Shown here: positions 1 to 64,000 of the stretch, piece by piece
Numbering within the stretch: the stretch's first letter is position 1
Layout: each line of letters starts with the position of its first letter
DNA from: Candidatus Caenarcanales bacterium
Lineage (GTDB): Bacteria; Cyanobacteriota; Vampirovibrionia; 2-02-FULL-35-15
Length of the DNA: 64,000 nucleotides
Direction: 5' to 3'
Assembly (NCBI GenBank): GCA_020050435.1
Contig: JAGVKQ010000007.1
Location: 1 to 64,000, forward strand
The notes under the pieces: generated by a model
What the model saw: only the letters and a program-made list of their open reading frames with translations
The model's database searches: none
What the model was told of the DNA's origin: nothing
Made by a program: the position numbers and the translations under genes

Positions 1-896
1 AGGATTTGCAAGGTTTAGTAGGTAAAGTAAGAGATAAAGAATTAGAAGCTGGAGTTGATACAACCTGCCCATTAAGCAGAACTGCTATAGTGACCTGTGA
101 ACAAAATTTTCCTGATTTTAACTCAAGGGCAGCATATTCTCATGGTGCAGATCTTATTTTTCATGACACAGATCCTGTCAATTTAACACATTGGATTTAT
201 GAAGCAACCGTTGCTAGAATGAAAATTGCTCTAATAAGAACTTTCTTAAAGCCCTCTCCAGACCCAGAATTAAGAGTTTCACAAAGAGAATTACAAGCTT
301 CACAAAATGAAGTAATAAAAAGACTTGAAGATAATATTACTGCTAGGCAGATAGAGCATAATAGGTCAATGTATGAAACTAATCCTAAATGGATACTAAG
401 AAAAGAGATTTTGATTTCTTTAAAACATGGATTTGGAGGTAAAGTTATAACTTTTCCTATGCATTTAGACATGGCTCTTGAAGAACCTGATCAAATTAGT
501 TCATGTGAAGAGATAGTAGATAGCTTTATTGAATATGTAAAATGTTTTGATAAGTCTTGGAAAGGTGATTTCATAAGAACACAATATATGGAACCAAATA
601 TGATGCTTTACCCAGATGATATAGCACTTTTAAAAAAGATGGACTCAGCATTTCAAGAAGATGGAGTAAAAGCTGCTATACCTAAATTTTTTATAGAAGA
701 GCATATTGCATTACAATCTATTCATAATGAGTTAATGCCTCATTTGTTAAGAACTAAAGAAGCCATTTTAGCAATTAAATCTGAATCTTTAGATCAAGAT
801 CAAATAAGTGAGTTGCAAAGACGATTTGATGGATTTAGTGATGCCTATAGAAAAGTTTTAACTGATATAGAAGATTACTTGAGACAAAATGCATAA
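1..896 (+). CDS. Hypothetical protein, 5'-truncated by window edge; weak nitrilase-like N-terminal segment
   Basis: The frame is open to the left edge, so the gene probably begins outside the window; the first in-window start-like codon is TTG at 6. The visible part is about 296 residues. Near its beginning is CEQNFPDFNSRAAYSHGADL, which recalls the catalytic-cysteine region of carbon-nitrogen hydrolases (C-E-x-x-F-P, then R, then G-A-D). The remaining 240 or so residues are charged, helical-looking and not recognised. The upstream Glu and Lys of a nitrilase triad would lie outside the window, so the assignment is only a resemblance. The gene ends 20 bp before the DNA methyltransferase and may be cotranscribed with it. 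Confidence 0.5.
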   Translation, partial: DLQGLVGKVRDKELEAGVDTTCPLSRTAIVTCEQNFPDFNSRAAYSHGADLIFHDTDPVNLTHWIYEATVARMKIALIRTFLKPSPDPELRVSQRELQASQNEVIKRLEDNITARQIEHNRSMYETNPKWILRKEILISLKHGFGGKVITFPMHLDMALEEPDQISSCEEIVDSFIEYVKCFDKSWKGDFIRTQYMEPNMMLYPDDIALLKKMDSAFQEDGVKAAIPKFFIEEHIALQSIHNELMPHLLRTKEAILAIKSESLDQDQISELQRRFDGFSDAYRKVLTDIEDYLRQNA

Positions 897-916
897 CTTA
901 AAGCTAGAATTTAATA

Positions 917-2185
917 ATGACTAAAGAAGATTTTAAATATAAAGTCTCTGATCATGCAGCTGTTCGTACTCAGGAATATTTATTTAATCAACTTTTCCCA
1001 TATATTGGGAATAAGAGAAAATTGTTGCCATTAATTTGGGAGGCAGTTTTAAAAACGGGTATTAATGATGGTACATTTGCTGATTTATTCTCCGGCAGTG
1101 GTGTAGTCTCACGTTTAGCTAAAAAAAATGGATTTCAAGTTATTTCTAATGATTGGGAGCCTTATTCATATTTTTACAATAAAGCTTATATAGAACAAAA
1201 TAAATATCCAGATTTTGAAAAATTAGGTGGAATAGAAAAAGCTTATGAATATTTAAACAAACTTGAAGGAGTACACGGTTATATCAGCGAGTTTTATTGT
1301 CCATGGGATGATAAAAATTTTGATGTTGAAAAAGAAAGAATGTTTTTTACCCATAAAAATGGCATGAAGATAGATGCCATGCGTGAGAAGATTTTAGAAT
1401 GGGAAAAAGAAGGAAAAATAAATGAATATGAAAAAGCAATTTTACTTTCATCATTTATTTATAGTGCTAGTTATGTCAGTAATACCAGTGGCGTGTTTAA
1501 AGGTTTTCATAATGGGTGGGGAGGAAAAACAGGAACAGCACTTTATAGAATCTTAAGTGACATAGAATTAATCCCCCCCGTTTTATTTGACAATGGTAAA
1601 AATAATAAAGTCTTTCGGTTAGACGTAAAAGATTTTGTGGAGCAATGTAGAGGTGAGGTTTCCTCACCTCTTTTGCCAGGACAAAAGATTGATATAGTCT
1701 ATCTCGATCCACCATATAATCAGCATCCATACGGTAGTAATTATCATATTTTAAATACCATAGCTCTTTGGGATAAACCAGAAATAAATAAATCTATTTT
1801 AGTCGATGGTAAAAAAACAAATAAAAGTGCCATAAGAACTGATTGGAAAACAGATAGAAGGTCAGCATATAATTATAAAAATCAAGCTACAAAAGCACTT
1901 GAAAAATTAATACAAGCTATAAATGCGAATTTTATTTTACTTAGTTATAGTACTGATGGTCATATGGATTTAAAAGATGTTTTAGAAATTCTCTCTGCTA
2001 ATGGTGAACTTTCTATGGTGACTAAATCTTATAAACGTTATAGAGTTAGCACACAGCGCATGTCTGAAAAACCATATAATGTAGAAGCAGTATTTATTTT
2101 AAACAAAAATAAACAAAGTGAAAAAGGTACAGTGGAAAAACTTTGGAGTCGTTTTAAAGAAGAAGATAGCTGGCTAAAAGTGTGA
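917..2185 (+). CDS. D12-class N6-adenine DNA methyltransferase (Dam-like)
   Basis: This 422-residue protein should transfer a methyl group from S-adenosylmethionine to adenine in DNA. The order of motifs fits the D12 class: FPYIGNKRKLLP near residue 28, the SAM-binding FADLFSGSGVVSRL near residue 55, and the catalytic DIVYLDPPYNQHPYG (DPPY) near residue 258. It is somewhat longer than typical Dam enzymes and contains a perfect palindrome in frame just before the DPPY region. No recognisable restriction endonuclease lies beside it; the upstream partial gene is not an obvious nuclease. It may therefore be a solitary methyltransferase, or its partner lies outside the window. The target sequence cannot be read from the protein. 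Confidence 0.9.
   Translation: MTKEDFKYKVSDHAAVRTQEYLFNQLFPYIGNKRKLLPLIWEAVLKTGINDGTFADLFSGSGVVSRLAKKNGFQVISNDWEPYSYFYNKAYIEQNKYPDFEKLGGIEKAYEYLNKLEGVHGYISEFYCPWDDKNFDVEKERMFFTHKNGMKIDAMREKILEWEKEGKINEYEKAILLSSFIYSASYVSNTSGVFKGFHNGWGGKTGTALYRILSDIELIPPVLFDNGKNNKVFRLDVKDFVEQCRGEVSSPLLPGQKIDIVYLDPPYNQHPYGSNYHILNTIALWDKPEINKSILVDGKKTNKSAIRTDWKTDRRSAYNYKNQATKALEKLIQAINANFILLSYSTDGHMDLKDVLEILSANGELSMVTKSYKRYRVSTQRMSEKPYNVEAVFILNKNKQSEKGTVEKLWSRFKEEDSWLKV
1649..1671. repeat. In-frame short palindrome inside the methyltransferase gene
   Basis: Two 10-bp arms (AGAGGTGAGG and its complement) are separated by TTT. It is read as ..CRGEVSSPLL.. in the methyltransferase, just ahead of the catalytic DPPY motif, without breaking the frame. 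It resembles the other palindromes found inside genes of this window. Confidence 0.6.
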
Positions 2186-2190
2186 TGCCT

Positions 2191-2217
2191 CTTGATATCG
2201 CAATTTGCGATATCAAG
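2191..2217. terminator. Perfect hairpin just after the methyltransferase stop codon
   Basis: A 12-bp perfect stem (CTTGATATCGCA and its complement) with an ATT loop begins 5 bp after the stop codon at 2185. No clear T-run follows, so it may be a 3' stabilising hairpin or palindromic repeat rather than a classical intrinsic terminator. Confidence 0.45.
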
Positions 2218-2307
2218 TTATATAGGTAGAAAAACAGGATTTTAACCACTATTATTCAACATTAAATAAATTTAATTTTACTCTTAACAATTTATTTAGA
2301 TTTTGTG

Positions 2308-2336
2308 TTGACTTGAGGAAGGGATTTTTATAGGAT
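2308..2336 (+). promoter_or_regulatory. Sigma70-like promoter for the 406-aa hypothetical gene
   Basis: TTGACT at 2308-2313 and TAGGAT at 2331-2336 are separated by 17 bp. The 30 bp upstream resemble the block before the next gene's promoter (3631-3660), including ctcttaa and ttagattttgt. Confidence 0.6.
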
Positions 2337-2373
2337 AGTCTTATTAATAATAAGAAATTTTTGAGGATACATT

Positions 2374-3594
2374 ATGACCCAACCACTAAAATTTGATCCT
2401 GCAGCATTAAGAGAAGCACTTGCTAACTTCAGGTTAGGAGCCGCTTCAACTGCAGCTTCAACTAATGCTGATCAAAGTCCTGCTTTAGAATCTTTTTTAC
2501 ATGCACATGAATTAGCTGGAACTTTGTCTAATAGAACAATCAGTGAATGGAAGTGGTCTGGAGTAGATACAAATAATATAAGTGTTACTGACCCTGCTGG
2601 TTCTATAGAAGTACCAGTAAGTGATTTATTACCAAATACACCAAACTGCCCAAGGCTGAAAGTAGCACTTAAGCCCGTTTCAGATGGACAAATTATTACT
2701 GGTGACAAGCAATATTATGCTCCTCTTCTTGTTAGGAGAGGTGGAACCTATAAACAAAGACAAGATATTCAAAATCATAAATTAACAGGTTTTTATGGTC
2801 CACCAGTGTTAGACAAGGCAGGTAAACCTGTTCCAGAAGTAGGTTTTGGGGAAAGAGGAGCTGAACTTACTCTTAGTCAAATTGTAGAACGCTATCCAAG
2901 GGAAGATGAAGGAGGACTTTTATTGCAAGCATTAACTGGAAGAGAAGTTCCAGTTATTGATGTCGTACCTGTAATTCCTTTTAGTCCAGATAAAGAATAT
3001 GATCCTGAATTTTCTTTGAAATTAAATGTTGCAGATTTGCCAGATGGAAGATTTGCTTTCTATGTCATAACCCAAGATAGGCTTGTTTATAGAATGAAAT
3101 TAAGAATAGGAGCACAGCAACCGCCCATAATAGATATAGGATTAACTCATGATAAAGATAAAAAAGACTACTCTTGGAATCCTGTTTCAAGAGATTCAAT
3201 CCCTGATGATCTTGCTCCACTTATACCAAGTTCTAATGGGCAAATTAAATTAATAGCAGTTCCTATAAAAACACCCAGACCGCAGATCGATTATACTCCG
3301 CTTATTTCAGCAAGCTCTTTAGATCGTGGTTATGGGGGAGAAACTAGAAGCATGAAAATGGATTTTGGTGGTTCAAGAAGTCTTGGATCAATATCTAATA
3401 CGGTGTTAACAGCAGGATCAACCTCTACTAAAAGTGGTGATTTGTATAAGGATGATTTATTATTTGATCCTACTCGGACTGCTTTAATCTATGATATTAG
3501 ACCAATAGCTCTAACACCAAATAGAATTCAAAGTTTAAGTGATGCTGATTTAATAGGTGCTTTAGGTCATATTCCTGTACCCAGCCTAAATTAA
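2374..3594 (+). CDS. Hypothetical protein, 406 aa
   Basis: Not recognised. The ATG is preceded by a GAGGA ribosome binding site about 7 nt upstream. The protein has an alanine/serine-rich N-terminus, no signal peptide and no transmembrane segment. Its central part is rich in prolines and beta-type sequence (for example KEYDPEFSLKLNVADLPDG near residue 208), and a Gly/Ser-rich stretch follows near residues 320-355. It has its own promoter, and the next gene has a related one, so the two may be expressed under the same conditions. Confidence 0.65.
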   Translation: MTQPLKFDPAALREALANFRLGAASTAASTNADQSPALESFLHAHELAGTLSNRTISEWKWSGVDTNNISVTDPAGSIEVPVSDLLPNTPNCPRLKVALKPVSDGQIITGDKQYYAPLLVRRGGTYKQRQDIQNHKLTGFYGPPVLDKAGKPVPEVGFGERGAELTLSQIVERYPREDEGGLLLQALTGREVPVIDVVPVIPFSPDKEYDPEFSLKLNVADLPDGRFAFYVITQDRLVYRMKLRIGAQQPPIIDIGLTHDKDKKDYSWNPVSRDSIPDDLAPLIPSSNGQIKLIAVPIKTPRPQIDYTPLISASSLDRGYGGETRSMKMDFGGSRSLGSISNTVLTAGSTSTKSGDLYKDDLLFDPTRTALIYDIRPIALTPNRIQSLSDADLIGALGHIPVPSLN

Positions 3595-3657
3595 ATTAAT
3601 TTAACCTTTAACCACTGCTTTTGGCGGTTACTCTTAATCTTATTTTTAGATTTTGTA

Positions 3658-3686
3658 TTGAATTACAATGCTCTTATTACTATGAT
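3658..3686 (+). promoter_or_regulatory. Sigma70-like promoter for the 506-aa repeat protein
   Basis: TTGAAT at 3658-3663 and TATGAT at 3681-3686 are separated by 17 bp, about 26 bp before the start codon. The preceding block matches the one before the neighbouring gene's promoter. Confidence 0.6.
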
Positions 3687-3712
3687 GGATAGTGTAATTA
3701 AGGCATCTATAA

Positions 3713-5233
3713 ATGAAAATAAATTACGATTCTGTACTTAAAGCAAATACAGCTGCTATAGGCATAGCTAATAGATTAAAAGCTAGTTCTGGTGGACTTC
3801 CAGATACAATACCAGGCATTCAAGATGCTGCTTTTGCTTTATCTAAAACATTTGAACAAGGTCAAGAATTAGGTCCTGGATTTTTTCTCTTAGATGAAGG
3901 AGCTAGATTTAGATTTTTGGTTCGTGCTGGTTTTGATCGTAGTCGAGTTAATGGATTGCCTATCAGTGCTGTTCTTGAAGAAGCTAAGGCAGTATCACAT
4001 CCTCAGGTGAGAAATCAGTTTGAACAAGCTTATTATTTGATGATGGCAATGCTTAATTATAATGATCCTGTACCAGCAAATAGAAAGGCAAGACTAGAAA
4101 GAATTCAAGCTAATAACTGGGACTTTGTTATAAGAGCTTTTGAAGGTAGCAAGGAAGAGGCTCTTCATCTCTTTGGCACAGTAAAAAGGCATATAGAGCA
4201 TGAAAAATTTAGATCAGAATTAAAACCATGTGTATTAGCTCCAGATATGACTTTAGATGTAAAGGGAAAAGAGTTCGTAAATATAATGGCAAGAGGGATT
4301 ATTAGATTTTGTTGGAATAATAAAATCCCTGTATCTAGGTCTATAGGAGAGTTTGAAGGTTCTGTTGTAAAAATAGGAAGAGAATCAAGGCTTGATGGTG
4401 GTGTAGCCTTTCAGGATACTAAGACATTTGAAGAGTTGTTAATTTGGTTAGATGTGTCTGATGCAAAAGATATAGCTCAATATAAAAACGAATTGCTTTC
4501 AGCAACTGATCTTCCTCCAGAGCTTGATCAAGTGGTAAATTTTATAAAGGTAATTGATACTAGCCCGCTCCAGCTTTCTATGCAGGAAAGAGCGTACTGG
4601 ATTAGACAATGGGGTGGAGATAAAGCAGAATCTTTGGCTAAAGCCTTTGAGAATCATGACTGCCAAAGAAGATTGGTTTTTAATGCTATGTGTGAAATTC
4701 AAGAAAGCAGAAAAACTACTCAGAAAATCAGAAAATCTGATCCTATAACTGAATCTGAAATAGGCAGACAGTTTGTTCGATTACTTGCTGAAGGACTAAT
4801 TGGATATTGTAATGAGTTTAAAGTTCCATATCCAGAAACATTAAAAGAGTACGAAGATGTTTTAATGGTACGCTCAAGAATAGGGAATGCTCAGGCAGGA
4901 ATGGCATTTATGCATAAATCTTCCCATAGAAAGTTTTATCAGCTTTTAGGAATAGATCCTGATTTAGCAGGAAGACCACATAGTGAGCTTATTGAATTAG
5001 CAAAACAAGATAAAGCTTTAGCTAAAGGATTAAAATTGGTTTTTGCATTTTCAACTCCTGCAGATCCAAGCACCAGACAAATTGCTTTAAAAAGAAATGC
5101 AGATATTCTTAGAACAGAAGGCGGTTCAGATTTTAACTTAATAGCTGATGCTTTTAAAGCAGGTGACTGTCAAGCAGATTTAGTTTTTCTAGAAATGCAA
5201 AATATTTTAAATGAGGGACTTAAAACGGAGTAG
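3713..5233 (+). CDS. Hypothetical protein with three internal repeats, 506 aa
   Basis: No known family is recognised. The start ATG follows an AAGG about 10 nt upstream. The protein appears to contain three diverged copies of a helical unit, roughly residues 55-160, 187-330 and 352-500. Aligned segments include NIMARGIIRFCWNNKIPVS with RLLAEGLIGYCNEFKVPYP, and WDFVIRAFEG with ESLAKAFENH and NLIADAFKAG. There is no signal peptide or membrane segment, so a cytoplasmic scaffold or binding protein is plausible but unproven. Its 3' end overlaps the 3' end of the converging ssb gene by 14 bp. Confidence 0.65.
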   Translation: MKINYDSVLKANTAAIGIANRLKASSGGLPDTIPGIQDAAFALSKTFEQGQELGPGFFLLDEGARFRFLVRAGFDRSRVNGLPISAVLEEAKAVSHPQVRNQFEQAYYLMMAMLNYNDPVPANRKARLERIQANNWDFVIRAFEGSKEEALHLFGTVKRHIEHEKFRSELKPCVLAPDMTLDVKGKEFVNIMARGIIRFCWNNKIPVSRSIGEFEGSVVKIGRESRLDGGVAFQDTKTFEELLIWLDVSDAKDIAQYKNELLSATDLPPELDQVVNFIKVIDTSPLQLSMQERAYWIRQWGGDKAESLAKAFENHDCQRRLVFNAMCEIQESRKTTQKIRKSDPITESEIGRQFVRLLAEGLIGYCNEFKVPYPETLKEYEDVLMVRSRIGNAQAGMAFMHKSSHRKFYQLLGIDPDLAGRPHSELIELAKQDKALAKGLKLVFAFSTPADPSTRQIALKRNADILRTEGGSDFNLIADAFKAGDCQADLVFLEMQNILNEGLKTE

Positions 5234-5592
5234 ATGCAGGTATTGCACCAGCATTGTTGTCTTTTTTACTTCCTAAAAGTCTGATGTTATCGCCGATAAC
5301 AAGAGGTCTAACATTTAAGTCGCCAGTTTCTTTACTAACCCAGCTGTCCCATCTAATTTTCCCTTCAATAGCAATTAATGCACCTTTTTTTTACGTATTC
5401 ACCAGCAATCTCTGCTTGCTTTCCCCATATTTCAATATCAAACCAATCTGTTTGCCCATCTTTTACTGGACGATTAACAGCAAGTGTAAGTTTAGTGACT
5501 ACCATTCCTGATTCAAAATATCTCATTTCAGGATCTTTTCCTGCTCTACCGACAAGGGTTATATGGTTTATATCAGCTGTTTGATTGTTCAT
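5220..5592 (-). CDS. ssb: Single-stranded DNA-binding protein, frameshifted at an A8 run
   Basis: The N-terminal reading frame (5365-5592) gives 75 residues with typical SSB features: NHITLVGRAGKDPEMRYFES, then LTLAVNRP and DWFDIEIWGKQAE. It then runs out of frame at eight A residues (the T run at 5384-5391) into RCINCY and a stop. Removing one A restores GALIAIEGKIRWDSWV and continues to NIRLLGSK and a stop at 5220, giving about 123 residues, a normal SSB core with a short tail. SSB coats single-stranded DNA during replication and repair. The break may be an assembly or sequencing indel, a real mutation, or transcriptional slippage on the A8 tract. Confidence 0.75.
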
Positions 5593-5615
5593 GGTGTTTA
5601 CCTTTCCTAATGGAT

Positions 5616-7421
5616 TTATTCTATCATTTTTCTTTTGAAAATCGAAAAGCCAACAATTATTATAGAAATAAACAATGAAAGCCCCAGTAATACTAGTCCT
5701 AACGTATTTAAAAAAGTATTTCCTCTGTCAAGTAAAAAACTTCCTGCATAAGCCAGGCTAAGCAAAAATATAACTTCATATGCAAGGGTTAATTTAGTTT
5801 TGGTTTTATTAATCTCTTCTTTAGAGACGTTGTATACAACGTCTTTACTGCGTACAACATTTTTGTCATGTGCAACGTCTCTATTTTCTTTAACGCTGAC
5901 ATAAAAAGGCAGCTCTTTAATTACATCCATATAAACCTGTACTTTATCGATAACATTTTTCTTCCCTGGAAAAAGAGATTTTATATAGGTCCATCTGGAT
6001 TCTTTAGAGCTCTCCTTTACAAGATTATAAAAATAAGGTTTAGCAGTATTTATTAAACTAAAATTGGGATCTAATGTTCTACAAATCCCTTCCAATGTTC
6101 CCGTGGCACGTAATGTATATGTAAACTTACTGGGAAGCTTCATCGGCTTTTCATCAAAGACTTTTTTAATGTCAGATTCAATTCCTTTTATATTTAATGA
6201 ATCTAGCTCCGTACCGTTGTAGTAATTATAAGCAGCTTTATCTATAATTCTTTTTAGGGGTGAAATGTCCGTGCCTGGTTTTATTAGTTCTAATCTTGTA
6301 AGTGTTTTTAACAGAGTATCTGTGTCATTGTTTGTCATGGAGATAAGAACATTTGCTAATTCAGTTCTAACGTTTTCATTTATTCTTCCAACCATTCCAA
6401 AATCATAAAAAACAATAGTACTGTCATCCTTAACAACAATATTTCCAGGATGAGGATCTGCATGATAAAAACCATCTTCAAAAAATTGTTTAAAGTAAGC
6501 ATTTACTAGAATTGTTGTTAAAAATTTTGGATTGATGTTTTTCTTTTCAAGCGCTTGAACATCTGTGATTTTTATACCTGGTACGTACTCTAAGGTTATT
6601 AATTTTTTTGTGGTAAATTGCCAGAATATTTTAGGTATATAAATACCTTCACTATATTTAAGATTATTTCTAAAGTGATCTGCATTTTTACCTTCTTGAA
6701 TAAAATCAATTTCTTCAAAGAGCGTCTTCCCTATTTCATCTATTATTCCTGTCCACTCTCTTCCTTTTCCTAAGTCTGTGTATCTCTCCAGGTATTTTGC
6801 TATACACCTGAGGATTGAAAGATCTTCATAAAACAATGAAGTTAGATTAGGTCTTTGGATTTTAACTACGATATTTGTACCATTTAAAAGCTCTGCTCTA
6901 TGTACTTGTCCTATACTTGCAGAAGCTATAGGATCTTCTTCAAAATTTTTGTAAACTTCATTGATTGATTTTTGAAGCTCTTTTTCTACTACTTTTTTTA
7001 TTTCAGAAAAAGGTAAGGCTGGAATTGAGTCCTGGAGATTTGAAAGAGCATTTATATACTGCTCTGGTAAAAGATCTCCTCTTGTAGATAAGAACTGACC
7101 AATCTTTATAAATGTAGAATCTAAATCAATAAATGAGCCAAGTACATAATTAGCAATTACGGAGTGGTTTATTTCCCCCTTCTTTTTTTCTTTAGAGATT
7201 TTTTTAATTAATCCAAATATTATTTCAGATATTTTCTTAAATCTTTTACTTTTTAGTCCATAAATGGAAATTAGAGAAGAATCGTAAATAAATGAAAATG
7301 GGCTTTCAATACTAAAAGTTTCTTGAAGAGAATATCTTTTTTCTATTATGTTTTTGTCATAATAAGAAAAATCGTGAGCATGAGTGCTCACATTTTGAGA
7401 TTTTTGATATGCAGTTGTCAA
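5616..7421 (-). CDS. AarF/UbiB (ABC1) family atypical kinase/ATPase, membrane-anchored
   Basis: Family hallmarks are in order: KIGQ at residues 106-109 (KxGQ motif), the Ala-rich ASASIGQVH at 166-174 replacing a normal glycine loop, the ATP-site Lys in VVKIQRP near 187, HADPHPGN at 320-327 and DFG at 340-342. Two hydrophobic segments at about residues 545-595 should anchor it in the membrane. Such proteins support quinone or other isoprenoid-lipid metabolism through an ATPase activity. The start is TTG (TTGACAACT), 2 bp after the upstream coiled-coil gene, with no strong ribosome binding site, which suggests translational coupling. The N-terminal extension of about 80 residues is not conserved. 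Confidence 0.88.
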   Translation of the reverse strand: MTTAYQKSQNVSTHAHDFSYYDKNIIEKRYSLQETFSIESPFSFIYDSSLISIYGLKSKRFKKISEIIFGLIKKISKEKKKGEINHSVIANYVLGSFIDLDSTFIKIGQFLSTRGDLLPEQYINALSNLQDSIPALPFSEIKKVVEKELQKSINEVYKNFEEDPIASASIGQVHRAELLNGTNIVVKIQRPNLTSLFYEDLSILRCIAKYLERYTDLGKGREWTGIIDEIGKTLFEEIDFIQEGKNADHFRNNLKYSEGIYIPKIFWQFTTKKLITLEYVPGIKITDVQALEKKNINPKFLTTILVNAYFKQFFEDGFYHADPHPGNIVVKDDSTIVFYDFGMVGRINENVRTELANVLISMTNNDTDTLLKTLTRLELIKPGTDISPLKRIIDKAAYNYYNGTELDSLNIKGIESDIKKVFDEKPMKLPSKFTYTLRATGTLEGICRTLDPNFSLINTAKPYFYNLVKESSKESRWTYIKSLFPGKKNVIDKVQVYMDVIKELPFYVSVKENRDVAHDKNVVRSKDVVYNVSKEEINKTKTKLTLAYEVIFLLSLAYAGSFLLDRGNTFLNTLGLVLLGLSLFISIIIVGFSIFKRKMIE

Positions 7422-7423
7422 TT

Positions 7424-7846
7424 TTATGCCGTCTTAGTTAGGTTTAATTCTGATTTCAATTCGGAAATTTCAGTACGAAGTGAAGCAATCTCTGACCTTA
7501 TGTCATTTAATTCCATGGAATCTAATAATGCATTATTAGTAAGCTCAGTCAACTTTTCTTTAATAAACCCTTTGAGCTGAACTTCATTTATCTGAGCTCT
7601 ATGGTTTATCTCTCCAATTAATATAAACAACTCTTCTTTTGCTTTTTCTTTTAAAGTAGAAGTAGAACTATGTCCATTATTTTCATTCTGTTTAAGAGGT
7701 TCAATTTTATCTGTAAAGTTTTTTACCTGAATTGCTAAATCACAAGCTTTTGATTCAACTTTTTCTTTAATTACGTCGAGGGTTGCTTTTGAGAAGAGTA
7801 ATATTTTGCCTAAATCTTTTAACATAGTATCTAAATTATCCCACAC
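7424..7846 (-). CDS. Small coiled-coil protein (phasin/UbiK-like), 140 aa
   Basis: The protein is almost entirely helical. Its C-terminus IRSEIASLRTEISELKSEL is a heptad-type coiled coil, like the tail of UbiK/BMFP accessory proteins or phasin-like proteins. The gene lies directly upstream of the UbiB-like kinase with 2 bp between them, so a role as an accessory factor is plausible but inferred. The longest frame starts with GTG at 7846; an ATG at 7825 (MLKDLGKILL) is an equally credible start. Confidence 0.6.
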   Translation of the reverse strand: MWDNLDTMLKDLGKILLFSKATLDVIKEKVESKACDLAIQVKNFTDKIEPLKQNENNGHSSTSTLKEKAKEELFILIGEINHRAQINEVQLKGFIKEKLTELTNNALLDSMELNDIRSEIASLRTEISELKSELNLTKTA

Positions 7847-7854
7847 CGAATCTA

Positions 7855-7903
7855 AAGGTCAATGGTTAAAATCCTAAAGGAATTTCTCTTTCCTCTTGAC
7901 CTT
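7855..7903. promoter_or_regulatory. Inverted repeat in divergent promoter region
   Basis: AAGGTCAA (7855-7862) and its complement TTGACCTT (7896-7903) lie 33 bp apart between the diverging coiled-coil and amidase genes, with a smaller AGGAA/TTCCT pair inside. It could be an operator or an RNA hairpin; nothing decides between these. Confidence 0.35.
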
Positions 7904-7935
7904 ATGACCCATAGACTTATAAACTTTAAGATGTA

Positions 7936-8895
7936 ATGACAAAGCCGCTTGCAAATAAAGATAAGAACTTAACGTGGGTATACCCACCAAACGGTTGGGT
8001 TTCTGACTTTAATCAAACATTTGTTTATGGACACACGAATCCGAAGGCAAAATTATATGTTGAGATCGGGTCAATTCATGAATTGACCATACGAAAAATC
8101 AAAATCAAAATTTTTCCAAACGGTAATTTCGCTCAAGTGATTAAACTTCCTTATAAGAAAAATGCTATTCGAATGATTCAGGTTTTGAATGGGAAAGAAA
8201 AAATAACAACAAGAAACGTCATTGCGAGAAGGCTGAGCTTGTCGAAGCCGACGAAGCAATCTTCCCATCGTGTTGCATTAATAGATTGTCACGCCTCATT
8301 TCATTCGGCTCGTTCGCCAGGCAGAGCGGGCAATGACGTGTTAACGATCTGTATCGATCCTGGGCATGGTGGAAAAGAACATGGCACTCACTCACCGAAA
8401 GGTATCCCTGAGAAAAAATATAATTTGCAAATAGCGAAAATGTTAGTAAAGGCGTTGTTAGAGACTTGCGGCCGCAAGTCTCCACAGCGCACAAAGATTT
8501 ACCTGACGCGAAACAATGATAAATATGTTTCATTAGATGACAGGGTTAAGTTTGCAAAAAAGAAAAAGTGTAACTTATTTATCTCTATTCATCATAATGC
8601 TCTGCCTGATAATGAGAATCCTTTGAAACACAGAGGAATTGGTGTTTATTACACACACGATTCAGTGAAACCATTAGCAAAGAAGTTTTTAGAGAGTATT
8701 TGTAAAGAAATAAAGTTAAAACAATATGGATTGTTTAAAAGAAATTTCAGAGTTACAAAACAAGATTTTTATACTGGAGTTTTAATTGAGTGTGGATTTT
8801 TAATTCACCCATTGGAATCAGAAGTTATTACTGCTGACAAAATGCAGAAAAAAATTGTAAAAGGAATTAAAAGGATAATAGAAGATGCCATTTGA
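7936..8895 (+). CDS. N-acetylmuramoyl-L-alanine amidase (Amidase_3) with in-frame repeat insertions
   Basis: The enzyme should cleave the amide bond between MurNAc and the stem peptide of peptidoglycan. Residues 1-90 form an N-terminal beta domain (VYPPNGWVSDFNQTFVYGHT), followed by the zinc-hydrolase domain: CIDPGHGGKEHG near residue 139 (first His), YLTRNND near 190, FISIHHNA near 214 (second His) and LIECGF near 288 (catalytic Glu). Residues 95-134 are an inserted 40-residue segment encoded by a 120-bp repeat element, and a second palindrome lies near residue 178. There is no clear signal peptide, which is odd for a wall hydrolase. The end overlaps the next gene by 11 bp. Confidence 0.85.
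   Translation: MTKPLANKDKNLTWVYPPNGWVSDFNQTFVYGHTNPKAKLYVEIGSIHELTIRKIKIKIFPNGNFAQVIKLPYKKNAIRMIQVLNGKEKITTRNVIARRLSLSKPTKQSSHRVALIDCHASFHSARSPGRAGNDVLTICIDPGHGGKEHGTHSPKGIPEKKYNLQIAKMLVKALLETCGRKSPQRTKIYLTRNNDKYVSLDDRVKFAKKKKCNLFISIHHNALPDNENPLKHRGIGVYYTHDSVKPLAKKFLESICKEIKLKQYGLFKRNFRVTKQDFYTGVLIECGFLIHPLESEVITADKMQKKIVKGIKRIIEDAI
8218..8337. repeat. 120-bp repeat element inserted in frame in the amidase gene
   Basis: The element starts with GTCATTGCGAG and ends with GCAATGAC, so its ends are inverted repeats. It is exactly 40 codons long, begins on a codon boundary and has no stop. It encodes VIARRLSLSKPTKQSSHR and so on to AGND between the two amidase domains. The GTCATTGCGAG and GAAGCAATCT blocks recur in the intergenic repeat at 39025-39059. 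Confidence 0.75.
8461..8482. repeat. Second in-frame palindrome in the amidase gene
   Basis: A perfect 22-bp palindrome with arms GAGACTTGCGG and its complement is read through as ETCGRKS. It lies in a loop before the YLTRNND strand of the catalytic domain. Confidence 0.6.
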
Positions 8896-9226
8896 GATTT
8901 TTAAAGATGCTGCTCTTGATCCAAATCTTTCATTACTTGTTTTGCTGTTTCTAATAATTCTTTTATTGCAATTGATTTTTTATGGCTTAATTTTCCCCGC
9001 TCTTGTAATTTTTGATTTGAAAAACTCTAATACTCTATCGAAAAGTAAAAAAATCTTTTGGTTGATTTCTGTTTTGTTGACCTGGACATTTAGTGCATTG
9101 GCTTACAGTCTTTTTATTAGTGAAAAGAAAAATTTAAAAATTATGACTTGTATTTTTATCCTAACGTGTATTATTCAAGCAGTTCTTATTGGATATTTAT
9201 TTTTTAATTGTAGACAGCCATTTTAG
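8885..9226 (+). CDS. Small membrane protein, 113 aa
   Basis: Not recognised. Three hydrophobic segments are visible, at about residues 15-42, 57-79 and 86-107. The ATG lies inside the end of the amidase gene (11-bp overlap), so translation is probably coupled. Its 3' end overlaps the converging ruvA gene by 30 bp. A role linked to the cell envelope would fit the operon partner but is inference. Confidence 0.6.
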   Translation: MPFEIFKDAALDPNLSLLVLLFLIILLLQLIFYGLIFPALVIFDLKNSNTLSKSKKIFWLISVLLTWTFSALAYSLFISEKKNLKIMTCIFILTCIIQAVLIGYLFFNCRQPF

Positions 9227-9829
9227 TGAGAAATGAATAAGAGATTCTGAATCCTCACTGTGACCATTTGCTTGGGAGAATGCTTGATTGATTTCTTGAG
9301 TGGAGTAACCAAGTGCTTGAAGAACTGATCTAGCTTCTGAAATGGATGGTTGATTATTATTGGTTGATGGTTTGTTATCTCCTGTTTGATGAACGATAGG
9401 AAGATGTTTCCAGGTTTTCATTTTCTCTTTTAATTCAAGAACTAATCTTTCAGCAGTTTTTTGCCCAATGCCATTTGCTTTCTTAAGATTAGAAGCATCT
9501 TCATTTAAAATGGCATAAGTAATTTCGCTGGGAGTTAAATTGTTTAATAGGCTAAGGGCTGTTTTGGGACCGACACCTGAAACACTAAAGAGTAAATTAA
9601 ATAAATCTCTCTCATAAAGAGTTGGAAATCCATAAAGTGTCATCTGGTCTTCTTTATGAACTAATGTTGTATAGACTGTTGCTGAGTCACCTTTTTTTTC
9701 TATTAAGTCAAGTGTAGATAGACTGGTATATATTTCAAAGCCAACACCATTTACATCTAGGATCACTCTTTCCTGACCAGGTGTATCGTTGATTTTTTCT
9801 TGGACAATACCTCTTAAAAACTGATACAT
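9197..9829 (-). CDS. ruvA: Holliday junction DNA helicase subunit RuvA
   Basis: RuvA binds four-way DNA junctions and loads the RuvB motor for branch migration in recombinational repair. The N-terminal OB-fold domain is visible (MYQFLRGIVQE, then VILDVNGVGFEIYTS), followed by two helix-hairpin-helix motifs (VSGVGPKTALSLLNNL near residue 84 and ANGIGQKTAERLVLELKEKM near 119). After an Asn/Ser-rich linker comes the C-terminal RuvB-binding domain (ARSVLQALGYSTQEINQAF). The length of 210 residues is normal. RuvB and RuvC are not in the window. Confidence 0.95.
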   Translation of the reverse strand: MYQFLRGIVQEKINDTPGQERVILDVNGVGFEIYTSLSTLDLIEKKGDSATVYTTLVHKEDQMTLYGFPTLYERDLFNLLFSVSGVGPKTALSLLNNLTPSEITYAILNEDASNLKKANGIGQKTAERLVLELKEKMKTWKHLPIVHQTGDNKPSTNNNQPSISEARSVLQALGYSTQEINQAFSQANGHSEDSESLIHFSLKWLSTIKK

Positions 9830-9882
9830 TTTGCAAATCCTTTACTTAAAAGACCATCTTGGTTATTAAATGCTCCCGCTGG

Positions 9883-9888
9883 TATAAT
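9883..9888 (+). promoter_or_regulatory. Extended -10 promoter of trxA
   Basis: TATAAT preceded by TGG gives an extended -10. A weak -35 (TTGGTT) lies 18 bp upstream. The transcript would have a leader of about 90 nt before trxA, whose AAAGGA ribosome binding site is at 9971-9976. Confidence 0.55.
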
Positions 9889-9985
9889 TATCAATACGAC
9901 TTTAAAAGTCTTTTATGAAGTCTAACATTCCTGGGCCATTGAAAGATTAGCTCATAACAAAAACGAAACGAAAGGATCTTAGTAC

Positions 9986-10309
9986 ATGTCAAACGTAGGT
10001 GATGTAACAGACGCAACATTTGAAGCGGAAGTTCTCAAGGCAGATAAACCTGTTTTAGTAGATTTTTGGGCACCTTGGTGTGGTCCATGCAGAGCAATTG
10101 CTCCTGTAGTTGAAGAAATTGCTAATGAATTTACAGGAAAGTTAAAGGTTTTAAAATTAAATACCGATGAAAATCCAAAAACAGCTCAATCCTATAGAAT
10201 TAGCGGTATTCCAAGTCTTATGGTTTTTAAAAATGGACAACCTGTAGAACAAGTAGTTGGTGCAGTTCCAAAATCTACTTTGACGACTGCAGTACAAAAG
10301 CACGTGTGA
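9986..10309 (+). CDS. trxA: Thioredoxin
   Basis: This is a small cytoplasmic disulfide reductase. The active site WCGPC sits at about residues 31-35 within [16 protein letters not shown], and the cis-proline motif [11 protein letters not shown] is present near residue 74. The length of 107 residues is standard. It is a single gene with its own promoter and a good AAAGGA ribosome binding site, and it ends before a strong palindrome. Confidence 0.96.
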
Positions 10310-10312
10310 AGA

Positions 10313-10330
10313 TTAGGGCACGTGCCCTAA
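10313..10330. terminator. Perfect palindrome after trxA
   Basis: TTAGGGCACGTGCCCTAA starts 4 bp after the trxA stop and is followed by CCTT but no T-run. The palindrome after the RNase J gene (48663-48682) has the same layout, with paired substitutions. Confidence 0.5.
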
Positions 10331-10392
10331 CCTTCTAAGGTTTGCAAGCTTTATCTACTCTAAGTTAAGTTTATGTGTTATTTTTTTCTTCT

Positions 10393-11415
10393 ATGTCAGT
10401 AAACATTACAGAAACTGAAATTGAAAATGGCAAGGAAGAAATTCCTGAAGATGAATCTTCAAAGAAAAAAAATCAATTAAAAAATATTTTAAGACTTGGA
10501 ATAAGTCTTATTGCTTTTGTATGTTTACTTAAGTTTGGAAAAGTGGATTTAAGTGTAGCGGTAAAATATTTACTTAAAGTTAACCCTGCTTACTTTACCT
10601 TAGCTTTTTTAAGTTATTTGTCTACTATGTTTATTTCTGGGATGAGATCTCAAGCTGCTTGTAGACCTCTAGGATTCAATAAAAAATACTATCAATTTGT
10701 GCAACTTAATTTTATCGGTACTTTTTTTAATAACTTCTTGCCTACTACTTTTGGTGGTGATGCTGTTCGAGGTTACTACTTAAAAAGAGGATCTAATCTT
10801 TCTATTAAAAAAGCAATAGCTTGTATCTTTTATGAAAGATATACTGGAATGATTATTTTATTCTGGGGTTCTTCCATTGCTTTTTTAATGCAGGATTTTG
10901 GTCTTTGGGGAAAAGAATGGCAAGTACCTTCGCAATTAGCTTTGTTTTCACATTTAGCTACATTGGTTTCAATTCTTTTTGTACCTTTTTTACCTAAAAT
11001 AAACAAGTTGATTTTTGGGAATAAGAATTGGATTTATTCGAAATTTATAGAGCCATTTTTAATTTACTGGGAAGATAAAAAGTTAACAATTAAAATTTTA
11101 TTTCTTTCAGTGCTCCTTCAAGTAGGAGTGATTACCTGCCATATATTTATAGCTAAATCATTAAGTCTTCAAATTCCTCTTAGTTATTATCTTATTTTTT
11201 ATCCTTTAACTACCATAGCTGGATTTTTAATTCCTAGCTTAAATGGATTGGGTGTTAGAGAAGGTGCTTATATTTATTTTCTAAAGAAAGTAAATATAGG
11301 AAGTGAACAAGCACTTGCTTTTAGTATTTGTTGGTTAATTGTGCTTTTAATGACCAGTGTTATAGGTGGAGTTATCTATATGGTTGGTGACTTTAGAAAA
11401 AACCACAAACATTAG
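10393..11415 (+). CDS. Flippase-like integral membrane protein (UPF0104/AglD family)
   Basis: This is a multi-span membrane protein with about 7-8 hydrophobic segments. It matches the lysylphosphatidylglycerol synthase TM-region/flippase-like family: FIGTFFNNFLPTTFGGDAVR near residue 110, ACIFYERYTGMI near 143, and SLNGLGVREGAYIYFLKK toward the C-terminus. Members are linked to lipid or glycolipid handling, but the substrate is unknown. The N-terminus is acidic and cytoplasmic. The ATG at 10393 is chosen; the frame also allows GTG at 10375, and neither has a clear ribosome binding site. It converges with the ABC exporter (4-bp overlap). Confidence 0.75.
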   Translation: MSVNITETEIENGKEEIPEDESSKKKNQLKNILRLGISLIAFVCLLKFGKVDLSVAVKYLLKVNPAYFTLAFLSYLSTMFISGMRSQAACRPLGFNKKYYQFVQLNFIGTFFNNFLPTTFGGDAVRGYYLKRGSNLSIKKAIACIFYERYTGMIILFWGSSIAFLMQDFGLWGKEWQVPSQLALFSHLATLVSILFVPFLPKINKLIFGNKNWIYSKFIEPFLIYWEDKKLTIKILFLSVLLQVGVITCHIFIAKSLSLQIPLSYYLIFYPLTTIAGFLIPSLNGLGVREGAYIYFLKKVNIGSEQALAFSICWLIVLLMTSVIGGVIYMVGDFRKNHKH

Positions 11416-13163
11416 TTTTTAATTAAATCTTTTTGATTTGAGATTTTTACTATCTCTCCACCCTCTATAGTAATTATTTTGTCAGCACTTTCTATAGTCG
11501 CTTTTTTGTGAGCAATAACAATAACAGTTTTATTCTTAACCAATTCACTAATGGCTTCTTCTATATACTTTTCTGATTCACTATCTAGATGACTGGTAGG
11601 TTCATCAAGAATTAATATAGGTGCATTTTTTAAGAATGCTCTAGCTAATGCTACTCTTTGTCTTTGTCCGCCAGAAAGTTTGGTGCCGTTTTCACCTACT
11701 ATTGTTTCAAAACCTTCTTCAAATCTTTCTACAAATTCCAGTACATGTCCTTTTTTTGCTGCTTCATTTATTTCTTCATCAGTAGCACCAGGCTTTCCAA
11801 AAGCTATATTTTCTTTAATTGAACAATTAAATAAAACCTGTTCTTGTGTGACAAGTCCGATTTTATCTCTTAGAGAATTTAAATCAGTGGTTTTTATATC
11901 AGCACCATCGATTTCAATTACACCTGAAATTGGATCATAAAATCTAGGGATTAAACTTACAAGAGTAGTTTTCCCTACTCCTGATGGACCAATAAGTGCA
12001 ATTTTTTCTCCAGGATTAATTTCAAGATTTATATTTTTTAATACTTGTCTGCCATCTGGATAATTAAAGAAAACATCTTTAAAAGTAACTTTTCCTTTTA
12101 TATCTTTTAATGTAATGGGATTTGCTTCTAGCTTTATATTTGATTCTAAATCAAGCAATTCAAACACTCTTTCTGATGCGCCAAGTGCTTGTTGAAGAGT
12201 AGACCAGATACGGCTAATTCTTTTAATGGGCTCATAGAGAAGAACAGTCGTTAAAAAGTAAGATGAAAAATCACCGAGCGTAGTTTGTGATAAAGATACA
12301 CTTTTCATTCCATACCAAAAAACAAAAGCCACACCACAGGCTCCCACGAGTCCTGTAATTGGTGAAATCATTGCTTCGATAAGCACTGTTTTTTTAAGAG
12401 TGGAGAAAAGTTTACCATTGAAGTTTTGAAAGCCTGAATCTCTTACTGTTTCTAGGTTGTAAGCTTGGGTAAGCTTTAAATTTTGAAGACTTTCCTGGAC
12501 ATAGCCTGAAATGTCTCCGATATTTTCTTGTCCTTTTCTGCTGAGCTTTCTAAGTTTTTTAGCCATGTTTATTACTGGAACTACAAATAGGGGAATTACA
12601 ACCATACCTACTAGAGTCAATGACCAGTTTACTGAAAGTAACCATGCAAACATAAAAATTGCTTTGCTGGTGTCATTAAATATCGTAGTGATTGTTTCAG
12701 CAACCCATGATTGAACAGCGACAAGATCGCTGGTAATTTTTGAAACATAGGATCCACTCATCTCTTTTGTGACTTGGGATAATGAAAGTTTTTGAAGATG
12801 ATAATGTAAATCATTTCTAATATCTCTAACCGTTGCAATGCCCACATAGCGAATAAAAAATTGATATAAAAATCTTAAAATCCCATCTAAAAAATATGCA
12901 GAAACAATTAGTATTGGAATTAGACTTAAAAGCTCACTGACATTAGTACTCATGCTAGGTGAGCCGACAATTGATTTTAATTGTTTGGGAAGTAAAAAAA
13001 GTCTTCCATGCTGATCAGGCATGTTTAAACCATCAACAGCAATTTTTACAAGCCAAGATGGAAGAAGAGAAATAAATCCTGCTACTATCATGCACACAAG
13101 TGCAGCTGTAAAAATGTGCCAGTATTTTTTTCCATAAGATAATAGGCGGAATAAAGTGTTCAT
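11412..13163 (-). CDS. ABC exporter, fused membrane and ATPase domains (MsbA-like)
   Basis: It is a half-transporter expected to work as a homodimer exporting a lipid or other hydrophobic substrate. The N-terminal half carries about six membrane segments (EC loop, SKITSDLVAVQSWVAETI). The C-terminal ATPase has Walker A GPSGVGKTTL, Q-loop VTQEQVLF, signature LSGGQRQRVALARA, Walker B ILILDEPTSHLD and the switch His in VIAHK. The ATG at 13163 is chosen because a TTGCTT-17-TATAAT promoter lies at 13173-13201, downstream of the alternative TTG at 13232. This start would make the mRNA nearly leaderless. A divergent tetR gene may regulate it. Confidence 0.9.
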   Translation of the reverse strand: MNTLFRLLSYGKKYWHIFTAALVCMIVAGFISLLPSWLVKIAVDGLNMPDQHGRLFLLPKQLKSIVGSPSMSTNVSELLSLIPILIVSAYFLDGILRFLYQFFIRYVGIATVRDIRNDLHYHLQKLSLSQVTKEMSGSYVSKITSDLVAVQSWVAETITTIFNDTSKAIFMFAWLLSVNWSLTLVGMVVIPLFVVPVINMAKKLRKLSRKGQENIGDISGYVQESLQNLKLTQAYNLETVRDSGFQNFNGKLFSTLKKTVLIEAMISPITGLVGACGVAFVFWYGMKSVSLSQTTLGDFSSYFLTTVLLYEPIKRISRIWSTLQQALGASERVFELLDLESNIKLEANPITLKDIKGKVTFKDVFFNYPDGRQVLKNINLEINPGEKIALIGPSGVGKTTLVSLIPRFYDPISGVIEIDGADIKTTDLNSLRDKIGLVTQEQVLFNCSIKENIAFGKPGATDEEINEAAKKGHVLEFVERFEEGFETIVGENGTKLSGGQRQRVALARAFLKNAPILILDEPTSHLDSESEKYIEEAISELVKNKTVIVIAHKKATIESADKIITIEGGEIVKISNQKDLIKN

Positions 13164-13172
13164 AGGATATAA

Positions 13173-13201
13173 ATTATAGAGGCAAAGAGTTAAAGAAGCA
13201 A
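13173..13201 (-). promoter_or_regulatory. Promoter of the ABC exporter gene
   Basis: On the minus strand TTGCTT (13196-13201) and TATAAT (13173-13178) are 17 bp apart. The -10 box ends 9 nt before the ATG, leaving almost no 5' leader. Confidence 0.6.
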
Positions 13202-13219
13202 AAAGCAAAGAAGTAGAGA

Positions 13220-13233
13220 CTTGATTTATCAAG
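13220..13233. promoter_or_regulatory. Palindrome between exporter and tetR, candidate operator
   Basis: CTTGATTTATCAAG has 6-bp perfect arms around TT. It lies between the divergent exporter and TetR-type regulator, upstream of the exporter promoter, where a TetR operator would be expected. Confidence 0.35.
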
Positions 13234-13343
13234 ACTTAAGGAATCATCATGTATTATCTTGGATTGTTTCTTCTTTATTTCTTTATCTAATGCAGTAAAT
13301 ATCTGTATTTCTGGTTTAAAATGATTAAAGATTTAAATTTGTC

Positions 13344-13955
13344 ATGAATGATACAAACCTACCACCATTACCGAAATCAGCAAAGGCCCAAAGGACTCGC
13401 TTAAAAATACTGGAAGCAGCACGTGCTGTTTTTGCTGAGCGCGGTTTTGCAAAAGCAACAGCAGAAGAAATTTCTACAAAAGCTGGAGTAGGGTATGGGA
13501 CTTTTTATTTGTATTTTACAGATAAAAGACAAGCACTTCACACCATACTTGCTGAAGTTGATGACAAACTTTACGAGCCTATTGATCTGGAAAAAAACAG
13601 AATTGGTTTAGGTGCTTTAGCTACCATTCGTGCCACCATTACTAGTTTCTTTGACAGCTTTAAAGAGTACTCAGATATTTTAAAAATCTGCCATGAGCTT
13701 TCAGCTACAGATCCTGATTTCAAAGCACAGCATGATAAAGTTCGTTCAAGACTCGTAAACAGAATAAAAGAGCATATTAAAAAAGGACTTGAGCATGGAA
13801 ATGCTAGAAATGTAGATCCTGAAATATCATCTATTGCTATTGCTGGTCTTATAGAAACCATTGCTAATGAATGGTTTTTTAACAATCATCCATGGGATAG
13901 AGAAAAAGTTATTCAAACAGTTTGTAAGCTTTACTATAGTGCAGTGGTGAAATAA
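13344..13955 (+). CDS. TetR/AcrR family transcriptional regulator
   Basis: The N-terminal helix-turn-helix is clear: RLKILEAARAVFAERGFAKA, then EEISTKAGVGYGTFYLYFTD, ending near residue 62 in the usual FxxK region. The C-terminal 130 residues form the helical ligand-binding and dimerisation domain. The length of 203 residues is typical. The gene diverges from the MsbA-like exporter and converges tail-to-tail with fabI (stop codons adjacent), so control of export or of membrane lipid genes is likely but inferred. Confidence 0.92.
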   Translation: MNDTNLPPLPKSAKAQRTRLKILEAARAVFAERGFAKATAEEISTKAGVGYGTFYLYFTDKRQALHTILAEVDDKLYEPIDLEKNRIGLGALATIRATITSFFDSFKEYSDILKICHELSATDPDFKAQHDKVRSRLVNRIKEHIKKGLEHGNARNVDPEISSIAIAGLIETIANEWFFNNHPWDREKVIQTVCKLYYSAVVK

Positions 13956-14774
13956 CTACATCGCTACGTTATTATGTCCACCATCTACGTAAATAAGTTC
14001 ACTAGTAATTCCTCTGGATAAATCGCTGAATAAAAATACACAAGTATCAGCGACTTCTTCAGCAGAGGTGTTTTTCTTAAGTGGAGAAACATTTCTTACG
14101 TGTTCAAGCATTTTGCTGAAATCATCAATTCCAGCTGCTGAAAGAGTTTTAATAGGTCCTGGTGAAACTATATTCACTCTAATATTGTTTGGACCCAGTT
14201 CATAAGCTAAATATCTTGAAGCAGATTCTAACGCTGCTTTAGCTACACCCATTACATTGTAATTTTTTACAATCTTTTCACTACCTAAATAACTAAGTGC
14301 TACTATGCTTCCACCTTTTTCAACCATACATGGTTTCATTGCTTTTGCTAATGCAATTAAGGAAAATGCACTTACGTCTTGAGCTAATTGATAGCCATCT
14401 CTGGAAGTATCACTAAAGTTTCCACCAAGCTCTTCTCTTTTTGCAAATGCAACTGCATGTAAAATAAAATCAATCTGTCCAAATTGTTTTTTTATGGCTT
14501 CGCCTGCTGTTGCTAATTCTTCATCTTTTTGAACATCAAGATTTACAGTGAAACATTTTTGAAGATTTTCTTCAACTAAAAGCTTGTCTAAGTTTTTTAA
14601 AACTCTTTCACCTTGGTATGTAAAACCAATTTCAGCGCCTTCTCTTACACATGCTCTGGCTACTGCCCAGGCAATACTCCATTTATTTGCTACGCCTACA
14701 ATAATTCCTTTTTTTCCTTTTAGAATGTTATTTCCTTGCATGACTGGTTTTTCTACTGTTTCTGTACTCATCAT
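13956..14774 (-). CDS. fabI: Enoyl-[acyl-carrier-protein] reductase (NADH), FabI
   Basis: FabI performs the last reduction of each fatty-acid elongation cycle. This is an SDR-fold enzyme with the nucleotide site GIIVGVANKWSIAWAVARA near residue 24, HAVAFAKREEL near 110, and the active-site pair in SYLGSEKIVKNYNVMGVAKA (Tyr-x6-Lys type) near 170. RVNIVSPGPIKTLSA near 206 and the C-terminal YVDGGHNN complete the family pattern. The start MMSTETVEK carries a short extension before the core. It stands alone on the minus strand, preceded by a repeat element. Confidence 0.95.
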   Translation of the reverse strand: MMSTETVEKPVMQGNNILKGKKGIIVGVANKWSIAWAVARACVREGAEIGFTYQGERVLKNLDKLLVEENLQKCFTVNLDVQKDEELATAGEAIKKQFGQIDFILHAVAFAKREELGGNFSDTSRDGYQLAQDVSAFSLIALAKAMKPCMVEKGGSIVALSYLGSEKIVKNYNVMGVAKAALESASRYLAYELGPNNIRVNIVSPGPIKTLSAAGIDDFSKMLEHVRNVSPLKKNTSAEEVADTCVFLFSDLSRGITSELIYVDGGHNNVAM

Positions 14775-14786
14775 TTCCCTCTTTTT

Positions 14787-14862
14787 TTGTCATTCCCGCG
14801 AAAGCGGGAATCTAAATACTAGTATCATTAAATCTGGATTCCCATTTTCATGGGAATGACAA
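14787..14862. repeat. Intergenic TTGTCATTCCC repeat element (76 bp)
   Basis: The ends are inverted repeats (TTGTCATTCCC at 14787 and GGGAATGACAA ending at 14862). Two internal hairpins are present: CCCGC/GCGGG at the left end and CCCAT/ATGGG at the right. The same element family lies in frame inside prmC (54611-54685). Confidence 0.75.
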
Positions 14863-14972
14863 TCATTTTTAACATGTATATGATAGCAAATATATATTCA
14901 ATATTGTGTAATTACGCAGTTGCAGAGAGAAATATCAACTGTTTCTATGCGTGTTAAATTGATATATGTAAA

Positions 14973-15701
14973 ATGTCTTTAAAAGCCAACAATTTAGTTA
15001 AAACCTATAGCGGAAGAAGAGTAGTTAATGAAATCTCTTTCGACGTAAAACCTGGTGAGATCGTAGGATTGCTTGGTCCAAATGGTGCTGGAAAAACAAC
15101 ATCATTTGATATGGTGGTTGGTCTTGTAAAACCAGAAAATGGAAAGATAGAGTTATTTGATAAAGATATTACAAAGCTCCCCATACATGAAAGATCTAGA
15201 GCTGGAGTTGGATATCTAACACAAGAGCCGTCTATATTTAGAAAATTAACAGTAGCTGATAATATAAAATTTATTTGGGATGTCTTGGGAATTTACAGTG
15301 AAAAGCAAAAAGAAGAAGAGTTGAATCAGCTTCTAAATGAGTTTAATCTAACTAAGTTGAAAGATAGTCTGGCATTGAGTCTTAGTGGTGGTGAAAGAAG
15401 AAGAGTAGAAATAGCAAGAGTTCTTGCAGGCAAGCCTAAGTTTATTCTTCTTGATGAGCCTTTTACAGGTATTGATCCAATAGCTATTCAGGATATTCAA
15501 AAACTCATTGCAGATTTAAAAGTGAAAAGGAACATTGGTATTTTACTTACTGATCATAATCCTCGAGCTACTCTTGCAATTACAGATAGAGCATACATTA
15601 TTCAGGATGGAAAAATATTAATTGCTGGTTCTGCTAAAGAAATTGCAAAAAATCCAATTGCATTAAAATATTATCTGGGAGAGGATTTTACTCTTCAATG
15701 A
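14973..15701 (+). CDS. lptB: LPS export ABC transporter ATP-binding protein LptB
   Basis: LptB powers extraction of lipopolysaccharide from the inner membrane with LptF/LptG. The protein has Walker A GPNGAGKTT near residue 34, the LptB-type GVGYLTQEPSIFRKLTVADN near 75, signature LSGGERRRVEIARV, Walker B FILLDEPFTGIDPIA, and the H-loop LLTDHN. The length of 242 residues is normal. Its stop overlaps the start of the LptF/G-type permease (ATGA), so both are translated from one operon. Confidence 0.93.
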   Translation: MSLKANNLVKTYSGRRVVNEISFDVKPGEIVGLLGPNGAGKTTSFDMVVGLVKPENGKIELFDKDITKLPIHERSRAGVGYLTQEPSIFRKLTVADNIKFIWDVLGIYSEKQKEEELNQLLNEFNLTKLKDSLALSLSGGERRRVEIARVLAGKPKFILLDEPFTGIDPIAIQDIQKLIADLKVKRNIGILLTDHNPRATLAITDRAYIIQDGKILIAGSAKEIAKNPIALKYYLGEDFTLQ

Positions 15702-16846
15702 TTCAAAAAATAAAAAATCTATTATTTTCTAAAATAACAATTCTTGATCGTTATGTAATTGGTGAGTTCTGGGTTCCATTTGTTTCTGGTTGCGCCATTA
15801 TTACTGGAGTTTGGTTAAGTGCAGATCAATTAAGACAAATATTTAAACTTATTACAATCTCAAAAGCTCCTATTACTCTTGCTATAACAATATTAGGTTT
15901 AAACATGCCTGAGATTCTAGTCTCTACTATTCCTATTGGTGTTTTGTGGGGGACATTCCTTGTTTTTAGTAAATTAAATAATGACTCTGAAATTATTGCT
16001 ATGAGAACTAGCGGCATAAGTTTATCCAGAGTTCTTAGACCTGTAATTATATTTGGTGTAATAACCGGTCTAATGACATTTTTTATAAATGAAGCCATTG
16101 TCCCTTTTTCAAATCCTCTTGCAAGAAAATTAGAAGTTTACTCACTATATAAAAACCCCCTCCCAAACAGTAAGAGTAACTTTTTCTACATGGAAAAAGG
16201 CTCAAAAGGAGTACTTAGAAGAATCTTTTATGCTGCCAAATATAATGCAGATAAAGGACTTTTAAAGAGCATTGTTATTCTTGATTTTACGAAAGAAGGG
16301 CTTACTCAAATCCATTGTGCTACTAGAGCTCGATGGACACCAGAAAAAGGTGGGTGGGAGCTTTATCGTGGAACGAATCATTTTATTTCTACAGAAGATT
16401 CACTTAGTAGGATATCTAGCTTTAAAACTTTTTTTATTCCCAGTGGTTCTACTCCAGCTAAGTTAATTAAAGAATTAAGCAAGCCTGGAGAAATGAATTT
16501 TGTAAAACTTGCTTCATTTATCATGCTTCAAAAAAGTGGCGACTTTAAAACTGATGATTACAGTACAGCTATTGCTACTTTTCATAGAAAGTTTTCTCAG
16601 CCCATTGCTTGCATTTTAATTGCACTTGTCGGAGCACCTCTGGGTATATTACCCAGACGTTCTAGTTCTAACTTAAATTACATACTCCTTGCAATTATAA
16701 TTTTTCAATACTATATGACACAGTCCATCTGCATGTCACTTGCTGAGAATAATCAGATGACACCATTGCTTGCAGCATGGCTACCTAACATTGTTTTACT
16801 AGTAATAGGACTACTTATTGTGAGAGATAAAGCGAAATTGGCGTAG
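15698..16846 (+). CDS. LptF/LptG family permease (YjgP/YjgQ)
   Basis: This is a membrane subunit for lipopolysaccharide export. It shows the family pattern: ILDRYVIGEFWVPFVSG at the N-terminus, MPEILVSTIPIGVLWGTFLVF near residue 70, the conserved NDSEIIAMRTSGIS near 95, a periplasmic jellyroll-type domain (about 135-265), and three C-terminal helices beginning at FHRKFSQPIACILIALVGAP. It overlaps lptB by 4 bp. Only one permease gene is present here, so either it forms homodimers or the partner lies elsewhere, as in cyanobacterial genomes. Confidence 0.9.
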   Translation: MIQKIKNLLFSKITILDRYVIGEFWVPFVSGCAIITGVWLSADQLRQIFKLITISKAPITLAITILGLNMPEILVSTIPIGVLWGTFLVFSKLNNDSEIIAMRTSGISLSRVLRPVIIFGVITGLMTFFINEAIVPFSNPLARKLEVYSLYKNPLPNSKSNFFYMEKGSKGVLRRIFYAAKYNADKGLLKSIVILDFTKEGLTQIHCATRARWTPEKGGWELYRGTNHFISTEDSLSRISSFKTFFIPSGSTPAKLIKELSKPGEMNFVKLASFIMLQKSGDFKTDDYSTAIATFHRKFSQPIACILIALVGAPLGILPRRSSSNLNYILLAIIIFQYYMTQSICMSLAENNQMTPLLAAWLPNIVLLVIGLLIVRDKAKLA

Positions 16847-16880
16847 TTTAAAAAAAAATTAATTAAAACTTTATGTTTGT

Positions 16881-16897
16881 TGTAACCCTGGGTTACA
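16881..16897. terminator. Palindrome after the lptB-permease operon
   Basis: TGTAACCC-T-GGGTTACA is followed by TTTTC. It sits between the permease stop and the RAYT gene and may terminate the operon, or be a REP-like site beside the transposase. Confidence 0.45.
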
Positions 16898-16930
16898 TTT
16901 TCAAAAATTGGATTTGTAATAATTTGAATT

Positions 16931-17515
16931 ATGACTTTTGATTCAAGTAAACATCATAGGCATTCTATTCGGATACAAGAGTTTGATTATTCAAGTAACG
17001 GTTGTTATTTCATAACCATTTGTACAAAAAACAATGAACATCATTTTGGAAAAATTCAAAATGGAAAAATAATTTTGTCGGATGTTGGCGAAATTGTTTA
17101 TGATGAATGGATTAAAACAAAACAAATTCGGGAAAACATCGATTTGGATTTATTTGCCATTATGCCAAATCATTTTCACGGGATTGTAATCATCTATTGC
17201 ACCGGTGTAGGGGCATGCCGCGGCGTGGGGGCGTGTGGTGTAAGGGCGTATTGCAATACGCCCCTACGACAACGTGGATTTCAATCGCCATCGAATAATT
17301 TGGGTGCAATCGTTCGTTCATTTAAATCCTCCGTAAAACGCCGGTGCAATCAAAACGGTTTGGAACATTTTGAATGGCAACGTAATTATTATGAACATGT
17401 TGTTCGTAATGAAAATGATTTGGCGCGCATTCGTGAATACATTGTTAATAACCCATTGAAGTGGGAATTGGATAAAAATACCCCATTAATATCACCTGCT
17501 AAAATATTAAGGTAA
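16931..17515 (+). CDS. REP-associated tyrosine transposase (RAYT, Y1_Tnp/HUH family)
   Basis: This is a single-strand DNA transposase of the IS200-like HUH group associated with palindromic REP repeats. It has RRHSIR-type N-terminus (HHRHSIRIQEFDYSSNGCYF), the His-hydrophobic-His motif in IMPNHFHGIVII near residue 78, and the catalytic-tyrosine region FEWQRNYYEHVVRNENDL near 148, ending in EYIVNNPLKWELD. The length of 194 residues is typical. Between the two catalytic parts lies a Gly/Cys-rich stretch (CTGVGACRGVGACGVRAYC) encoded by repeat-like DNA that contains the same 20-nt palindrome found inside tsaC. Confidence 0.88.
   Translation: MTFDSSKHHRHSIRIQEFDYSSNGCYFITICTKNNEHHFGKIQNGKIILSDVGEIVYDEWIKTKQIRENIDLDLFAIMPNHFHGIVIIYCTGVGACRGVGACGVRAYCNTPLRQRGFQSPSNNLGAIVRSFKSSVKRRCNQNGLEHFEWQRNYYEHVVRNENDLARIREYIVNNPLKWELDKNTPLISPAKILR
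17244..17263. repeat. 20-nt palindrome inside the RAYT gene
   Basis: GGGCGTATTGCAATACGCCC is a perfect palindrome, flanked by GTAA on the left and CTACGA on the right. An identical copy with almost identical flanks is at 20290-20309 inside tsaC. Confidence 0.85.
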
Positions 17516-17526
17516 AGACGTCTCCT

Positions 17527-18630
17527 ATGCTTACTCAAGAAAAATCTCAAACCCTAGAAAACTACTGGCCATCTACAGAAAGCAGTAAAATCGCTGTATG
17601 TATGAGTGGTGGAGTAGATAGTAGTGTCAGTGCTTATATTCTTGCTAAAAAAGGATATAAAGCTGTTGGGCTTACTGGTTGGCTTTTTAAGGGATCAAAT
17701 AAATGTTGTGATGGCGGAATGATAGATGCAGCGAAGATTTCAGAAGATCTTGGTATAAATCACGTTTCTAAAGATTTAAGAGAATTATTTAAAGGACAGA
17801 TAGTAGATCATTTTATTTCTTCTTATGGAAGTGGATCTACACCGATTCCATGTATCACTTGTAATAATGTTATTAAGTGGGGATCACTTATGGATTATGC
17901 TCTTGGTGAGCTTGGATGTTCACATATTGCTACTGGACATTATGCAAAATTGGTTAAAGATGGAGATTTATATAAAATCACTAGACCTAAAGACAGTAAC
18001 AAGGATCAGACATTTATGCTTTGGGGATTAACTCAAGAAGTTTTATCTAAGACTGTTTTTCCTCTTGGAGATTTGACTAAAGATGAAGTTAGAGAGGTGG
18101 CTAGAGAAGGAAACCTATTTTTAGCTGAGAAAGAAGAAAGTCAGGATATTTGTTTTGTTTCTGATAAAGAAGGTACTAAAGGTTTTCTTGAAAGATATCT
18201 TGGGAAAAAAGAAGGATATATTATTGAAAATAAAACTGGAAATGTTTTAGGTACTCATGATGGTACTCATAGTTTTACTATTGGGCAAAGAAAAGGAATT
18301 AAGATAGCTTACAGTGAGCCGCTTTATGTAATTGATTTAGATGTAGAAAAAAATGTGGTTTTTGTCGGGACTAAAGAAGAGTTAGAAGGAAATGAACTGA
18401 TAGCTAAAGATGTAAATTGGGTTATTCCTGTCCAGCAAAATGAGCCTTTACGTGTGATGGCAAAAATTCGCTACAACAGTAAAACTACTTCAGCAACAGT
18501 TTTTTTCTTAGACGATAAAAAAATCAAAGTAGTATTTGATAATCCAGAGTCAGCTATTACACCTGGGCAATCAGTAGTTTTATATGATGAAGCTGATGAA
18601 GTTTTATTTGGTGGTGGGACCATTTGTTAG
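17527..18630 (+). CDS. mnmA: tRNA-specific 2-thiouridylase MnmA
   Basis: MnmA installs sulfur at the wobble uridine of Lys, Glu and Gln tRNAs. The PP-loop SGGVDSS is at residues 27-33, the first catalytic cysteine lies in PCITCN near 109, and the second in SQDICFV near 205. GHYAKL and SFTIGQRKGI are further family signatures. The N-terminus is slightly extended before the PP-loop. It is followed by a hairpin that probably ends transcription from both sides. Confidence 0.95.
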   Translation: MLTQEKSQTLENYWPSTESSKIAVCMSGGVDSSVSAYILAKKGYKAVGLTGWLFKGSNKCCDGGMIDAAKISEDLGINHVSKDLRELFKGQIVDHFISSYGSGSTPIPCITCNNVIKWGSLMDYALGELGCSHIATGHYAKLVKDGDLYKITRPKDSNKDQTFMLWGLTQEVLSKTVFPLGDLTKDEVREVAREGNLFLAEKEESQDICFVSDKEGTKGFLERYLGKKEGYIIENKTGNVLGTHDGTHSFTIGQRKGIKIAYSEPLYVIDLDVEKNVVFVGTKEELEGNELIAKDVNWVIPVQQNEPLRVMAKIRYNSKTTSATVFFLDDKKIKVVFDNPESAITPGQSVVLYDEADEVLFGGGTIC

Positions 18631-18644
18631 ACTTTGAAAAATAA

Positions 18645-18669
18645 AGGAGAGAGATTTACTCCCTCTCCT
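18645..18669. terminator. Shared terminator between mnmA and the converging hypothetical gene
   Basis: A 7-bp stem (AGGAGAG/CTCTCCT) with an 11-nt loop is followed on the minus strand by TTTATTTTTC, a good intrinsic terminator for the converging gene. On the plus strand the tail is weaker (TTGTATTTTA). Confidence 0.6.
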
Positions 18670-18678
18670 CCTTGTATT

Positions 18679-19625
18679 TTACGAGTTTAAGAACTGAACA
18701 GATTCACCAACTGCTCTAGGTATGTCAGCTTCAGAAACAATAGTTACCACTTTTACAAGTGATGATATTGCTTTTGCATGCTGATCTAGAAACTCTTGAG
18801 TGAAACCTTTTCCTGGTAAAAATGGAAGTGAGGCATCACCTGCAATTTTTCTGGCTAAATAAGCAGAAGCATTATTTGGTCTATTTTTATTACTATCCCA
18901 AACATCTGCTTTCACTAATTTATTATCAAGGATTATTACCTTGTTTCCAGCATCAATTGCATTTACGAAGTCGCCTACTGTAGCATCTCTTCCTCCTGTA
19001 GCCAGGAAAGAATTAGAAACTACAGATGTAGCCCTTGAGTATTCTTCATTTGTTGGAAGAACAAACTTGGGAGCCGCATGATATTTAGCTGAATCTATTC
19101 CATGCTCTGGGAATTTTGCAGGATCAATATATCCTACATAACCCTCAGCTGTGACGTATGTCAATGGCGCATTTTCTGCATGAGCTACTGTAGTGCTTAT
19201 AGCATCAATACTTCCTTTGTCGGCAGTCGGACTTGATGTTAGACCTGCAGTGTTACCCAGTTTTTTGACAAGTGAAGTTAAGAAGCTTAATGTCGGAGCT
19301 TCATAACCTTCAGGAGGTGCAGAGTAGCCAGCTGTGGCTAATCTATGAGCTAGATTTTTCCATGATTCACCTAATGGAATATCTTCTGCTTTTGCTACTC
19401 TTACAAGATTGTACTTATTTTCTGTCGCTGAAGTGTCACTTGCTCCAGTGGCTGAAGAGCTTGTACCTCCTCCAGCTGCATAAATAGGTTGTCCTGTAAC
19501 TGGGTCTCTTGGTTCAGTAGCAAAAAAAACTCCAAAAGGTTTTTGTTCTCTTTTTGAAGTTAATCCATCAATTTATAAATGTAGACAATAAAAAATGGCG
19601 TACTTAGTACGTTTCCTGCGCGCAT
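18679..19625 (-). CDS. Hypothetical protein, about 315 aa, frameshifted near its N-terminus
   Basis: The longest frame that starts with a normal codon is 18679-19164 (161 aa, TTG start), but the same frame is open up to about 19571 and has no ATG, GTG or TTG there. A strong ribosome binding site (GGAGAGGAGG) and ATG lie at 19623-19625 in another frame (MRAGNVLSTPFFIVYIYK). One extra base near the A-run at 19572-19574 joins the two, reading ..IDGLTSKREQKPFGVFFATE... The protein family is not recognised; it contains a Ser/Thr/Ala-rich linker and a C-terminal half with alternating helix and strand. The frameshift may be an assembly error or a real mutation. Confidence 0.6.
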
Positions 19626-19944
19626 ATTGTCCTCCTCTCCTGGTTTTTCAGGAGTTCATATTTTAAAGCGGCTTTGCATCCCTACCCCCAAGCAAAACCA
19701 ATCTACGAAAGCCTAGAATAAAACAACCTAATACTTATCTAATAGCAGTTTCTCTCTAATGTAGAGAAAAATCTACCTTAAAATAAGTTCTAGTCTTTTA
19801 AACTAAACTTACTTAAATGAGCTCCTGGACTGGTTTTTAAACCCATCTTTACCAGGAATATTTATGTAGGTAATGTATATTATATACCTAATGTGTATAA
19901 AAAGCAATACATATCCTCGATGAAATTAGTCTGATATAAAAAGT
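19626..19944. other. 319-bp intergenic leader region with small inverted repeats
   Basis: No gene is visible. Just upstream of the minus-strand ATG, CTCCTG and CAGGAG form a hairpin whose 3' arm runs into the ribosome binding site. An inverted repeat TAGGTA (19867) / TACCTA (19885) encloses an AT-only stretch. No convincing promoter or riboswitch could be named. Confidence 0.35.
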
Positions 19945-20529
19945 TTAACGAATAACAGTAATTCTTTTTTTATTGAACTCAATGATTTGAGAAGGTTTTA
20001 AAGACAGCTCACCTTTTTTAGCCTTAATAAATAAGCTTATCTTTTTTAAAATTTCTTTTTGTGGAAACTTTGGGCTTTGACCTGAGAGATTTGCACTGGT
20101 GCTGGCGAGAACCTGCCCAGGACATTTTTTTAATAGGCTAAGTAAGAATTTATTGTCAGGTACTCTCAGCCCAATTGTTTTAAATCCTTTATTTAAAAAC
20201 TTAGGGACTTTTTTAGAAGCAGGAAGAATTATGGTAAAAGCACCAGGCCATTCTTTCTTTATCATCTTTCGTAAGGTCGTGCTCTGTAAGGGCGTATTGC
20301 AATACGCCCCTGCGAATTTCTTCAATGCCTTCCAGTCATACCCTAAAAGTATAAGAGGCTTTTTTCTATCTCTCCCTTTTAATTTATAAATCTTTTCTAC
20401 TGCAATTTTAGAATCATATCTACAAACTAAACCGTAAACAGTGTCAGTAGGCAGTATTATGGGTTCATTATTTAAAATGAGTTTTAAACATTCATCAAAC
20501 TTCTCTTTCATGTTTAAATTATAAATCAT
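19945..20529 (-). CDS. tsaC: L-threonylcarbamoyladenylate synthase (TsaC/Sua5/YrdC)
   Basis: It makes the threonylcarbamoyl-AMP intermediate of the tRNA t6A modification. YrdC-domain features are LPTDTVYGLVCRYDS near residue 27, IYKLKGRDRKKPLILL near 46, WPGAFTIILPAS near 95, TIGLRVPDN near 118 and LASTSANLSGQ near 142. A palindromic repeat is inserted in frame, read as FAGAYCNTPLQSTTL near residue 72. The first ATG at 20529 overlaps the divergent dtd start codon; an ATG at 20511 (MKEKFDE) is an alternative. Confidence 0.9.
   Translation of the reverse strand: MIYNLNMKEKFDECLKLILNNEPIILPTDTVYGLVCRYDSKIAVEKIYKLKGRDRKKPLILLGYDWKALKKFAGAYCNTPLQSTTLRKMIKKEWPGAFTIILPASKKVPKFLNKGFKTIGLRVPDNKFLLSLLKKCPGQVLASTSANLSGQSPKFPQKEILKKISLFIKAKKGELSLKPSQIIEFNKKRITVIR
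20290..20309. repeat. 20-nt palindrome in frame inside tsaC
   Basis: Identical to the palindrome inside the RAYT gene at 17244-17263, including GTAA on the left and CT[AG]CGA on the right. The reading frame of tsaC is kept. Confidence 0.85.
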
Positions 20530-20968
20530 GATTACCTTAATCCAACGTGTAAAAAATGCATCTGTATCTGTCGATAATAAAATTATTGGTGAAATAAGTC
20601 ATGGTCTTCTTCTCTATGTGGGTTTTGAAGATGGAGATAATTTAGAAAAAATCACATGGTGTATAAATAGAATTCTTAATTTAAGAACATTTCAAGATAC
20701 TGAAGAAAAGATGAATCTTTCTCTGCTCGATGTAAAAGGTTCTTTAATGGTGATTTCAAACTTTACTTTACCCGCAGATTTAAATGAATCAGGCCGTAGA
20801 CCTTCATTTACAAAATCAGCTAAACCAGAGATGGCAGAAGGTTTGTATAACCTATTTATAGATGAGTGTAAGAAATTAAGTATAAATACTGCTTCTGGAA
20901 AGTTTGGAGCCATGATGGACGTTCTATCTACCAATGATGGACCTATTAATTTTATATTGAAAAGATAA
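20528..20968 (+). CDS. dtd: D-aminoacyl-tRNA deacylase
   Basis: Dtd removes D-amino acids wrongly attached to tRNA. The family pattern is complete: MITLIQRVKNASVSVDNKII at the N-terminus, GLLLYVGFEDGD near residue 26, ISNFTLPADLNESGRRPSFT near 77 (SQFTL-type motif), FGAMMDV, and the C-terminal NDGPINF (NxGPxT-type). The length of 146 residues is normal. Its ATG overlaps the divergent tsaC start, so the two tRNA-quality genes may share a promoter region. Confidence 0.95.
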   Translation: MITLIQRVKNASVSVDNKIIGEISHGLLLYVGFEDGDNLEKITWCINRILNLRTFQDTEEKMNLSLLDVKGSLMVISNFTLPADLNESGRRPSFTKSAKPEMAEGLYNLFIDECKKLSINTASGKFGAMMDVLSTNDGPINFILKR

Positions 20969-21370
20969 TTATTCTTTTTTCTTTTTCTTTTTAGGTGTTG
21001 CAAGTGGATCTTCTGGTGTTGGTTTTGCTTTATGAATTAATATCATCACTGACTCAGTTGTTACTTCTTTAGATACTTCAATCGGAGATCCTAATTCATC
21101 AGAAATTGCTTCAATATCTGTAGCCGAGATAACAGGATCATTAGTTTTAGCTGCATTGTATATTAGAGATTTTTCTACAGGTATAGTTATTTGTGCAAGA
21201 TGATATTTGCTTTCAATGTTTTCTACTATTTTAGATCTTAAACTTTTAGATAAAGTAAGTCCTGTTCTAGAAACGGTAATATCTTTTTCATTGAAGCGAA
21301 TAGGATTTCTCGCTACGTAGGTAGGAGTAGTGACAAATAAACTGCCTATGGTACTAATGATTTTCCACAT
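20969..21370 (-). CDS. Hypothetical protein, 133 aa, Lys-rich tail
   Basis: Not recognised. The N-terminus MWKIISTIGSLFVTTPTYVA is mildly hydrophobic. The middle has mixed charge and the protein ends in PKKKKKKE. Its stop is adjacent to the converging dtd stop. No domain could be named. Confidence 0.5.
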   Translation of the reverse strand: MWKIISTIGSLFVTTPTYVARNPIRFNEKDITVSRTGLTLSKSLRSKIVENIESKYHLAQITIPVEKSLIYNAAKTNDPVISATDIEAISDELGSPIEVSKEVTTESVMILIHKAKPTPEDPLATPKKKKKKE

Positions 21371-21497
21371 AATTAAGAAAAAGTATACCTTATCGTAGTA
21401 TGTATATCCCTCTTATAGAAGATTAAATTTTTCTAATAAACCTATATGGCAGTCTATTACTTGTTAGTATGGAATTAGATATTAAGGAGATTTGAGT

Positions 21498-22397
21498 ATG
21501 TTTACTCCATTAGGTTCAGGTAATAAAGTTTATTTCAGCCCATTTGCTTCCACAGGAGTTACTGCAGCTAATGGTGCTGAAGATGATGGAGATAGAGTTC
21601 TTAAAAGCGGAAAAACTTTTTTAAGTTTAGCTGAAATGAAAAGTATTTGTGGTGGAGTGCATCCTTATGAGTATGCTTCTGCCAATGGCGTTGGGTTAGA
21701 TGGTGGTGGAAAATCTGTTTATGCTGTTGAGTTTCCAGCTAGTTCAAAATTAACTGGTAAATGGGCTGTAAAAGTATGGGATGGAGATCCTGTTGATAGC
21801 AAAGAAAGGTTAGAGAATGAGTTAGTAGCTAGAGTTGTGGCAAAACACAGGTGTGCTCACCAGGATTTAATTTTTACAGAGGCTTATGGAGGTGATGATG
21901 GTAAAGGATCTTATATTATTGCTTCTCGCTTTTTAGATGGTTTTAAAGATGTTGATGGTGAATTAAGACAATCTGCTGATTTAAGACTTAGAGCAGAATT
22001 GTTTGCATTTGGCGAAATCGCTCCATTAGATCAATTTCATATGAATGGAATGAAATGTAAGGCAGATACTAGTTCTACTAAGTTTGGCTTGTATGATTTA
22101 GAACCTTTTACATGGAAGTTAGATAGTACAAAAGATGTATCTGAGCCAGGAGTTTTGAATATGAACAAAGCAATTTGTACCTTTGCTAAAAAGAAAAATG
22201 ACCCACAGTTTGATTCTGCATTGCAATCTGCTGTAAGTGGCTGGCAAGGTAAAATAAACAACCCCTCTTTTAGAGGACTTTTATCTGAAGAAATCCAAAA
22301 TAAAGTAGGTTTATCAGGTGCTGATGCAGACCAAGTTGTAAGAGTATTACATAGAAGAACAAGTGTATTTGCTAAGCATGTAGGACTTGCTCCTTAA
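21498..22397 (+). CDS. Hypothetical protein with possible atypical-kinase fold, about 299 aa
   Basis: The ATG at 21498 is chosen because AAGGAG lies 8 nt upstream; a TTG two codons earlier is too close to it. The segment GKWAVKVWDGD (candidate ATP-binding Lys), then a conserved-looking ERLENELVARVVAK helix (candidate Glu), then LDQFHMNGMK and FGLYDLEPF resemble the DxxxxN loop and metal-binding acid of HipA/PI-kinase-like proteins. This is a pattern resemblance only; activity and substrate are unknown. No membrane segment or signal peptide is seen. Confidence 0.55.
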   Translation: MFTPLGSGNKVYFSPFASTGVTAANGAEDDGDRVLKSGKTFLSLAEMKSICGGVHPYEYASANGVGLDGGGKSVYAVEFPASSKLTGKWAVKVWDGDPVDSKERLENELVARVVAKHRCAHQDLIFTEAYGGDDGKGSYIIASRFLDGFKDVDGELRQSADLRLRAELFAFGEIAPLDQFHMNGMKCKADTSSTKFGLYDLEPFTWKLDSTKDVSEPGVLNMNKAICTFAKKKNDPQFDSALQSAVSGWQGKINNPSFRGLLSEEIQNKVGLSGADADQVVRVLHRRTSVFAKHVGLAP

Positions 22398-22405
22398 ACT
22401 TAGCG

Positions 22406-22411
22406 TATAAT
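22406..22411 (+). promoter_or_regulatory. -10 box directly before dus, likely leaderless
   Basis: TATAAT ends 7 nt before the ATG at 22419 and there is no Shine-Dalgarno sequence. No good -35 was found. Confidence 0.45.
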
Positions 22412-22418
22412 TTATTAC

Positions 22419-23423
22419 ATGCCCAGAAATAAAATAAAAATAGGGTCATTAGAGATAAACACTTACGTATATATCCCGCCTATGGCAGGTGTTACAGATA
22501 TAGCCTATAGAAAAATGGTTAGGTTATTTGATAAAGAAACATTGATGTCTACTGAAATGGTTAGTTCTAAAGCCCTCATGTACAGACCTGACCAGCCAGT
22601 TATGAAATTAACTGCTGATGAACATCCTGTCGGTATTCAGCTTTTTGGACATGAAGTAGAAGCTATGTCTAATGCAGCTAGATTAGCCGAGGAACAAGGT
22701 GCTGATTTTATTGATATAAATATGGGCTGTCCTGTTCCTAAAATAGTTAAAGGAAAAGATGGTGCAGCTCTTATGAAAGAACCTGATCTTGCTGTAGAAG
22801 TTGCAAAAGCAGTTATTGATTCTGTAAAAATTCCAGTTACAGTAAAAATGAGATTAGGTTGGGATAGTTGTAATAAAAATTCTCCAGAGCTTGCTAAGCG
22901 TCTTGAAGACATTGGTGTTAGTGCATTTACCGTTCATGGCAGAACAAGAGCTCAAGCTTATACTGGATCTGCTGATTGGGAAGCCATAAAACTAGTAAAA
23001 GAAAACGTTTCCGTTCCTGTTTTTGGAAATGGTGATGTAAAAACCCCATATGATGCTAAAAAACTTTTAGAGATTAGTGGATGTGATGGTGTAGCAATTG
23101 CCAGAGCTACTATGGGCGCGCCATGGCTTTCAAGACAAATAAATGAGTATTTAGAAACAGGAAGTTTTTCTCCTGAACCGAGTCAAATGGAAAAATTAGA
23201 TCTTGCTATATTGCATGTAAGTGAAATGATTAAGTTAAAAGGTGAGTATGTCGGTATTAGAGAATCTAGAAGACACTTAATTAACTACACTAAGGGCATG
23301 CCAAATTCATCAAAAATTCGAGGTGATTCTGGGAAAGTTACTTCATTTGAAGAGGCAAAAGAATTGGTTGAAAGGTTAAGAAGAGAATTATCTTTATGTA
23401 TTTCCAACACTTGCAATGAATAG
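22419..23423 (+). CDS. dus: tRNA-dihydrouridine synthase (Dus family)
   Basis: This flavoenzyme reduces uridine to dihydrouridine in tRNA. Signatures: IPPMAGVTDIAYRKM near residue 19, STEMVSSKAL near 44, GIQLFGHE near 71, DINMGCPVPKIVKG near 98 with the catalytic Cys, VTVKMRLGWD near 139, FTVHGRTRAQAYTG near 169 and DGVAIARATMGAPW near 225. The length of 334 residues fits DusB-like enzymes; the exact subclass cannot be fixed by eye. Confidence 0.93.
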   Translation: MPRNKIKIGSLEINTYVYIPPMAGVTDIAYRKMVRLFDKETLMSTEMVSSKALMYRPDQPVMKLTADEHPVGIQLFGHEVEAMSNAARLAEEQGADFIDINMGCPVPKIVKGKDGAALMKEPDLAVEVAKAVIDSVKIPVTVKMRLGWDSCNKNSPELAKRLEDIGVSAFTVHGRTRAQAYTGSADWEAIKLVKENVSVPVFGNGDVKTPYDAKKLLEISGCDGVAIARATMGAPWLSRQINEYLETGSFSPEPSQMEKLDLAILHVSEMIKLKGEYVGIRESRRHLINYTKGMPNSSKIRGDSGKVTSFEEAKELVERLRRELSLCISNTCNE

Positions 23424-23462
23424 TCTCAAAATGTAGAATTAAACAAATTCTTTTGGAGAATT

Positions 23463-24020
23463 ATGACAACTGATACAAATTATTATGCAATTTTTGTAAT
23501 AGGAAGAGACAGCACAGGTATTGTTGCTGACATAACTAAGGCCTTATTTGAGCTTGGTGCAAATATAAATGATTCATCTCATACCATTATTGGAAATCAG
23601 TTTGCAATGCTTCTTTTAATTTCAGCGGACTCAGGTTGTGATACAGGAAAAGTTCAACATTATTTTAAAGGCATTTCAGAAAAAAGAGGACTGATCGTTC
23701 ATGTCCATCAATTAAAAGAACAAGATATTCAAAGAAAAGGTTCAGACCCAGGACAGTTATGTGTTATTCATTTATATGGTGCTGATAAACCAGGAATTGT
23801 TTATCAAGTTACGAACTTACTTGCTACAAATAAAGTAAACATTACAGATTTAAGCACTAGAAGATTTGGCTCAGATAAAAATCCTATTTATATAATGTAT
23901 CTAGAAGCAGAAGTGCCTTATGACGTAGACACTAAGAAATTAGGTCAAGAATTAAATAAATTAGCTAGTGATCTCAATGTAGAGATTAAATATGAGCTTG
24001 AAGAAGTCGCAAGTCTATAA
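23463..24020 (+). CDS. Tandem ACT-domain protein (GcvR-like)
   Basis: Two ACT domains are visible: residues about 8-80 (AIFVIGRDSTGIVADITKAL, then GANINDSSHTI) and about 98-180 (CVIHLYGADKPGIVYQVTNL, then KVNITDLSTRR). This layout matches GcvR-type regulators and related amino-acid-sensing proteins without an enzyme domain. A GGAG ribosome binding site lies 5-6 nt before the ATG. The ligand and target are unknown. Confidence 0.8.
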   Translation: MTTDTNYYAIFVIGRDSTGIVADITKALFELGANINDSSHTIIGNQFAMLLLISADSGCDTGKVQHYFKGISEKRGLIVHVHQLKEQDIQRKGSDPGQLCVIHLYGADKPGIVYQVTNLLATNKVNITDLSTRRFGSDKNPIYIMYLEAEVPYDVDTKKLGQELNKLASDLNVEIKYELEEVASL

Positions 24021-24026
24021 AGAATT

Positions 24027-24084
24027 AATAATTGAAAATTAAAGAATAATTAATTATCAATTGCTCATTGTGAATTATCAATTA
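24027..24084. repeat. AT-rich repeated AATTATCAATT-type sequence
   Basis: Several near-copies of taataattga/aattatcaatt, direct and inverted, fill the gap between the ACT-domain gene and def. No function is evident. Confidence 0.45.
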
Positions 24085-24094
24085 AACTTAACCC

Positions 24095-24595
24095 ATGTCA
24101 GTTTTAAAAGTTCATGAATATCCAGATCCAATCCTAAAAAAGGTTTGTGCAAAAGTAGAAACTTTTAATGTTGAACTGGAAAATTTTATAAGTGATTTAA
24201 TTGAAACTTTAAATAGTAATCAATTTTGTGTAGGACTTGCATCCCCCCAAATTGGTAATTTACAAAGAATAGTTGCTGTAGATATTTCTCGTGCCAGAAA
24301 ACCACTTCCAAACAATGGCTTACTCATTTTAATTAATCCTGTAATTGTAGATTCATCAAACTTTAAAATAGTACGTGAAGGTTGCTTAAGTATTCCTGAC
24401 TTCACTGCAAATGTAAAAAGAGCTATGGATATAACGATAGTTTATCAGGATGTAAAAGGTGAAACTGAAACACTCCACACTAAAGACTTTGAGGCTCATG
24501 CCATCCAGCATGAAATGGATCATTTAGACGGTGTTTTATTTATGGATAAGATTTCAAATCCAGCTAGTGATTTGTTTAGAAGAGTTAGGTATTAA
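24095..24595 (+). CDS. def: Peptide deformylase
   Basis: It removes the formyl group from nascent proteins. All three motifs are present: VGLASPQIG near residue 47 (GxGxAAxQ), EGCLSIP near 94 with the metal Cys, and QHEMDHLDGVLFMD near 136 with the HExxH zinc/iron site. The length of 166 residues is normal. The final 78 bp, covering the last 24 codons, the stop and 3 bp beyond, recur exactly at 26665-26742. Confidence 0.95.
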   Translation: MSVLKVHEYPDPILKKVCAKVETFNVELENFISDLIETLNSNQFCVGLASPQIGNLQRIVAVDISRARKPLPNNGLLILINPVIVDSSNFKIVREGCLSIPDFTANVKRAMDITIVYQDVKGETETLHTKDFEAHAIQHEMDHLDGVLFMDKISNPASDLFRRVRY

Positions 24596-24598
24596 TTA
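24521..24598 (+). repeat. Left copy of 78-bp perfect direct repeat (3' end of def)
   Basis: It starts at CATTTAGACGG within def and ends at the TTA just past the stop codon. The same 78 bp, without a mismatch, occur at 26665-26742 in the same orientation. Together they bracket 2,066 bp holding two unknown genes. Confidence 0.9.
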
Positions 24599-24802
24599 GG
24601 GTTCACTTGGTGGAGCTGCTGGAGGAGGATTAGTGCATGGACCAGGTCTTCTGCATGGACCCTCTCCTGGTAAAGGCTCTACCCCTGGCATTGGAGTAGC
24701 AGGAAGTGGTTTATCAGTATCAGGTTCCACTGGAACTGTTGTTGGTGGTGGAGCTACTGGAACAACAGCAGGTGTTAAACGGGGCAATCTTATTAATATC
24801 AT
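24596..24802 (-). CDS. Proline-rich small protein, 68 aa
   Basis: About one third of residues are proline (VAPPPTTVPVEPDTDKPLP), with two cysteines (GPCRRPGPC). The ATG at 24802 follows an AAGGAG that overlaps the stop codon of the upstream 591-aa gene, so it is translated from the same mRNA and is likely real despite low complexity. Its stop codon is the last 3 bp of the left 78-bp repeat. No domain is known. Confidence 0.55.
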   Translation of the reverse strand: MILIRLPRLTPAVVPVAPPPTTVPVEPDTDKPLPATPMPGVEPLPGEGPCRRPGPCTNPPPAAPPSEP

Positions 24803-24815
24803 CTATTTTTTCTCC

Positions 24816-26591
24816 TTACTGTTCTTTCAAAATTGATTTTCCAAGATCTCTATAACTACTATCTACAATTAAAGGATTGCCACCATTATATTCAAGTGAT
24901 TCTCTAAAATCAAACCATAGACTTGCATCCTCACCTAATAAATCTCTTATTCTATCGTCTGTTAACCTATCTATTTCGCTTAAATCTATTTTACCTAAAT
25001 AGTCTCCAAAAAACTGTGTAGCTCCATTAGGATACTTAGAAGTATGGGGGATCATTTTAGAAGAAACAAATCCAGAATCTTTAACAACTGCAGGATTTAT
25101 GGAATGATCCATAAAGGTAAATGGAAAAGCTACAGGATATTCAGCATTTGATGTATTATCAATTGACTGAGCTATAAATCTGTTAATCCTAAGTAACTCT
25201 TTTAATAGTCGAAACTCATCTTTATAAAAATTTTGATAAGCATTGTCATAGTAGTAACCCAGAGAATGAAGCCTATAACTTTCTCTTATAAGATCGAGTT
25301 GGTTAAATCCAAATCTACTAACTGCTTCGACAGTATCATGGACTTGTAGCCTAAGAAGTCTGTTGTTTTTATCAAAACCAGACTTAACTTCTTCACAAAA
25401 ACCTGCCTGAGCCTTTAGCGAAACCAAATCAATAACCCTGTTTGATAAAGCTCCTGACAATACATTTGGATGCATTATATTGTCCCCATTTAGGGCAGAA
25501 TATGGATCTTGTAAGAATCTTTCTGTATCATTTCCATTGACTAGAAATGCAGTTTTACTATGGTTATGTGGAAAATGATCATTAAAAATTACTAAAGCAT
25601 GTGGGATACCATTAACTTTCATTTTTTCCTTGTTATAAATTAATACAAAACCTCGAAAGAAACCAAAAGTAGTATTTGCTAAATCTGCCTCACTTCCAAT
25701 GAGTGACTCTCTATATCTAGAATTAATAGCTTCATACATCTTTGAATTTTGTAAGCCTGTTCCAAATCTATGTTGTAAGTATCTATCTGGAAAAACTTTA
25801 GAATGAATCCCATTGATTATTATTCCAGGACCAGGAAAATCATGAATTGTAATTTGGGGGTGTTTTCCTTTTAAGCTACCAACAGTAAATTTTCTATAAA
25901 AATAAGCTGGATGAGCACTTCTTTTTGTTGTAGCTTTAGGACCATTTATATCTTTTATGAATCTTTCAAACATCCAGTCTGATCCATATGATCTAAATGA
26001 ATGTGTCCATTGATTGAAAGCTCCAGAATAATTAAATCCTCTCTTTTGAAGAAAAAGAATTTCTTCAAGAATTCTTTCAGAAAGTCTAGGCTCCATATTG
26101 GCAAGTCCATTTGAACCAGATATTTTACTCCAACCCGTTTCTGGAAATTTATACTTTTGAGCAAATAAATAGTAATAGTAGAACTCTGCTTCTGATACTC
26201 CAGAAAAAACAGTTGACATTGTTAAAGCTTTTTCTAGCTCTTCTGTAGAAATAGGAGGCATGTGAACTTGATTTTGTAGTGTGGATATAGGAGAGTCACC
26301 AAAAACAATCATTCTAGTTAATTCATTCATATCAGCTTGTAATTCATTTTCAGAACCCATCCTAAAATTAGGTGGTCTATATCTGCCTAGATAAGCAGCT
26401 GTATGATATAGGTCATCTAATAATGAGTGAACAGTAACGAAATCAGAACCTGGGCCTTGTGCTATGGAATAAACAGAATGATCTTTATTAGGATTGAAGC
26501 CATCATTGTTATTAACAGAAGAATTGTTTGCTGATGCAATTCTTTTTATAAGGAGGCGAGCTCTTTGAATAGATTCGACTGTTACTGGCAT
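24816..26591 (-). CDS. Hypothetical protein, 591 aa
   Basis: Not recognised. It is a long soluble protein without signal peptide or membrane segment, rich in aromatic residues (EFYYYYLFAQKYKFPETGW near residue 136). Histidine-containing segments such as ITIHDFPGPG and VIFNDHFPHNHSKT (near residue 335) could bind metal, but this is speculation. It forms a two-gene operon with the proline-rich protein, and both lie between the 78-bp direct repeats. Confidence 0.6.
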   Translation of the reverse strand: MPVTVESIQRARLLIKRIASANNSSVNNNDGFNPNKDHSVYSIAQGPGSDFVTVHSLLDDLYHTAAYLGRYRPPNFRMGSENELQADMNELTRMIVFGDSPISTLQNQVHMPPISTEELEKALTMSTVFSGVSEAEFYYYYLFAQKYKFPETGWSKISGSNGLANMEPRLSERILEEILFLQKRGFNYSGAFNQWTHSFRSYGSDWMFERFIKDINGPKATTKRSAHPAYFYRKFTVGSLKGKHPQITIHDFPGPGIIINGIHSKVFPDRYLQHRFGTGLQNSKMYEAINSRYRESLIGSEADLANTTFGFFRGFVLIYNKEKMKVNGIPHALVIFNDHFPHNHSKTAFLVNGNDTERFLQDPYSALNGDNIMHPNVLSGALSNRVIDLVSLKAQAGFCEEVKSGFDKNNRLLRLQVHDTVEAVSRFGFNQLDLIRESYRLHSLGYYYDNAYQNFYKDEFRLLKELLRINRFIAQSIDNTSNAEYPVAFPFTFMDHSINPAVVKDSGFVSSKMIPHTSKYPNGATQFFGDYLGKIDLSEIDRLTDDRIRDLLGEDASLWFDFRESLEYNGGNPLIVDSSYRDLGKSILKEQ

Positions 26592-26664
26592 AATATAGTT
26601 AATTATAAGGTAGAATATTTTTTAAATAAAATCAATTGGTAATAGCTTTTTGTTTAACCTTAAC

Positions 26665-26742
26665 CATTTAGACGGTGTTTTATTTATGGATAAGATTTCA
26701 AATCCAGCTAGTGATTTGTTTAGAAGAGTTAGGTATTAATTA
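26665..26742 (+). repeat. Right copy of 78-bp direct repeat (def 3' fragment)
   Basis: This is an exact copy of 24521-24598. It has no start codon context and is a fragment, not a second deformylase. Its last 3 bp form the stop codon of the converging glycerate kinase gene, mirroring the left copy, whose last 3 bp form the stop of the proline-rich gene. Confidence 0.9.
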
Positions 26743-27909
26743 TAGTGCTTCTATTAATGACATGTTTGCTCTAATAGCCGCTCTAAGTAATTCTTCCGTT
26801 TTAGCTATAGCTTCAGCTAATGGTAAATCATTTGGATTTATTTTAATAACTAAATCCACTCCGTGATCTTTCCAATTTCTGTCTTCAGCACTCCCACAAA
26901 CTACTATTACTTTTTTATCATGGTTTTTAGCTAATCTAATTACTTCAGCTGGTCCTTTTCCTTCTAAAGTTTGTTTATCTAATCTTCCTTCACCCGTAAT
27001 AACTACATCAGCAGCTTGAATCTTTCCTTCTAAATCAAACATTTCAGCAAAACGTTCAATTCCAGAATAAGTAGTAGCTCCAAATAGTGCTAAAGGAATA
27101 TATGGAGTTCCTCCACCGGCACCTGTAGTGGGTTCTTGAGAAGCTATTCTTCTAGCCTTTTTCTTGCGAGCCATTTCATCTACAATATTTGCTATATTAT
27201 CCATTCCCTGATCTAAGATCTCTCTTCCTGCTTGAAAGCTAGCATCATCACGAAATTTTTGTTTTGTATAAAGCATAACGTTCTCTCCATCTGGAACAGA
27301 ACTTCTAAGAGGCGTTTGTACATCAGATAAAAACTCAATATTTATTCCTTGTAATTTAGCTACTGCAGTAATAATTTCTATTTCTCTTATATCTTTTAAA
27401 TTACTTCCTTTAGGGTCTAAGAATCCATGAGATTCATCTTTAAATACAACACCTAAGGCTTTCATCATTCCCATACCAGCATCGACAGTAGCGCTGCCAC
27501 CAACTGTAAGTTTAAGATTTTTACAACCACTATCTAATGCATCAATAATTAATTCACCAGTGCCGTATGTAGAAGCTTCCAAGGGATTTCTTTCATCAGG
27601 TTTTATTACGGTTAATCCGGTAGCTTTTGCTGATTCTATAATTGCAGTAGAACTTTCCGGGATATGTAACCACTGAGCACTAATTCTTCTTCCAAAAGGA
27701 TCCAAAACTCTTGATGTCATTAATTGTGCAGAGGCACCTAAATTTCCTGCAAAAGCATCCAGTGTATCAGTCCCACCATCACCTATAGGTGACTCTTTTA
27801 CTTCATGTCCTTTAGCACGTAATTCTTCAGCAATAACTTTATTTACTCTGATTACATCAAGAGGAGAATTTTTAAAAGCATTTGAAGCTGCTAGAAAACT
27901 TATTTGCAT
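26740..27909 (-). CDS. glxK: Glycerate kinase (GlxK/GarK family)
   Basis: It should phosphorylate glycerate (usually to 2-phosphoglycerate). Family motifs: SNAFKNSPLD near residue 9, SPIGDGGTDTLDAF near 40, ESAKATGL near 92, STYGTGELI near 112, LTVGGSATVDAGMGMMKALG near 133, and PTTGAGGGTPYIPLALFGAT near 259 followed by ADVVITGEGRLDKQTLEGKG. The length of 389 residues is normal. It follows the OYE-family gene by 11 bp in the same operon and belongs to the putative sugar-acid cluster. Confidence 0.9.
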   Translation of the reverse strand: MQISFLAASNAFKNSPLDVIRVNKVIAEELRAKGHEVKESPIGDGGTDTLDAFAGNLGASAQLMTSRVLDPFGRRISAQWLHIPESSTAIIESAKATGLTVIKPDERNPLEASTYGTGELIIDALDSGCKNLKLTVGGSATVDAGMGMMKALGVVFKDESHGFLDPKGSNLKDIREIEIITAVAKLQGINIEFLSDVQTPLRSSVPDGENVMLYTKQKFRDDASFQAGREILDQGMDNIANIVDEMARKKKARRIASQEPTTGAGGGTPYIPLALFGATTYSGIERFAEMFDLEGKIQAADVVITGEGRLDKQTLEGKGPAEVIRLAKNHDKKVIVVCGSAEDRNWKDHGVDLVIKINPNDLPLAEAIAKTEELLRAAIRANMSLIEAL

Positions 27910-27920
27910 TTATAACTCCT

Positions 27921-29696
27921 TTAACTAGTTATAAGCCCTGGTATATAGTCTAAACCTAATTCTCTAAATACAGCAGCATCTAAAGTTCGTCCTTGTTTTA
28001 TTAATAATGGTTCTAGTTTTGCATAGTCGAGTAATTGTTCTAATTGTTTTGGCATTTGTCCACCAGCTTTTCTAATCTCTTGCATATCTAAAAATGCTCT
28101 AGAATCCTTAAGTGCTGTTTGTATAGGGCAAACAGAACCTTTTCCATTTCTTGGATTATTTGTGCATGTTCCTACTGCTCTACATATTCCTCTGTCAGTT
28201 GTTTTAGCTTTAAGAGCTGCATCCATTCTTTCATAGTACTGCCTTACTCCAGCATCAGCCTCAGAAAAACTTGTTGGATCAATTTTCTCACCATACATTC
28301 CATTTAAAGCATCTGCAGCAGCAGTAGGATAAGGAATCGCTAATCTTCCATAACCAACTGCATCGACTTTTCCTCTTTGTACATTTGATTCAGCAATATG
28401 AGGAAAAAATTCTTGAGCATATGAGTAACCTGAGCCTATAAAGAACATATTTGGTTTAGCTTTTTTAAGAGCAGCTGTAACTTCCATATGAAGTGCCATC
28501 ATTGCTATCGGATCTACTGGTGTATAAACTGCACCTTTAGGTGGGGTATGCGTAGGTCTTTGCATATAAGAATTATAGTAAGGACTACCAGCAGTAACAT
28601 TCACCATTTGTATATTTAAACTTTCTAACAAGTCTAAGAATTTAATGGTTTCAGTTAAATCAATACCCTGAGAGGTTCCATCATTTCCAAATAAAAATTG
28701 TCCATTTAAATCTGTAGGCTTTCCTAAGAGAGCACCATTATCTACAAATGGAGCAAAATCAAATGCACTTAATCTAACTCCTATATGTAACCCTGGTGCT
28801 TCTTCTCTAATTCTTCTTACAACTTCACGTAAAAATTTAGTTCTACCTTCAAAATCCCCGCCATATTTACCAGGTCTATTTACAGCACTTAAAAACTCAT
28901 GTCCTAAATAACCATGACAGTGCTTAATATCTACAAAATCCACTCCAGCTTTTTGTGCTAGTTTAGCTGATTTAACAAAATCGTTAATTAACTGATCAAT
29001 ATCACCATCAGTCATTATTTTTGCATCAGGGCTTTGGCGAAGGACTTTGCTGTCATAAAGTATAGATTGTTCTAATGAATTATGTTTATTTGGAGAAGCA
29101 AATCTTCCTGAGTGGGTTAATTGAAATCCTATTACTGGTTTTTGTGCTCCAATATGATACAAACTAAACTCATGCTTAAATTCATCAATTAGTTTTTTAA
29201 ATCCATTAAAGTTTTCTTCATTTAATACAAGTTGGTTTGGATTTGCTCTACCATCATGCCTTACAGCCATAGCTTCAAACCAAACAAGACCAGCACCACT
29301 TTTTGCAAAATTAAGCCATCTTCTTTTTACTTCTTCTGAAACAGACCCATCTAAATTACCATCCCAACCTTCCATTGGATGAATAGCAAGTCTATTAGGA
29401 ATAATAAGCTGTGGAGCCTTTTCTGAAGCTCTTAAAGTATATGGTTGAGCAAGTGCTCCACCTATCATAGAATATGGTCCACTTTCAGCAAAACTCAACT
29501 GATCAACTAATTCAATAGGGATTTCATGATCTCCTACATATTCTCTAAAACGACGAGGCTTGCCATCAAATTTAGGAATATCTTCAAAGCCTCTTGTTCT
29601 TAAACCATTAGGTGTGGCTATAGCTGCTGAAAACATTTGGAATAAGAGAAACATAATTAGAAAAATGATAACAAATAAATGCTTATTTACGACCAC
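27921..29696 (-). CDS. OYE-family NADH:flavin oxidoreductase with N-terminal signal/anchor
   Basis: An FMN-binding TIM-barrel of the old-yellow-enzyme family: IIPNRLAIHPMEGWDG near residue 98, GFQLTHSGRFASPNK near 191, VDFVDIKHCHGYLGHEFLS near 257, and VGYGRLAIPYP near 455. A Cys-containing stretch (CRAVGTCTNNPRNGKGSVCP) lies near 502. The N-terminus is a hydrophobic segment ending in SAAIATPNG, which may be a signal peptide or anchor, unusual for this family. The GTG at 29696 lies 7 nt after a TATAAT. The substrate is unknown; in this cluster a reduction of a keto or enoyl acid is possible. Confidence 0.85.
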   Translation of the reverse strand: MVVNKHLFVIIFLIMFLLFQMFSAAIATPNGLRTRGFEDIPKFDGKPRRFREYVGDHEIPIELVDQLSFAESGPYSMIGGALAQPYTLRASEKAPQLIIPNRLAIHPMEGWDGNLDGSVSEEVKRRWLNFAKSGAGLVWFEAMAVRHDGRANPNQLVLNEENFNGFKKLIDEFKHEFSLYHIGAQKPVIGFQLTHSGRFASPNKHNSLEQSILYDSKVLRQSPDAKIMTDGDIDQLINDFVKSAKLAQKAGVDFVDIKHCHGYLGHEFLSAVNRPGKYGGDFEGRTKFLREVVRRIREEAPGLHIGVRLSAFDFAPFVDNGALLGKPTDLNGQFLFGNDGTSQGIDLTETIKFLDLLESLNIQMVNVTAGSPYYNSYMQRPTHTPPKGAVYTPVDPIAMMALHMEVTAALKKAKPNMFFIGSGYSYAQEFFPHIAESNVQRGKVDAVGYGRLAIPYPTAAADALNGMYGEKIDPTSFSEADAGVRQYYERMDAALKAKTTDRGICRAVGTCTNNPRNGKGSVCPIQTALKDSRAFLDMQEIRKAGGQMPKQLEQLLDYAKLEPLLIKQGRTLDAAVFRELGLDYIPGLITS

Positions 29697-29703
29697 TGTG
29701 AAG

Positions 29704-29737
29704 ATTATAAAAATTTAATATTGAGAGCAATATTAAA
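29704..29737 (-). promoter_or_regulatory. Promoter of the OYE-glycerate kinase operon with overlapping palindrome
   Basis: On the minus strand TATAAT (29704-29709) ends 7 nt before the GTG start. Immediately upstream is a perfect inverted repeat with 10-bp arms (TTTAATATTG, 4-nt spacer, complement; 29714-29737), placed where it would cover the -35 region. It is a candidate operator. Confidence 0.45.
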
Positions 29738-29779
29738 AATATAGATTAAATTTTTTATGTAATTGCATATTCTGCATAC

Positions 29780-29803
29780 GTAAACTTCTCTTTTATAGTT
29801 TAC
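29780..29803. promoter_or_regulatory. Inverted repeat in the divergent control region
   Basis: GTAAACT (29780-29786) and AGTTTAC (29797-29803) lie 10 bp apart between the divergent OYE and cupin operons. It may be a second operator or a hairpin. Confidence 0.35.
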
Positions 29804-29861
29804 AATTCAACCAATATATTTATTCATTTGTGCAGCGTTTCAGGATTATAAGGAAAGAAGT

Positions 29862-30659
29862 ATGAGAGTAACAAAGATTGATTTAACCAACCCTCCAGGC
29901 AATTTATTAAAAGCAATTGAGATTGCTGAACAAGGAATTAAGGCTAGTGCAAAAGGTATGCTCAGTAAAACTCAAATGCAAGAAGCGGTCGAACTTTCTT
30001 CATTTTTACCAACTATACCTAGACCAAGAATAATAGCTTATTTAGATGCTGATCAGAAAGAAATTCCTGCACCTGCAAGGTATGATATTTTAACAGCCAG
30101 ACAAAAAGCAGTAATGAGTGCTTGTGGTGATAAATTATTCTTAGGGCATACAAACACAGAATTTGAACTTCCTAGTGGACCAAAACAATCTAAATGTGCA
30201 ACGATTGCATCATTATGGATGCCAAATGCTACATTTCATGCTCATGGAAATGACGAAGGAGATATCAATAAAGGATGGACCTTTGAAGATTATGAAGTAG
30301 TGGGTGGTGGTAATGGTTTTTACATCATGGGAAATGAAATTTTTTATGTAGAAACAGATAAAGATCCAGAGTCTGCTGCAACTGGATGGCAAATACCACC
30401 AGGGAGATTACATGGAGTTTTTTCTGAAGATCTAGAAAATCCAGCACTTGCAGTTCTGAGATTCCAAATGCAAGGACTAGCTCTTAGAAGTGAGCTAAAA
30501 GATACAAAAGGGTGGGGTGTTACAAGAGATGAAAAAGTTTTTACATATGCTAGCAGTGCAGCTCAATCAATGATAGAAATTGCAAATGGTAGAACCCCAG
30601 ATCCTAATGATAATTTACCTGCATCATTTGTCCAAAGCGTAAGAGATGCCTACCAATAA
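29862..30659 (+). CDS. Cupin-domain protein, 265 aa
   Basis: The middle of the protein shows both cupin motifs: ATFHAHGNDEGD near residue 124, continuing to YEVVGGGNGFYIMG, and WQIPPGRLHGVFSED near 180. These give a probable metal site of two or three His. The function could be an isomerase, epimerase or dioxygenase on an acid substrate. An AAGGAAAG ribosome binding site precedes the ATG. It is the first gene of a three-gene run with the aldolase and dehydratase, 11 bp apart each time. Confidence 0.65.
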   Translation: MRVTKIDLTNPPGNLLKAIEIAEQGIKASAKGMLSKTQMQEAVELSSFLPTIPRPRIIAYLDADQKEIPAPARYDILTARQKAVMSACGDKLFLGHTNTEFELPSGPKQSKCATIASLWMPNATFHAHGNDEGDINKGWTFEDYEVVGGGNGFYIMGNEIFYVETDKDPESAATGWQIPPGRLHGVFSEDLENPALAVLRFQMQGLALRSELKDTKGWGVTRDEKVFTYASSAAQSMIEIANGRTPDPNDNLPASFVQSVRDAYQ

Positions 30660-30670
30660 AAGGATTTTAA

Positions 30671-32248
30671 ATGCCACACATAGTAGGAAATATAATAGCT
30701 GCATTAAGTCCCGTTGACGTAGCTTATTTTTGTAAAAAAGATGGTGAACCAAGAACACCTGCTGATAAGTTGGATTTGTTTGGTCATAATCTTGATCCAA
30801 ACCCCATGCCATATGAACCATTTATAAAAAGTGAACCAACTGACAAACCTACTGTTGATCAAAATGATTTATACACAGTAACTATGTTTAGCGATGGAAC
30901 ACTGGATCTTAGTAAATCTGGTGAAGCTATAAAGTTAGAAGGTGTTCAAAAATTTCATGCAGCTCCAGATTTCCACATTGATTATGATTACCTGGCTAAT
31001 AGCAAAGAGCATCCATTAATTGTAGATCCATATGCTGCTGCTCTTGCACTTTATGATCCAAACATTGGGAATATGGAAAAAGTAGAATGGCCTCATTTTA
31101 GAGAAGCTGGAAGTCAAAGAATTTTAGATCACATTAGATCAGGCGGGGTGGAAGATCCAGAAGCTAGAGATTTTCTTGGGCAAGCTGTAATGATGGACAC
31201 AGCTTCTAGAACACCTAGCATAATGACACCTGATTTCATAAAAAAAGCTCAAAGATGGTATGCAGAAAATGGTGAGGGAGCAAGTCTTTGGATAGGAGCT
31301 GGATCTGAAAATTATCTATTACCCCCTGGTGAAAGATTAGGTGCATTAAATGGTGGTAAAGCAGACAGAGCTAGATATATAGAAGCTAGAAGAGAACAAT
31401 TAGAATTTGTTCAAGGCTTAGGACAGACTCCAATATTATTTCCAGACATTATGCACCATGGATTAGATGATGATGCTAATGAAAAAATAATAAGAGAAAT
31501 ATTAGCTGGAAAAGAAGGTGAGGTAATTTTACATAAGCTTGGTACACCCTTTGTAAAAGAAACTGATTGGTTTACACCTGAGCTTTTAAAAAGAATAGCT
31601 GGACTGGGTAAAGGAGTAAAAACTTCTAATCCTATATTTGCAAACCAAGTGAATGACTATAATGCAATAATGGCTGGCAAGGGAGCTATGTATACAGGAG
31701 ATGATAGAAATTTTGCTCTTGTATGGTTAATGGGTGCTATCAAACAAATACAAACAGATAATCCTACCCCACCGACTCATGAAAGAAATGGATTTCATTT
31801 TATAAAAGATAAAAATGCAAATGCACTTTTAGGTTACATTGGTTTAAATCCTAAGCAAACCATTGCAGGAATAATAGAACTAAGCAAGTGGTACCATGAA
31901 AAAATGAAAGGTAAACAGTGTCATCATCCTACAGCAGATAAGCATCTTAATAACTATCTTGAAATTATGATGCCTGCTATGGGAATGTCTATCGATGCAT
32001 TCTTTAGTAAGTATAATCACACACCAGCTTACACAGGATATGTTGAATTAGCAAACAGATTTTCTGGTGTGATAATCGATAAAGATGGTAGCCCTCTTCC
32101 TCATAGAAGAAGCTTATTAGATGGTACAAACTCACAAAAACATATTAATGGAAGATTTTTAGCATGGCAGTTCTTATCAGGTGCTATTCCTTCCGATAAA
32201 GTAGAAGATGCTATAGGAAAAAATTCAAAGATTTTAGAAAAAGCATAA
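30671..32248 (+). CDS. Divergent DapA/NAL-superfamily aldolase, 525 aa
   Basis: The C-terminal half follows the class I aldolase pattern of DapA. LHKLGTPFVKETDWFTPELL aligns with the PGRTG region, GVKTSNP (Lys 317) with the Schiff-base lysine, and MYTGDDRNFALVWLMGA (343-345 GDD) with the SGDD motif. The Lys-to-GDD spacing is 25 residues, against 24 in the dapA of this window. Upstream, SLWIGAGSENYLLPPGERLG near 205 sits where the GTTGE loop would be expected. About 190 extra N-terminal residues are unknown. AAGGA lies 8 nt before the ATG. Cleavage of a 2-keto-3-deoxy acid is the likely role, by inference. Confidence 0.55.
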   Translation: MPHIVGNIIAALSPVDVAYFCKKDGEPRTPADKLDLFGHNLDPNPMPYEPFIKSEPTDKPTVDQNDLYTVTMFSDGTLDLSKSGEAIKLEGVQKFHAAPDFHIDYDYLANSKEHPLIVDPYAAALALYDPNIGNMEKVEWPHFREAGSQRILDHIRSGGVEDPEARDFLGQAVMMDTASRTPSIMTPDFIKKAQRWYAENGEGASLWIGAGSENYLLPPGERLGALNGGKADRARYIEARREQLEFVQGLGQTPILFPDIMHHGLDDDANEKIIREILAGKEGEVILHKLGTPFVKETDWFTPELLKRIAGLGKGVKTSNPIFANQVNDYNAIMAGKGAMYTGDDRNFALVWLMGAIKQIQTDNPTPPTHERNGFHFIKDKNANALLGYIGLNPKQTIAGIIELSKWYHEKMKGKQCHHPTADKHLNNYLEIMMPAMGMSIDAFFSKYNHTPAYTGYVELANRFSGVIIDKDGSPLPHRRSLLDGTNSQKHINGRFLAWQFLSGAIPSDKVEDAIGKNSKILEKA

Positions 32249-32259
32249 AGTAAGGTAAT

Positions 32260-33708
32260 ATGACCAGTCCCATAACTATCACTCAAGCCAGCACCCATCT
32301 CTCCAGACACATTCCATTTTATTTAGGTTACGTAGATGCTCCTCCAATGGCTGTAAGAAAATTAATTTACTGGGTAGAAGCAGAGGTAAATGGTAAAAAA
32401 GCTCAGGGTGTAGCTTCTCAGTTTGCAATGTTTCAATGGTTTGATAAAAGAAGCGGTGCTAATGAAGCACAATTTTTAGATGCTATAGAAAAAACAGCTA
32501 GAGATGCTGTCTCTACTGTACAAAGAGATTATTCCGGCAAACCATATACTCCTTTTGCTACAGGATTTGAAAGAGCAGATATGTTTCGTGGTAAAGCAAA
32601 AGAATATGATAGTGTTCCTTTAGGAACTCAAATGGTTGGAGCTTTAGAAGAGATGGCTATTCTAGATGCAGTATCCAGAGCTCTAGGGAAAAATGCAGTA
32701 GATTTTCTGATGGAAAATGATTGCTTTGATCTGCGTAATATGGATAATGACTTAAACGGAGTTTCTAAAAATGAGATATTTAATAGCAAAGCCCCAGAAA
32801 ATCTTTCTTTTAGACATACAGTAGGCTTAAAAGATCACATTTTTGATTCAGACAGAACAGAAGTAACTGAAAGATCTTTAGAAAGTATTATAAGGATTCA
32901 TGGGATTAAAGAATTTAAAGTTAAAGTTAATTCTAATACTGATGAAAATATAGTTCGGCTTATAAAGATGGCTGAATTATTTAAAAGAGATATAGGTGAT
33001 AATTACGTTTTCACTTTAGATGGAAATGAAGCATTTACAAAGTGGGATGATTTAATTAAATTTGTAGAAAGATTTAAAAACACTCCACAGTTAGCGACTC
33101 TAGCAAGGAATACGAAATATCTAGAACAACCATTTCATAGAGATTTACTAAAAAATATTGATAGGGAAGGAAGAGAAGCCATAATAAAATTAAATCAAAT
33201 GTTTGGCATAAAAGTACTTATAGATGAATCAGGAGATGAACACGATTCTTATAGACTTGCTATAGAAAATGGAATCTATGGTGGTGGATATAAAACCTGT
33301 AAGGGTATTTTAAAAGCTATGCGTGATAGGGCTATTGCAGTATCATACACACAAAATAGAAGTCTGGTTAATTATTTTAATTCCCCTGAAGATTTAACTC
33401 TTAGGGAACCCACTGATTTTCCAGCAGCATTATCTTTCTTTAGTAGATTAAAAGCTAGTGTAAATCCTGAGTTTAATGGAATCTTCAATACTAAATGTGG
33501 AATCTCTACTGAAGAAGAAATGAGACAAGCAGAAAGAACCATGCCTGGTTTATATGTTGTAGAAAATGGCGAATTAAAACTTATACTTAATGGAAATTCA
33601 TACCCTACTAAAGATGTTTTAGGTCCAGGACTAGGTGGTCCTGAGGTTTGTTTTGATCCTATGGCAGATGTGCCAGAACTAAGAAGAAAGATTCATCTAG
33701 TAAGTTAA
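32260..33708 (+). CDS. Enolase-superfamily acid-sugar dehydratase, 482 aa
   Basis: Active-site residues occur in enolase-superfamily order: EFKVKVN (Lys 220 and 222), FTLDGNEAF (Asp 254), YLEQPF (Glu 289), VLIDESGD (Asp 322/Glu 323) and YKTCKG (Lys 345). These enzymes abstract a proton next to a carboxylate; mandelate-racemase-type members dehydrate aldonic or aldaric acids. The protein is longer than usual, with extra loops between the capping domain and barrel. It follows the aldolase gene by 11 bp. The substrate cannot be read from the sequence. Confidence 0.75.
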   Translation: MTSPITITQASTHLSRHIPFYLGYVDAPPMAVRKLIYWVEAEVNGKKAQGVASQFAMFQWFDKRSGANEAQFLDAIEKTARDAVSTVQRDYSGKPYTPFATGFERADMFRGKAKEYDSVPLGTQMVGALEEMAILDAVSRALGKNAVDFLMENDCFDLRNMDNDLNGVSKNEIFNSKAPENLSFRHTVGLKDHIFDSDRTEVTERSLESIIRIHGIKEFKVKVNSNTDENIVRLIKMAELFKRDIGDNYVFTLDGNEAFTKWDDLIKFVERFKNTPQLATLARNTKYLEQPFHRDLLKNIDREGREAIIKLNQMFGIKVLIDESGDEHDSYRLAIENGIYGGGYKTCKGILKAMRDRAIAVSYTQNRSLVNYFNSPEDLTLREPTDFPAALSFFSRLKASVNPEFNGIFNTKCGISTEEEMRQAERTMPGLYVVENGELKLILNGNSYPTKDVLGPGLGGPEVCFDPMADVPELRRKIHLVS

Positions 33709-35058
33709 TTAATGTCTAAACTTTCTTGAAATAGTCCAAAGATCATGTTCTTGTTGTTGCATTATTGCATCTACAGTTTCAGGTCCAGCAATAAGATTTC
33801 CCGCAAGGCTAGCTGTAGCGCCAGCTACTTTTACGAAAGGATGTAAAAGTCCTTTTAAGTCAGCATCATTTAAATGTTTTGTAAAATCTACATTACTTTT
33901 TTTTGCTTCTACAATAAGAGCGGCTAAACCACTATCACCAGCTCCTGATGGGCAACCTTCTTCAGAATCAATAATTGGAGCTCTAGAGTAAACCCAATAA
34001 TCTCTATTTAAAATAACAGCACCTTTTTTACCCAGTGAAATTAGCAAGATACCAGTTTCATTTAGATCTTTAAGTAATTTTTGTCCCTTATCAATAAGAG
34101 TACTAAACTCATCATTATCGGTTTCTCTCTTTAGGGTTTCATATAAACCAGGTGCATCATTAGCCGAAATGTGGTAACCAAATTTTAATAGCTGTACAAA
34201 CTCATCTAAATTAGGCTTTATTAAAGCTAGTCTCCTTTGTTTTAATAAATGTGTTAAAAAGCTACCTTTTTCAAAATCAAAATAATCATACTGTTTTGGA
34301 TTTAAGAATGTTGGATTTCCTAGACTCGCTAACTCTGGAAAGTAATGATCATCTGTTCCTGCTGGGGGTAAGGCTGAAAGTACTAAAACTTCTCCTTTAT
34401 TTTCCATGCAGCATTGTTTAATTAAATCTGTAAATTTATCCAACTCATCTTTGTGGAATGGATCTCTATACTGCGCCATCCAATAATCCTTTTCATCACC
34501 ATCTATAACATAAAAGCTAGTATGAAGATATGAATTTGCTCTTGTATGAATGAGCATAGAAGTGTCTATGCCGCATGATTCCATTAAGGCTTGATGTGTT
34601 GTTGATATAACATTATTTGGATTTCCATGCAATGAAGGAATATAAGCTGGCATTCCATGAAGTGATAAAGCTTCCACTACATTTGAAGCCAATCCTCCTT
34701 TATTTACATCTATTTCAGAAACTAAAACATCATTGCCATCAAAAATTATTTTTAGAATTAAATCCATAGCTTCTTTAAATCCAGGTACTATTGGATAAGT
34801 CATCCCTGGTATTTTTTCCAGAGGTTTCATAGGAGTATGCGTAATTTTTCTTATGTGATCTTGAACTAATTCCCAAAGTGGTGCTGAAAATTGATACCTT
34901 TGTTCTTCTGGAGACAAACGGTGAAATGATTCTTCTACTTTATGAGCTAAAGAGTGTGAAAAGCCTGGTGTATCACCAGAAGAAGAAAATGTCTGTGAAA
35001 AACCTTTTATTTGGCTTCCTAGGAGTCTTGCATCTGCTGCTGTTAATTGTGTTCTCAT
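33709..35058 (-). CDS. PfkB/ribokinase-family sugar kinase, 449 aa
   Basis: PfkB features are NKGGLASNVVEALSLHG near residue 119, LALIKPNLDEFVQLL near 277, ILLISLGKKGAVIL near 337, and the catalytic GCPSGAGDSGLAALI near 368 with Asp 375. It has about 100 extra N-terminal residues and an extra insertion, longer than usual kinases of about 310 residues. Its stop is adjacent to the stop of the converging dehydratase gene. In this setting phosphorylation of a keto-deoxy sugar acid is plausible. Confidence 0.75.
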   Translation of the reverse strand: MRTQLTAADARLLGSQIKGFSQTFSSSGDTPGFSHSLAHKVEESFHRLSPEEQRYQFSAPLWELVQDHIRKITHTPMKPLEKIPGMTYPIVPGFKEAMDLILKIIFDGNDVLVSEIDVNKGGLASNVVEALSLHGMPAYIPSLHGNPNNVISTTHQALMESCGIDTSMLIHTRANSYLHTSFYVIDGDEKDYWMAQYRDPFHKDELDKFTDLIKQCCMENKGEVLVLSALPPAGTDDHYFPELASLGNPTFLNPKQYDYFDFEKGSFLTHLLKQRRLALIKPNLDEFVQLLKFGYHISANDAPGLYETLKRETDNDEFSTLIDKGQKLLKDLNETGILLISLGKKGAVILNRDYWVYSRAPIIDSEEGCPSGAGDSGLAALIVEAKKSNVDFTKHLNDADLKGLLHPFVKVAGATASLAGNLIAGPETVDAIMQQQEHDLWTISRKFRH

Positions 35059-35130
35059 AAAATTATATTAATGATAGTGTTCGTATGACTGAAATACAAA
35101 ATTAAATCCCTCTAACAATACAGAATCTCT

Positions 35131-35258
35131 TTAAGGGAAACCATCTTCTGGTTTCCCTTAAAATCCCTTCCAGCGTGGGGGCTGCGGAACTCAGGGAAGA
35201 GGTGGGTTCTACTCGTAAGGAAAAGCTATTTCAAACAGGTCCTCGCCCCCACACCCCT
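35131..35258. repeat. Structured intergenic element, possible ncRNA or repeat
   Basis: It contains a 12-bp hairpin (TTAAGGGAAACC at 35131 and its complement ending at 35161, 7-nt loop) and a second inverted repeat, GTGGGGGC (35175-35182) with GCCCCCAC (35245-35252), enclosing about 62 bp. The GC-content is far above the surroundings. No coding frame is convincing. It may be a structured RNA or a dispersed repeat. Confidence 0.5.
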
Positions 35259-35337
35259 TTTGGATTTAAAATGTAGCCTCGGATAGAACAATAGAACATA
35301 ACCACTTAGAACAGCATGATAAAATTTTCCTACAAAA

Positions 35338-36693
35338 ATGAAACAAGTCTACATAGAAACCTTTGGCTGTCAGATGAATAAAGCAGATTCAGAGCATATG
35401 CTTGGTCTGTTGGATGAGATTAACTATAAGCCTACAGAAAGTATAGATGAAGCTGATCTTGTTTTATTTAATACATGTACTATTCGCGAATCAGCTAATC
35501 ATAAATTTTATAGCCAGCTTGGAATTGCTGGGAAATTGAAAAAAAATAAACCTTTTTTAATAGGTGTGGGTGGTTGTGCTGCACAGGATAAAAAAGATTG
35601 GTTAATGAAAAACTTCCCATACGTTGATATTGTATTTGGGACAAATAATATTCAAAGCTTACCTGAGTTCGTAAAAAAGGCAGAAAAAGGTGAAAGAGTT
35701 TGTGAAATTGTTAATGAGCTTCCATTTGAATTACCTGAGCTTCCTGTTATTCGCCAAACGAAAGTTACAGCGTGGGTAAATGTAATTCTTGGCTGCAATT
35801 TTAATTGTACTTATTGCATAGTTCCATCTGTGCGTGGTCGCGAGAGAAGTAGAAAACCAGAAGATATAAAAAAAGAAATAGAAATTTTAGCCAGTCAAGG
35901 TTTTAAAGAAATTACATTGCTTGGGCAGAATGTTACAGCTTATGGTTATGATTTAGCATTAAATTATTCCAAAGAAAAAGCAGTTTTTGGACATATACCA
36001 GATGATCCAGAATATTCACTAGCAAAACTTATTAGATATATTCATGATGTGGATGGAATTGAGAGAATTAGATTTTTAACAGGGCATCCATTTCATGTAA
36101 CTGATGAGCTTATAGAAACAGTTGCTGAATTGCCTAAAGCCTGTGAGTATTTTCATATTCCTATGCAATCTGGCGATGATACTGTTCTTCGTCGCATGGC
36201 TAGAGTTTATACTGCAGAAAAATATAAAAAGATGGCAGATAAAATCAGGGAAAAAATGCCTGATGCTGCAATTACCAGTGATTTCATCGTGGGTTTTCCT
36301 GGTGAAACTGATGAACAGTTTTTAAATACTGTAAAAATTGTTAAGGATCTTAACTTTGATGGATGTAATACTGCAGCGTATTCACCCAGACCTGATACAC
36401 CAGCAGCTATCTGGGAAAATCAAATTGATGATGATGTAAAAAATGAAAGACTTAGATATTTAAACTCAGTTATTAATGATGTTTCAGAAGAGAAAAATAA
36501 AAAACGTTTAAATACCACTCAGGAAATATTGGTAGAAGGAAATAGTCAGAGAAATGAAGAAAGACTGTCAGGCAGAACGCGTACAAATGTTCTTGTGAAT
36601 TTTGATGGAGATAAAAATCTTATAGGTAGTTTAGTAAATGTAAAAATCAAAGAAGCAAAACCCTGGTCTTTGGATGGAGAGGTAATTTTATGA
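35338..36693 (+). CDS. miaB: tRNA-2-methylthio-N6-isopentenyladenosine-37 synthase MiaB
   Basis: This radical-SAM enzyme adds a methylthio group to tRNA position 37. The N-terminal UPF0004 domain binds an iron-sulfur cluster through FGCQMNKAD, NTCTIRESA and GVGGCAAQ. The radical-SAM CxxxCxxC is CNFNCTYC near residue 157, and VPSVRGRERSR is characteristic. The C-terminal TRAM domain ends in KPWSLDGEV. The length of 451 residues is normal. It overlaps the next gene by 4 bp. Confidence 0.95.
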   Translation: MKQVYIETFGCQMNKADSEHMLGLLDEINYKPTESIDEADLVLFNTCTIRESANHKFYSQLGIAGKLKKNKPFLIGVGGCAAQDKKDWLMKNFPYVDIVFGTNNIQSLPEFVKKAEKGERVCEIVNELPFELPELPVIRQTKVTAWVNVILGCNFNCTYCIVPSVRGRERSRKPEDIKKEIEILASQGFKEITLLGQNVTAYGYDLALNYSKEKAVFGHIPDDPEYSLAKLIRYIHDVDGIERIRFLTGHPFHVTDELIETVAELPKACEYFHIPMQSGDDTVLRRMARVYTAEKYKKMADKIREKMPDAAITSDFIVGFPGETDEQFLNTVKIVKDLNFDGCNTAAYSPRPDTPAAIWENQIDDDVKNERLRYLNSVINDVSEEKNKKRLNTTQEILVEGNSQRNEERLSGRTRTNVLVNFDGDKNLIGSLVNVKIKEAKPWSLDGEVIL

Positions 36694-37913
36694 TGGTTCT
36701 TGATACGAAATCGATTATTGAAGAGGCGGAAGCCCACCTCTCCATCCATTTCAAATCCCTTGATCAAATCGAAGAACATAACTTTAATAAGGTCCTACAT
36801 GCTTTGACTACATGTAAAGTAGGAGAAGAACATTTCTCTTGGGTGAGTGGATATGGTCATGATGATATGGGCAGGGAAAAAATAGATGAAGTCTTTGCAA
36901 AGATTTTTAATACAGAAGCAGCAATAGTAAGACCACATTTTGTTTCTGGTACTCACACTATTTCTTGTTGTTTCTTTGGATGTTTAAGACCTGGAGATGA
37001 ACTCGTTTCTATAGTGGGAACACCTTATGATACTTTGCATGAAGTAATTGGTATAGGTGAGAAAAACAATGGTTCTTTAAAAGACTTTGGAATTACTTAT
37101 AAAGAAATACCTTTGAACAATGAGTCTGAGGTAGATTTAGATGCTATTCCGAAATATGTTTCACCTAAAACAAAAATGGTCTTTATTCAAAGATCTAAAG
37201 GTTATGAAAATAGAAAATGCTTATCCATCTCAGATATTGAAAAAGTTATTTCAATAGTAAAAAAGATAAATAAAAATATTATTTGTTTTGTCGATAATTG
37301 TTTTGGTGAGTTTACAGAAAAGCTCGAGCCTACAGATGTGGGGGCAGATCTTACCTGTGGCTCTTTGATTAAAAATCTAGGTGGTGGAATAGTACCTGCA
37401 GGTGGTTACATAGCAGGAAATAAAGATCTTGTTTTAATGTCAGCGACTAGATTAACTGCACCAGGAATTGGTGATGCTGGTGGATGTATGTTTGATTTGA
37501 GCAGAGTTATTCTTCAGGGACTATTTCATGCACCTAAAGCTGTAATAGAAGTTTTAAAAGGCATTTCATTAACGGCTTATTATTTTGAAAAAAAAGGTTT
37601 TCAGGTAAATCCAAAAGCTACTGAAATAAAATCAGACATTGTTGTAGCTATTAATTTAGGAAAAAAAGAATATGTAGAAAAAGTTTGTAAGATGGTCCAG
37701 GCAAATAGTCCTGTAAATAGCCACCTTACTCCTATTTCATGTAACTTACCTGGTTATGAAGATGAGGTTATTATGGCTGGTGGGACATTTATAGAAGGCT
37801 CTACTATAGAACTTTCTTGTGATGCACCGATAAGAGAACCATTTACTTTATATTGGCAAGGTGGGTTATCTTACTATCATACTAAAGCTGTTCTATCAAA
37901 ACTTGAGCTTTAA
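36690..37913 (+). CDS. Methionine gamma-lyase / 'aluminium resistance' (Alr) family PLP enzyme
   Basis: The family common in cyanobacteria and Firmicutes, a Cys/Met-metabolism fold-type I PLP protein. Signatures: SGYGHDDMGREKIDEVFAKI near residue 53, RPHFVSGTHTI near 80, GTPYDTLHEVIG near 110, FVDNCFGEF near 200, and the PLP Lys in TCGSLIKNLGGGIVPAGGYI near 228. The length of 407 residues is typical. The start codon overlaps the miaB stop, so translation is coupled. Its in vivo substrate is not certain in any lineage. Confidence 0.88.
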   Translation: MMVLDTKSIIEEAEAHLSIHFKSLDQIEEHNFNKVLHALTTCKVGEEHFSWVSGYGHDDMGREKIDEVFAKIFNTEAAIVRPHFVSGTHTISCCFFGCLRPGDELVSIVGTPYDTLHEVIGIGEKNNGSLKDFGITYKEIPLNNESEVDLDAIPKYVSPKTKMVFIQRSKGYENRKCLSISDIEKVISIVKKINKNIICFVDNCFGEFTEKLEPTDVGADLTCGSLIKNLGGGIVPAGGYIAGNKDLVLMSATRLTAPGIGDAGGCMFDLSRVILQGLFHAPKAVIEVLKGISLTAYYFEKKGFQVNPKATEIKSDIVVAINLGKKEYVEKVCKMVQANSPVNSHLTPISCNLPGYEDEVIMAGGTFIEGSTIELSCDAPIREPFTLYWQGGLSYYHTKAVLSKLEL

Positions 37914-38938
37914 TTTACGATCTTATTTTTATTTAAAGCATCACTTTCTTTTTGATTTATCACTTCAAGATCAGCAAGCATTACTTTGATTCTGTTTATT
38001 CTTGTTTCAGTTGTTGGATCAATATTTCCATATCCAGAGGTAATATCTATAACTTGGTCTTTTAATCCAAAATGGTATGAAGTTGGTTCTAAAGAGTGAT
38101 TATAGTACTGTTCACATGCAAGAAAAATTAATTGAGAAATATCTTGAATGCCGCTAGAAACCACAGTAGTGGGTGCAAGTTCATGCTGATCTACAACAGC
38201 ACCAATGGCAGAGATATCTGACTCTTCAGCAGCTTTAATTACTCCTATACCAGCTGCATCAGCAAAGTGAGTTATTACATCAACACCAGTATTAATTTGC
38301 TCAATTGCTGCTTCTCTACCTTTTGCAATGTCATTCCAATCATTAATATATGAAACTATAAGGTCAGCTTTAGGATTTACTGACTTTAATCCTTTTCTTA
38401 GACCTATAATTATTTTTTCTATTGAGGGAATCTTTTCACCGACAACTATTCCAATTTTATTTGTAGAGGTGTTTAGTCCTGCAACTATACCAATAAGATA
38501 TCCATATTGCTCATCTTTAAAATTGAAAGAACATAGGTTTGGGTATTGATTTGTTTCTCCACCTATAACGCAGAAAAAAGTTTGTGGGTAAAACATTGCT
38601 AATTTCTTTAAAAGTCTTGTGTATTGGTAGTTATGTCCAATAATTAAATTAAACCCTTTTTCTACAAGTCTGGGAAAAACCTTTTGAGCATCTTTTAAAC
38701 TTACTTTTTCAACTACTGCAATTTCAATCTTATAATCTGATTCAAACCTTTTTAAACCATTATATGCACTGGCATTCCAGGAAGAATCATTTATTGATCC
38801 AGGTAAAACCAAGGCTATTTTTACAAGTTTTTTGTCAGGGAATTTATATCCAGGAATATTATTTGAGCAAGATGCAGCTATAAGTGCAAATCCAGCTATT
38901 AAAACTAAAAATAAAAGATTTTTTTTTGAAAAAGCCAT
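37910..38938 (-). CDS. BMP-family substrate-binding lipoprotein
   Basis: The N-terminal hydrophobic stretch ends in a lipobox, LIAASCSNN, with the lipidated Cys near residue 24. The mature part follows the BMP/Med type I periplasmic binding fold: KIALVLPGSINDSSWNASAY, LIIGHNYQYTRLLKKLA, FKDEQYGYLIGIVAGLNTST and FADAAGIGVIKAAEE. Such proteins usually bind nucleosides or similar ligands for an ABC importer, but no importer genes are adjacent. The 3' end overlaps the preceding converging gene by 4 bp. Confidence 0.88.
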   Translation of the reverse strand: MAFSKKNLLFLVLIAGFALIAASCSNNIPGYKFPDKKLVKIALVLPGSINDSSWNASAYNGLKRFESDYKIEIAVVEKVSLKDAQKVFPRLVEKGFNLIIGHNYQYTRLLKKLAMFYPQTFFCVIGGETNQYPNLCSFNFKDEQYGYLIGIVAGLNTSTNKIGIVVGEKIPSIEKIIIGLRKGLKSVNPKADLIVSYINDWNDIAKGREAAIEQINTGVDVITHFADAAGIGVIKAAEESDISAIGAVVDQHELAPTTVVSSGIQDISQLIFLACEQYYNHSLEPTSYHFGLKDQVIDITSGYGNIDPTTETRINRIKVMLADLEVINQKESDALNKNKIVN

Positions 38939-39024
38939 TACTAAGATTTTGACGGAAAAGTGATGGTTAAGTTCTACAGGATAACAGAACTATATAGGTG
39001 CTGTTCTTGCCTAATAAGATTGTG

Positions 39025-39059
39025 AGATTGCTTCGGTCGTTTCACTCCCTCGCAATGAC
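39025..39059. repeat. Intergenic repeat related to the amidase insertion
   Basis: The minus strand begins GTCATTGCGAGG and ends GAAGCAATCT, the same blocks as the first part of the 120-bp element at 8218-8337. It lies between the lipoprotein and response-regulator genes. Confidence 0.65.
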
Positions 39060-39062
39060 AAA

Positions 39063-39848
39063 TTAAGTCACTTTAGGAAGCTTATAGCCTATTCCTCTAA
39101 CTGTTTGTATAAGGGTAGGTTCATCTGGATTGTCTTCAAGCTTACTTCTTAATCTGCTAACATGTGTTCTAACTATATATACATCTGACTGTGTTCTTAC
39201 TGGGAATCCCCATGCTTCTTCAAGTAAGTGTTCATGTGTCATTGGTTCACCTGAATACTTAATAAGGGTTTCTAAAAGTGCAAACTCTTTTTCAGTAAGG
39301 TGGACTCTTTGTCCTTTTCTGAATACTTGGCGTTTTGAAATATCAATTTTCACATCTTCAATTGAAATTATTTGACCAACATGATTGCTTTGATTTTGAG
39401 CAACTTCTGTAACTGAATGAACTCTTCCAATTCTGTCTAAAAGCCCCTTAATCCTAATTTCTAATTCCATTGGACTGAATGGCTTCTTAATAAAATCATC
39501 AGCTCCCAACTCAAGACCTTTTACTATACTTGCTTCATCATTTGCAGCTGAAAGAATAACTAATGGAACATAAGATTTTTTTCTTATATGTTCTACTAGC
39601 TCAAATCCTGACATTTCTGGAAGCATTAAATCTACGATTACTAAGTCAGGCAAATTTTGATTAAATATTTCAAGTGCTTCAACTCCATTTGTAGCACTTA
39701 AAACGTTATAACCTTTTTGCTGAAGCCTGAATGCAACTATCCTTCTAATTGAAGCTTCATCGTCTACTACTAAAACTTTCCAAGGTAATTCATCTTGTTG
39801 TTTTGGTGGGACTGTTGAAACTGGTGTGGATTGAGTTGCTGTAATCAT
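39063..39848 (-). CDS. OmpR/RpaB-type response regulator
   Basis: Receiver domain at residues about 23-140: VLVVDDEASIRRIVAFRLQQ, phospho-acceptor Asp in LVIVDLMLPEMSGF near 72, and KPFSPMELE near 124. The C-terminal winged helix includes VHLTEKEFALLETLI, SDVYIVRTHVSRLRSKLE and TVRGIGYKL. The closest look is to cyanobacterial RpaA/RpaB, which fits the proposed lineage. No histidine kinase is adjacent. A good AAGGAGAG ribosome binding site and a TTGCAA-16-TAAAAT promoter lie upstream. Confidence 0.92.
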   Translation of the reverse strand: MITATQSTPVSTVPPKQQDELPWKVLVVDDEASIRRIVAFRLQQKGYNVLSATNGVEALEIFNQNLPDLVIVDLMLPEMSGFELVEHIRKKSYVPLVILSAANDEASIVKGLELGADDFIKKPFSPMELEIRIKGLLDRIGRVHSVTEVAQNQSNHVGQIISIEDVKIDISKRQVFRKGQRVHLTEKEFALLETLIKYSGEPMTHEHLLEEAWGFPVRTQSDVYIVRTHVSRLRSKLEDNPDEPTLIQTVRGIGYKLPKVT

Positions 39849-39936
39849 ATGGCTTCTCTCCTTTTAAATTAAGTTTATTTTATTTCTTGAATATTTTTTT
39901 GCAAAACAATTATCTCTTGCAGAATTATTAACTAGA

Positions 39937-41415
39937 TTAATATGCTTTTGCAAAAATAACCTTCTGTTTTGCATCCTTATTACATACGATACAATAACCC
40001 TCTTTTTTCATTTGGTCAACAGGGATATTTTGGCAATCTGGAGTGTTAAAAGGTATGCATCTAATAGTTGCTTTTGTCTTTTCTTTAATGTGATCTTCGC
40101 AACTACTGCTTCCACACCAGAAGCTTACTAAAAAGCCAGGAGTTGTTGTGATTTTCTCAATAAATTCTTTTTCAGATGCTACAAATTCAGTGTTTTTGTT
40201 TTTAAAGTCATTTGCTTGTCTAAACAAGTTTTCTTGTATTTCTGTTGACAACTTAATTAAGTATTGTAGTAAACCTTCTTGCGGTATACCCCTAAGTTTT
40301 TCTAATGTATCTCTTCTAACAATTTCTACAACGTTGTTAGAAATGTCTTTTGGCCCTAAATTCAAGCGAATAGGCACTCCTTTGAATTCCCAATGGTTAA
40401 ATTTCCATCCAGGACTATACTGATCTCTATCATCAATTTTTATTCTGAAGTTTTCTTTTAAGCTTTCTTCAAGTTCTTTACATTTCTTAAGAACCATTTC
40501 TTTTTCAACATCAGTTTTATAAATAGGTACGATTACAATTTGAATTGGTGCAATTCTTGGGGGAAACTTTAACCCTTTTTCATCATGATGTGTCATGATG
40601 AGGGCACCAATTAAACGTGTAGAAACTCCCCAGCTTGTTTGATGAACAAATTGAAGTTCTCCATTTTGATCTTGAAATTTTGTCTCAAATGCTTTTGCAA
40701 AATTCTGACCAAGATAATGAGATGTGCCCATTTGAAGAGCTTTTCCATCTTTCATTAATCCTTCTATGCAGTACGTAGTAACGGCTCCTGCAAATCTTTG
40801 GCTTTCAGTTTTAAGTCCATCTACTATCGGTATAGCCAGATATTCCTCACTTAACTTTTTATAAACACCAAGCATTTTAATGGTTTCTTCTTCTGCTTCT
40901 TCTTTTGTGGCATGGCATGTGTGACCTTCTTGCCATAAAAATTCAGTAGTTCTTAAAAATAACCTTGTTCTCATTTCCCAGCGAACTACATTTGCCCATT
41001 GATTAAGTAAAAGTGGTAAATCTCTGTAAGACTGAACCCATTTAGAAAACATATAATTAATTATGGTTTCAGATGTAGGTCTTACTACTAACTTTTCTTC
41101 TAATTCTTTTCCACCGCCATAAGTAACTACAGCGCATTCAGGTGCAAAACCCTCTACATGCTCTGCTTCTTTCTTTAAAAAACTCTCAGGAATGAAAAGT
41201 GGAAAGTATGCATTTTGATGTCCAGTATCTTTAATCATTTTATCGAGGGCATCACGAACCTGTTCCCAAGCGGCATAGCCGTATGGACGAATGACCATGC
41301 ATCCTTTTACGGGGGAATAATCTGCAAGTTCAGCTTCAAGAGCTAACTTAGAGAGGAGATTCTCACCTTGATCTAAAACTTCTTTTTCTTCAGAAATGTT
41401 TTCTACTTTTGACAT
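39937..41415 (-). CDS. proS: Prolyl-tRNA synthetase, archaeal/eukaryote-like (Thermus) type
   Basis: It charges proline tRNA. Class II motifs are clear: AELADYSPVKGCMVIRPYGY, WANVVRWEMRTRLFLRTTEF, KALQMGTSHYLGQNF and a final QKVIFAKAY. There is no bacterial editing insertion. The C-terminal zinc domain has four cysteines (WCGSSSC and CIVC), and the protein ends in Tyr, both typical of the archaeal-like type also found in Thermus. The ATG at 41415 (MSKVENISEEKE) fits the family N-terminus; an ATG at 41454 would overlap the small upstream gene. Confidence 0.93.
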   Translation of the reverse strand: MSKVENISEEKEVLDQGENLLSKLALEAELADYSPVKGCMVIRPYGYAAWEQVRDALDKMIKDTGHQNAYFPLFIPESFLKKEAEHVEGFAPECAVVTYGGGKELEEKLVVRPTSETIINYMFSKWVQSYRDLPLLLNQWANVVRWEMRTRLFLRTTEFLWQEGHTCHATKEEAEEETIKMLGVYKKLSEEYLAIPIVDGLKTESQRFAGAVTTYCIEGLMKDGKALQMGTSHYLGQNFAKAFETKFQDQNGELQFVHQTSWGVSTRLIGALIMTHHDEKGLKFPPRIAPIQIVIVPIYKTDVEKEMVLKKCKELEESLKENFRIKIDDRDQYSPGWKFNHWEFKGVPIRLNLGPKDISNNVVEIVRRDTLEKLRGIPQEGLLQYLIKLSTEIQENLFRQANDFKNKNTEFVASEKEFIEKITTTPGFLVSFWCGSSSCEDHIKEKTKATIRCIPFNTPDCQNIPVDQMKKEGYCIVCNKDAKQKVIFAKAY

Positions 41416-41431
41416 GAAAACAATATTAGCA

Positions 41432-41578
41432 TTATTCTTTAAGTACTTTTTCATTTAAATCATTAGAAATTGACGGTCTTTTATTATTTCTAATGATTGT
41501 TTGAATAATCAAACTTTGTTCTGTATGTGTTAGCTTATTTACTTGTTCTATTATTTGATTAACGTTTAGATTTTCCAT
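41432..41578 (-). CDS. Small helical protein, 48 aa
   Basis: It begins MENLNVNQIIEQVNKLTHTE and ends in NDLNEKVLKE; it looks like one or two amphipathic helices, similar in style to small antitoxins. The gene lies 16 bp upstream of the preferred proS start on the same strand. No clear ribosome binding site is seen, so whether it is translated is uncertain. Confidence 0.4.
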   Translation of the reverse strand: MENLNVNQIIEQVNKLTHTEQSLIIQTIIRNNKRPSISNDLNEKVLKE

Positions 41579-41599
41579 GTATATCTATTCTACCACTTA

Positions 41600-42658
41600 T
41601 TAAACAGCAATTAACGGTTGTTTAGCATTTATCGTAGTAACCGATGCACTTGCTGCAATTTTACTAGCTACTTCTTTAAATGTTTTTGAAATAGGATGAT
41701 CTGGATTACTCATAGTAATTGGTTTTCCAGAATCACCACCTACTCTTACATCTAGTTCAATTGGCACCCTTCCAAGGAAAGGGACGCTTAATGTACCAGC
41801 TGCTTTTTCTCCACCACCATGACTAAATATTTCAGAGCGTTCATTACATTTAGGACAGATAAAAAAGCTCATGTTTTCTACTATGCCTAAAATAGGAACT
41901 CTCATTTGCTTGAACATGTTTACTGATTTTTTAGAATCTAACAATGCTACATCCTGAGGCGTGGTAACGATTACTCCGCCAGCTAGTGGTACTGCCTGAC
42001 AAATGGTTAGTTGAGCATCACCAGTTCCAGGTGGAAGATCCACTAATAAATAATCTAATTCACCCCAGACGACATCTCTTAAAAATTGCCTGATTACTCC
42101 ATCTAGCATAGGACCACGCCAAACTACGGGTTGATCTGGTGGTACTAAAACTCCCATAGAGATATATTTAATTCCATGCATTTCTTTAGGAATAATTTTT
42201 CCATCTTTACTTTCAGGAGGTTCTTGGTCACCCATCATAATAGGGACATTAGGACCAGTTATATCAGCATCGAGTAATCCTACCTTTGCTCCCATTTGAG
42301 AAAGTGCAATAGCTGTGTTTACTGAGACAGTAGTTTTTCCTACGCCACCTTTTCCTGAGCTAATAGCAATGATTTGGCTGATTCCTTTTAAATTTTCTTT
42401 TCCTTGCATTCCGTGCTGGCGAACTTCACCAGTCATGTTTATAGTTATGGTTTTAAAACCAACTTCAGTTAATGCTTTTTTGCAGTCTTCTTCAATAATG
42501 GCTTTAAGTGGACATGCAGGAGTTGTTAAAACTACAGTTAGTGAAACAGTATCTCCACAAACTTTAATATCTTTAATCATATTTAAAGAAACTAAGTCCT
42601 GATTTAATTCTGGATCGTTTACTTTTGATAGTGCTTTTTTTACATCTTGTTCGTTCAT
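41600..42658 (-). CDS. mrp: Mrp/ApbC-type iron-sulfur cluster carrier ATPase
   Basis: An MIP18/DUF59 domain at residues 1-80 (VNDPELNQDLVSLNMIKDI, CPLKAIIEEDC) precedes the P-loop domain with deviant Walker A SSGKGGVGKTTVSVN near 106, LDADITGPNVPIMMG near 130, and LVDLPPGTGDAQLT near 205. The cluster-binding CxxC is FICPKCNE near 277. These proteins hold and deliver Fe-S clusters. The ribosome binding site GAGGA lies 6 nt before the ATG. The length of 352 residues is normal. Confidence 0.94.
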   Translation of the reverse strand: MNEQDVKKALSKVNDPELNQDLVSLNMIKDIKVCGDTVSLTVVLTTPACPLKAIIEEDCKKALTEVGFKTITINMTGEVRQHGMQGKENLKGISQIIAISSGKGGVGKTTVSVNTAIALSQMGAKVGLLDADITGPNVPIMMGDQEPPESKDGKIIPKEMHGIKYISMGVLVPPDQPVVWRGPMLDGVIRQFLRDVVWGELDYLLVDLPPGTGDAQLTICQAVPLAGGVIVTTPQDVALLDSKKSVNMFKQMRVPILGIVENMSFFICPKCNERSEIFSHGGGEKAAGTLSVPFLGRVPIELDVRVGGDSGKPITMSNPDHPISKTFKEVASKIAASASVTTINAKQPLIAV

Positions 42659-42753
42659 TTTTGTCCTCGTAAAATAATGTTAGCATTCATTTTTACCAAT
42701 AAAAAAGCGTAAATTAGAATTACACTACTCTGTGATTTGGATTGATTTTAAAA

Positions 42754-42830
42754 GGATTCATCTGGCTTTGCCAGTGAATCCGACCTATCTATAAAGCTTG
42801 GCAAAAGGAGGCTTCAGCTTGTCTGAAGCC
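42754..42830. other. Two strong adjacent hairpins upstream of mrp
   Basis: Hairpin 1 (42754-42781): GGATTCA, bulged T, CTGGC, TTT loop, then GCCAG and TGAATCC. Hairpin 2 (42810-42830): GGCTTCAG, CTTGT loop, CTGAAGCC. Hairpin 1 has the same bulged layout as the hairpin at 53547-53574. They may be repeat copies or RNA structures. Confidence 0.5.
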
Positions 42831-42846
42831 CCGTAAAACAAATAAA

Positions 42847-42870
42847 AAAGACACCGCGCAAGGTGCCTTT
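42847..42870 (-). terminator. Intrinsic terminator of the small membrane-protein gene
   Basis: On the minus strand AAAGGCACC and GGTGTCTTT pair with one mismatch around a 6-nt loop, followed by TTTATTTG. It lies 31 bp after the small gene's stop. Confidence 0.65.
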
Positions 42871-42901
42871 TCTTTTTGAAGGAGGAGAACAGAGGAGAGA
42901 A

Positions 42902-42997
42902 TTAATGAACTCTAATAAAACCAATAACTACAGCCATAATTACAATAATTCCATGTAAACCTAATGTGCTAAAAACTTTTTCTACTTTTGCTGACAT
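42902..42997 (-). CDS. Tiny single-span membrane protein, 31 aa
   Basis: The reading frame MSAKVEKVFSTLGLHG continues with a hydrophobic IIVIMAVVIGF helix and ends in IRVH. AAGAGAG lies about 7 nt before the ATG, and an intrinsic terminator follows the stop, so the gene looks like a complete small transcription unit. No family is recognised; single-span peptides of this kind often bind larger membrane complexes. Confidence 0.55.
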   Translation of the reverse strand: MSAKVEKVFSTLGLHGIIVIMAVVIGFIRVH

Positions 42998-43065
42998 ATT
43001 TATACTCTCTTATTTATATAAAGGACAATCTTCTAAAAACTTGATAGAGGTTTTATACCCAGTTT

Positions 43066-43138
43066 TTGACACTTTATAACTTGTAGAATTAAAAATCTAG
43101 CGATAGAAACCCAAAAAGGGGCTTAATGTATAAGCCCC
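43066..43138 (+). other. Possible promoter followed by a GC-rich hairpin
   Basis: TTGACA at 43066-43071 is followed 17 bp later by TTAAAA, a possible -10. Downstream, GGGGCTTA (43118) and TAAGCCCC (ending 43138) form an 8-bp stem. A strong GGAGGAGG at 43151-43158 is not followed by a usable reading frame. It could be an sRNA or an untranslated leader for the methyltransferase gene at 43261. Confidence 0.3.
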
Positions 43139-43260
43139 CGCAAGGGTCAAAGGAGGAGGTGTAACGGGTCGTAGAATATAAGACTCTTTGTGTAAAGATA
43201 GGTTCCTTAACCCTGGCAAATTATAAGAAGAAAATAAATGAATTAAAGGTTAAAAAAACA

Positions 43261-44130
43261 ATGATGATAAAATCATCTGACCAAAATATGAAATTGTTTT
43301 CAATACCTCCTGCCAAACTTGCAGTCAGAGATCTTAATGCTGGCGATAGAGATATCTTATTTTGGGTTGGAAGTACACTGGATAGTTTGAAGAATCCTCT
43401 TCAAGGTGACTCAATTACCAGTAAGGCTTTGTTAACCCCAAATGCATTAAAAGTATTCTATGGTGAAATCTGGGAAGTTATAGGTGAAATGCCTCACGAT
43501 CATTATGTCCTTGAACTAGGTGCTGGTGTTGGGGACTCTTTAGATTATTATCCCCCAGAAGTAAGATCTAAAATCATCCCTATCGATAAAGATCAATCTT
43601 TGCTAGATGTTTTTGTAAGTAAACATAAGCCAGTGGGTACGATTTGTGCTAATTTTTTTGAATTGAAAGAATCTCAAAGAGATCCTAAATTAAGATTTTC
43701 TACATGCTTAGGTACTAATGCTATTCATTATGCTAAAAATTGTGCTGAGCTAAGAAGTCTATTTAATGGAATAGATAATTTACTTGATTTTAGTCCTAGA
43801 AGTGGAAAAAAAACTATTTTACAAATTCTTCATGGTGGTGGTCCTAGTGGAGGGCTAAGAATGGGTGGCATAAAAACCCTTTCTCCTCAACTTCTTGGGG
43901 AATTAGGCTATACCTGTGAATTAATTCCTATTGATATAGAAGTTTTAACTGCTAGGAAAGACTTAAATGAAGCTCAAAGAGCAATTACTACATATAAGTT
44001 TTATGGTAAAACTAATTTCTTAGGTTCAGGTCCAGAAGGAATGTATAACTATGAACAGCCTGGAATCCATGAAAACTTTGTAATAGAAAAGCTTGAATGC
44101 CATCTTTTACATGCAGAAAAGGTTAGTTAA
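43261..44130 (+). CDS. SAM-dependent methyltransferase-like protein, 289 aa
   Basis: The Rossmann-type motif I is YVLELGAGVGDSLDYYP near residue 81, followed by KIIPIDKDQSLLDVF (motif II acidic Asp near 106) and a CLGTNAIHYAKN segment near 143 at the motif IV position. The C-terminal part is unusual and the substrate is unknown. The gene starts with ATGATG, with a weak AAAGG upstream. Its 3' end overlaps the converging asd by 8 bp. Confidence 0.65.
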   Translation: MMIKSSDQNMKLFSIPPAKLAVRDLNAGDRDILFWVGSTLDSLKNPLQGDSITSKALLTPNALKVFYGEIWEVIGEMPHDHYVLELGAGVGDSLDYYPPEVRSKIIPIDKDQSLLDVFVSKHKPVGTICANFFELKESQRDPKLRFSTCLGTNAIHYAKNCAELRSLFNGIDNLLDFSPRSGKKTILQILHGGGPSGGLRMGGIKTLSPQLLGELGYTCELIPIDIEVLTARKDLNEAQRAITTYKFYGKTNFLGSGPEGMYNYEQPGIHENFVIEKLECHLLHAEKVS

Positions 44131-45154
44131 CTTTTGCCTTAACCAAATTTTCTTTAACTAAAACTTCAGCTATTCTAACAGCGTTTAATGCTGCACCGAT
44201 TCTAAGGTTATCTGCCACTATCCACATATTGAATGTATTTGGATTTGAATTATCTTTTCTAATACGTCCTATGTAAACAGGATCCTTATCAGCTACATCA
44301 ATAGCCATAGGATATTTTGAATTAGTAGGATCATCAACGATTTCTATAAGAGGATCTTTAGAAAAAGCATCAGTAATTTGCTTTACAGTGGTGGAATTAT
44401 TTAGTTCTACATTTACACTCTCACTATGTCCCGTATAAACAGGGACACGGACTGCAGTGCATGTAATTCTTAAATCAGGCAGACTAAGAATCTTTCTGGA
44501 TTCAAGAATAACTTTTATTTCTTCTTTTGTATAACCATCATCAGAAAAAACATCTATGTGTGGGACTACATTGAATGCAAATTTGCGGTTAGTAGAATTA
44601 GATGAATAAGAACCTTTAGATAAATGATCTTTTGATTGTTCGGAAAGTTCATCGATAGCAGCTTTTCCTGCACCTGATACGCTTTGATAAGTGCTAATCA
44701 CTACTCTTTTTAATCCTGCTAATTCATTTAAAACTTTTAATGCTGGAACTAACTGTGCTGTAGTGCAGTTAGGGTTTGCAATGATACCTTTGTGATTTTT
44801 TAGAGCATCATTATTTACACCAGCCACTACTAGCGGTACATCATTATCCATTCTATAAGCAGAGCTATTATCGATGATTACTGCTCCTGCTTTAACTGCA
44901 TGTGGTACTAATTCTTTACTTATCGTTCCACCGGCAGAAGCTAAAACTATGTCTACGTCTTTAAAGCTATCTTTTGTAGCTAATTCTACCGTGTATTCTT
45001 TTCCTTGAAACTTTACTTTACTTCCAGCAGATTTTTCTGAAGAGAGAAGTTTTAAATTCTTAATAGGAAAATTTCTTTCTTCAAGTATCCTAAGAAACAT
45101 ACGGCCTACGTTTCCAGTAGCACCGAGAATTGCAATATTTACTTTTTCTGACAT
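44123..45154 (-). CDS. asd: Aspartate-semialdehyde dehydrogenase
   Basis: It makes aspartate semialdehyde, the branch point to lysine/diaminopimelate, threonine and methionine. The NADP site is VNIAILGATGNVGRMFLRIL at the N-terminus, the catalytic Cys lies in IIANPNCTTAQLVPALKVL near residue 130, and STYQSVSGAGKAAIDEL near 155 and VPVYTGHSESVNVEL near 240 complete the pattern. The length of 343 residues is normal. The dapA gene, the next pathway step toward diaminopimelate, is 0.7 kb away on the other strand. Confidence 0.95.
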   Translation of the reverse strand: MSEKVNIAILGATGNVGRMFLRILEERNFPIKNLKLLSSEKSAGSKVKFQGKEYTVELATKDSFKDVDIVLASAGGTISKELVPHAVKAGAVIIDNSSAYRMDNDVPLVVAGVNNDALKNHKGIIANPNCTTAQLVPALKVLNELAGLKRVVISTYQSVSGAGKAAIDELSEQSKDHLSKGSYSSNSTNRKFAFNVVPHIDVFSDDGYTKEEIKVILESRKILSLPDLRITCTAVRVPVYTGHSESVNVELNNSTTVKQITDAFSKDPLIEIVDDPTNSKYPMAIDVADKDPVYIGRIRKDNSNPNTFNMWIVADNLRIGAALNAVRIAEVLVKENLVKAKVN

Positions 45155-45196
45155 AACTCTTTTATACCTCGTGGAAGTACTATGATATCAAATTTT

Positions 45197-45841
45197 TTAA
45201 TCTGTAATTCTTCCATTTAGGAATAGCTGTCTTGGGTCTGATAATGAGTAGGCAATTCTATGTGTGCCACATGCAGAACAAAGTCCCTGGCAACAATGCT
45301 TAGTTTTAGGAGCTATATTAATGTTTTCAAATCTCTTTTCAAGTTCTTGTTCTAATCTAGTACTTTGGTTTTTAAGCTCTAATCTTGAAACCCCATATGT
45401 ATAAATCCAGCTTGCAAATACACAGCATTTATTCTGTTCTTTTAAAATTAACTCGTCAAGAGTCGTACATATTTTATCAACTGTTGGTTCGATGATTTGT
45501 GAGTAAATTAATCTTTTTGAAGTGGATTTTCTCTTGTCATCATCTTCAAATGATCCATCTGGTAATGAGGCTTCCCCCAAGGACTCTTTATTTCTTTGCC
45601 ATAGAGATAATATTTCTTCTAATTCTTTTTCAGGAAAGTTATTACCATGAAGGCTTCTCCATGAGCCCATATGTCTGCAACCTGCAATCCAAGAATTTAC
45701 ATCAGATGAAAAAATATTTATAAGCAATCCTGCAGGATTAGAACTTCCATGGACATCTATATGTCTAATACCTAAATCAACTTTCATCACAATAGAAATG
45801 AGTATAATATATAAGAACAGATATTTCATAGATGTCATCAC
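45197..45841 (-). CDS. Cysteine-rich hypothetical protein, 214 aa, N-terminal signal/anchor
   Basis: Not recognised. A hydrophobic N-terminus (MKYLFLYIILISIVM) suggests export or membrane anchoring. The remainder holds paired cysteines: GCRHMG, CCVF and CCQGLCSACGTH near the C-terminus, which could bind metal or form disulfides. Starts at GTG 45841, ATG 45838 or ATG 45829 are all possible. The gene diverges from dapA. Confidence 0.55.
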   Translation of the reverse strand: MMTSMKYLFLYIILISIVMKVDLGIRHIDVHGSSNPAGLLINIFSSDVNSWIAGCRHMGSWRSLHGNNFPEKELEEILSLWQRNKESLGEASLPDGSFEDDDKRKSTSKRLIYSQIIEPTVDKICTTLDELILKEQNKCCVFASWIYTYGVSRLELKNQSTRLEQELEKRFENINIAPKTKHCCQGLCSACGTHRIAYSLSDPRQLFLNGRITD

Positions 45842-45862
45842 GAATTGCAGATTCTAATTTGA

Positions 45863-45868
45863 TATAAT
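45863..45868 (+). promoter_or_regulatory. -10 box directly before dapA, likely leaderless
   Basis: TATAAT ends 8 nt before the dapA ATG at 45877. No Shine-Dalgarno sequence and no good -35 are visible. Confidence 0.45.
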
Positions 45869-45876
45869 GATTTCCT

Positions 45877-46779
45877 ATGCAAAATAACCTTGGACAAATA
45901 TTAACAGCAATGGTTACACCATTTAAAGATGATTTGTCTATTGATTATGAAGCGACTGAAAAACTTGTTAGTCACTTAATAAAAACTGGCACTGATAGCA
46001 TCGTAGTAGCTGGTACTACTGGTGAAAGCCCTACTCTTTCTCATGAAGAAGAAATTGAACTTTGTAAGTTTGTAAAAAAAACTGCAAGTGGTAAAGCAAA
46101 AATAGTTTTAAGTACTGGATCAAACTGCACCAGAACAGCGACAGAATCTACAAAAAAAGCAAATGCTTTAGGAATTGATGGAATACTTTCCGTAGTTCCT
46201 TACTATAATAAACCCTCTCAAGCTGGTTTATTGGCTCACTTTTCAGAAATTGCTAAGTCTACTGACTTGCCTATTATTCTTTATAATATTCCAGGTCGCA
46301 CAGGAATAAATATGGAGCCTGCTACTACAGCTGAACTTGCACATAAGTTTAAAAATATAAATTCTTATAAAGATGCTACAGGAAATCTTGAACATACTAG
46401 TCAGGTTATTCAATTATGCCCTAAAGGATTTTTAGTATTTAGCGGTGATGATGGACTTTTACTTCCTATGTTATCTGTCGGTGCAGTAGGTGTTATAAGT
46501 GTAACTTCTCATTTATTTGGTATAGAGATGAAAGATATGATAAAGTTCTACCTAGAGGGTAAAATTGATAGAGCAAAAGATATTCATCATATTTTATTTC
46601 CTGTTTTCAAGACACTTTTTAAAGCACCAAATCCTACCTGTGTAAAGGCAGCCCTTGAGTTCAAAGGAATTATAAAATCTAATTTAAGATTGCCTCTTGT
46701 AAAATTGAATGAAAAAGATTTAAATGAATTGAAGACAATAATCGAACAAACAGAGAAACAATTGGTAGGGATAAGATAA
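45877..46779 (+). CDS. dapA: 4-hydroxy-tetrahydrodipicolinate synthase
   Basis: DapA condenses pyruvate with aspartate semialdehyde toward diaminopimelate and lysine. Motifs: TAMVTPFKDDLSIDY near residue 9, GTTGESPTLSHEEE near 46, VVPYYNKPSQAGL near 107 (catalytic Tyr), LYNIPGRTGINMEP near 135, the Schiff-base Lys in SYKDATGN near 162, and FSGDDGLLLPMLSVGAVGVI near 187. The length of 300 residues is normal. Comparison with the divergent aldolase at 30671-32248 supports the assignment of that gene. Confidence 0.96.
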   Translation: MQNNLGQILTAMVTPFKDDLSIDYEATEKLVSHLIKTGTDSIVVAGTTGESPTLSHEEEIELCKFVKKTASGKAKIVLSTGSNCTRTATESTKKANALGIDGILSVVPYYNKPSQAGLLAHFSEIAKSTDLPIILYNIPGRTGINMEPATTAELAHKFKNINSYKDATGNLEHTSQVIQLCPKGFLVFSGDDGLLLPMLSVGAVGVISVTSHLFGIEMKDMIKFYLEGKIDRAKDIHHILFPVFKTLFKAPNPTCVKAALEFKGIIKSNLRLPLVKLNEKDLNELKTIIEQTEKQLVGIR

Positions 46780-46865
46780 CTCTGCCCTAAGAAACAAAAA
46801 GGTTTAAATGAAGGATTTGTAGAGGCGTCAATTTATTGCGACTCAAAAGAAAAAAAGGAAACAAC

Positions 46866-48659
46866 ATGACCAATATAACAAAAGATGATAACCAAGAAAA
46901 AAAAGTCAGAAAAGTAATTAAACGTGGAGACGATACACTCGTTGTAAATAGAGGTGATGATTTTAGCCCTATCTCTTTTGTAAAAGGTGCCATAACAAAA
47001 GTTATTCCATTAGGTGGAATGTGTGAAATTGGAAAAAATACATGGGTTATAGAACATGGTGATGACATTGTTTTAATTGATGGTGGACTTGCATTTCCTA
47101 CAGATGAAATGCCTGGTGTTGAAATTGTACTTCCTGATATTACTTATCTTGTTCAGAATAAAAATAAGATTAAAGGCTTAGTTATTACTCATGGTCATGA
47201 AGATCACATTGGTGGAATAGTGCCTATGTTAAAGCAGTTTGATATTCCTATAATTTATGGACCATCACTTGCTATTGGTTTGCTAGAACAAAAATTAAAA
47301 GATGCTGAACTTTTAGATAGAACAACTCTTCAAAAGGGAAGACCAAGACAAACATTTCACATTGGCTCTATTGCTTTTACTTATGTAAGAAATACTCACT
47401 CTATTGCTGATAGTTTCTGTCTAGTTATTCATACACCGAGTGGAAAGATTGTTCACTCTGGAGATTTTAAGTTTGATTTTACTCCAGTGGATGGAGAATT
47501 TTTTGATGTTTTTACGCTCGCTAAGATTGCAGAAGATGGTGTTGAGCTTTTAATAAGTGACAGTACAAATGTAGAAAGAGAAGGCTATACACCTTCAGAG
47601 CGTTCTGTTTATGCTCGTCTTGAAGAGGAATTTAAAAAAGCCCCTGGAAGAATAATAATTACTACATTTGCTTCTCAGGTTCACAGAGTTAGGCAGATCC
47701 TTGAAATCTGTGTCAAGCTTGGAAAAAAAGTAGGAATTTTTGGAAGGTCAATGTTACTTCTTGCTACGATTTCACGCGATCTTGGTCACATGAAATTTCC
47801 AGATGGTTTGATTGTGAATATGGATGATCTTAGAAGAATGAATGATGAGAGAATCGTAATTTTAACTACAGGATCTCAAGGTGAACCTTTATCAGCATTG
47901 ACCAGGATGGCATTTGATGAACATAAACAAATTACTATTCAAAAAAATGACACAGTAATTATTTCCGCTACTGCAATTCCTGGAAATGAAAGATCTGTAG
48001 CAAATGTAGTTAATGCTCTAGCTGCTAAAGGAGCTACGGTGATTTATGGTAGAGATACTGGAATTCATGTTTCAGGTCATGCTTGTAAAGAAGAACAAAG
48101 AATGCTCTTGAATATTGTTAAACCAAAATATTTTTTACCAGCTCACGGTGAATATAGGATGCTTGTAATGCATGGAAATGTAGGAGTTGAGTGTGGCGTT
48201 GATCCTAAAAATGTTTTTATTATGGAAAATGGAGATGTTCTTGAATTGAAAGATGGATCTGCAAAATTACATGGACAAGTACCAGCTGGAATTATTATGG
48301 TAGATAGTACTAGAGTTGGTGATGTCGATGAGCATATTATTGAGCAGAGACAAAAACTAGCTTCTGAAGGACTTCTCAGTATAATGGTTACCGTAAAAAA
48401 TAAGAAAGTTCTAGCTGAGCCTACAATTGAAGCTAAAGGATTAGTCTTGGCTCAGGAAGACAATACTCATGGTCAGTTTGTAGTTGATGCTAAGAAGTTA
48501 ATCATGAAAACAATTAATGAAAACATAGAAAAACTGCCAAATAAACCAGAAAGCATTGAAACCTTAAAGCAAATGGTTAATGAAGAGTTAAAGAAGTTGA
48601 TTCATGAAGAACTGAAAAGGGAACCTTTAGTTCAGGTTGTAATCTTAGAATCTATATAG
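46866..48659 (+). CDS. rnj: Ribonuclease J
   Basis: This metallo-beta-lactamase/beta-CASP ribonuclease acts in mRNA decay and rRNA processing. Motifs: IPLGGMCEIGKN near residue 47, LVITHGHEDHIGGI near 101 (metal site), VHSGDFKFDFTPVD near 197, then SDSTNVEREGYTPSE, ITTFASQVHRVRQI and LTTGSQGEP of the beta-CASP region, and HVSGHACKEEQ near 399. The C-terminal domain is present. The ATG at 46866 has an AAGGA ribosome binding site about 5-6 nt upstream, so the earlier TTG is rejected. Confidence 0.95.
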   Translation: MTNITKDDNQEKKVRKVIKRGDDTLVVNRGDDFSPISFVKGAITKVIPLGGMCEIGKNTWVIEHGDDIVLIDGGLAFPTDEMPGVEIVLPDITYLVQNKNKIKGLVITHGHEDHIGGIVPMLKQFDIPIIYGPSLAIGLLEQKLKDAELLDRTTLQKGRPRQTFHIGSIAFTYVRNTHSIADSFCLVIHTPSGKIVHSGDFKFDFTPVDGEFFDVFTLAKIAEDGVELLISDSTNVEREGYTPSERSVYARLEEEFKKAPGRIIITTFASQVHRVRQILEICVKLGKKVGIFGRSMLLLATISRDLGHMKFPDGLIVNMDDLRRMNDERIVILTTGSQGEPLSALTRMAFDEHKQITIQKNDTVIISATAIPGNERSVANVVNALAAKGATVIYGRDTGIHVSGHACKEEQRMLLNIVKPKYFLPAHGEYRMLVMHGNVGVECGVDPKNVFIMENGDVLELKDGSAKLHGQVPAGIIMVDSTRVGDVDEHIIEQRQKLASEGLLSIMVTVKNKKVLAEPTIEAKGLVLAQEDNTHGQFVVDAKKLIMKTINENIEKLPNKPESIETLKQMVNEELKKLIHEELKREPLVQVVILESI

Positions 48660-48662
48660 AAA

Positions 48663-48682
48663 GCTAGAGTACGTACTCTAGC
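48663..48682. terminator. Perfect palindrome after RNase J gene
   Basis: GCTAGAGTACGTACTCTAGC starts 3 bp after the stop codon and is followed by CTTCGGGG. It has the same form as the palindrome after trxA, with three compensated base-pair changes, but no T-run. Confidence 0.5.
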
Positions 48683-48703
48683 CTTCGGGGTACAACATAA
48701 TTA

Positions 48704-48943
48704 ATGATGTATAAACTCAAATCCTGGGATTCTCACCAGATTGATGTTAATAGATTGCCTGATTATAAGCTAATCGGCAAGCTTCTTTTGGAAGAAACTA
48801 TAAAATATCCTGGTGATATTGTAGTGATAGAAAATAAAAACTATATTACCGTAGAAAAAATCAATCAATATTATTTTGATGGTGTTAGATACCAGTTTGC
48901 AAAAACAAAATTAATCGTTAAAGCATTAGAAACTTTCTGCTAA
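48704..48943 (+). CDS. Hypothetical protein, 79 aa
   Basis: Not recognised. A small soluble protein with alternating strands (KYPGDIVVIENKNYITVEKI near residue 35). Starts at ATGATG with no clear ribosome binding site. It lies between the RNase J gene and a secreted protein gene on the same strand. Confidence 0.45.
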   Translation: MMYKLKSWDSHQIDVNRLPDYKLIGKLLLEETIKYPGDIVVIENKNYITVEKINQYYFDGVRYQFAKTKLIVKALETFC

Positions 48944-49057
48944 TTTGCTGGTTTATTAAAATTGCAAATTAAACTAGGGAAGACTCTTGTTTTTTTTTAC
49001 AGGGTTTTAAAAAATTACTACTATTGGGTAAGAAAGATTGGAAAGGGTAGTGAAAAA

Positions 49058-49426
49058 ATGAAAAAGAAACTATTTGTTGTATTAATTATTGCAACTTTTT
49101 TGTCTAGTAATGCATATGCTAAGGAAGGCAAACAAGATAAAATCTCATCGTGTGAGCTTTTAAATAATAAATATGAAGATCTAGATTGTGTTGATGCTTC
49201 TACGACTGGTTCTATTTGTAATTCAGATGAAGAAATTATAAGCTTACCTAGAAAATCTCAATTATGTTGTTGTTTTAGAAACTCAAGTTCATCAGAAGAA
49301 TTTTCTGATGAAGGTGACACCGAACCAGTTGATGGGGAGCCATTTAATGAAGAAATAGATAATGAAGAAGAGGGTTCAGATGGTGAAGGCGAATTTGGTT
49401 TTAAGAAACATCATGGAAAACACTAA
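49058..49426 (+). CDS. Secreted acidic Cys-containing protein, 122 aa
   Basis: The ATG at 49058 begins a typical signal peptide (KKKLFVVLIIATFLSSNAYA, cleavage after AYA), so the longer frame from 48962 is unlikely. The mature part has cysteines including a CCC triplet (SQLCCCFRN) and a strongly acidic Asp/Glu tail ending in KKHHGKH. The function is unknown; calcium or metal binding is possible. It overlaps the converging ftsY by 4 bp. Confidence 0.55.
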   Translation: MKKKLFVVLIIATFLSSNAYAKEGKQDKISSCELLNNKYEDLDCVDASTTGSICNSDEEIISLPRKSQLCCCFRNSSSSEEFSDEGDTEPVDGEPFNEEIDNEEEGSDGEGEFGFKKHHGKH

Positions 49427-50346
49427 CTTAATAGTCCTTCTAAATAGTCATCAAGATTAAAATCTACTATATCATCTAACTTTTCACCAGTGCCTATGAT
49501 TTTTACTGGTAAAGATAGCTTATGCATGATGTTTAAAACTACTCCGCCTTTTGCTGAGCCATCTAATTTAGAGAGAATAATTCCTGTTAAGCCCACTACT
49601 TTTGAAAATATTTCTGCCTGTGAGATAGCATTTTGACCAATGGTAGCATCTAGAACTATGAGTTTTTCTATAAGTAATCCATCAGTATTTTTATTTACTA
49701 CATTGTCGATCTTCTTTAATTCATCCATTAGATTTGTTTGGGATTGAAGTCTGCCTGCTGTATCTATAAGAAGAATATCAAAACCTTCTTTTTTTGCTTT
49801 TTCAATGGATCCAAAAACTACAGCATCAGGTTTTTTAATGTCTTCAGGGGCATAGATCTCTGCACCAGCCCTTTTTGACCAGATATCTAGTTGTTCACCT
49901 GCTGCAGCACGAAAGGTGTCTCCTGCTGCAATTAAAACTTTTTTACCTTCTTGTTTAAATCTATTTGCTAATTTTCCTATAGATGTAGTTTTACCAGAAC
50001 CGTTTACACCGACTATGAGGAAGATTTCTAATTCATTAGTGTTTATAGTCTTATAGTCATATGGTCCTATAATTTTTTTAATTGCATCTTTTATTTTGTT
50101 TTTTATCTCAGTATTGGATATTTCTTTTTCTTTAGCGCTAGATTTTAATTCCTCTACAATTTTTTCTGACAATTCCAAACCTACATCTGCTTTGATTAAT
50201 TTTTCAAAGAGATCATCAAAAAACTCTTCATTGATTATAATTTTTTCTTCTATTTGAACGGGTGCATTGCTTTCCTGTGGTTTAGATCCAGGCAAAATAC
50301 TGCCTGTTTTAAATAATGCTTGTTTTAATTTGTCAAATAAGCCCAT
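49423..50346 (-). CDS. ftsY: Signal recognition particle receptor FtsY
   Basis: This GTPase docks SRP-ribosome complexes to the membrane. NG-domain motifs: G1 VGVNGSGKTTSIGKLA near residue 113, AAGDTFRAAAGEQL near 141, G3 DILLIDTAGRLQSQT near 193, and SKLDGSAKGG near 262 (TKLDG motif). The acidic N-terminal extension is very short (about 40 residues), as in many bacteria. The length of 307 residues is normal for a compact FtsY. Confidence 0.95.
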   Translation of the reverse strand: MGLFDKLKQALFKTGSILPGSKPQESNAPVQIEEKIIINEEFFDDLFEKLIKADVGLELSEKIVEELKSSAKEKEISNTEIKNKIKDAIKKIIGPYDYKTINTNELEIFLIVGVNGSGKTTSIGKLANRFKQEGKKVLIAAGDTFRAAAGEQLDIWSKRAGAEIYAPEDIKKPDAVVFGSIEKAKKEGFDILLIDTAGRLQSQTNLMDELKKIDNVVNKNTDGLLIEKLIVLDATIGQNAISQAEIFSKVVGLTGIILSKLDGSAKGGVVLNIMHKLSLPVKIIGTGEKLDDIVDFNLDDYLEGLLS

Positions 50347-50364
50347 AGATACAATTTTATCATC

Positions 50365-50370
50365 TATAAT
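50365..50370 (+). promoter_or_regulatory. -10 box directly before the DUF4127 gene, likely leaderless
   Basis: TATAAT ends 6 nt before the ATG at 50377, in the short gap between the divergent ftsY and DUF4127 genes. No Shine-Dalgarno sequence is present. Confidence 0.45.
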
Positions 50371-50376
50371 CTAAAT

Positions 50377-51822
50377 ATGTCCCAAATAGCCTTATTACCA
50401 TTGGATGATAGACCAGTTTCATATTTACTGCCAAAACAAATTGCAGAGTTTTCAGGACTTGATTTAGTTTTACCTGAAAGAAACTATTTATCTAACTTAA
50501 AGAATGGATCAGACTTAAATTACATAGATCAATGGTTTGACGAATTGAAAAATCCTATGATGGTGATTTCTCTGGATAATTTTGTTTATGGAGGACTAGT
50601 TCAAAGCAGGAAACATGATTTCACGCTAGAACAATTAAAGAAACGGGTAGAAGTCATTCACAAATTGCTTTTAAAAGCTAAAACACCCATATATGGATTT
50701 AGTTCTATTATGCGAATTCCAAATTATGACAATGATGAAGAAGAAAAACCTTACTGGAAAGATTATGGAAAAAAACTGTTTAATTGGTCTGAATTAATGT
50801 ATAGAGTCGGAAGAGGCATATTACTTAAGGGTGAAACTAATGACTCTTTAATTAATAAATGGTATGAAAGCTCTAAACTCATACCTAAAGAAATTCTTGC
50901 TGATTTTAAATCACACAGAGATAAAAACTTTACTGTTAACTCTTTATGGCTTGAGTTTCTTGGAGAAAAAATCTTTGAATATTTAATTTTTTCATGTGAT
51001 GACTCTGCTAAATATGGGATGAATGTAGTTGAAGCAGAATTTCTTGATAAGCTTATTCGAAAACAAAATGTAATAGACAAAGTGAAAACAATTTCAGGGA
51101 CAGATGAGATTGCTTTGATTTTAATGACAAAAGCTATTTTAAATAAGTCTGACGCTAAACCTTCTCTATCTATATTTTGGGGTTGTGAGATTGGGAAAGA
51201 TAATTTAGCTAAATATGAATCTGGCACTATTTCTACATCAGTTACAAATCAAATAAAATTATTAAACTTAGATTTAAAGTCAAAAGAAAAAGCAGACATT
51301 AATTTATTTGTTCATTTAAGTAGTTCTAATCAAGGCGATCATATTTTTAAAGATCATATTCCTGACACTACAAAAAGTACTGAATCCATAATTAAAAACC
51401 TAGAAAAAAACAATAAACCTTTTGTTTTATTAGATCTTGCCTATGCAAATGGTGCAGATCCAAACTTGGTAGAGAAATTATTAGAAGCAAAAATTAACTG
51501 GGACTTGTGTTATGGATTTGCTGGATGGAATACATGTGCTAACAGTACGGGATCAGCATTGGCTATGGGAATAAATAGATGGGTTTCAGAAAAACAATCT
51601 ACTTTTAGTCTTGATTCATTTAAAAAATGTCTTTTAGTTAGATTCTTAGATGATTATGCATATCAGTCCAAAGTAAGACATATAAACATCAATCAGAGTG
51701 AGTTGGAAGAAACAATGTCCCCATATGCAGATAGATTTTTAAAAGTTTTCCACATGGATAAAATTGATGTAAAATTTAGTCTCCCATGGAATAGATCATT
51801 TGAAATTGAAATAAATGTATAA
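50377..51822 (+). CDS. DUF4127 family protein
   Basis: The N-terminal ALLPLDDRPVSYLLP and the ISLDNFVYGGLVQSR near residue 64 are typical of DUF4127. IYGFSSIMRIPNYDNDEEEKP near 107, the ANGADPNLVEKLL segment near 350 and YGFAGWNTCANSTGSALAMG near 378 also fit. The biochemical function is not known. The 3' end overlaps the argS start by 8 bp, so the two are cotranscribed. Confidence 0.8.
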   Translation: MSQIALLPLDDRPVSYLLPKQIAEFSGLDLVLPERNYLSNLKNGSDLNYIDQWFDELKNPMMVISLDNFVYGGLVQSRKHDFTLEQLKKRVEVIHKLLLKAKTPIYGFSSIMRIPNYDNDEEEKPYWKDYGKKLFNWSELMYRVGRGILLKGETNDSLINKWYESSKLIPKEILADFKSHRDKNFTVNSLWLEFLGEKIFEYLIFSCDDSAKYGMNVVEAEFLDKLIRKQNVIDKVKTISGTDEIALILMTKAILNKSDAKPSLSIFWGCEIGKDNLAKYESGTISTSVTNQIKLLNLDLKSKEKADINLFVHLSSSNQGDHIFKDHIPDTTKSTESIIKNLEKNNKPFVLLDLAYANGADPNLVEKLLEAKINWDLCYGFAGWNTCANSTGSALAMGINRWVSEKQSTFSLDSFKKCLLVRFLDDYAYQSKVRHININQSELEETMSPYADRFLKVFHMDKIDVKFSLPWNRSFEIEINV

Positions 51823-53470
51823 AGAAAAAATAAAAGAAGAAATAAATAAGGCCCTAAATGAAAATACTAAGGCTTTTGCATTGGAAAGACCAAAAACAAA
51901 AGATCATGGTGATGTGGCTACAAATATAGCCATGATTTTATCTAAAGAGCTAAAAAAAAATCCTCTTGATATTGCAAATGAAATTGTCGGGAAAATAAAA
52001 CTTGATGAGAGATTAATATCTAAAATTGAAGTTGCTAAGCCAGGATTTATAAATATAACTGTGGGAAATGATTTGCTTTCTGAATCAATTTCAGAAGTAC
52101 ATAAACTGGGTGATTTGTTTGGTTTTGATAAACCTAAATCAAAAGAAAAAATACTTTTAGAATATGTTTCTGCTAATCCTACTGGTGATCTCCATATAGG
52201 GCATGGTCGCCAAGCAGTAATAGGAAGTTGTTTGGCAAATTTATTTGAAGCTGCTGGTTATGATGTAAAAAGAGAGTTTTATGTAAATGACTATGGTGAA
52301 CAAATATCTAAACTTTCTGAGTCTACGTGGGCACTTTATGAAAAATTACAAGGGAAAGAAGTAGAGTGGAAAGAAGACTATTATCCAGAGGAGTTATTAA
52401 TTTCTTATGTTAAAGAAGCCATTTCTTCTAATGGTTCTAATCCTTCTAAAGAAAGTCTAGGGCAGAAAGTAAAAGAAACAATTCTTAAAGCACAAAGAAA
52501 TCTTTTAGCTTCATTCAATGTGGTTTTTGATGAATGGTTTAGTGAAACAAGCTTACATAAAAGTAATGCTGCTAAAGAAACATTGGAAAAATTAAAAAAG
52601 AGTGGATTTACCTATGAAAAAGAAGGAGCACTTTGGTTTAAAGCAGAAGAGTTTGGTGATGTAAGAGATAGAGTTTTAGTTAGAGCTGATGGAAGACCTA
52701 CATATATTGCTGCTGATATTGCTTATCATGAAAATAAGTTAAATAGGGGTTTTGACCAGTTGATAAATCTTTGGGGTGCAGACCATCATGGACAGGAAGT
52801 GGGTTTAAAAGGAGCTCTTAAATCTATAGGATTAGATGAGAAAAAGTTAGAACTTATTTTTGTACAGATGGTAAGTCTTAAAAAAGATGGACAAGAAGTA
52901 AAAATGTCAAAACGTACAGGTATGGTAGTTACTGTAGCTGAAGTTTTAGAAGAAGTTGGTTCCGATGCTTTTAGATATTTTTTAATTGAAAGCCATCCGA
53001 ATAACAGAATGGTTTTTGATATTGACCTGGCTAAAAAGCAAGATAAAGACAATCCTGTTTACTATATTCAGTATGCTCATGCCAGATGTTGTAGTATTTT
53101 TAGGCAAATAAAAGAACAATTACCTAATCTAAATATTGATGATTTAGAAAAAAACTTATCTTCAAAAGAAACATTTTTAAGCTTATTTAAGGTAGAAGAA
53201 GCAGAATTAAAAGCTACAAAAAATCTTATTTTAAAAATACTTGATTTTCCTGATGAAGTGAGCACTGCTGCTATTTTAAGATCACCTAGTAAAATAGCTA
53301 ATTACTTAAAAGAATTAGCTGCTGATTTCCACCAATTTTATACTGTATGTCGAGTCATTTCTAAAGATGAAAGTCTTACAAAAGCCAGATTAGGACTTAT
53401 AAAAGCTACAAAAATAACCATTGCTAATGGACTTAAGATTTTAGGTGTTAGTGCACCAGAATCTATGTAA
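51815..53470 (+). CDS. argS: Arginyl-tRNA synthetase
   Basis: A class I synthetase charging arginine tRNA. The N-terminal ArgRS domain is followed by the HIGH motif in NPTGDLHIGHGRQAVIG near residue 126, the FYVNDYGEQI segment, ADIAYHENKLNRGFD near 295, and the KMSKS-type VKMSKRTGMVV near 362. The C-terminal DALR anticodon domain begins near YYIQYAHARCCSIFRQI. The length of 551 residues is normal. The start lies within the end of the DUF4127 gene. Confidence 0.95.
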   Translation: MYKEKIKEEINKALNENTKAFALERPKTKDHGDVATNIAMILSKELKKNPLDIANEIVGKIKLDERLISKIEVAKPGFINITVGNDLLSESISEVHKLGDLFGFDKPKSKEKILLEYVSANPTGDLHIGHGRQAVIGSCLANLFEAAGYDVKREFYVNDYGEQISKLSESTWALYEKLQGKEVEWKEDYYPEELLISYVKEAISSNGSNPSKESLGQKVKETILKAQRNLLASFNVVFDEWFSETSLHKSNAAKETLEKLKKSGFTYEKEGALWFKAEEFGDVRDRVLVRADGRPTYIAADIAYHENKLNRGFDQLINLWGADHHGQEVGLKGALKSIGLDEKKLELIFVQMVSLKKDGQEVKMSKRTGMVVTVAEVLEEVGSDAFRYFLIESHPNNRMVFDIDLAKKQDKDNPVYYIQYAHARCCSIFRQIKEQLPNLNIDDLEKNLSSKETFLSLFKVEEAELKATKNLILKILDFPDEVSTAAILRSPSKIANYLKELAADFHQFYTVCRVISKDESLTKARLGLIKATKITIANGLKILGVSAPESM

Positions 53471-53534
53471 TGCATCTTATTTTAAAATATTACGTCTACT
53501 TGAAATGTTATACTAAATATTGAAAAATATTTGT

Positions 53535-53610
53535 TTGAAACTTAGAGGCTTTATCCGATTTATTCGGTAAAGCCGGTCCAGTGAAAGGGATTGGTATAAG
53601 GAAGTTTCAA
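53535..53610. other. Structured intergenic region, candidate RNA element
   Basis: TTGAAACTT (53535-53543) pairs with AAGTTTCAA (53602-53610). Inside are a bulged hairpin (GGCTTTA..TAAAGCC, 53547-53574) and a weaker GGTCC/GGATT stem. The arrangement is like a three-way junction upstream of the 93-aa gene. No known riboswitch consensus was recognised. Confidence 0.45.
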
Positions 53611-53653
53611 TCATGCCCTGTTAAGGGTTATTTGAACTCCAACAATAAAAACC

Positions 53654-53935
53654 ATGGCTGATACACCTTATTGTCCACTGCTCAGTATAAATAAAGAAGT
53701 TCCTGTAATGTGCCAGGAAGAGCTTTGCATGTGGTATGTAAAGCAACTTAAACTTTGTTCACTTACAGTGATGGCATATACAAATGCATTAAATATTCAA
53801 AGTCCTGGAGCTTCTGCGCCTAATCAGCCAAAACAACAATCTCCTCTTAAACAACCCTTAACTGAAACCAATAAAGAAAAGCCTAAAACTCAGGCTCCTG
53901 CTATGAATCCTTTTGCTTTAGATGATTTAGATTGA
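53654..53935 (+). CDS. Small Cys-containing protein, 93 aa
   Basis: The N-terminal half has cysteines arranged as YCPLLS, MCQEELCMWYV and KLCSL, similar to small cysteine-motif proteins often found in bacteria, possibly metal-binding. The C-terminal half is Pro/Gln/Lys-rich and ends in NPFALDDLD. No strong ribosome binding site is visible. The function is unknown. Confidence 0.6.
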   Translation: MADTPYCPLLSINKEVPVMCQEELCMWYVKQLKLCSLTVMAYTNALNIQSPGASAPNQPKQQSPLKQPLTETNKEKPKTQAPAMNPFALDDLD

Positions 53936-53995
53936 TATACTGGAAACAAATAAAGATAATATGGGTCATAACTATAGGTTGTATTAAGGAAAGCC

Positions 53996-54481
53996 ATGGC
54001 TCTACCACAAAAAAACACTAGTTTAGAAGGATTTGACGATCTCTGGGAAGCTACAGATAGTAGTGAAGCTAATCCATCTGTAGATGCTACTTCTAAACAA
54101 ATCCAAGCAATTTTAAAAGTTTTAGTAGATGACAGAATTGCACTAAAGCAAGAGAATAACTTAGTTCAAGAATTAAAGCAGCATATGACTACTCTTGAAA
54201 ATCAAATTCAAAAAGTAAATTGGCAGTTGGGTCAAAGAGAAAAAGAGCTTTCAGATTTACATAGTGATTTTTATAAAGCAAAATCAGAAAAAGATAAATT
54301 AGAAAAAAATCAAAGTGACTATAAAGAAGTTTTGCAGGAAAACAAAGAAATTAGAAAATTAACAGAGCAGCTATCTAATCAAATACTTCAGGAAAAAGCA
54401 AAAAATGAAATGCTTGTACAGCTTTTAAAAGAATTAAAACAGCCAGAATTAGCTAAGATTGAGAAAAAGCTAGGGATTTAA
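53996..54481 (+). CDS. Coiled-coil protein, 161 aa
   Basis: After an acidic N-terminus (LEGFDDLWEATDSSE), residues about 40-155 form a long heptad coiled coil (QELKQHMTTLENQIQKVNWQ and onward). An AAGGA ribosome binding site precedes the ATG. It probably serves as a structural or scaffold protein; the partner is unknown. It overlaps the converging prmC by 4 bp. Confidence 0.65.
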   Translation: MALPQKNTSLEGFDDLWEATDSSEANPSVDATSKQIQAILKVLVDDRIALKQENNLVQELKQHMTTLENQIQKVNWQLGQREKELSDLHSDFYKAKSEKDKLEKNQSDYKEVLQENKEIRKLTEQLSNQILQEKAKNEMLVQLLKELKQPELAKIEKKLGI

Positions 54482-55350
54482 AAGCTTATAAATAAAAACC
54501 TATCAAGTTTAGAATAATCTTTTACAATTTCATATTTATCTATTTTATGCTTATTCATTAAAGACTTTAAATCGTTAACTAATAATGGGTCGATTTCAAG
54601 GGCTAATAGCTTGTCATTCCCATGAAAATGGGAATCCAGGGCTTGCGATTCATTTTTAGATTCCCGATCAAGTCGGGAATGACAATTGGCGGTAACAACC
54701 TCTAAAATCCTCTCATAATAAATTAACCCTGATTTGTTGTCTTTTGATCCTGTTAAGGCTTCTTTTGGCTCATGTTGAACTTCTGGGCTTAATGATTTCA
54801 AGTTTTCATCTTTAACATAGGGTGGATTTGAGATTATAAGATCAAATTTATTAGCATTAATTAATCCCTCAAAACACGTTGAAAATACATCACAGATTTT
54901 AAAGTTTATTTGATTGCCCACATTATTTTTAATGGCATTTTTTTTAGCAAGTTCAATAATTTCTTTATTTATATCAATGGCTGTAATTTTACAATTTGGC
55001 AGTGCTTTTGCAAGAGCGATAGGAATGATGCCTGAACCAGTGCCTATATCAATTACTGTAGGCGAGGTTTGCAAACCTCGCCTACCTGACCACAATCCAA
55101 ATCGTTTAACAGTTTCTCCTACCAACAACTCTGTTTCTGGTCTTGGTATTAAAACATTTTCATTTACCGCTACTTCAAAATCCATAAAGTAGGCTTTTCC
55201 TAGAATGTACTGCAAAGGTTTTCTTGTTTTTATTCTTTCATCTAAGATTTCTTTAATTTTATTTAGATCTTTTATTTCTTTTTCAAGAATAGAAATTTCT
55301 TTTCTAGCCTCAGACTCTTCTATGCCTGCATTGAGTAATCTTTGCAACAT
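54478..55350 (-). CDS. prmC: Peptide chain release factor N5-glutamine methyltransferase PrmC, with repeat insertions
   Basis: PrmC methylates the GGQ glutamine of release factors. Motifs: RKPLQYILGKAYFMDFEVAV near residue 44, NVLIPRPETELLVGE near 65, VIDIGTGSGIIPIALAKALP near 95 (SAM site), and the catalytic NPPY in DLIISNPPYVKDENL near 169. Two repeats are inserted in frame: a palindrome read as SGRRGLQTSP near residue 90, and a 25-codon element read as CHSRLDRESKNE and on to HGNDK near residue 230. The protein remains close to normal length, with a complete active site. Confidence 0.92.
   Translation of the reverse strand: MLQRLLNAGIEESEARKEISILEKEIKDLNKIKEILDERIKTRKPLQYILGKAYFMDFEVAVNENVLIPRPETELLVGETVKRFGLWSGRRGLQTSPTVIDIGTGSGIIPIALAKALPNCKITAIDINKEIIELAKKNAIKNNVGNQINFKICDVFSTCFEGLINANKFDLIISNPPYVKDENLKSLSPEVQHEPKEALTGSKDNKSGLIYYERILEVVTANCHSRLDRESKNESQALDSHFHGNDKLLALEIDPLLVNDLKSLMNKHKIDKYEIVKDYSKLDRFLFISF
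54611..54685. repeat. TTGTCATTCCC element in frame inside prmC (75 bp)
   Basis: Same family as 14787-14862: ends TTGTCATTCCC and GGGAATGACAA with two internal hairpins. It is exactly 25 codons long with no stop in the prmC frame, and lies between the catalytic core and the last strand. Confidence 0.8.
55058..55085. repeat. 28-bp perfect palindrome in frame inside prmC
   Basis: Arms GTAGGCGAGGTTTG and its complement make a perfect 28-bp palindrome in a variable linker just before the SAM-binding motif. The TTGCAA centre and the GTA/TAC ends resemble the RAYT/tsaC palindrome. Confidence 0.75.
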
Positions 55351-55352
55351 CT

Positions 55353-55724
55353 TTATTTTATGCGACCAAAATCATCTTCTAATCTAACTATGTCATCTTC
55401 GCCGAAGTAAGTACCAGTCTGCACTTCTATGATTTCAGCAGATTCATCACCTATATTTTCAATTCTATGTTTTGTCCCTACTGGAACAGTTAAAGTGTCA
55501 CCGTAAGAATAAATGTCTTTTTTCTCACCAATGGTTATTTCAAGTTTTCCTTTTACAATAGTCCATGTTTCTGTTCTTTTGTGATGGTACTGAAGACTAA
55601 ACCTTTTCTTTGGATTTAAAACTAACTTTTTTACTTTACACTTTTCTTCATCAATAAGAATGATAAATCCACCCCATGGTCTGGTTTCTAAAGTGTGAAT
55701 CGGTGTAGTTTGAGGATTATTCAT
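55353..55724 (-). CDS. Cupin, mannose-6-phosphate isomerase type II-like, 123 aa
   Basis: The sequence matches the C-terminal cupin domain of ManC/AlgA: TRPWGGFIILIDEEKCKVKK near residue 14, RFSLQYHHKRTETWTIVKGK near 41 (metal His residues), and YSYGDTLTVPVGTKHRIEN near 72. Alone, it could act as mannose-6-phosphate isomerase or a GDP-mannose accessory. It is followed by prmC in the same direction and lies beside glycan genes. Confidence 0.85.
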   Translation of the reverse strand: MNNPQTTPIHTLETRPWGGFIILIDEEKCKVKKLVLNPKKRFSLQYHHKRTETWTIVKGKLEITIGEKKDIYSYGDTLTVPVGTKHRIENIGDESAEIIEVQTGTYFGEDDIVRLEDDFGRIK

Positions 55725-55763
55725 TTTTAAATACTTTGATATTGTAGCGTATTGTAGGTCTAC

Positions 55764-57104
55764 TTACCACCAAAAGCCCCCTTCAATTGTTTGTAAGGTA
55801 TAGATATTTAATAAAATGGCTGCTATGAATACTAAATATAAAAATTTCTTCATGTAGCCTTTAGAACTTATAAGACTGTTTAAATGGAATACCCCCCATA
55901 CTATCCAAAGCCATGAAATATACCTGTAATCCATAAACCCATGATTTGGATCTCTGGGTAAAAATGGAATTAAAAGTACAATTTGTTCGCATACAACTAC
56001 TATCATTAAGATCAGAAAAAATTTCAAATGACTTTCTTTGGATTTAAATGCAAAATATAGTGATGATAAACACACTATTAAATGAATTATTAACAGTGTC
56101 CATATAACTTTCTGGGAAGGTGAGGATAGTACATATTCTCCAATTATGGAAGTTATAAAAACAAAACCAAAATAATCATATCTTTTAGTTTCGGCTGGAA
56201 TTGTGCCCCAGGTGGGCAAAGTCCAAGGCTTATCCCATTCGTGAGAATAATCTGGATGAATACCGGGTCGAATATTTATCAAATCGCCTATTCTAAAAAT
56301 AATTCCTGGAACTGCAATGAAATTTTCTATTGTTATGGACCTTTTTAAATCTGCCTTCTCTGAAGAAAATCCTTTTAAGGAAAAGTATCCATTAAATATA
56401 AACCAGGGAAGTAAAGTAAGCATAGAGCAAACAATTATTTTTAAAATCCTAATTTCAAATATAGATGGCTTTTTTAAAAATAACATATTCTTTATACAAA
56501 TAAATACCATTCCTCCAATACATATAAGTGAGGTTAATTTTGAATAAAGTAAGCATGTGACTATGATAAAGAATATATAAGAAGACTTTTTATCCCATTC
56601 CTTTTCTTTGCATAACTTATAAAAGTAATAAATAGAAATTATTCCAAACATTGTTGTTATTGAGTCATTGTTATAGGTAGAAAAGATAAATGCAAATTTT
56701 GGTGTAGAAGAGATCAATAATAAAGTCAAAAGATTTGCTAGATAATTATTTGATAATAAGTGCAATATTTTTCCAATAAAAACTAAAGCAATTGCTCCAT
56801 AAACTATAGACAAGGATCTTATGCAATTTATATGCTTTGATCTATCTGTCTTAAATGTTTCTCTCTCAAAAAGACTAGCTAATAAATAATAAAGAGGTTG
56901 TTGAAATGTTTCTCCACCAGGGATAGCAAGTTCATAAGGTTTATATAACCGATTCTCATTTATAAGTATAGAGGTGTTGTTAAGATGCCCGACAAAATCA
57001 TGAGATCTATGGTTATAAGGGGTGTGATCTAAATATGAAAATCCTATTAATAGCCAAAATAAAACTGCTAGTGTAATAAAACCATTTTTATCATTTATTC
57101 CCAA
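55764..57104 (-). CDS. GT-C fold membrane glycosyltransferase-like protein, 446 aa
   Basis: It has about 10 membrane segments. The N-terminal loop after the first helix has SYLDHTPYNHRSHDFVGHLN, and GETFQQPLYYLLASLF near residue 64 matches the PMT/ArnT-type pattern of enzymes using lipid-phosphate sugar donors. The substrate is unknown. It diverges from the TIGR03663-like gene. Confidence 0.7.
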   Translation of the reverse strand: MGINDKNGFITLAVLFWLLIGFSYLDHTPYNHRSHDFVGHLNNTSILINENRLYKPYELAIPGGETFQQPLYYLLASLFERETFKTDRSKHINCIRSLSIVYGAIALVFIGKILHLLSNNYLANLLTLLLISSTPKFAFIFSTYNNDSITTMFGIISIYYFYKLCKEKEWDKKSSYIFFIIVTCLLYSKLTSLICIGGMVFICIKNMLFLKKPSIFEIRILKIIVCSMLTLLPWFIFNGYFSLKGFSSEKADLKRSITIENFIAVPGIIFRIGDLINIRPGIHPDYSHEWDKPWTLPTWGTIPAETKRYDYFGFVFITSIIGEYVLSSPSQKVIWTLLIIHLIVCLSSLYFAFKSKESHLKFFLILMIVVVCEQIVLLIPFLPRDPNHGFMDYRYISWLWIVWGVFHLNSLISSKGYMKKFLYLVFIAAILLNIYTLQTIEGGFWW

Positions 57105-57239
57105 CAGTATTTGCCTTTAACTATAAAATTGTTTATAGTGCTTTTAATCTAACAGGAGTAATTATAATCAGTTTTATAAGAAAATTGACTTATTCTTTGT
57201 TTAAATTGTCTGAAATACTCTAGAATATATTAAGAAATT

Positions 57240-59213
57240 ATGAGTACTGAAACTTTTTTTAAAAACAAAATAAAGAAAATTGATTGGTTGTTTGTTTCAC
57301 TCATGGCAGCAGCAATCTTTTTTCATCTTTTTATGTTAGGTGTCAGACCACCACATCATGATGAAGGAATTAATGGCTGGTTTGCTGATCAGATGACTTT
57401 TCATGGCTGTTATAAATATGATCCATCTAATTACCATGGACCATTGCATTTTTATACTGTTTTTCTTTTTCAGACCCTTATTGGCAGAAGTAGTTTTATC
57501 TTAAGACTTCCTACAGCACTAATAAGTATCCTAACAGTTTTTCTTATTACTAAATACTCTCGTTTTTTTGGAAGGACTGCTGCTTACATTGCTGCTTTTG
57601 CTTTTGTACTTTCTCCAGGGATGGAATTCTATGGTAGATATGCCATACATGAATCTGACTTTGTTTTCTTTTTCATTTTAATTTTTTGGGGAATCCTTGG
57701 CTTGTATAAAGAGGGACATAAGAAATATTTATGGTCAGTTGTTCTTGGTATAACAGGCTTAATTGTCACAAAAGAGACATATATCATTCATCTGGTTTGT
57801 TTCGTCGCTGCTTGGTATTTATTACTTTACTTAGATAAATATTTTAAAAATGATGATAGTTTTATCCCAGCAAAACAAAGCTGGAATAAAAATGATCTTA
57901 GAAATTCAATACTTGTAGGGATTGCAATAATTCTTCTCTTGTATACAGGCTTTTTTGTGAATTATGATGGTTTCTTTGGTATTTTTGAAACAATGGCAGC
58001 TTGGACTAATACAGGGGTTCATAAAGGCGGACATTCAAAACCATTTTCATATTGGATGACTTTATCGCTAAGATATGAACATATTTTTTTAATTGCTGCA
58101 TTTTTAAGCATTCAATTTTTCTCTAAATTATCCAGATGGAGTAGGTTGTTGACTCTTTATGGTTTTCTGACATTAGGGATTTATAGTGTTATCTCTTATA
58201 AAACACCATGGTGCATTATTAGTATAATATGGCCTTTTTATTTTGTTTTTGGAGAATTAGCTGCTGATTTTATTAAAACAAAATGGAAAACAGAGGTTAC
58301 TTTTGCATTGGCTGCTTTATTTTTATTGTCTGCATTTCTTACTTGTAGGCTGAACTTTTTTCACTACGATGATAATAAAGAACCTTATGTTTATGTTCAC
58401 ACATTCAGGAACATTGATAAGTTTGTACAGCCCCTTTTGAAAATTGTTAAGGTTGATAATGCAAATTATAATTTAACGGGTCATGTCATTCGTGATGGGG
58501 AATGGCCACTTCCCTGGATTTTGGGTGACTTTACAATGATTGGATACTATACAAACAATACAAAACCACTTTCTTATGATGGGGATTTCCTGCTTGTTGA
58601 ATCTAAAAAAATTATGGAAGTTGAATCTGGTTTTAAAAATAAATATTTTGTAGAAAATCTTACTATGAGAGACTCTCAGGATCCTTCAAAAGCCTATTTC
58701 AGTTATGAAAAGTTTAAACACATTTTTCCAAATAGAACCCCTGAATTTATTCCTACCCCTTTGCTTCCTGGACAAGGATTGCTTGCTGAATACTTTATAA
58801 ATAAAAACTGGAGCGGAGAACCTGTTAGCTTAAAGCAGGCTGATAAAATTGATTTTTATTGGGAGGGAGAAAATAAAATATTACCTGCACCATTCAGTGC
58901 CACATATTCTGGTGATATCTATTTTCCTAAAACCCCACGTGAAATTATTTTTGCAAGTGATGATGGAGGATTTGTTGAAATTAATGGTCAAAGAATTATA
59001 GATGATCCTGGTCCACATGGAATTACTGAAACAAAATATATAGTTCAAGGTGAAAAAGGCTGGAAAAAAATCAAAGTTGGCTTTTATGATGAGGGTGGTG
59101 GTGCTGTTGTGAAGCTCTTTTGGATAGATGATTTAGGTAATAAGACTATTGTTACTAAAGAGTTTTTGCGTTTTAATGAATCACAGCTTGAAAATAAAGG
59201 TATGGTCAAATGA
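57240..59213 (+). CDS. TIGR03663/Agl23-like membrane glycosyltransferase with C-terminal PA14 domain
   Basis: The N-terminal half has about 10 membrane helices and the family pattern LGVRPPHHDEGINGWFADQM near residue 35 and DPSNYHGPLHFYTVFLFQ near 61, with Asp/Glu for metal-dependent transfer. The C-terminal 150 residues (from LLPGQGLLAEYFINKNWSGE near 515) form a PA14-like carbohydrate-binding domain with FASDDGGFVEINGQRI. Such proteins occur in cell-surface glycan assembly. It overlaps the next gene by 4 bp. Confidence 0.82.
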   Translation: MSTETFFKNKIKKIDWLFVSLMAAAIFFHLFMLGVRPPHHDEGINGWFADQMTFHGCYKYDPSNYHGPLHFYTVFLFQTLIGRSSFILRLPTALISILTVFLITKYSRFFGRTAAYIAAFAFVLSPGMEFYGRYAIHESDFVFFFILIFWGILGLYKEGHKKYLWSVVLGITGLIVTKETYIIHLVCFVAAWYLLLYLDKYFKNDDSFIPAKQSWNKNDLRNSILVGIAIILLLYTGFFVNYDGFFGIFETMAAWTNTGVHKGGHSKPFSYWMTLSLRYEHIFLIAAFLSIQFFSKLSRWSRLLTLYGFLTLGIYSVISYKTPWCIISIIWPFYFVFGELAADFIKTKWKTEVTFALAALFLLSAFLTCRLNFFHYDDNKEPYVYVHTFRNIDKFVQPLLKIVKVDNANYNLTGHVIRDGEWPLPWILGDFTMIGYYTNNTKPLSYDGDFLLVESKKIMEVESGFKNKYFVENLTMRDSQDPSKAYFSYEKFKHIFPNRTPEFIPTPLLPGQGLLAEYFINKNWSGEPVSLKQADKIDFYWEGENKILPAPFSATYSGDIYFPKTPREIIFASDDGGFVEINGQRIIDDPGPHGITETKYIVQGEKGWKKIKVGFYDEGGGAVVKLFWIDDLGNKTIVTKEFLRFNESQLENKGMVK

Positions 59214-60955
59214 TTAGACTTATAACCTCAGTCTTTGCATTTATCTCTGGGTCCACTATTTTGGCAATTGCTGCTGGATTTATAGTTGGTACTATTACGC
59301 AGCCATATGCTGTCTTGAGCCTTTATTTGGGGTTTGTTATAGCTTTAAGAGCACTTCTTAGCACTAAGGAAATGAATTTTGAGTTTAAAATAAATGAATT
59401 AAGCATATGGTCTAAACTTACTTTCCTTTGCCTTTCTTTGTATTGTTTTAGAACATTTCTTTGGTTGATTTTTAAATTTGGAGATGATGTTAGAGTTTTA
59501 TCCCCTAATAATTTGGGTGATATGGCTCTTCATATTAATTTCATTGAACACATTGCTAAAAGTCCTCCTTTTTGGCTAGATAACACATATTTTGTTGGAG
59601 ATAAAATTAGGTACCCATTAGGAATTGATCTTTTTAATTCTTTATTTGTAATGAATGGAGTTGATCTATTTAAAAGTCTTAAATGGGTTGGACTTATATG
59701 TTCAATGCTTGCTGGATTTATGCTTTATGTATGGGGAGGGACTTTTACTTTAGCAGGATTCTTATTTAATGGAGGATTGGCTGGATTTAAGTTTTTTGAT
59801 GGTTTGGTTTTTTATGATTATCAAAAAGATCTTGCTTGGAAAAGTTTACCTCTTGCTGTTTTGGTGACTCAAAGAGCCATGCTGTACTCTCTTCCTGTTG
59901 GTTTATTGCTGCTTTCCAGCTGGAGACAAAGATATGCTTTATCTCAAAATCTAATATCTGAAAATAAAAACAATCTTACTTTGCCTTTGTGGTTGGAAAT
60001 TCTATTCTTCTCTTCAATGCCAATTTTTCATTTTCATACATTCATATTTTTATCTTTACTTTTGGGATGGTTTTTTGTGATTTCAAGTAAAATCAGAACA
60101 CATTTTATAAAGCTTTTTATGTTTTCTCTACCAATAGCAATATTTTTTGTTTTGCTTCTTACCAATAACTTTAAAGCTTCTTCCATAATTCATTTTAAAT
60201 TTGGATGGATGCAAGAAAAGGAAAACTTCTTCTTTTTCTGGTTAAATAACTTTGGAATATTTCTTCCATTGGTTTTTATATTAGTTGGCAAACTTTTCTA
60301 CTCTAGAAAAGAAAAATCATTTAAGAAGCCTATTGCACCGTCAGAAATTATTGTTATTCCTGGATTTATTTTGCTTATACTGTTTTTTAATTTAATGCTG
60401 GCACCATGGGAGTGGGACAATGTGAAAGTTATTTTGTGGGCATATATCCTTTTACTCCCTTATATATGGTCAGAGGTTGTTTCTAAGCTAAACAAAATTC
60501 AAATAAGTGCTATCTGCTTTGTGATGTTCTTTTCTGGATTTATATGTTTGTTTGGAGGCTTTCCAGAGCCTAATGGATATCGCCTTTATCAGTATAGTAC
60601 GGTGTCAGAGTTGAATACAGTACTCAGAGAAAAAAATATAAATATTAGAGATAGATTTGCTAGTTTCCCTACTTTTAATCATCCTCTTTTGCTTATTGGG
60701 AGAAAAGTGGTTATAGGTTATCCAGGATGGTTGTGGACTCATGGATATAAATCTCAGATAAAAGAAGAAAAATTAAAAAAACTTATGATGGGAGATGAAA
60801 ATTGGTTAGGTTATGTAAAGGACTTAGAAGTAAAATATATTTTTTGGGGAGATATGGAAAATAGAGAATATAAAGATTCAAAGAAACCCTGGGAAAGTCA
60901 ATTTACTCTTATAGCTTCAGGACCATGGGGAAAGATTTTTGAAGCAAGACAATAA
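59210..60955 (+). CDS. Polytopic membrane protein, GT-C-like, 581 aa
   Basis: It has about 12 hydrophobic segments. A luminal-type loop after an early helix (NNLGDMALHINFIEHIAKSP near residue 100) carries an acidic residue in the position used by GT-C enzymes. The C-terminal soluble part includes DRFASFPTFNHPLL and VIGYPGWLWTHGY near residue 500. It is coupled to the TIGR03663-like gene by a 4-bp overlap. Sugar and acceptor are unknown. Confidence 0.65.
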   Translation: MIRLITSVFAFISGSTILAIAAGFIVGTITQPYAVLSLYLGFVIALRALLSTKEMNFEFKINELSIWSKLTFLCLSLYCFRTFLWLIFKFGDDVRVLSPNNLGDMALHINFIEHIAKSPPFWLDNTYFVGDKIRYPLGIDLFNSLFVMNGVDLFKSLKWVGLICSMLAGFMLYVWGGTFTLAGFLFNGGLAGFKFFDGLVFYDYQKDLAWKSLPLAVLVTQRAMLYSLPVGLLLLSSWRQRYALSQNLISENKNNLTLPLWLEILFFSSMPIFHFHTFIFLSLLLGWFFVISSKIRTHFIKLFMFSLPIAIFFVLLLTNNFKASSIIHFKFGWMQEKENFFFFWLNNFGIFLPLVFILVGKLFYSRKEKSFKKPIAPSEIIVIPGFILLILFFNLMLAPWEWDNVKVILWAYILLLPYIWSEVVSKLNKIQISAICFVMFFSGFICLFGGFPEPNGYRLYQYSTVSELNTVLREKNINIRDRFASFPTFNHPLLLIGRKVVIGYPGWLWTHGYKSQIKEEKLKKLMMGDENWLGYVKDLEVKYIFWGDMENREYKDSKKPWESQFTLIASGPWGKIFEARQ

Positions 60956-60957
60956 TT

Positions 60958-62403
60958 TTATTTTAAACTAAATAAGAAAATGCAAACATCAGCGAGTGGG
61001 TGTATTAAGGTTAGAATTGAAGAATTGCTTTGCTCAATCATATTGTTATAAGGGGACTCACAAAAAGCAATTAAAAGATTAACCGTTAGGCTGATGATTG
61101 ATAAAAGAATAAATATTATAGTGAAGTATCGTTTTTTGGCTCCAGTTAAATGTTTATCCAAAATAAAAGCAATTATATTTGTATTTAAAATTAAGTAAAA
61201 GAGAAGCTCAGATTTATATCTAAGGTTACTAAAAGGGAGAAATAAGAAAATAATTAAGTTTACTAATAGTGGAATAGTTATTAAAGCTAATATTAAATCT
61301 ATTTTGCTGGTTAGCTTTTCTTTTCTTAGATAGAAGTAAAAAAAACAAAAAAGAATAACTGGACTTAAATAAAAAATGCCAATATTTGGTGATCCATGAA
61401 AAACTTTTGGGAGGTTCTTTAATAGATATATGGAGCCTCCCGTAATATAAGGGAAGCTCTGAGTCGTTATAGGTTTAAGAAAGAAGATTATATCTAAGTT
61501 TGGAAGAAAATTCATTAATGATAGTCTTATTTGGCTAGGATGCATTACAGCAAGAGCATATGTGCTCCCCCATTCAAAAAGGTTTTCAAATCTAAGATAA
61601 TTGTAAGTAGAAATAGTAATAAGATATAAAATTATTGGGGTTAGGAAATATATTTGTAAGTGTTTTAAGTTTTGTGATTTGTTCTTTATGAGAATAAATA
61701 AAAGATATAAATAAATAAAAAATACAATCATTATATTTTGTTGTTTAGTGCCCATAGATAAAGCAAAAAAGACACCAGCTAATAGCAGAAATCTTTTATT
61801 AAATGAACTGTTGAAGATCCCTCCTCTAAGTAGAAAATATACCCCCCCTAAAATAAGAAAAGAACTACAAGCTATAGAAGTATGGTAAAAATGTTGTCTA
61901 TTGGAAAAAGTTAATAAATATAGTGCATTTGTTGTAAGCCCGCAGTTAATAATAGAAAATATAAAGATAGCCTGACTTAAATCAGGAAACAAATCTTTTT
62001 TTAAGTAAAGTAAAATTAAAAAAGAAAATATAAAGCACCCACAAATAAGATAAAATGTCGCTTCATTCTCAGGTAGATTTTTGTTGTGAATTAATTGATA
62101 AGGAAGAAAAATAAATAATGGTGGAGTTAGCCCATATTGAGAGTAAAATTTGTTTTTGTATAGTGCCGCATCGTGTAGTCTGTAATGGTAATTAGTCGCT
62201 GGATTGAATGGATCTTTTAATTCTAAAAGTTCTTTTGGAGGATTAATGCTAAAAGACAGCTTAAGTTTTGAAAATGATCTTGCTATGTCATTAAAAACAG
62301 TAAAATAGGGCTCATTTTCTTCAAATGAAAAATTGCCATGAGTAGCAAAACAAAAATAGATTAATATTATTAAAATCAAAATCCAGTTTTGTATATTTTT
62401 CAT
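60958..62403 (-). CDS. Polytopic membrane protein, GT-C-like, 481 aa
   Basis: It has about 11 hydrophobic segments. NYHYRLHDAALYKNKFYSQY near residue 71 and the following GLTPPLFIFLPYQ recall membrane mannosyltransferase-like proteins. Its start overlaps the GT4 gene stop by 1 bp (TAATG), so it is cotranscribed with the glycosyltransferase. The function is assigned only by architecture and context. Confidence 0.65.
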   Translation of the reverse strand: MKNIQNWILILIILIYFCFATHGNFSFEENEPYFTVFNDIARSFSKLKLSFSINPPKELLELKDPFNPATNYHYRLHDAALYKNKFYSQYGLTPPLFIFLPYQLIHNKNLPENEATFYLICGCFIFSFLILLYLKKDLFPDLSQAIFIFSIINCGLTTNALYLLTFSNRQHFYHTSIACSSFLILGGVYFLLRGGIFNSSFNKRFLLLAGVFFALSMGTKQQNIMIVFFIYLYLLFILIKNKSQNLKHLQIYFLTPIILYLITISTYNYLRFENLFEWGSTYALAVMHPSQIRLSLMNFLPNLDIIFFLKPITTQSFPYITGGSIYLLKNLPKVFHGSPNIGIFYLSPVILFCFFYFYLRKEKLTSKIDLILALITIPLLVNLIIFLFLPFSNLRYKSELLFYLILNTNIIAFILDKHLTGAKKRYFTIIFILLSIISLTVNLLIAFCESPYNNMIEQSNSSILTLIHPLADVCIFLFSLK

Positions 62404-63560
62404 TAGTATTTCTTTAATAGAGTCATAAAAAGCTTATTATATTTATCTGTGCACTTCTCTGTACTCCAGTGTTCTTTTGCAAATTTTACTAAGTTAGAGC
62501 TTTCAATTTTATTTGAGCTTTCTAGAATTTTATTTAACTCTTTTTCCCAGGAATCAATGTCGCTATTTTCTGTAGTATAAATTATTTCTTTTATTTGAGG
62601 ATAAGCATCTATAATTTCTTTATTGGTAATAGCTGGTAATCCACAGGATAATGCCTCTTGAATAACTACTGGAAGTCCTTCCCCTTTGCTTGGTAGTACG
62701 AGTAAATCAGAGGCTTTGTAAAAATCCGTAATTGTTTCTCTATTTACTTTTGAGAATACAACTACATTGTTTAATTTCCATAGTTTTGGGTTTATATTTC
62801 CTTCTCCTACTAAAACCCAGCTAATATTACTGAAAACACTTGCCAACTCTTTTATTTTATCCAATCCTTTTTTTTCAATAAATCTGCCTGCAAAAAGAAA
62901 AACAACTTTTTTTTCTTCTAGTCCTAGATTTTTTCTTTTTAGAACTTTCTCCTCTTTTGAACAAGGAGAAAAAACATTTGTATCTATTCCATTTTGTATA
63001 AAAAAGATAGAATTTTGAAATACTTTATTTTTTGTGAAATATGATTTTACTTCTTCGCTATAAAAAACTGTTGCATCTGAATGGGAAAGTATAAATAAAC
63101 CTATAGTTTTATTTATAAGATTTAGAAGTGATTTTAGTAAGGGGTTCTTATAAGGTACAAGTCCAATGTGTTGAGTAATTAATATTGGTTTTTTTAGCAA
63201 TTTTGCATAAATGAAAGCAATTATATTTCCACAGTATATAAAATCATGAATGTGAACAATATCACTTTCTTTAACTAAGTTAAATTGTTGAAAGAAGAAA
63301 AACGGATTCCATAATGGAAAAGGTATTCCAAAGTATTGTTCTAATAAATTTGAACAGGGAACGCTAATAAAGTTAACTTCATCAATGTCTTTTAAATTAA
63401 AAGAATCTAATTTACTTGCTACCCATGTGATTTTATAATTAGTTGCGAGGTTTTTTGCAATGTTAAAAGCTATAGTCTCAACTCCACCAACGTGATTATG
63501 AAAATAATGAGTTAGAAGCAGTATTCTTTTTTTATGACTTGAAGTGTTTATTGTGTTCAT
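62403..63560 (-). CDS. Glycosyltransferase family 4 (GT-B fold)
   Basis: The N-terminal Rossmann domain starts KRILLLTHYFHNHVGGVETI near residue 11 and includes SDIVHIHDF. The C-terminal domain has VVFLFAGRFIEKKGLDKI near 215, FYKASDLLVLPSKGEGLPVV near 275, and the donor-site Glu in QEALSCGLPAITN. The ATG at 63560 (MNTINTSSHKKR) is chosen because the longer frame would overlap the upstream methyltransferase by 86 bp. It probably adds one sugar to a surface glycan. Confidence 0.88.
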   Translation of the reverse strand: MNTINTSSHKKRILLLTHYFHNHVGGVETIAFNIAKNLATNYKITWVASKLDSFNLKDIDEVNFISVPCSNLLEQYFGIPFPLWNPFFFFQQFNLVKESDIVHIHDFIYCGNIIAFIYAKLLKKPILITQHIGLVPYKNPLLKSLLNLINKTIGLFILSHSDATVFYSEEVKSYFTKNKVFQNSIFFIQNGIDTNVFSPCSKEEKVLKRKNLGLEEKKVVFLFAGRFIEKKGLDKIKELASVFSNISWVLVGEGNINPKLWKLNNVVVFSKVNRETITDFYKASDLLVLPSKGEGLPVVIQEALSCGLPAITNKEIIDAYPQIKEIIYTTENSDIDSWEKELNKILESSNKIESSNLVKFAKEHWSTEKCTDKYNKLFMTLLKKY

Positions 63561-63573
63561 TGGATTGATATCT

Positions 63574-64000
63574 CTAAAACTGTTCTTCTTTTTTGCAAAC
63601 CGTAATATAAATGCAAGCATTCTTTTCTTTAAAGTCTTTAGGGGTAATAAAATCTTCAAAAATCATTATCAAATTAAAAAAGATAGCTAATGGGGGTAAA
63701 ATTAAATATTTAGTTAATGGATTCATTTTTAAGACTTCATATAATCCAAGAAGTCTGTATTGAGTAGTCAGTGCTAAAGGACCTACAATACTTATAATCT
63801 TTTCTACTTTAAATCCCCTGGACTCAATCTCTTTTACTAAGCCATCTCTTGTCCATCTCCTATAATCTGTCGGGTGTGGATGATAAGGCCAACTACCATG
63901 TGTAGATAAAACTAGCCAACCATCATTTTTTAAGAGTCTTTTGCAATTACTTAAATACCATTCTATATCCCATACATGCTCTAACACTTGAAATGAAACA
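63574..64000 (-). CDS. SAM-dependent methyltransferase, truncated by window edge
   Basis: The visible C-terminal part starts with VSFQVLEHVWDIEWYL, open through position 64000, so the N-terminal SAM-binding motif lies outside. LKNDGWLVLSTHGSWPYHPH and YRRWTRDGLVKEIESRGFKV are typical of class I methyltransferases near polysaccharide genes. The last part is hydrophobic (YLILPPLAIFFNLIMIF). It lies upstream of the GT4 gene by 13 bp and is probably in the same operon. Confidence 0.75.
   Translation of the reverse strand, partial: VSFQVLEHVWDIEWYLSNCKRLLKNDGWLVLSTHGSWPYHPHPTDYRRWTRDGLVKEIESRGFKVEKIISIVGPLALTTQYRLLGLYEVLKMNPLTKYLILPPLAIFFNLIMIFEDFITPKDFKEKNACIYITVCKKEEQF

Follow-up and report, generated by a model that had tools for sequence, protein, structure and literature searches.

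Why should a RAYT transposase gene and tsaC carry the same 20-nt palindrome, read in frame in both? The question is raised by a 64,000-nt stretch of DNA, referred to here as the window. As an earlier note on this DNA claimed, the palindrome GGGCGTATTGCAATACGCCC occurs exactly at 17244-17263 in the RAYT gene and at 20290-20309 in tsaC, and both reading frames (ORFs of 194 amino acids each) stay open across it. It is read in the same frame in both genes, as AYCNTPL. The window holds no further place within three mismatches of GGGCGTATTGCAATACGCCC, and 100 dinucleotide shuffles of the window gave zero matches to it. The "matching flanks" of the note proved correct for a shared unit of 28 nt, but further upstream only 10 of 16 aligned bases agree, and flank similarity beyond the 28 nt is too weak to claim that one copy derived from the other.

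The 20-mer forms the centre of an element of 28 nt, GTAR-N20-CYAC, with a true extent of 17240-17267 in the RAYT gene and 20286-20313 in tsaC. The feet are GTAA...CTAC in the first (GTAAGGGCGTATTGCAATACGCCCCTAC) and GTAA...CTGC in the second. The window contains these elements and host genes:

16931-17515, forward strand: RAYT (TnpA_REP-type Y1 transposase) gene, subclass 2.4-like, 194 amino acids
17207-17234: decayed second REP, GTAGGGGCATGCCGCGGCGTGGGGGCGT, RAYT residues 93-102
17240-17267: 28-nt double-foot REP, GTAAGGGCGTATTGCAATACGCCCCTAC, RAYT residues 104-113 (VRAYCNTPLR)
19945-20529, reverse strand: tsaC (L-threonylcarbamoyladenylate synthase), 194 amino acids
20286-20313: 28-nt REP in frame in tsaC, residues 73-82 (AGAYCNTPLQ)
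54478-55350, reverse strand: prmC-like release-factor glutamine methyltransferase gene
55058-55085: third REP of the window, a perfect palindrome, GTAGGCGAGGTTTGCAAACCTCGCCTAC, in frame in prmC, residues 89-98

Window elements and their putative transposase

As single-stranded DNA, each of the three window elements is surpassed in folding by at most one of 200 shuffles. The stem of the prmC element differs from that of GGGCGTATTGCAATACGCCC. Directly upstream of the intact RAYT-gene element, the decayed REP shares 20 of 28 bases with a perfect element of a relative, G007. The double-foot GTAG REP pattern, GT[AG]G..C[TC]AC, is matched by the family consensus (GTAG..CTAC) and by the prmC copy; departures from it are the GTAA 5′ foot of the RAYT and tsaC copies and the CTGC 3′ foot of the tsaC copy. 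TsaC was identified by its PF01300 and TIGR00057 matches, and its REP-encoded residues 73-82 form the loop between the LKKF helix and WPG. At this position, the loop of E. coli YrdC is different and four residues shorter.

Two other features of the host region were noted. On the reverse strand of prmC (54609-54684) there is a second, unrelated in-frame repeat, an inverted pair of ATTCCC..GGGAAT palindromes (GTCATTCCCGACTTGATCGGGAATC ... GGATTCCCATTTTCATGGGAATGAC) that encodes CHSRLDRES...DSHFHGNDK. A similar peptide occurs in recJ of the same genome, and the repeat could be a REP of the CGTC type. A frame between mnmA and tsaC (18679-19545, reverse strand) by eye resembles the C-terminal part of a phosphate-binding (PstS-like) protein. 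It is apparently interrupted near 19560 and is missing from the shorter RAYT-mnmA-tsaC interval of two relatives, G001 and G007.

Both by profile (2.6e-7) and by fold (3.8e-7, TM 0.53/0.61), the solved structure nearest to the RAYT is that of a RAYT in complex with a REP hairpin (4er8); IS608/ISDra2 come next. The match to Pfam Y1_Tnp (E=2.6e-4) is slightly below the curated cut-off, and that to NCBIfam REP_Tyr_transpos (NF047646) has an E-value of 1.2e-18 and 67.4 bits, with a cut-off of 80. The motifs NHFH (H81, H83), W149-Q150 and YIVNNP (170-175) fit the table for subclass 2.4, whose double-foot REPs, GT[AG]G..C[TC]AC, in some cases lie in frame inside the transposase gene, between the HUH and Y motifs and in a peripheral variable region (Quentin 2018, PMC6006769). 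The REP inside the window RAYT gene likewise lies between the HUH and Y motifs and leaves the frame unbroken. By motifs, fold and internal REP, the predicted protein matches TnpA_REP subclass 2.4 (RAYT group 4).

In the AlphaFold2 model of the RAYT, residues 93-115 have pLDDT <50 and most of the core is >90. The two RAYT-gene elements encode residues 93-102 and 104-113, and so lie within the protein's own loop, which the model predicts to be disordered. No REP flanks the window RAYT, and the internal palindromes are the sole GTAG-type ones near the gene, which is therefore not a classical RAYT unit (REPtron) flanked by inverted REPs. The genome itself has five RAYT matches.

In the family, the loop that follows the HUH strand holds a palindrome in nearly every RAYT, each with a stem of its own. 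Among 80 RAYTs from many phyla, which are the best matches to the window RAYT and not a neutral sample, 55 have a gene-internal palindrome and 48 a GTAG/CTAC-tagged one. Nearly all of these palindromes lie within some 35 codons past the HUH motif; equally long neighbouring RAYT stretches, taken as a control, have a palindrome in 22 of 148 cases. Exact GGGCGTATTGCAATACGCCC was found in 4 of the 80 (a Zixibacterium, a Syntrophaceae genome, a Bacteroidales and another Bacteroidetes genome). In a small sample, the window RAYT's own stem is not commoner in its own genome than in relatives, and a match of RAYT-internal stems to the dispersed stems of the same genome was looked for and not seen.

Dispersed elements and their placement in coding sequence

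In the 2.49-Mb draft genome (30 contigs), a pattern search found 8 places within three mismatches of GGGCGTATTGCAATACGCCC. A wider form occurs at about 30 places, with varied, mostly self-complementary stems, many of them in frame in conserved genes (46 strand hits, compared with 15 for the reversed control). The earlier note had made its proposal depend on there being more than two copies in the genome, which is the case. Profile search named only tsaC, mnmA, prmC and the RAYT, and the other host genes were recognised from their sequence. Host ORFs with an in-frame element include what we take to be trpC, recJ, recN, nadD and leuS, a hydrolase gene of the metallo-beta-lactamase fold, a radical-SAM gene with two sites, and an alkyltransferase-like and a phosphoglucomutase-like gene.

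A search for GTA..TAC palindromes of 22-36 nt gave 11 in G000, 35 in G007 and 33 in G009 (about 400 kb each; matches mostly 27-29 nt), compared with 0-2 in shuffled sequence and 0-4 for four-base control tags. Three-base control tags mostly gave 1-12, and TAG, which is contained in GTAG, was as high as GTA. G014, from another family and with no RAYT match found when one was looked for, has 2. Element density is 31 per Mb in the sample of the window's own genome and 85-92 per Mb in G009 and G007. As elements were chosen for pairing, their high pairing is no evidence, and it is the excess over controls that counts. Among 75 clear 28-mers from five genomes, 69 different half-stems occur; their consensus, GTAG-R-G-R-C-G-T, is loose, and some cores recur, GTATTGCAATAC and GTAGCATGCTAC among them. 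Exact GGGCGTATTGCAATACGCCC occurs in 13 of 386 Cyanobacteriota genomes, two of which hold 65 and 49 copies.

Exact GGGCGTATTGCAATACGCCC was also detected in 8 viral contigs, in some of them in frame in long ORFs (e.g., 799 amino acids). Double-foot REPs may travel on phages, or these contigs may be misassigned host DNA. The genus of G009 has another, longer family of dispersed repeats: about 90 nt of G009 recur at dozens of places in G010 and at several in G005, in either orientation.

Among 71 clear elements from 400-kb samples of three family genomes, 38 lie inside ORFs, 12 at ORF edges and 21 in intergenic DNA. Coding sequence is thus avoided per base, because ORFs (simple picks of >=80 amino acids) cover about 89% of bases, yet it holds half of the elements, in gene interiors. 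All 38 in-ORF elements use frame offset 0 (VGA..TPL) or 2 (RG..AP), and offset 1, which reads TAG or TAA, is used by none. An insertion of fixed size (28 minus a 4-nt shared foot, or 24 nt, which would always be in frame) was considered as the cause of the in-frame placement and rejected, because net length differences from palindrome-free relatives vary (about +3, +9, +18 and +27 nt at different sites). To account for this placement, selection on frame suffices.

Different hairpins at one site

In RAYT, tsaC, trpC, recN, prmC and a radical-SAM gene, the hairpin at a given codon and frame differs between genera. The RAYT gene lies between an lptG-like gene and mnmA in G001 and G007 too, with a remnant in G003, and the three orthologous RAYTs at this locus have different internal palindromes. 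The comparison of tsaC with relatives, proposed in the earlier note, showed a palindrome or remnant in the loop of most family members, with stems that differ, and no palindrome in G002, G004 and G006. Relatives carry other palindromes or none, which refutes an ancient, conserved origin of the segment in the two proteins. Stems also differ at a common position between relatives in trpC, recN and one radical-SAM site, and between G000 and G007 in prmC.

Closer relatives show smaller changes. G009 and G005, from one genus, share an intergenic site (329511) with homologous flanks at which two compensated stem pairs differ, and a coding site with a partly compensated change; other sites are empty in G005 or G010. 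In rsmG, G006 and G009 have a common stem core at one site and differ there by a single compensated pair. Taken together, nine same-site comparisons show 34 stem pairs altered on both sides and 16 altered on one side. One ancestral insertion with later change of the stem was tried on a tree of five concatenated proteins, but with supports of 17-43 this species tree is too weak for a count of gains. As a separate observation, an enolase-like gene has a REP in a loop in G009 where G005 and G010 have low-complexity tandem repeats (ACGAACGACGAACAACG; CAACACTCAATACC) that differ between the two.

Insertion hotspots, replacement and in-place arm-to-arm correction are all possible sources of same-site difference. 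If correction acted by itself, there would be no mobile copies, and hairpin-templated mutation (quasi-palindrome correction) would use one arm as the template for its partner at native GTAG-like sites. The 34 to 16 ratio of two-sided to one-sided change, the compensated pairs between homologous flanks at 329511 and the trpC of G007, whose left arm resembles native codons with a net gain of about one codon, fit this explanation. However, stem cores that recur across genomes and phyla need copying between places, and a distant cyanobacterial genome holds as many as 65 copies of exact GGGCGTATTGCAATACGCCC. In addition, 3-8 pairs often differ between the stems found at one site, and the choice of elements for pairing inflates paired change. 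We consider this explanation improbable.

It is very unlikely that the internal hairpin is functional for the RAYT, whether by autoregulation or by a REP-encoded loop that helps to recognise the REP, with enzyme and substrate changing together. Its recurrence in the loop of most sampled RAYTs, in many phyla, and the different stems of the orthologous lptG-mnmA RAYTs would suit such a role, but the loop is modelled without structure and lies away from the DNA site (Quentin 2018, PMC6006769). Moreover, internal stems match the dispersed stems of their own genome no better than those of other genomes, 25 of the 80 RAYTs have no palindrome at the threshold, and housekeeping genes carry palindromes too. 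An old conserved segment or a chance match, suggested by the AYCNTPL common to both proteins, is a negligible prospect and already refuted by the shuffles and by relatives with other palindromes or none at the site; the different, shorter YrdC loop also speaks against it.

Double-foot REPs as loops in conserved proteins

In combination, the results are best read as the earlier note proposed, as a RAYT-linked repeat family that invades coding sequence; there are about 30 places in the genome, and the segment is not ancient. The elements are dispersed, tagged, palindromic and limited to some lineages, and ORFs hold more than half of the clear ones, in frame. Each double-foot REP consists of a 5′ GTAG or GTAA, a self-complementary stem of about 20 nt and a 3′ CTAC or TTAC. 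We hold it to be highly probable that the palindromes are such REPs, served by TnpA_REP/RAYT enzymes of subclass 2.4, and by analogy we infer that the window RAYT may mobilise them. Judging from its family, the RAYT would bind the hairpin on single-stranded DNA, cut at the GTAG foot and join the element elsewhere. In-frame copies in tolerant surface loops would then survive selection, in housekeeping genes and the RAYT gene alike, because two of the element's three frames are without a stop. Counted against the REP/RAYT reading are the varied length changes, with which a simple 28-nt insertion is not enough for all sites, the RAYT's own stem, which is not enriched, and the lack of REPs flanking the RAYT. 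More tentatively, and with some doubt on our part, the loops might be standing landing pads, in which a REP is overwritten repeatedly or its two arms change in step, with position and frame kept constant, giving conserved proteins, the RAYT included, fast-changing peptide loops.

The window RAYT resembles subclass 2.4 (RAYT group 4) in its NH[IFV]H, WQ and YIxNNP motifs and its 194-residue length, in the variable insertion between the HUH strand and the next helix, and in the GTAG/CTAC-footed REP inside the transposase gene with the frame kept (PMC6006769). It differs in lacking flanking REPs, and the stems here vary from copy to copy within a genome. GTAG REPs are known from many phyla, inside housekeeping and repair genes (Di Nocera 2013, PMC3733652), as here. 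Those REPs are mostly intergenic, whereas about half of ours are intragenic, and different REPs at about one site were reported there for recB of two Xanthomonas species, compared with at least six genes here. Orthologous, syntenic RAYTs with different REP classes in related strains, the 'orthoswitch' (Nunvar and Licha 2013, PMC3686654), have REPs that flank the RAYT rather than lie inside it. The Rickettsia palindromic elements (reviewed in PMC3733652) are also palindromic repeats in frame inside functional genes, but that review groups RPE-4 and RPE-6 with CGTC-tagged repeats and RPE-1 with longer palindromic insertions, and they have no GTAG foot.

REPs in RAYT genes of subclass 2.4 and in housekeeping genes have thus been published and are not new in kind. 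The intragenic density and the extent of same-site difference go beyond PMC6006769, PMC3733652 and PMC3686654. With these results, the known range of double-foot REPs within genes extends to an uncultured, Melainabacteria-related family. About half of its elements are intragenic, and their hosts include proteins usually essential elsewhere. Annotators should note that short peptides such as AYCNTPL, VETLHATS and RGVLQYAPT come from translated repeats and should not be taken for conserved motifs. Orthologous sites at which the stems differ offer a natural test of repeated insertion, replacement or hairpin-templated correction.
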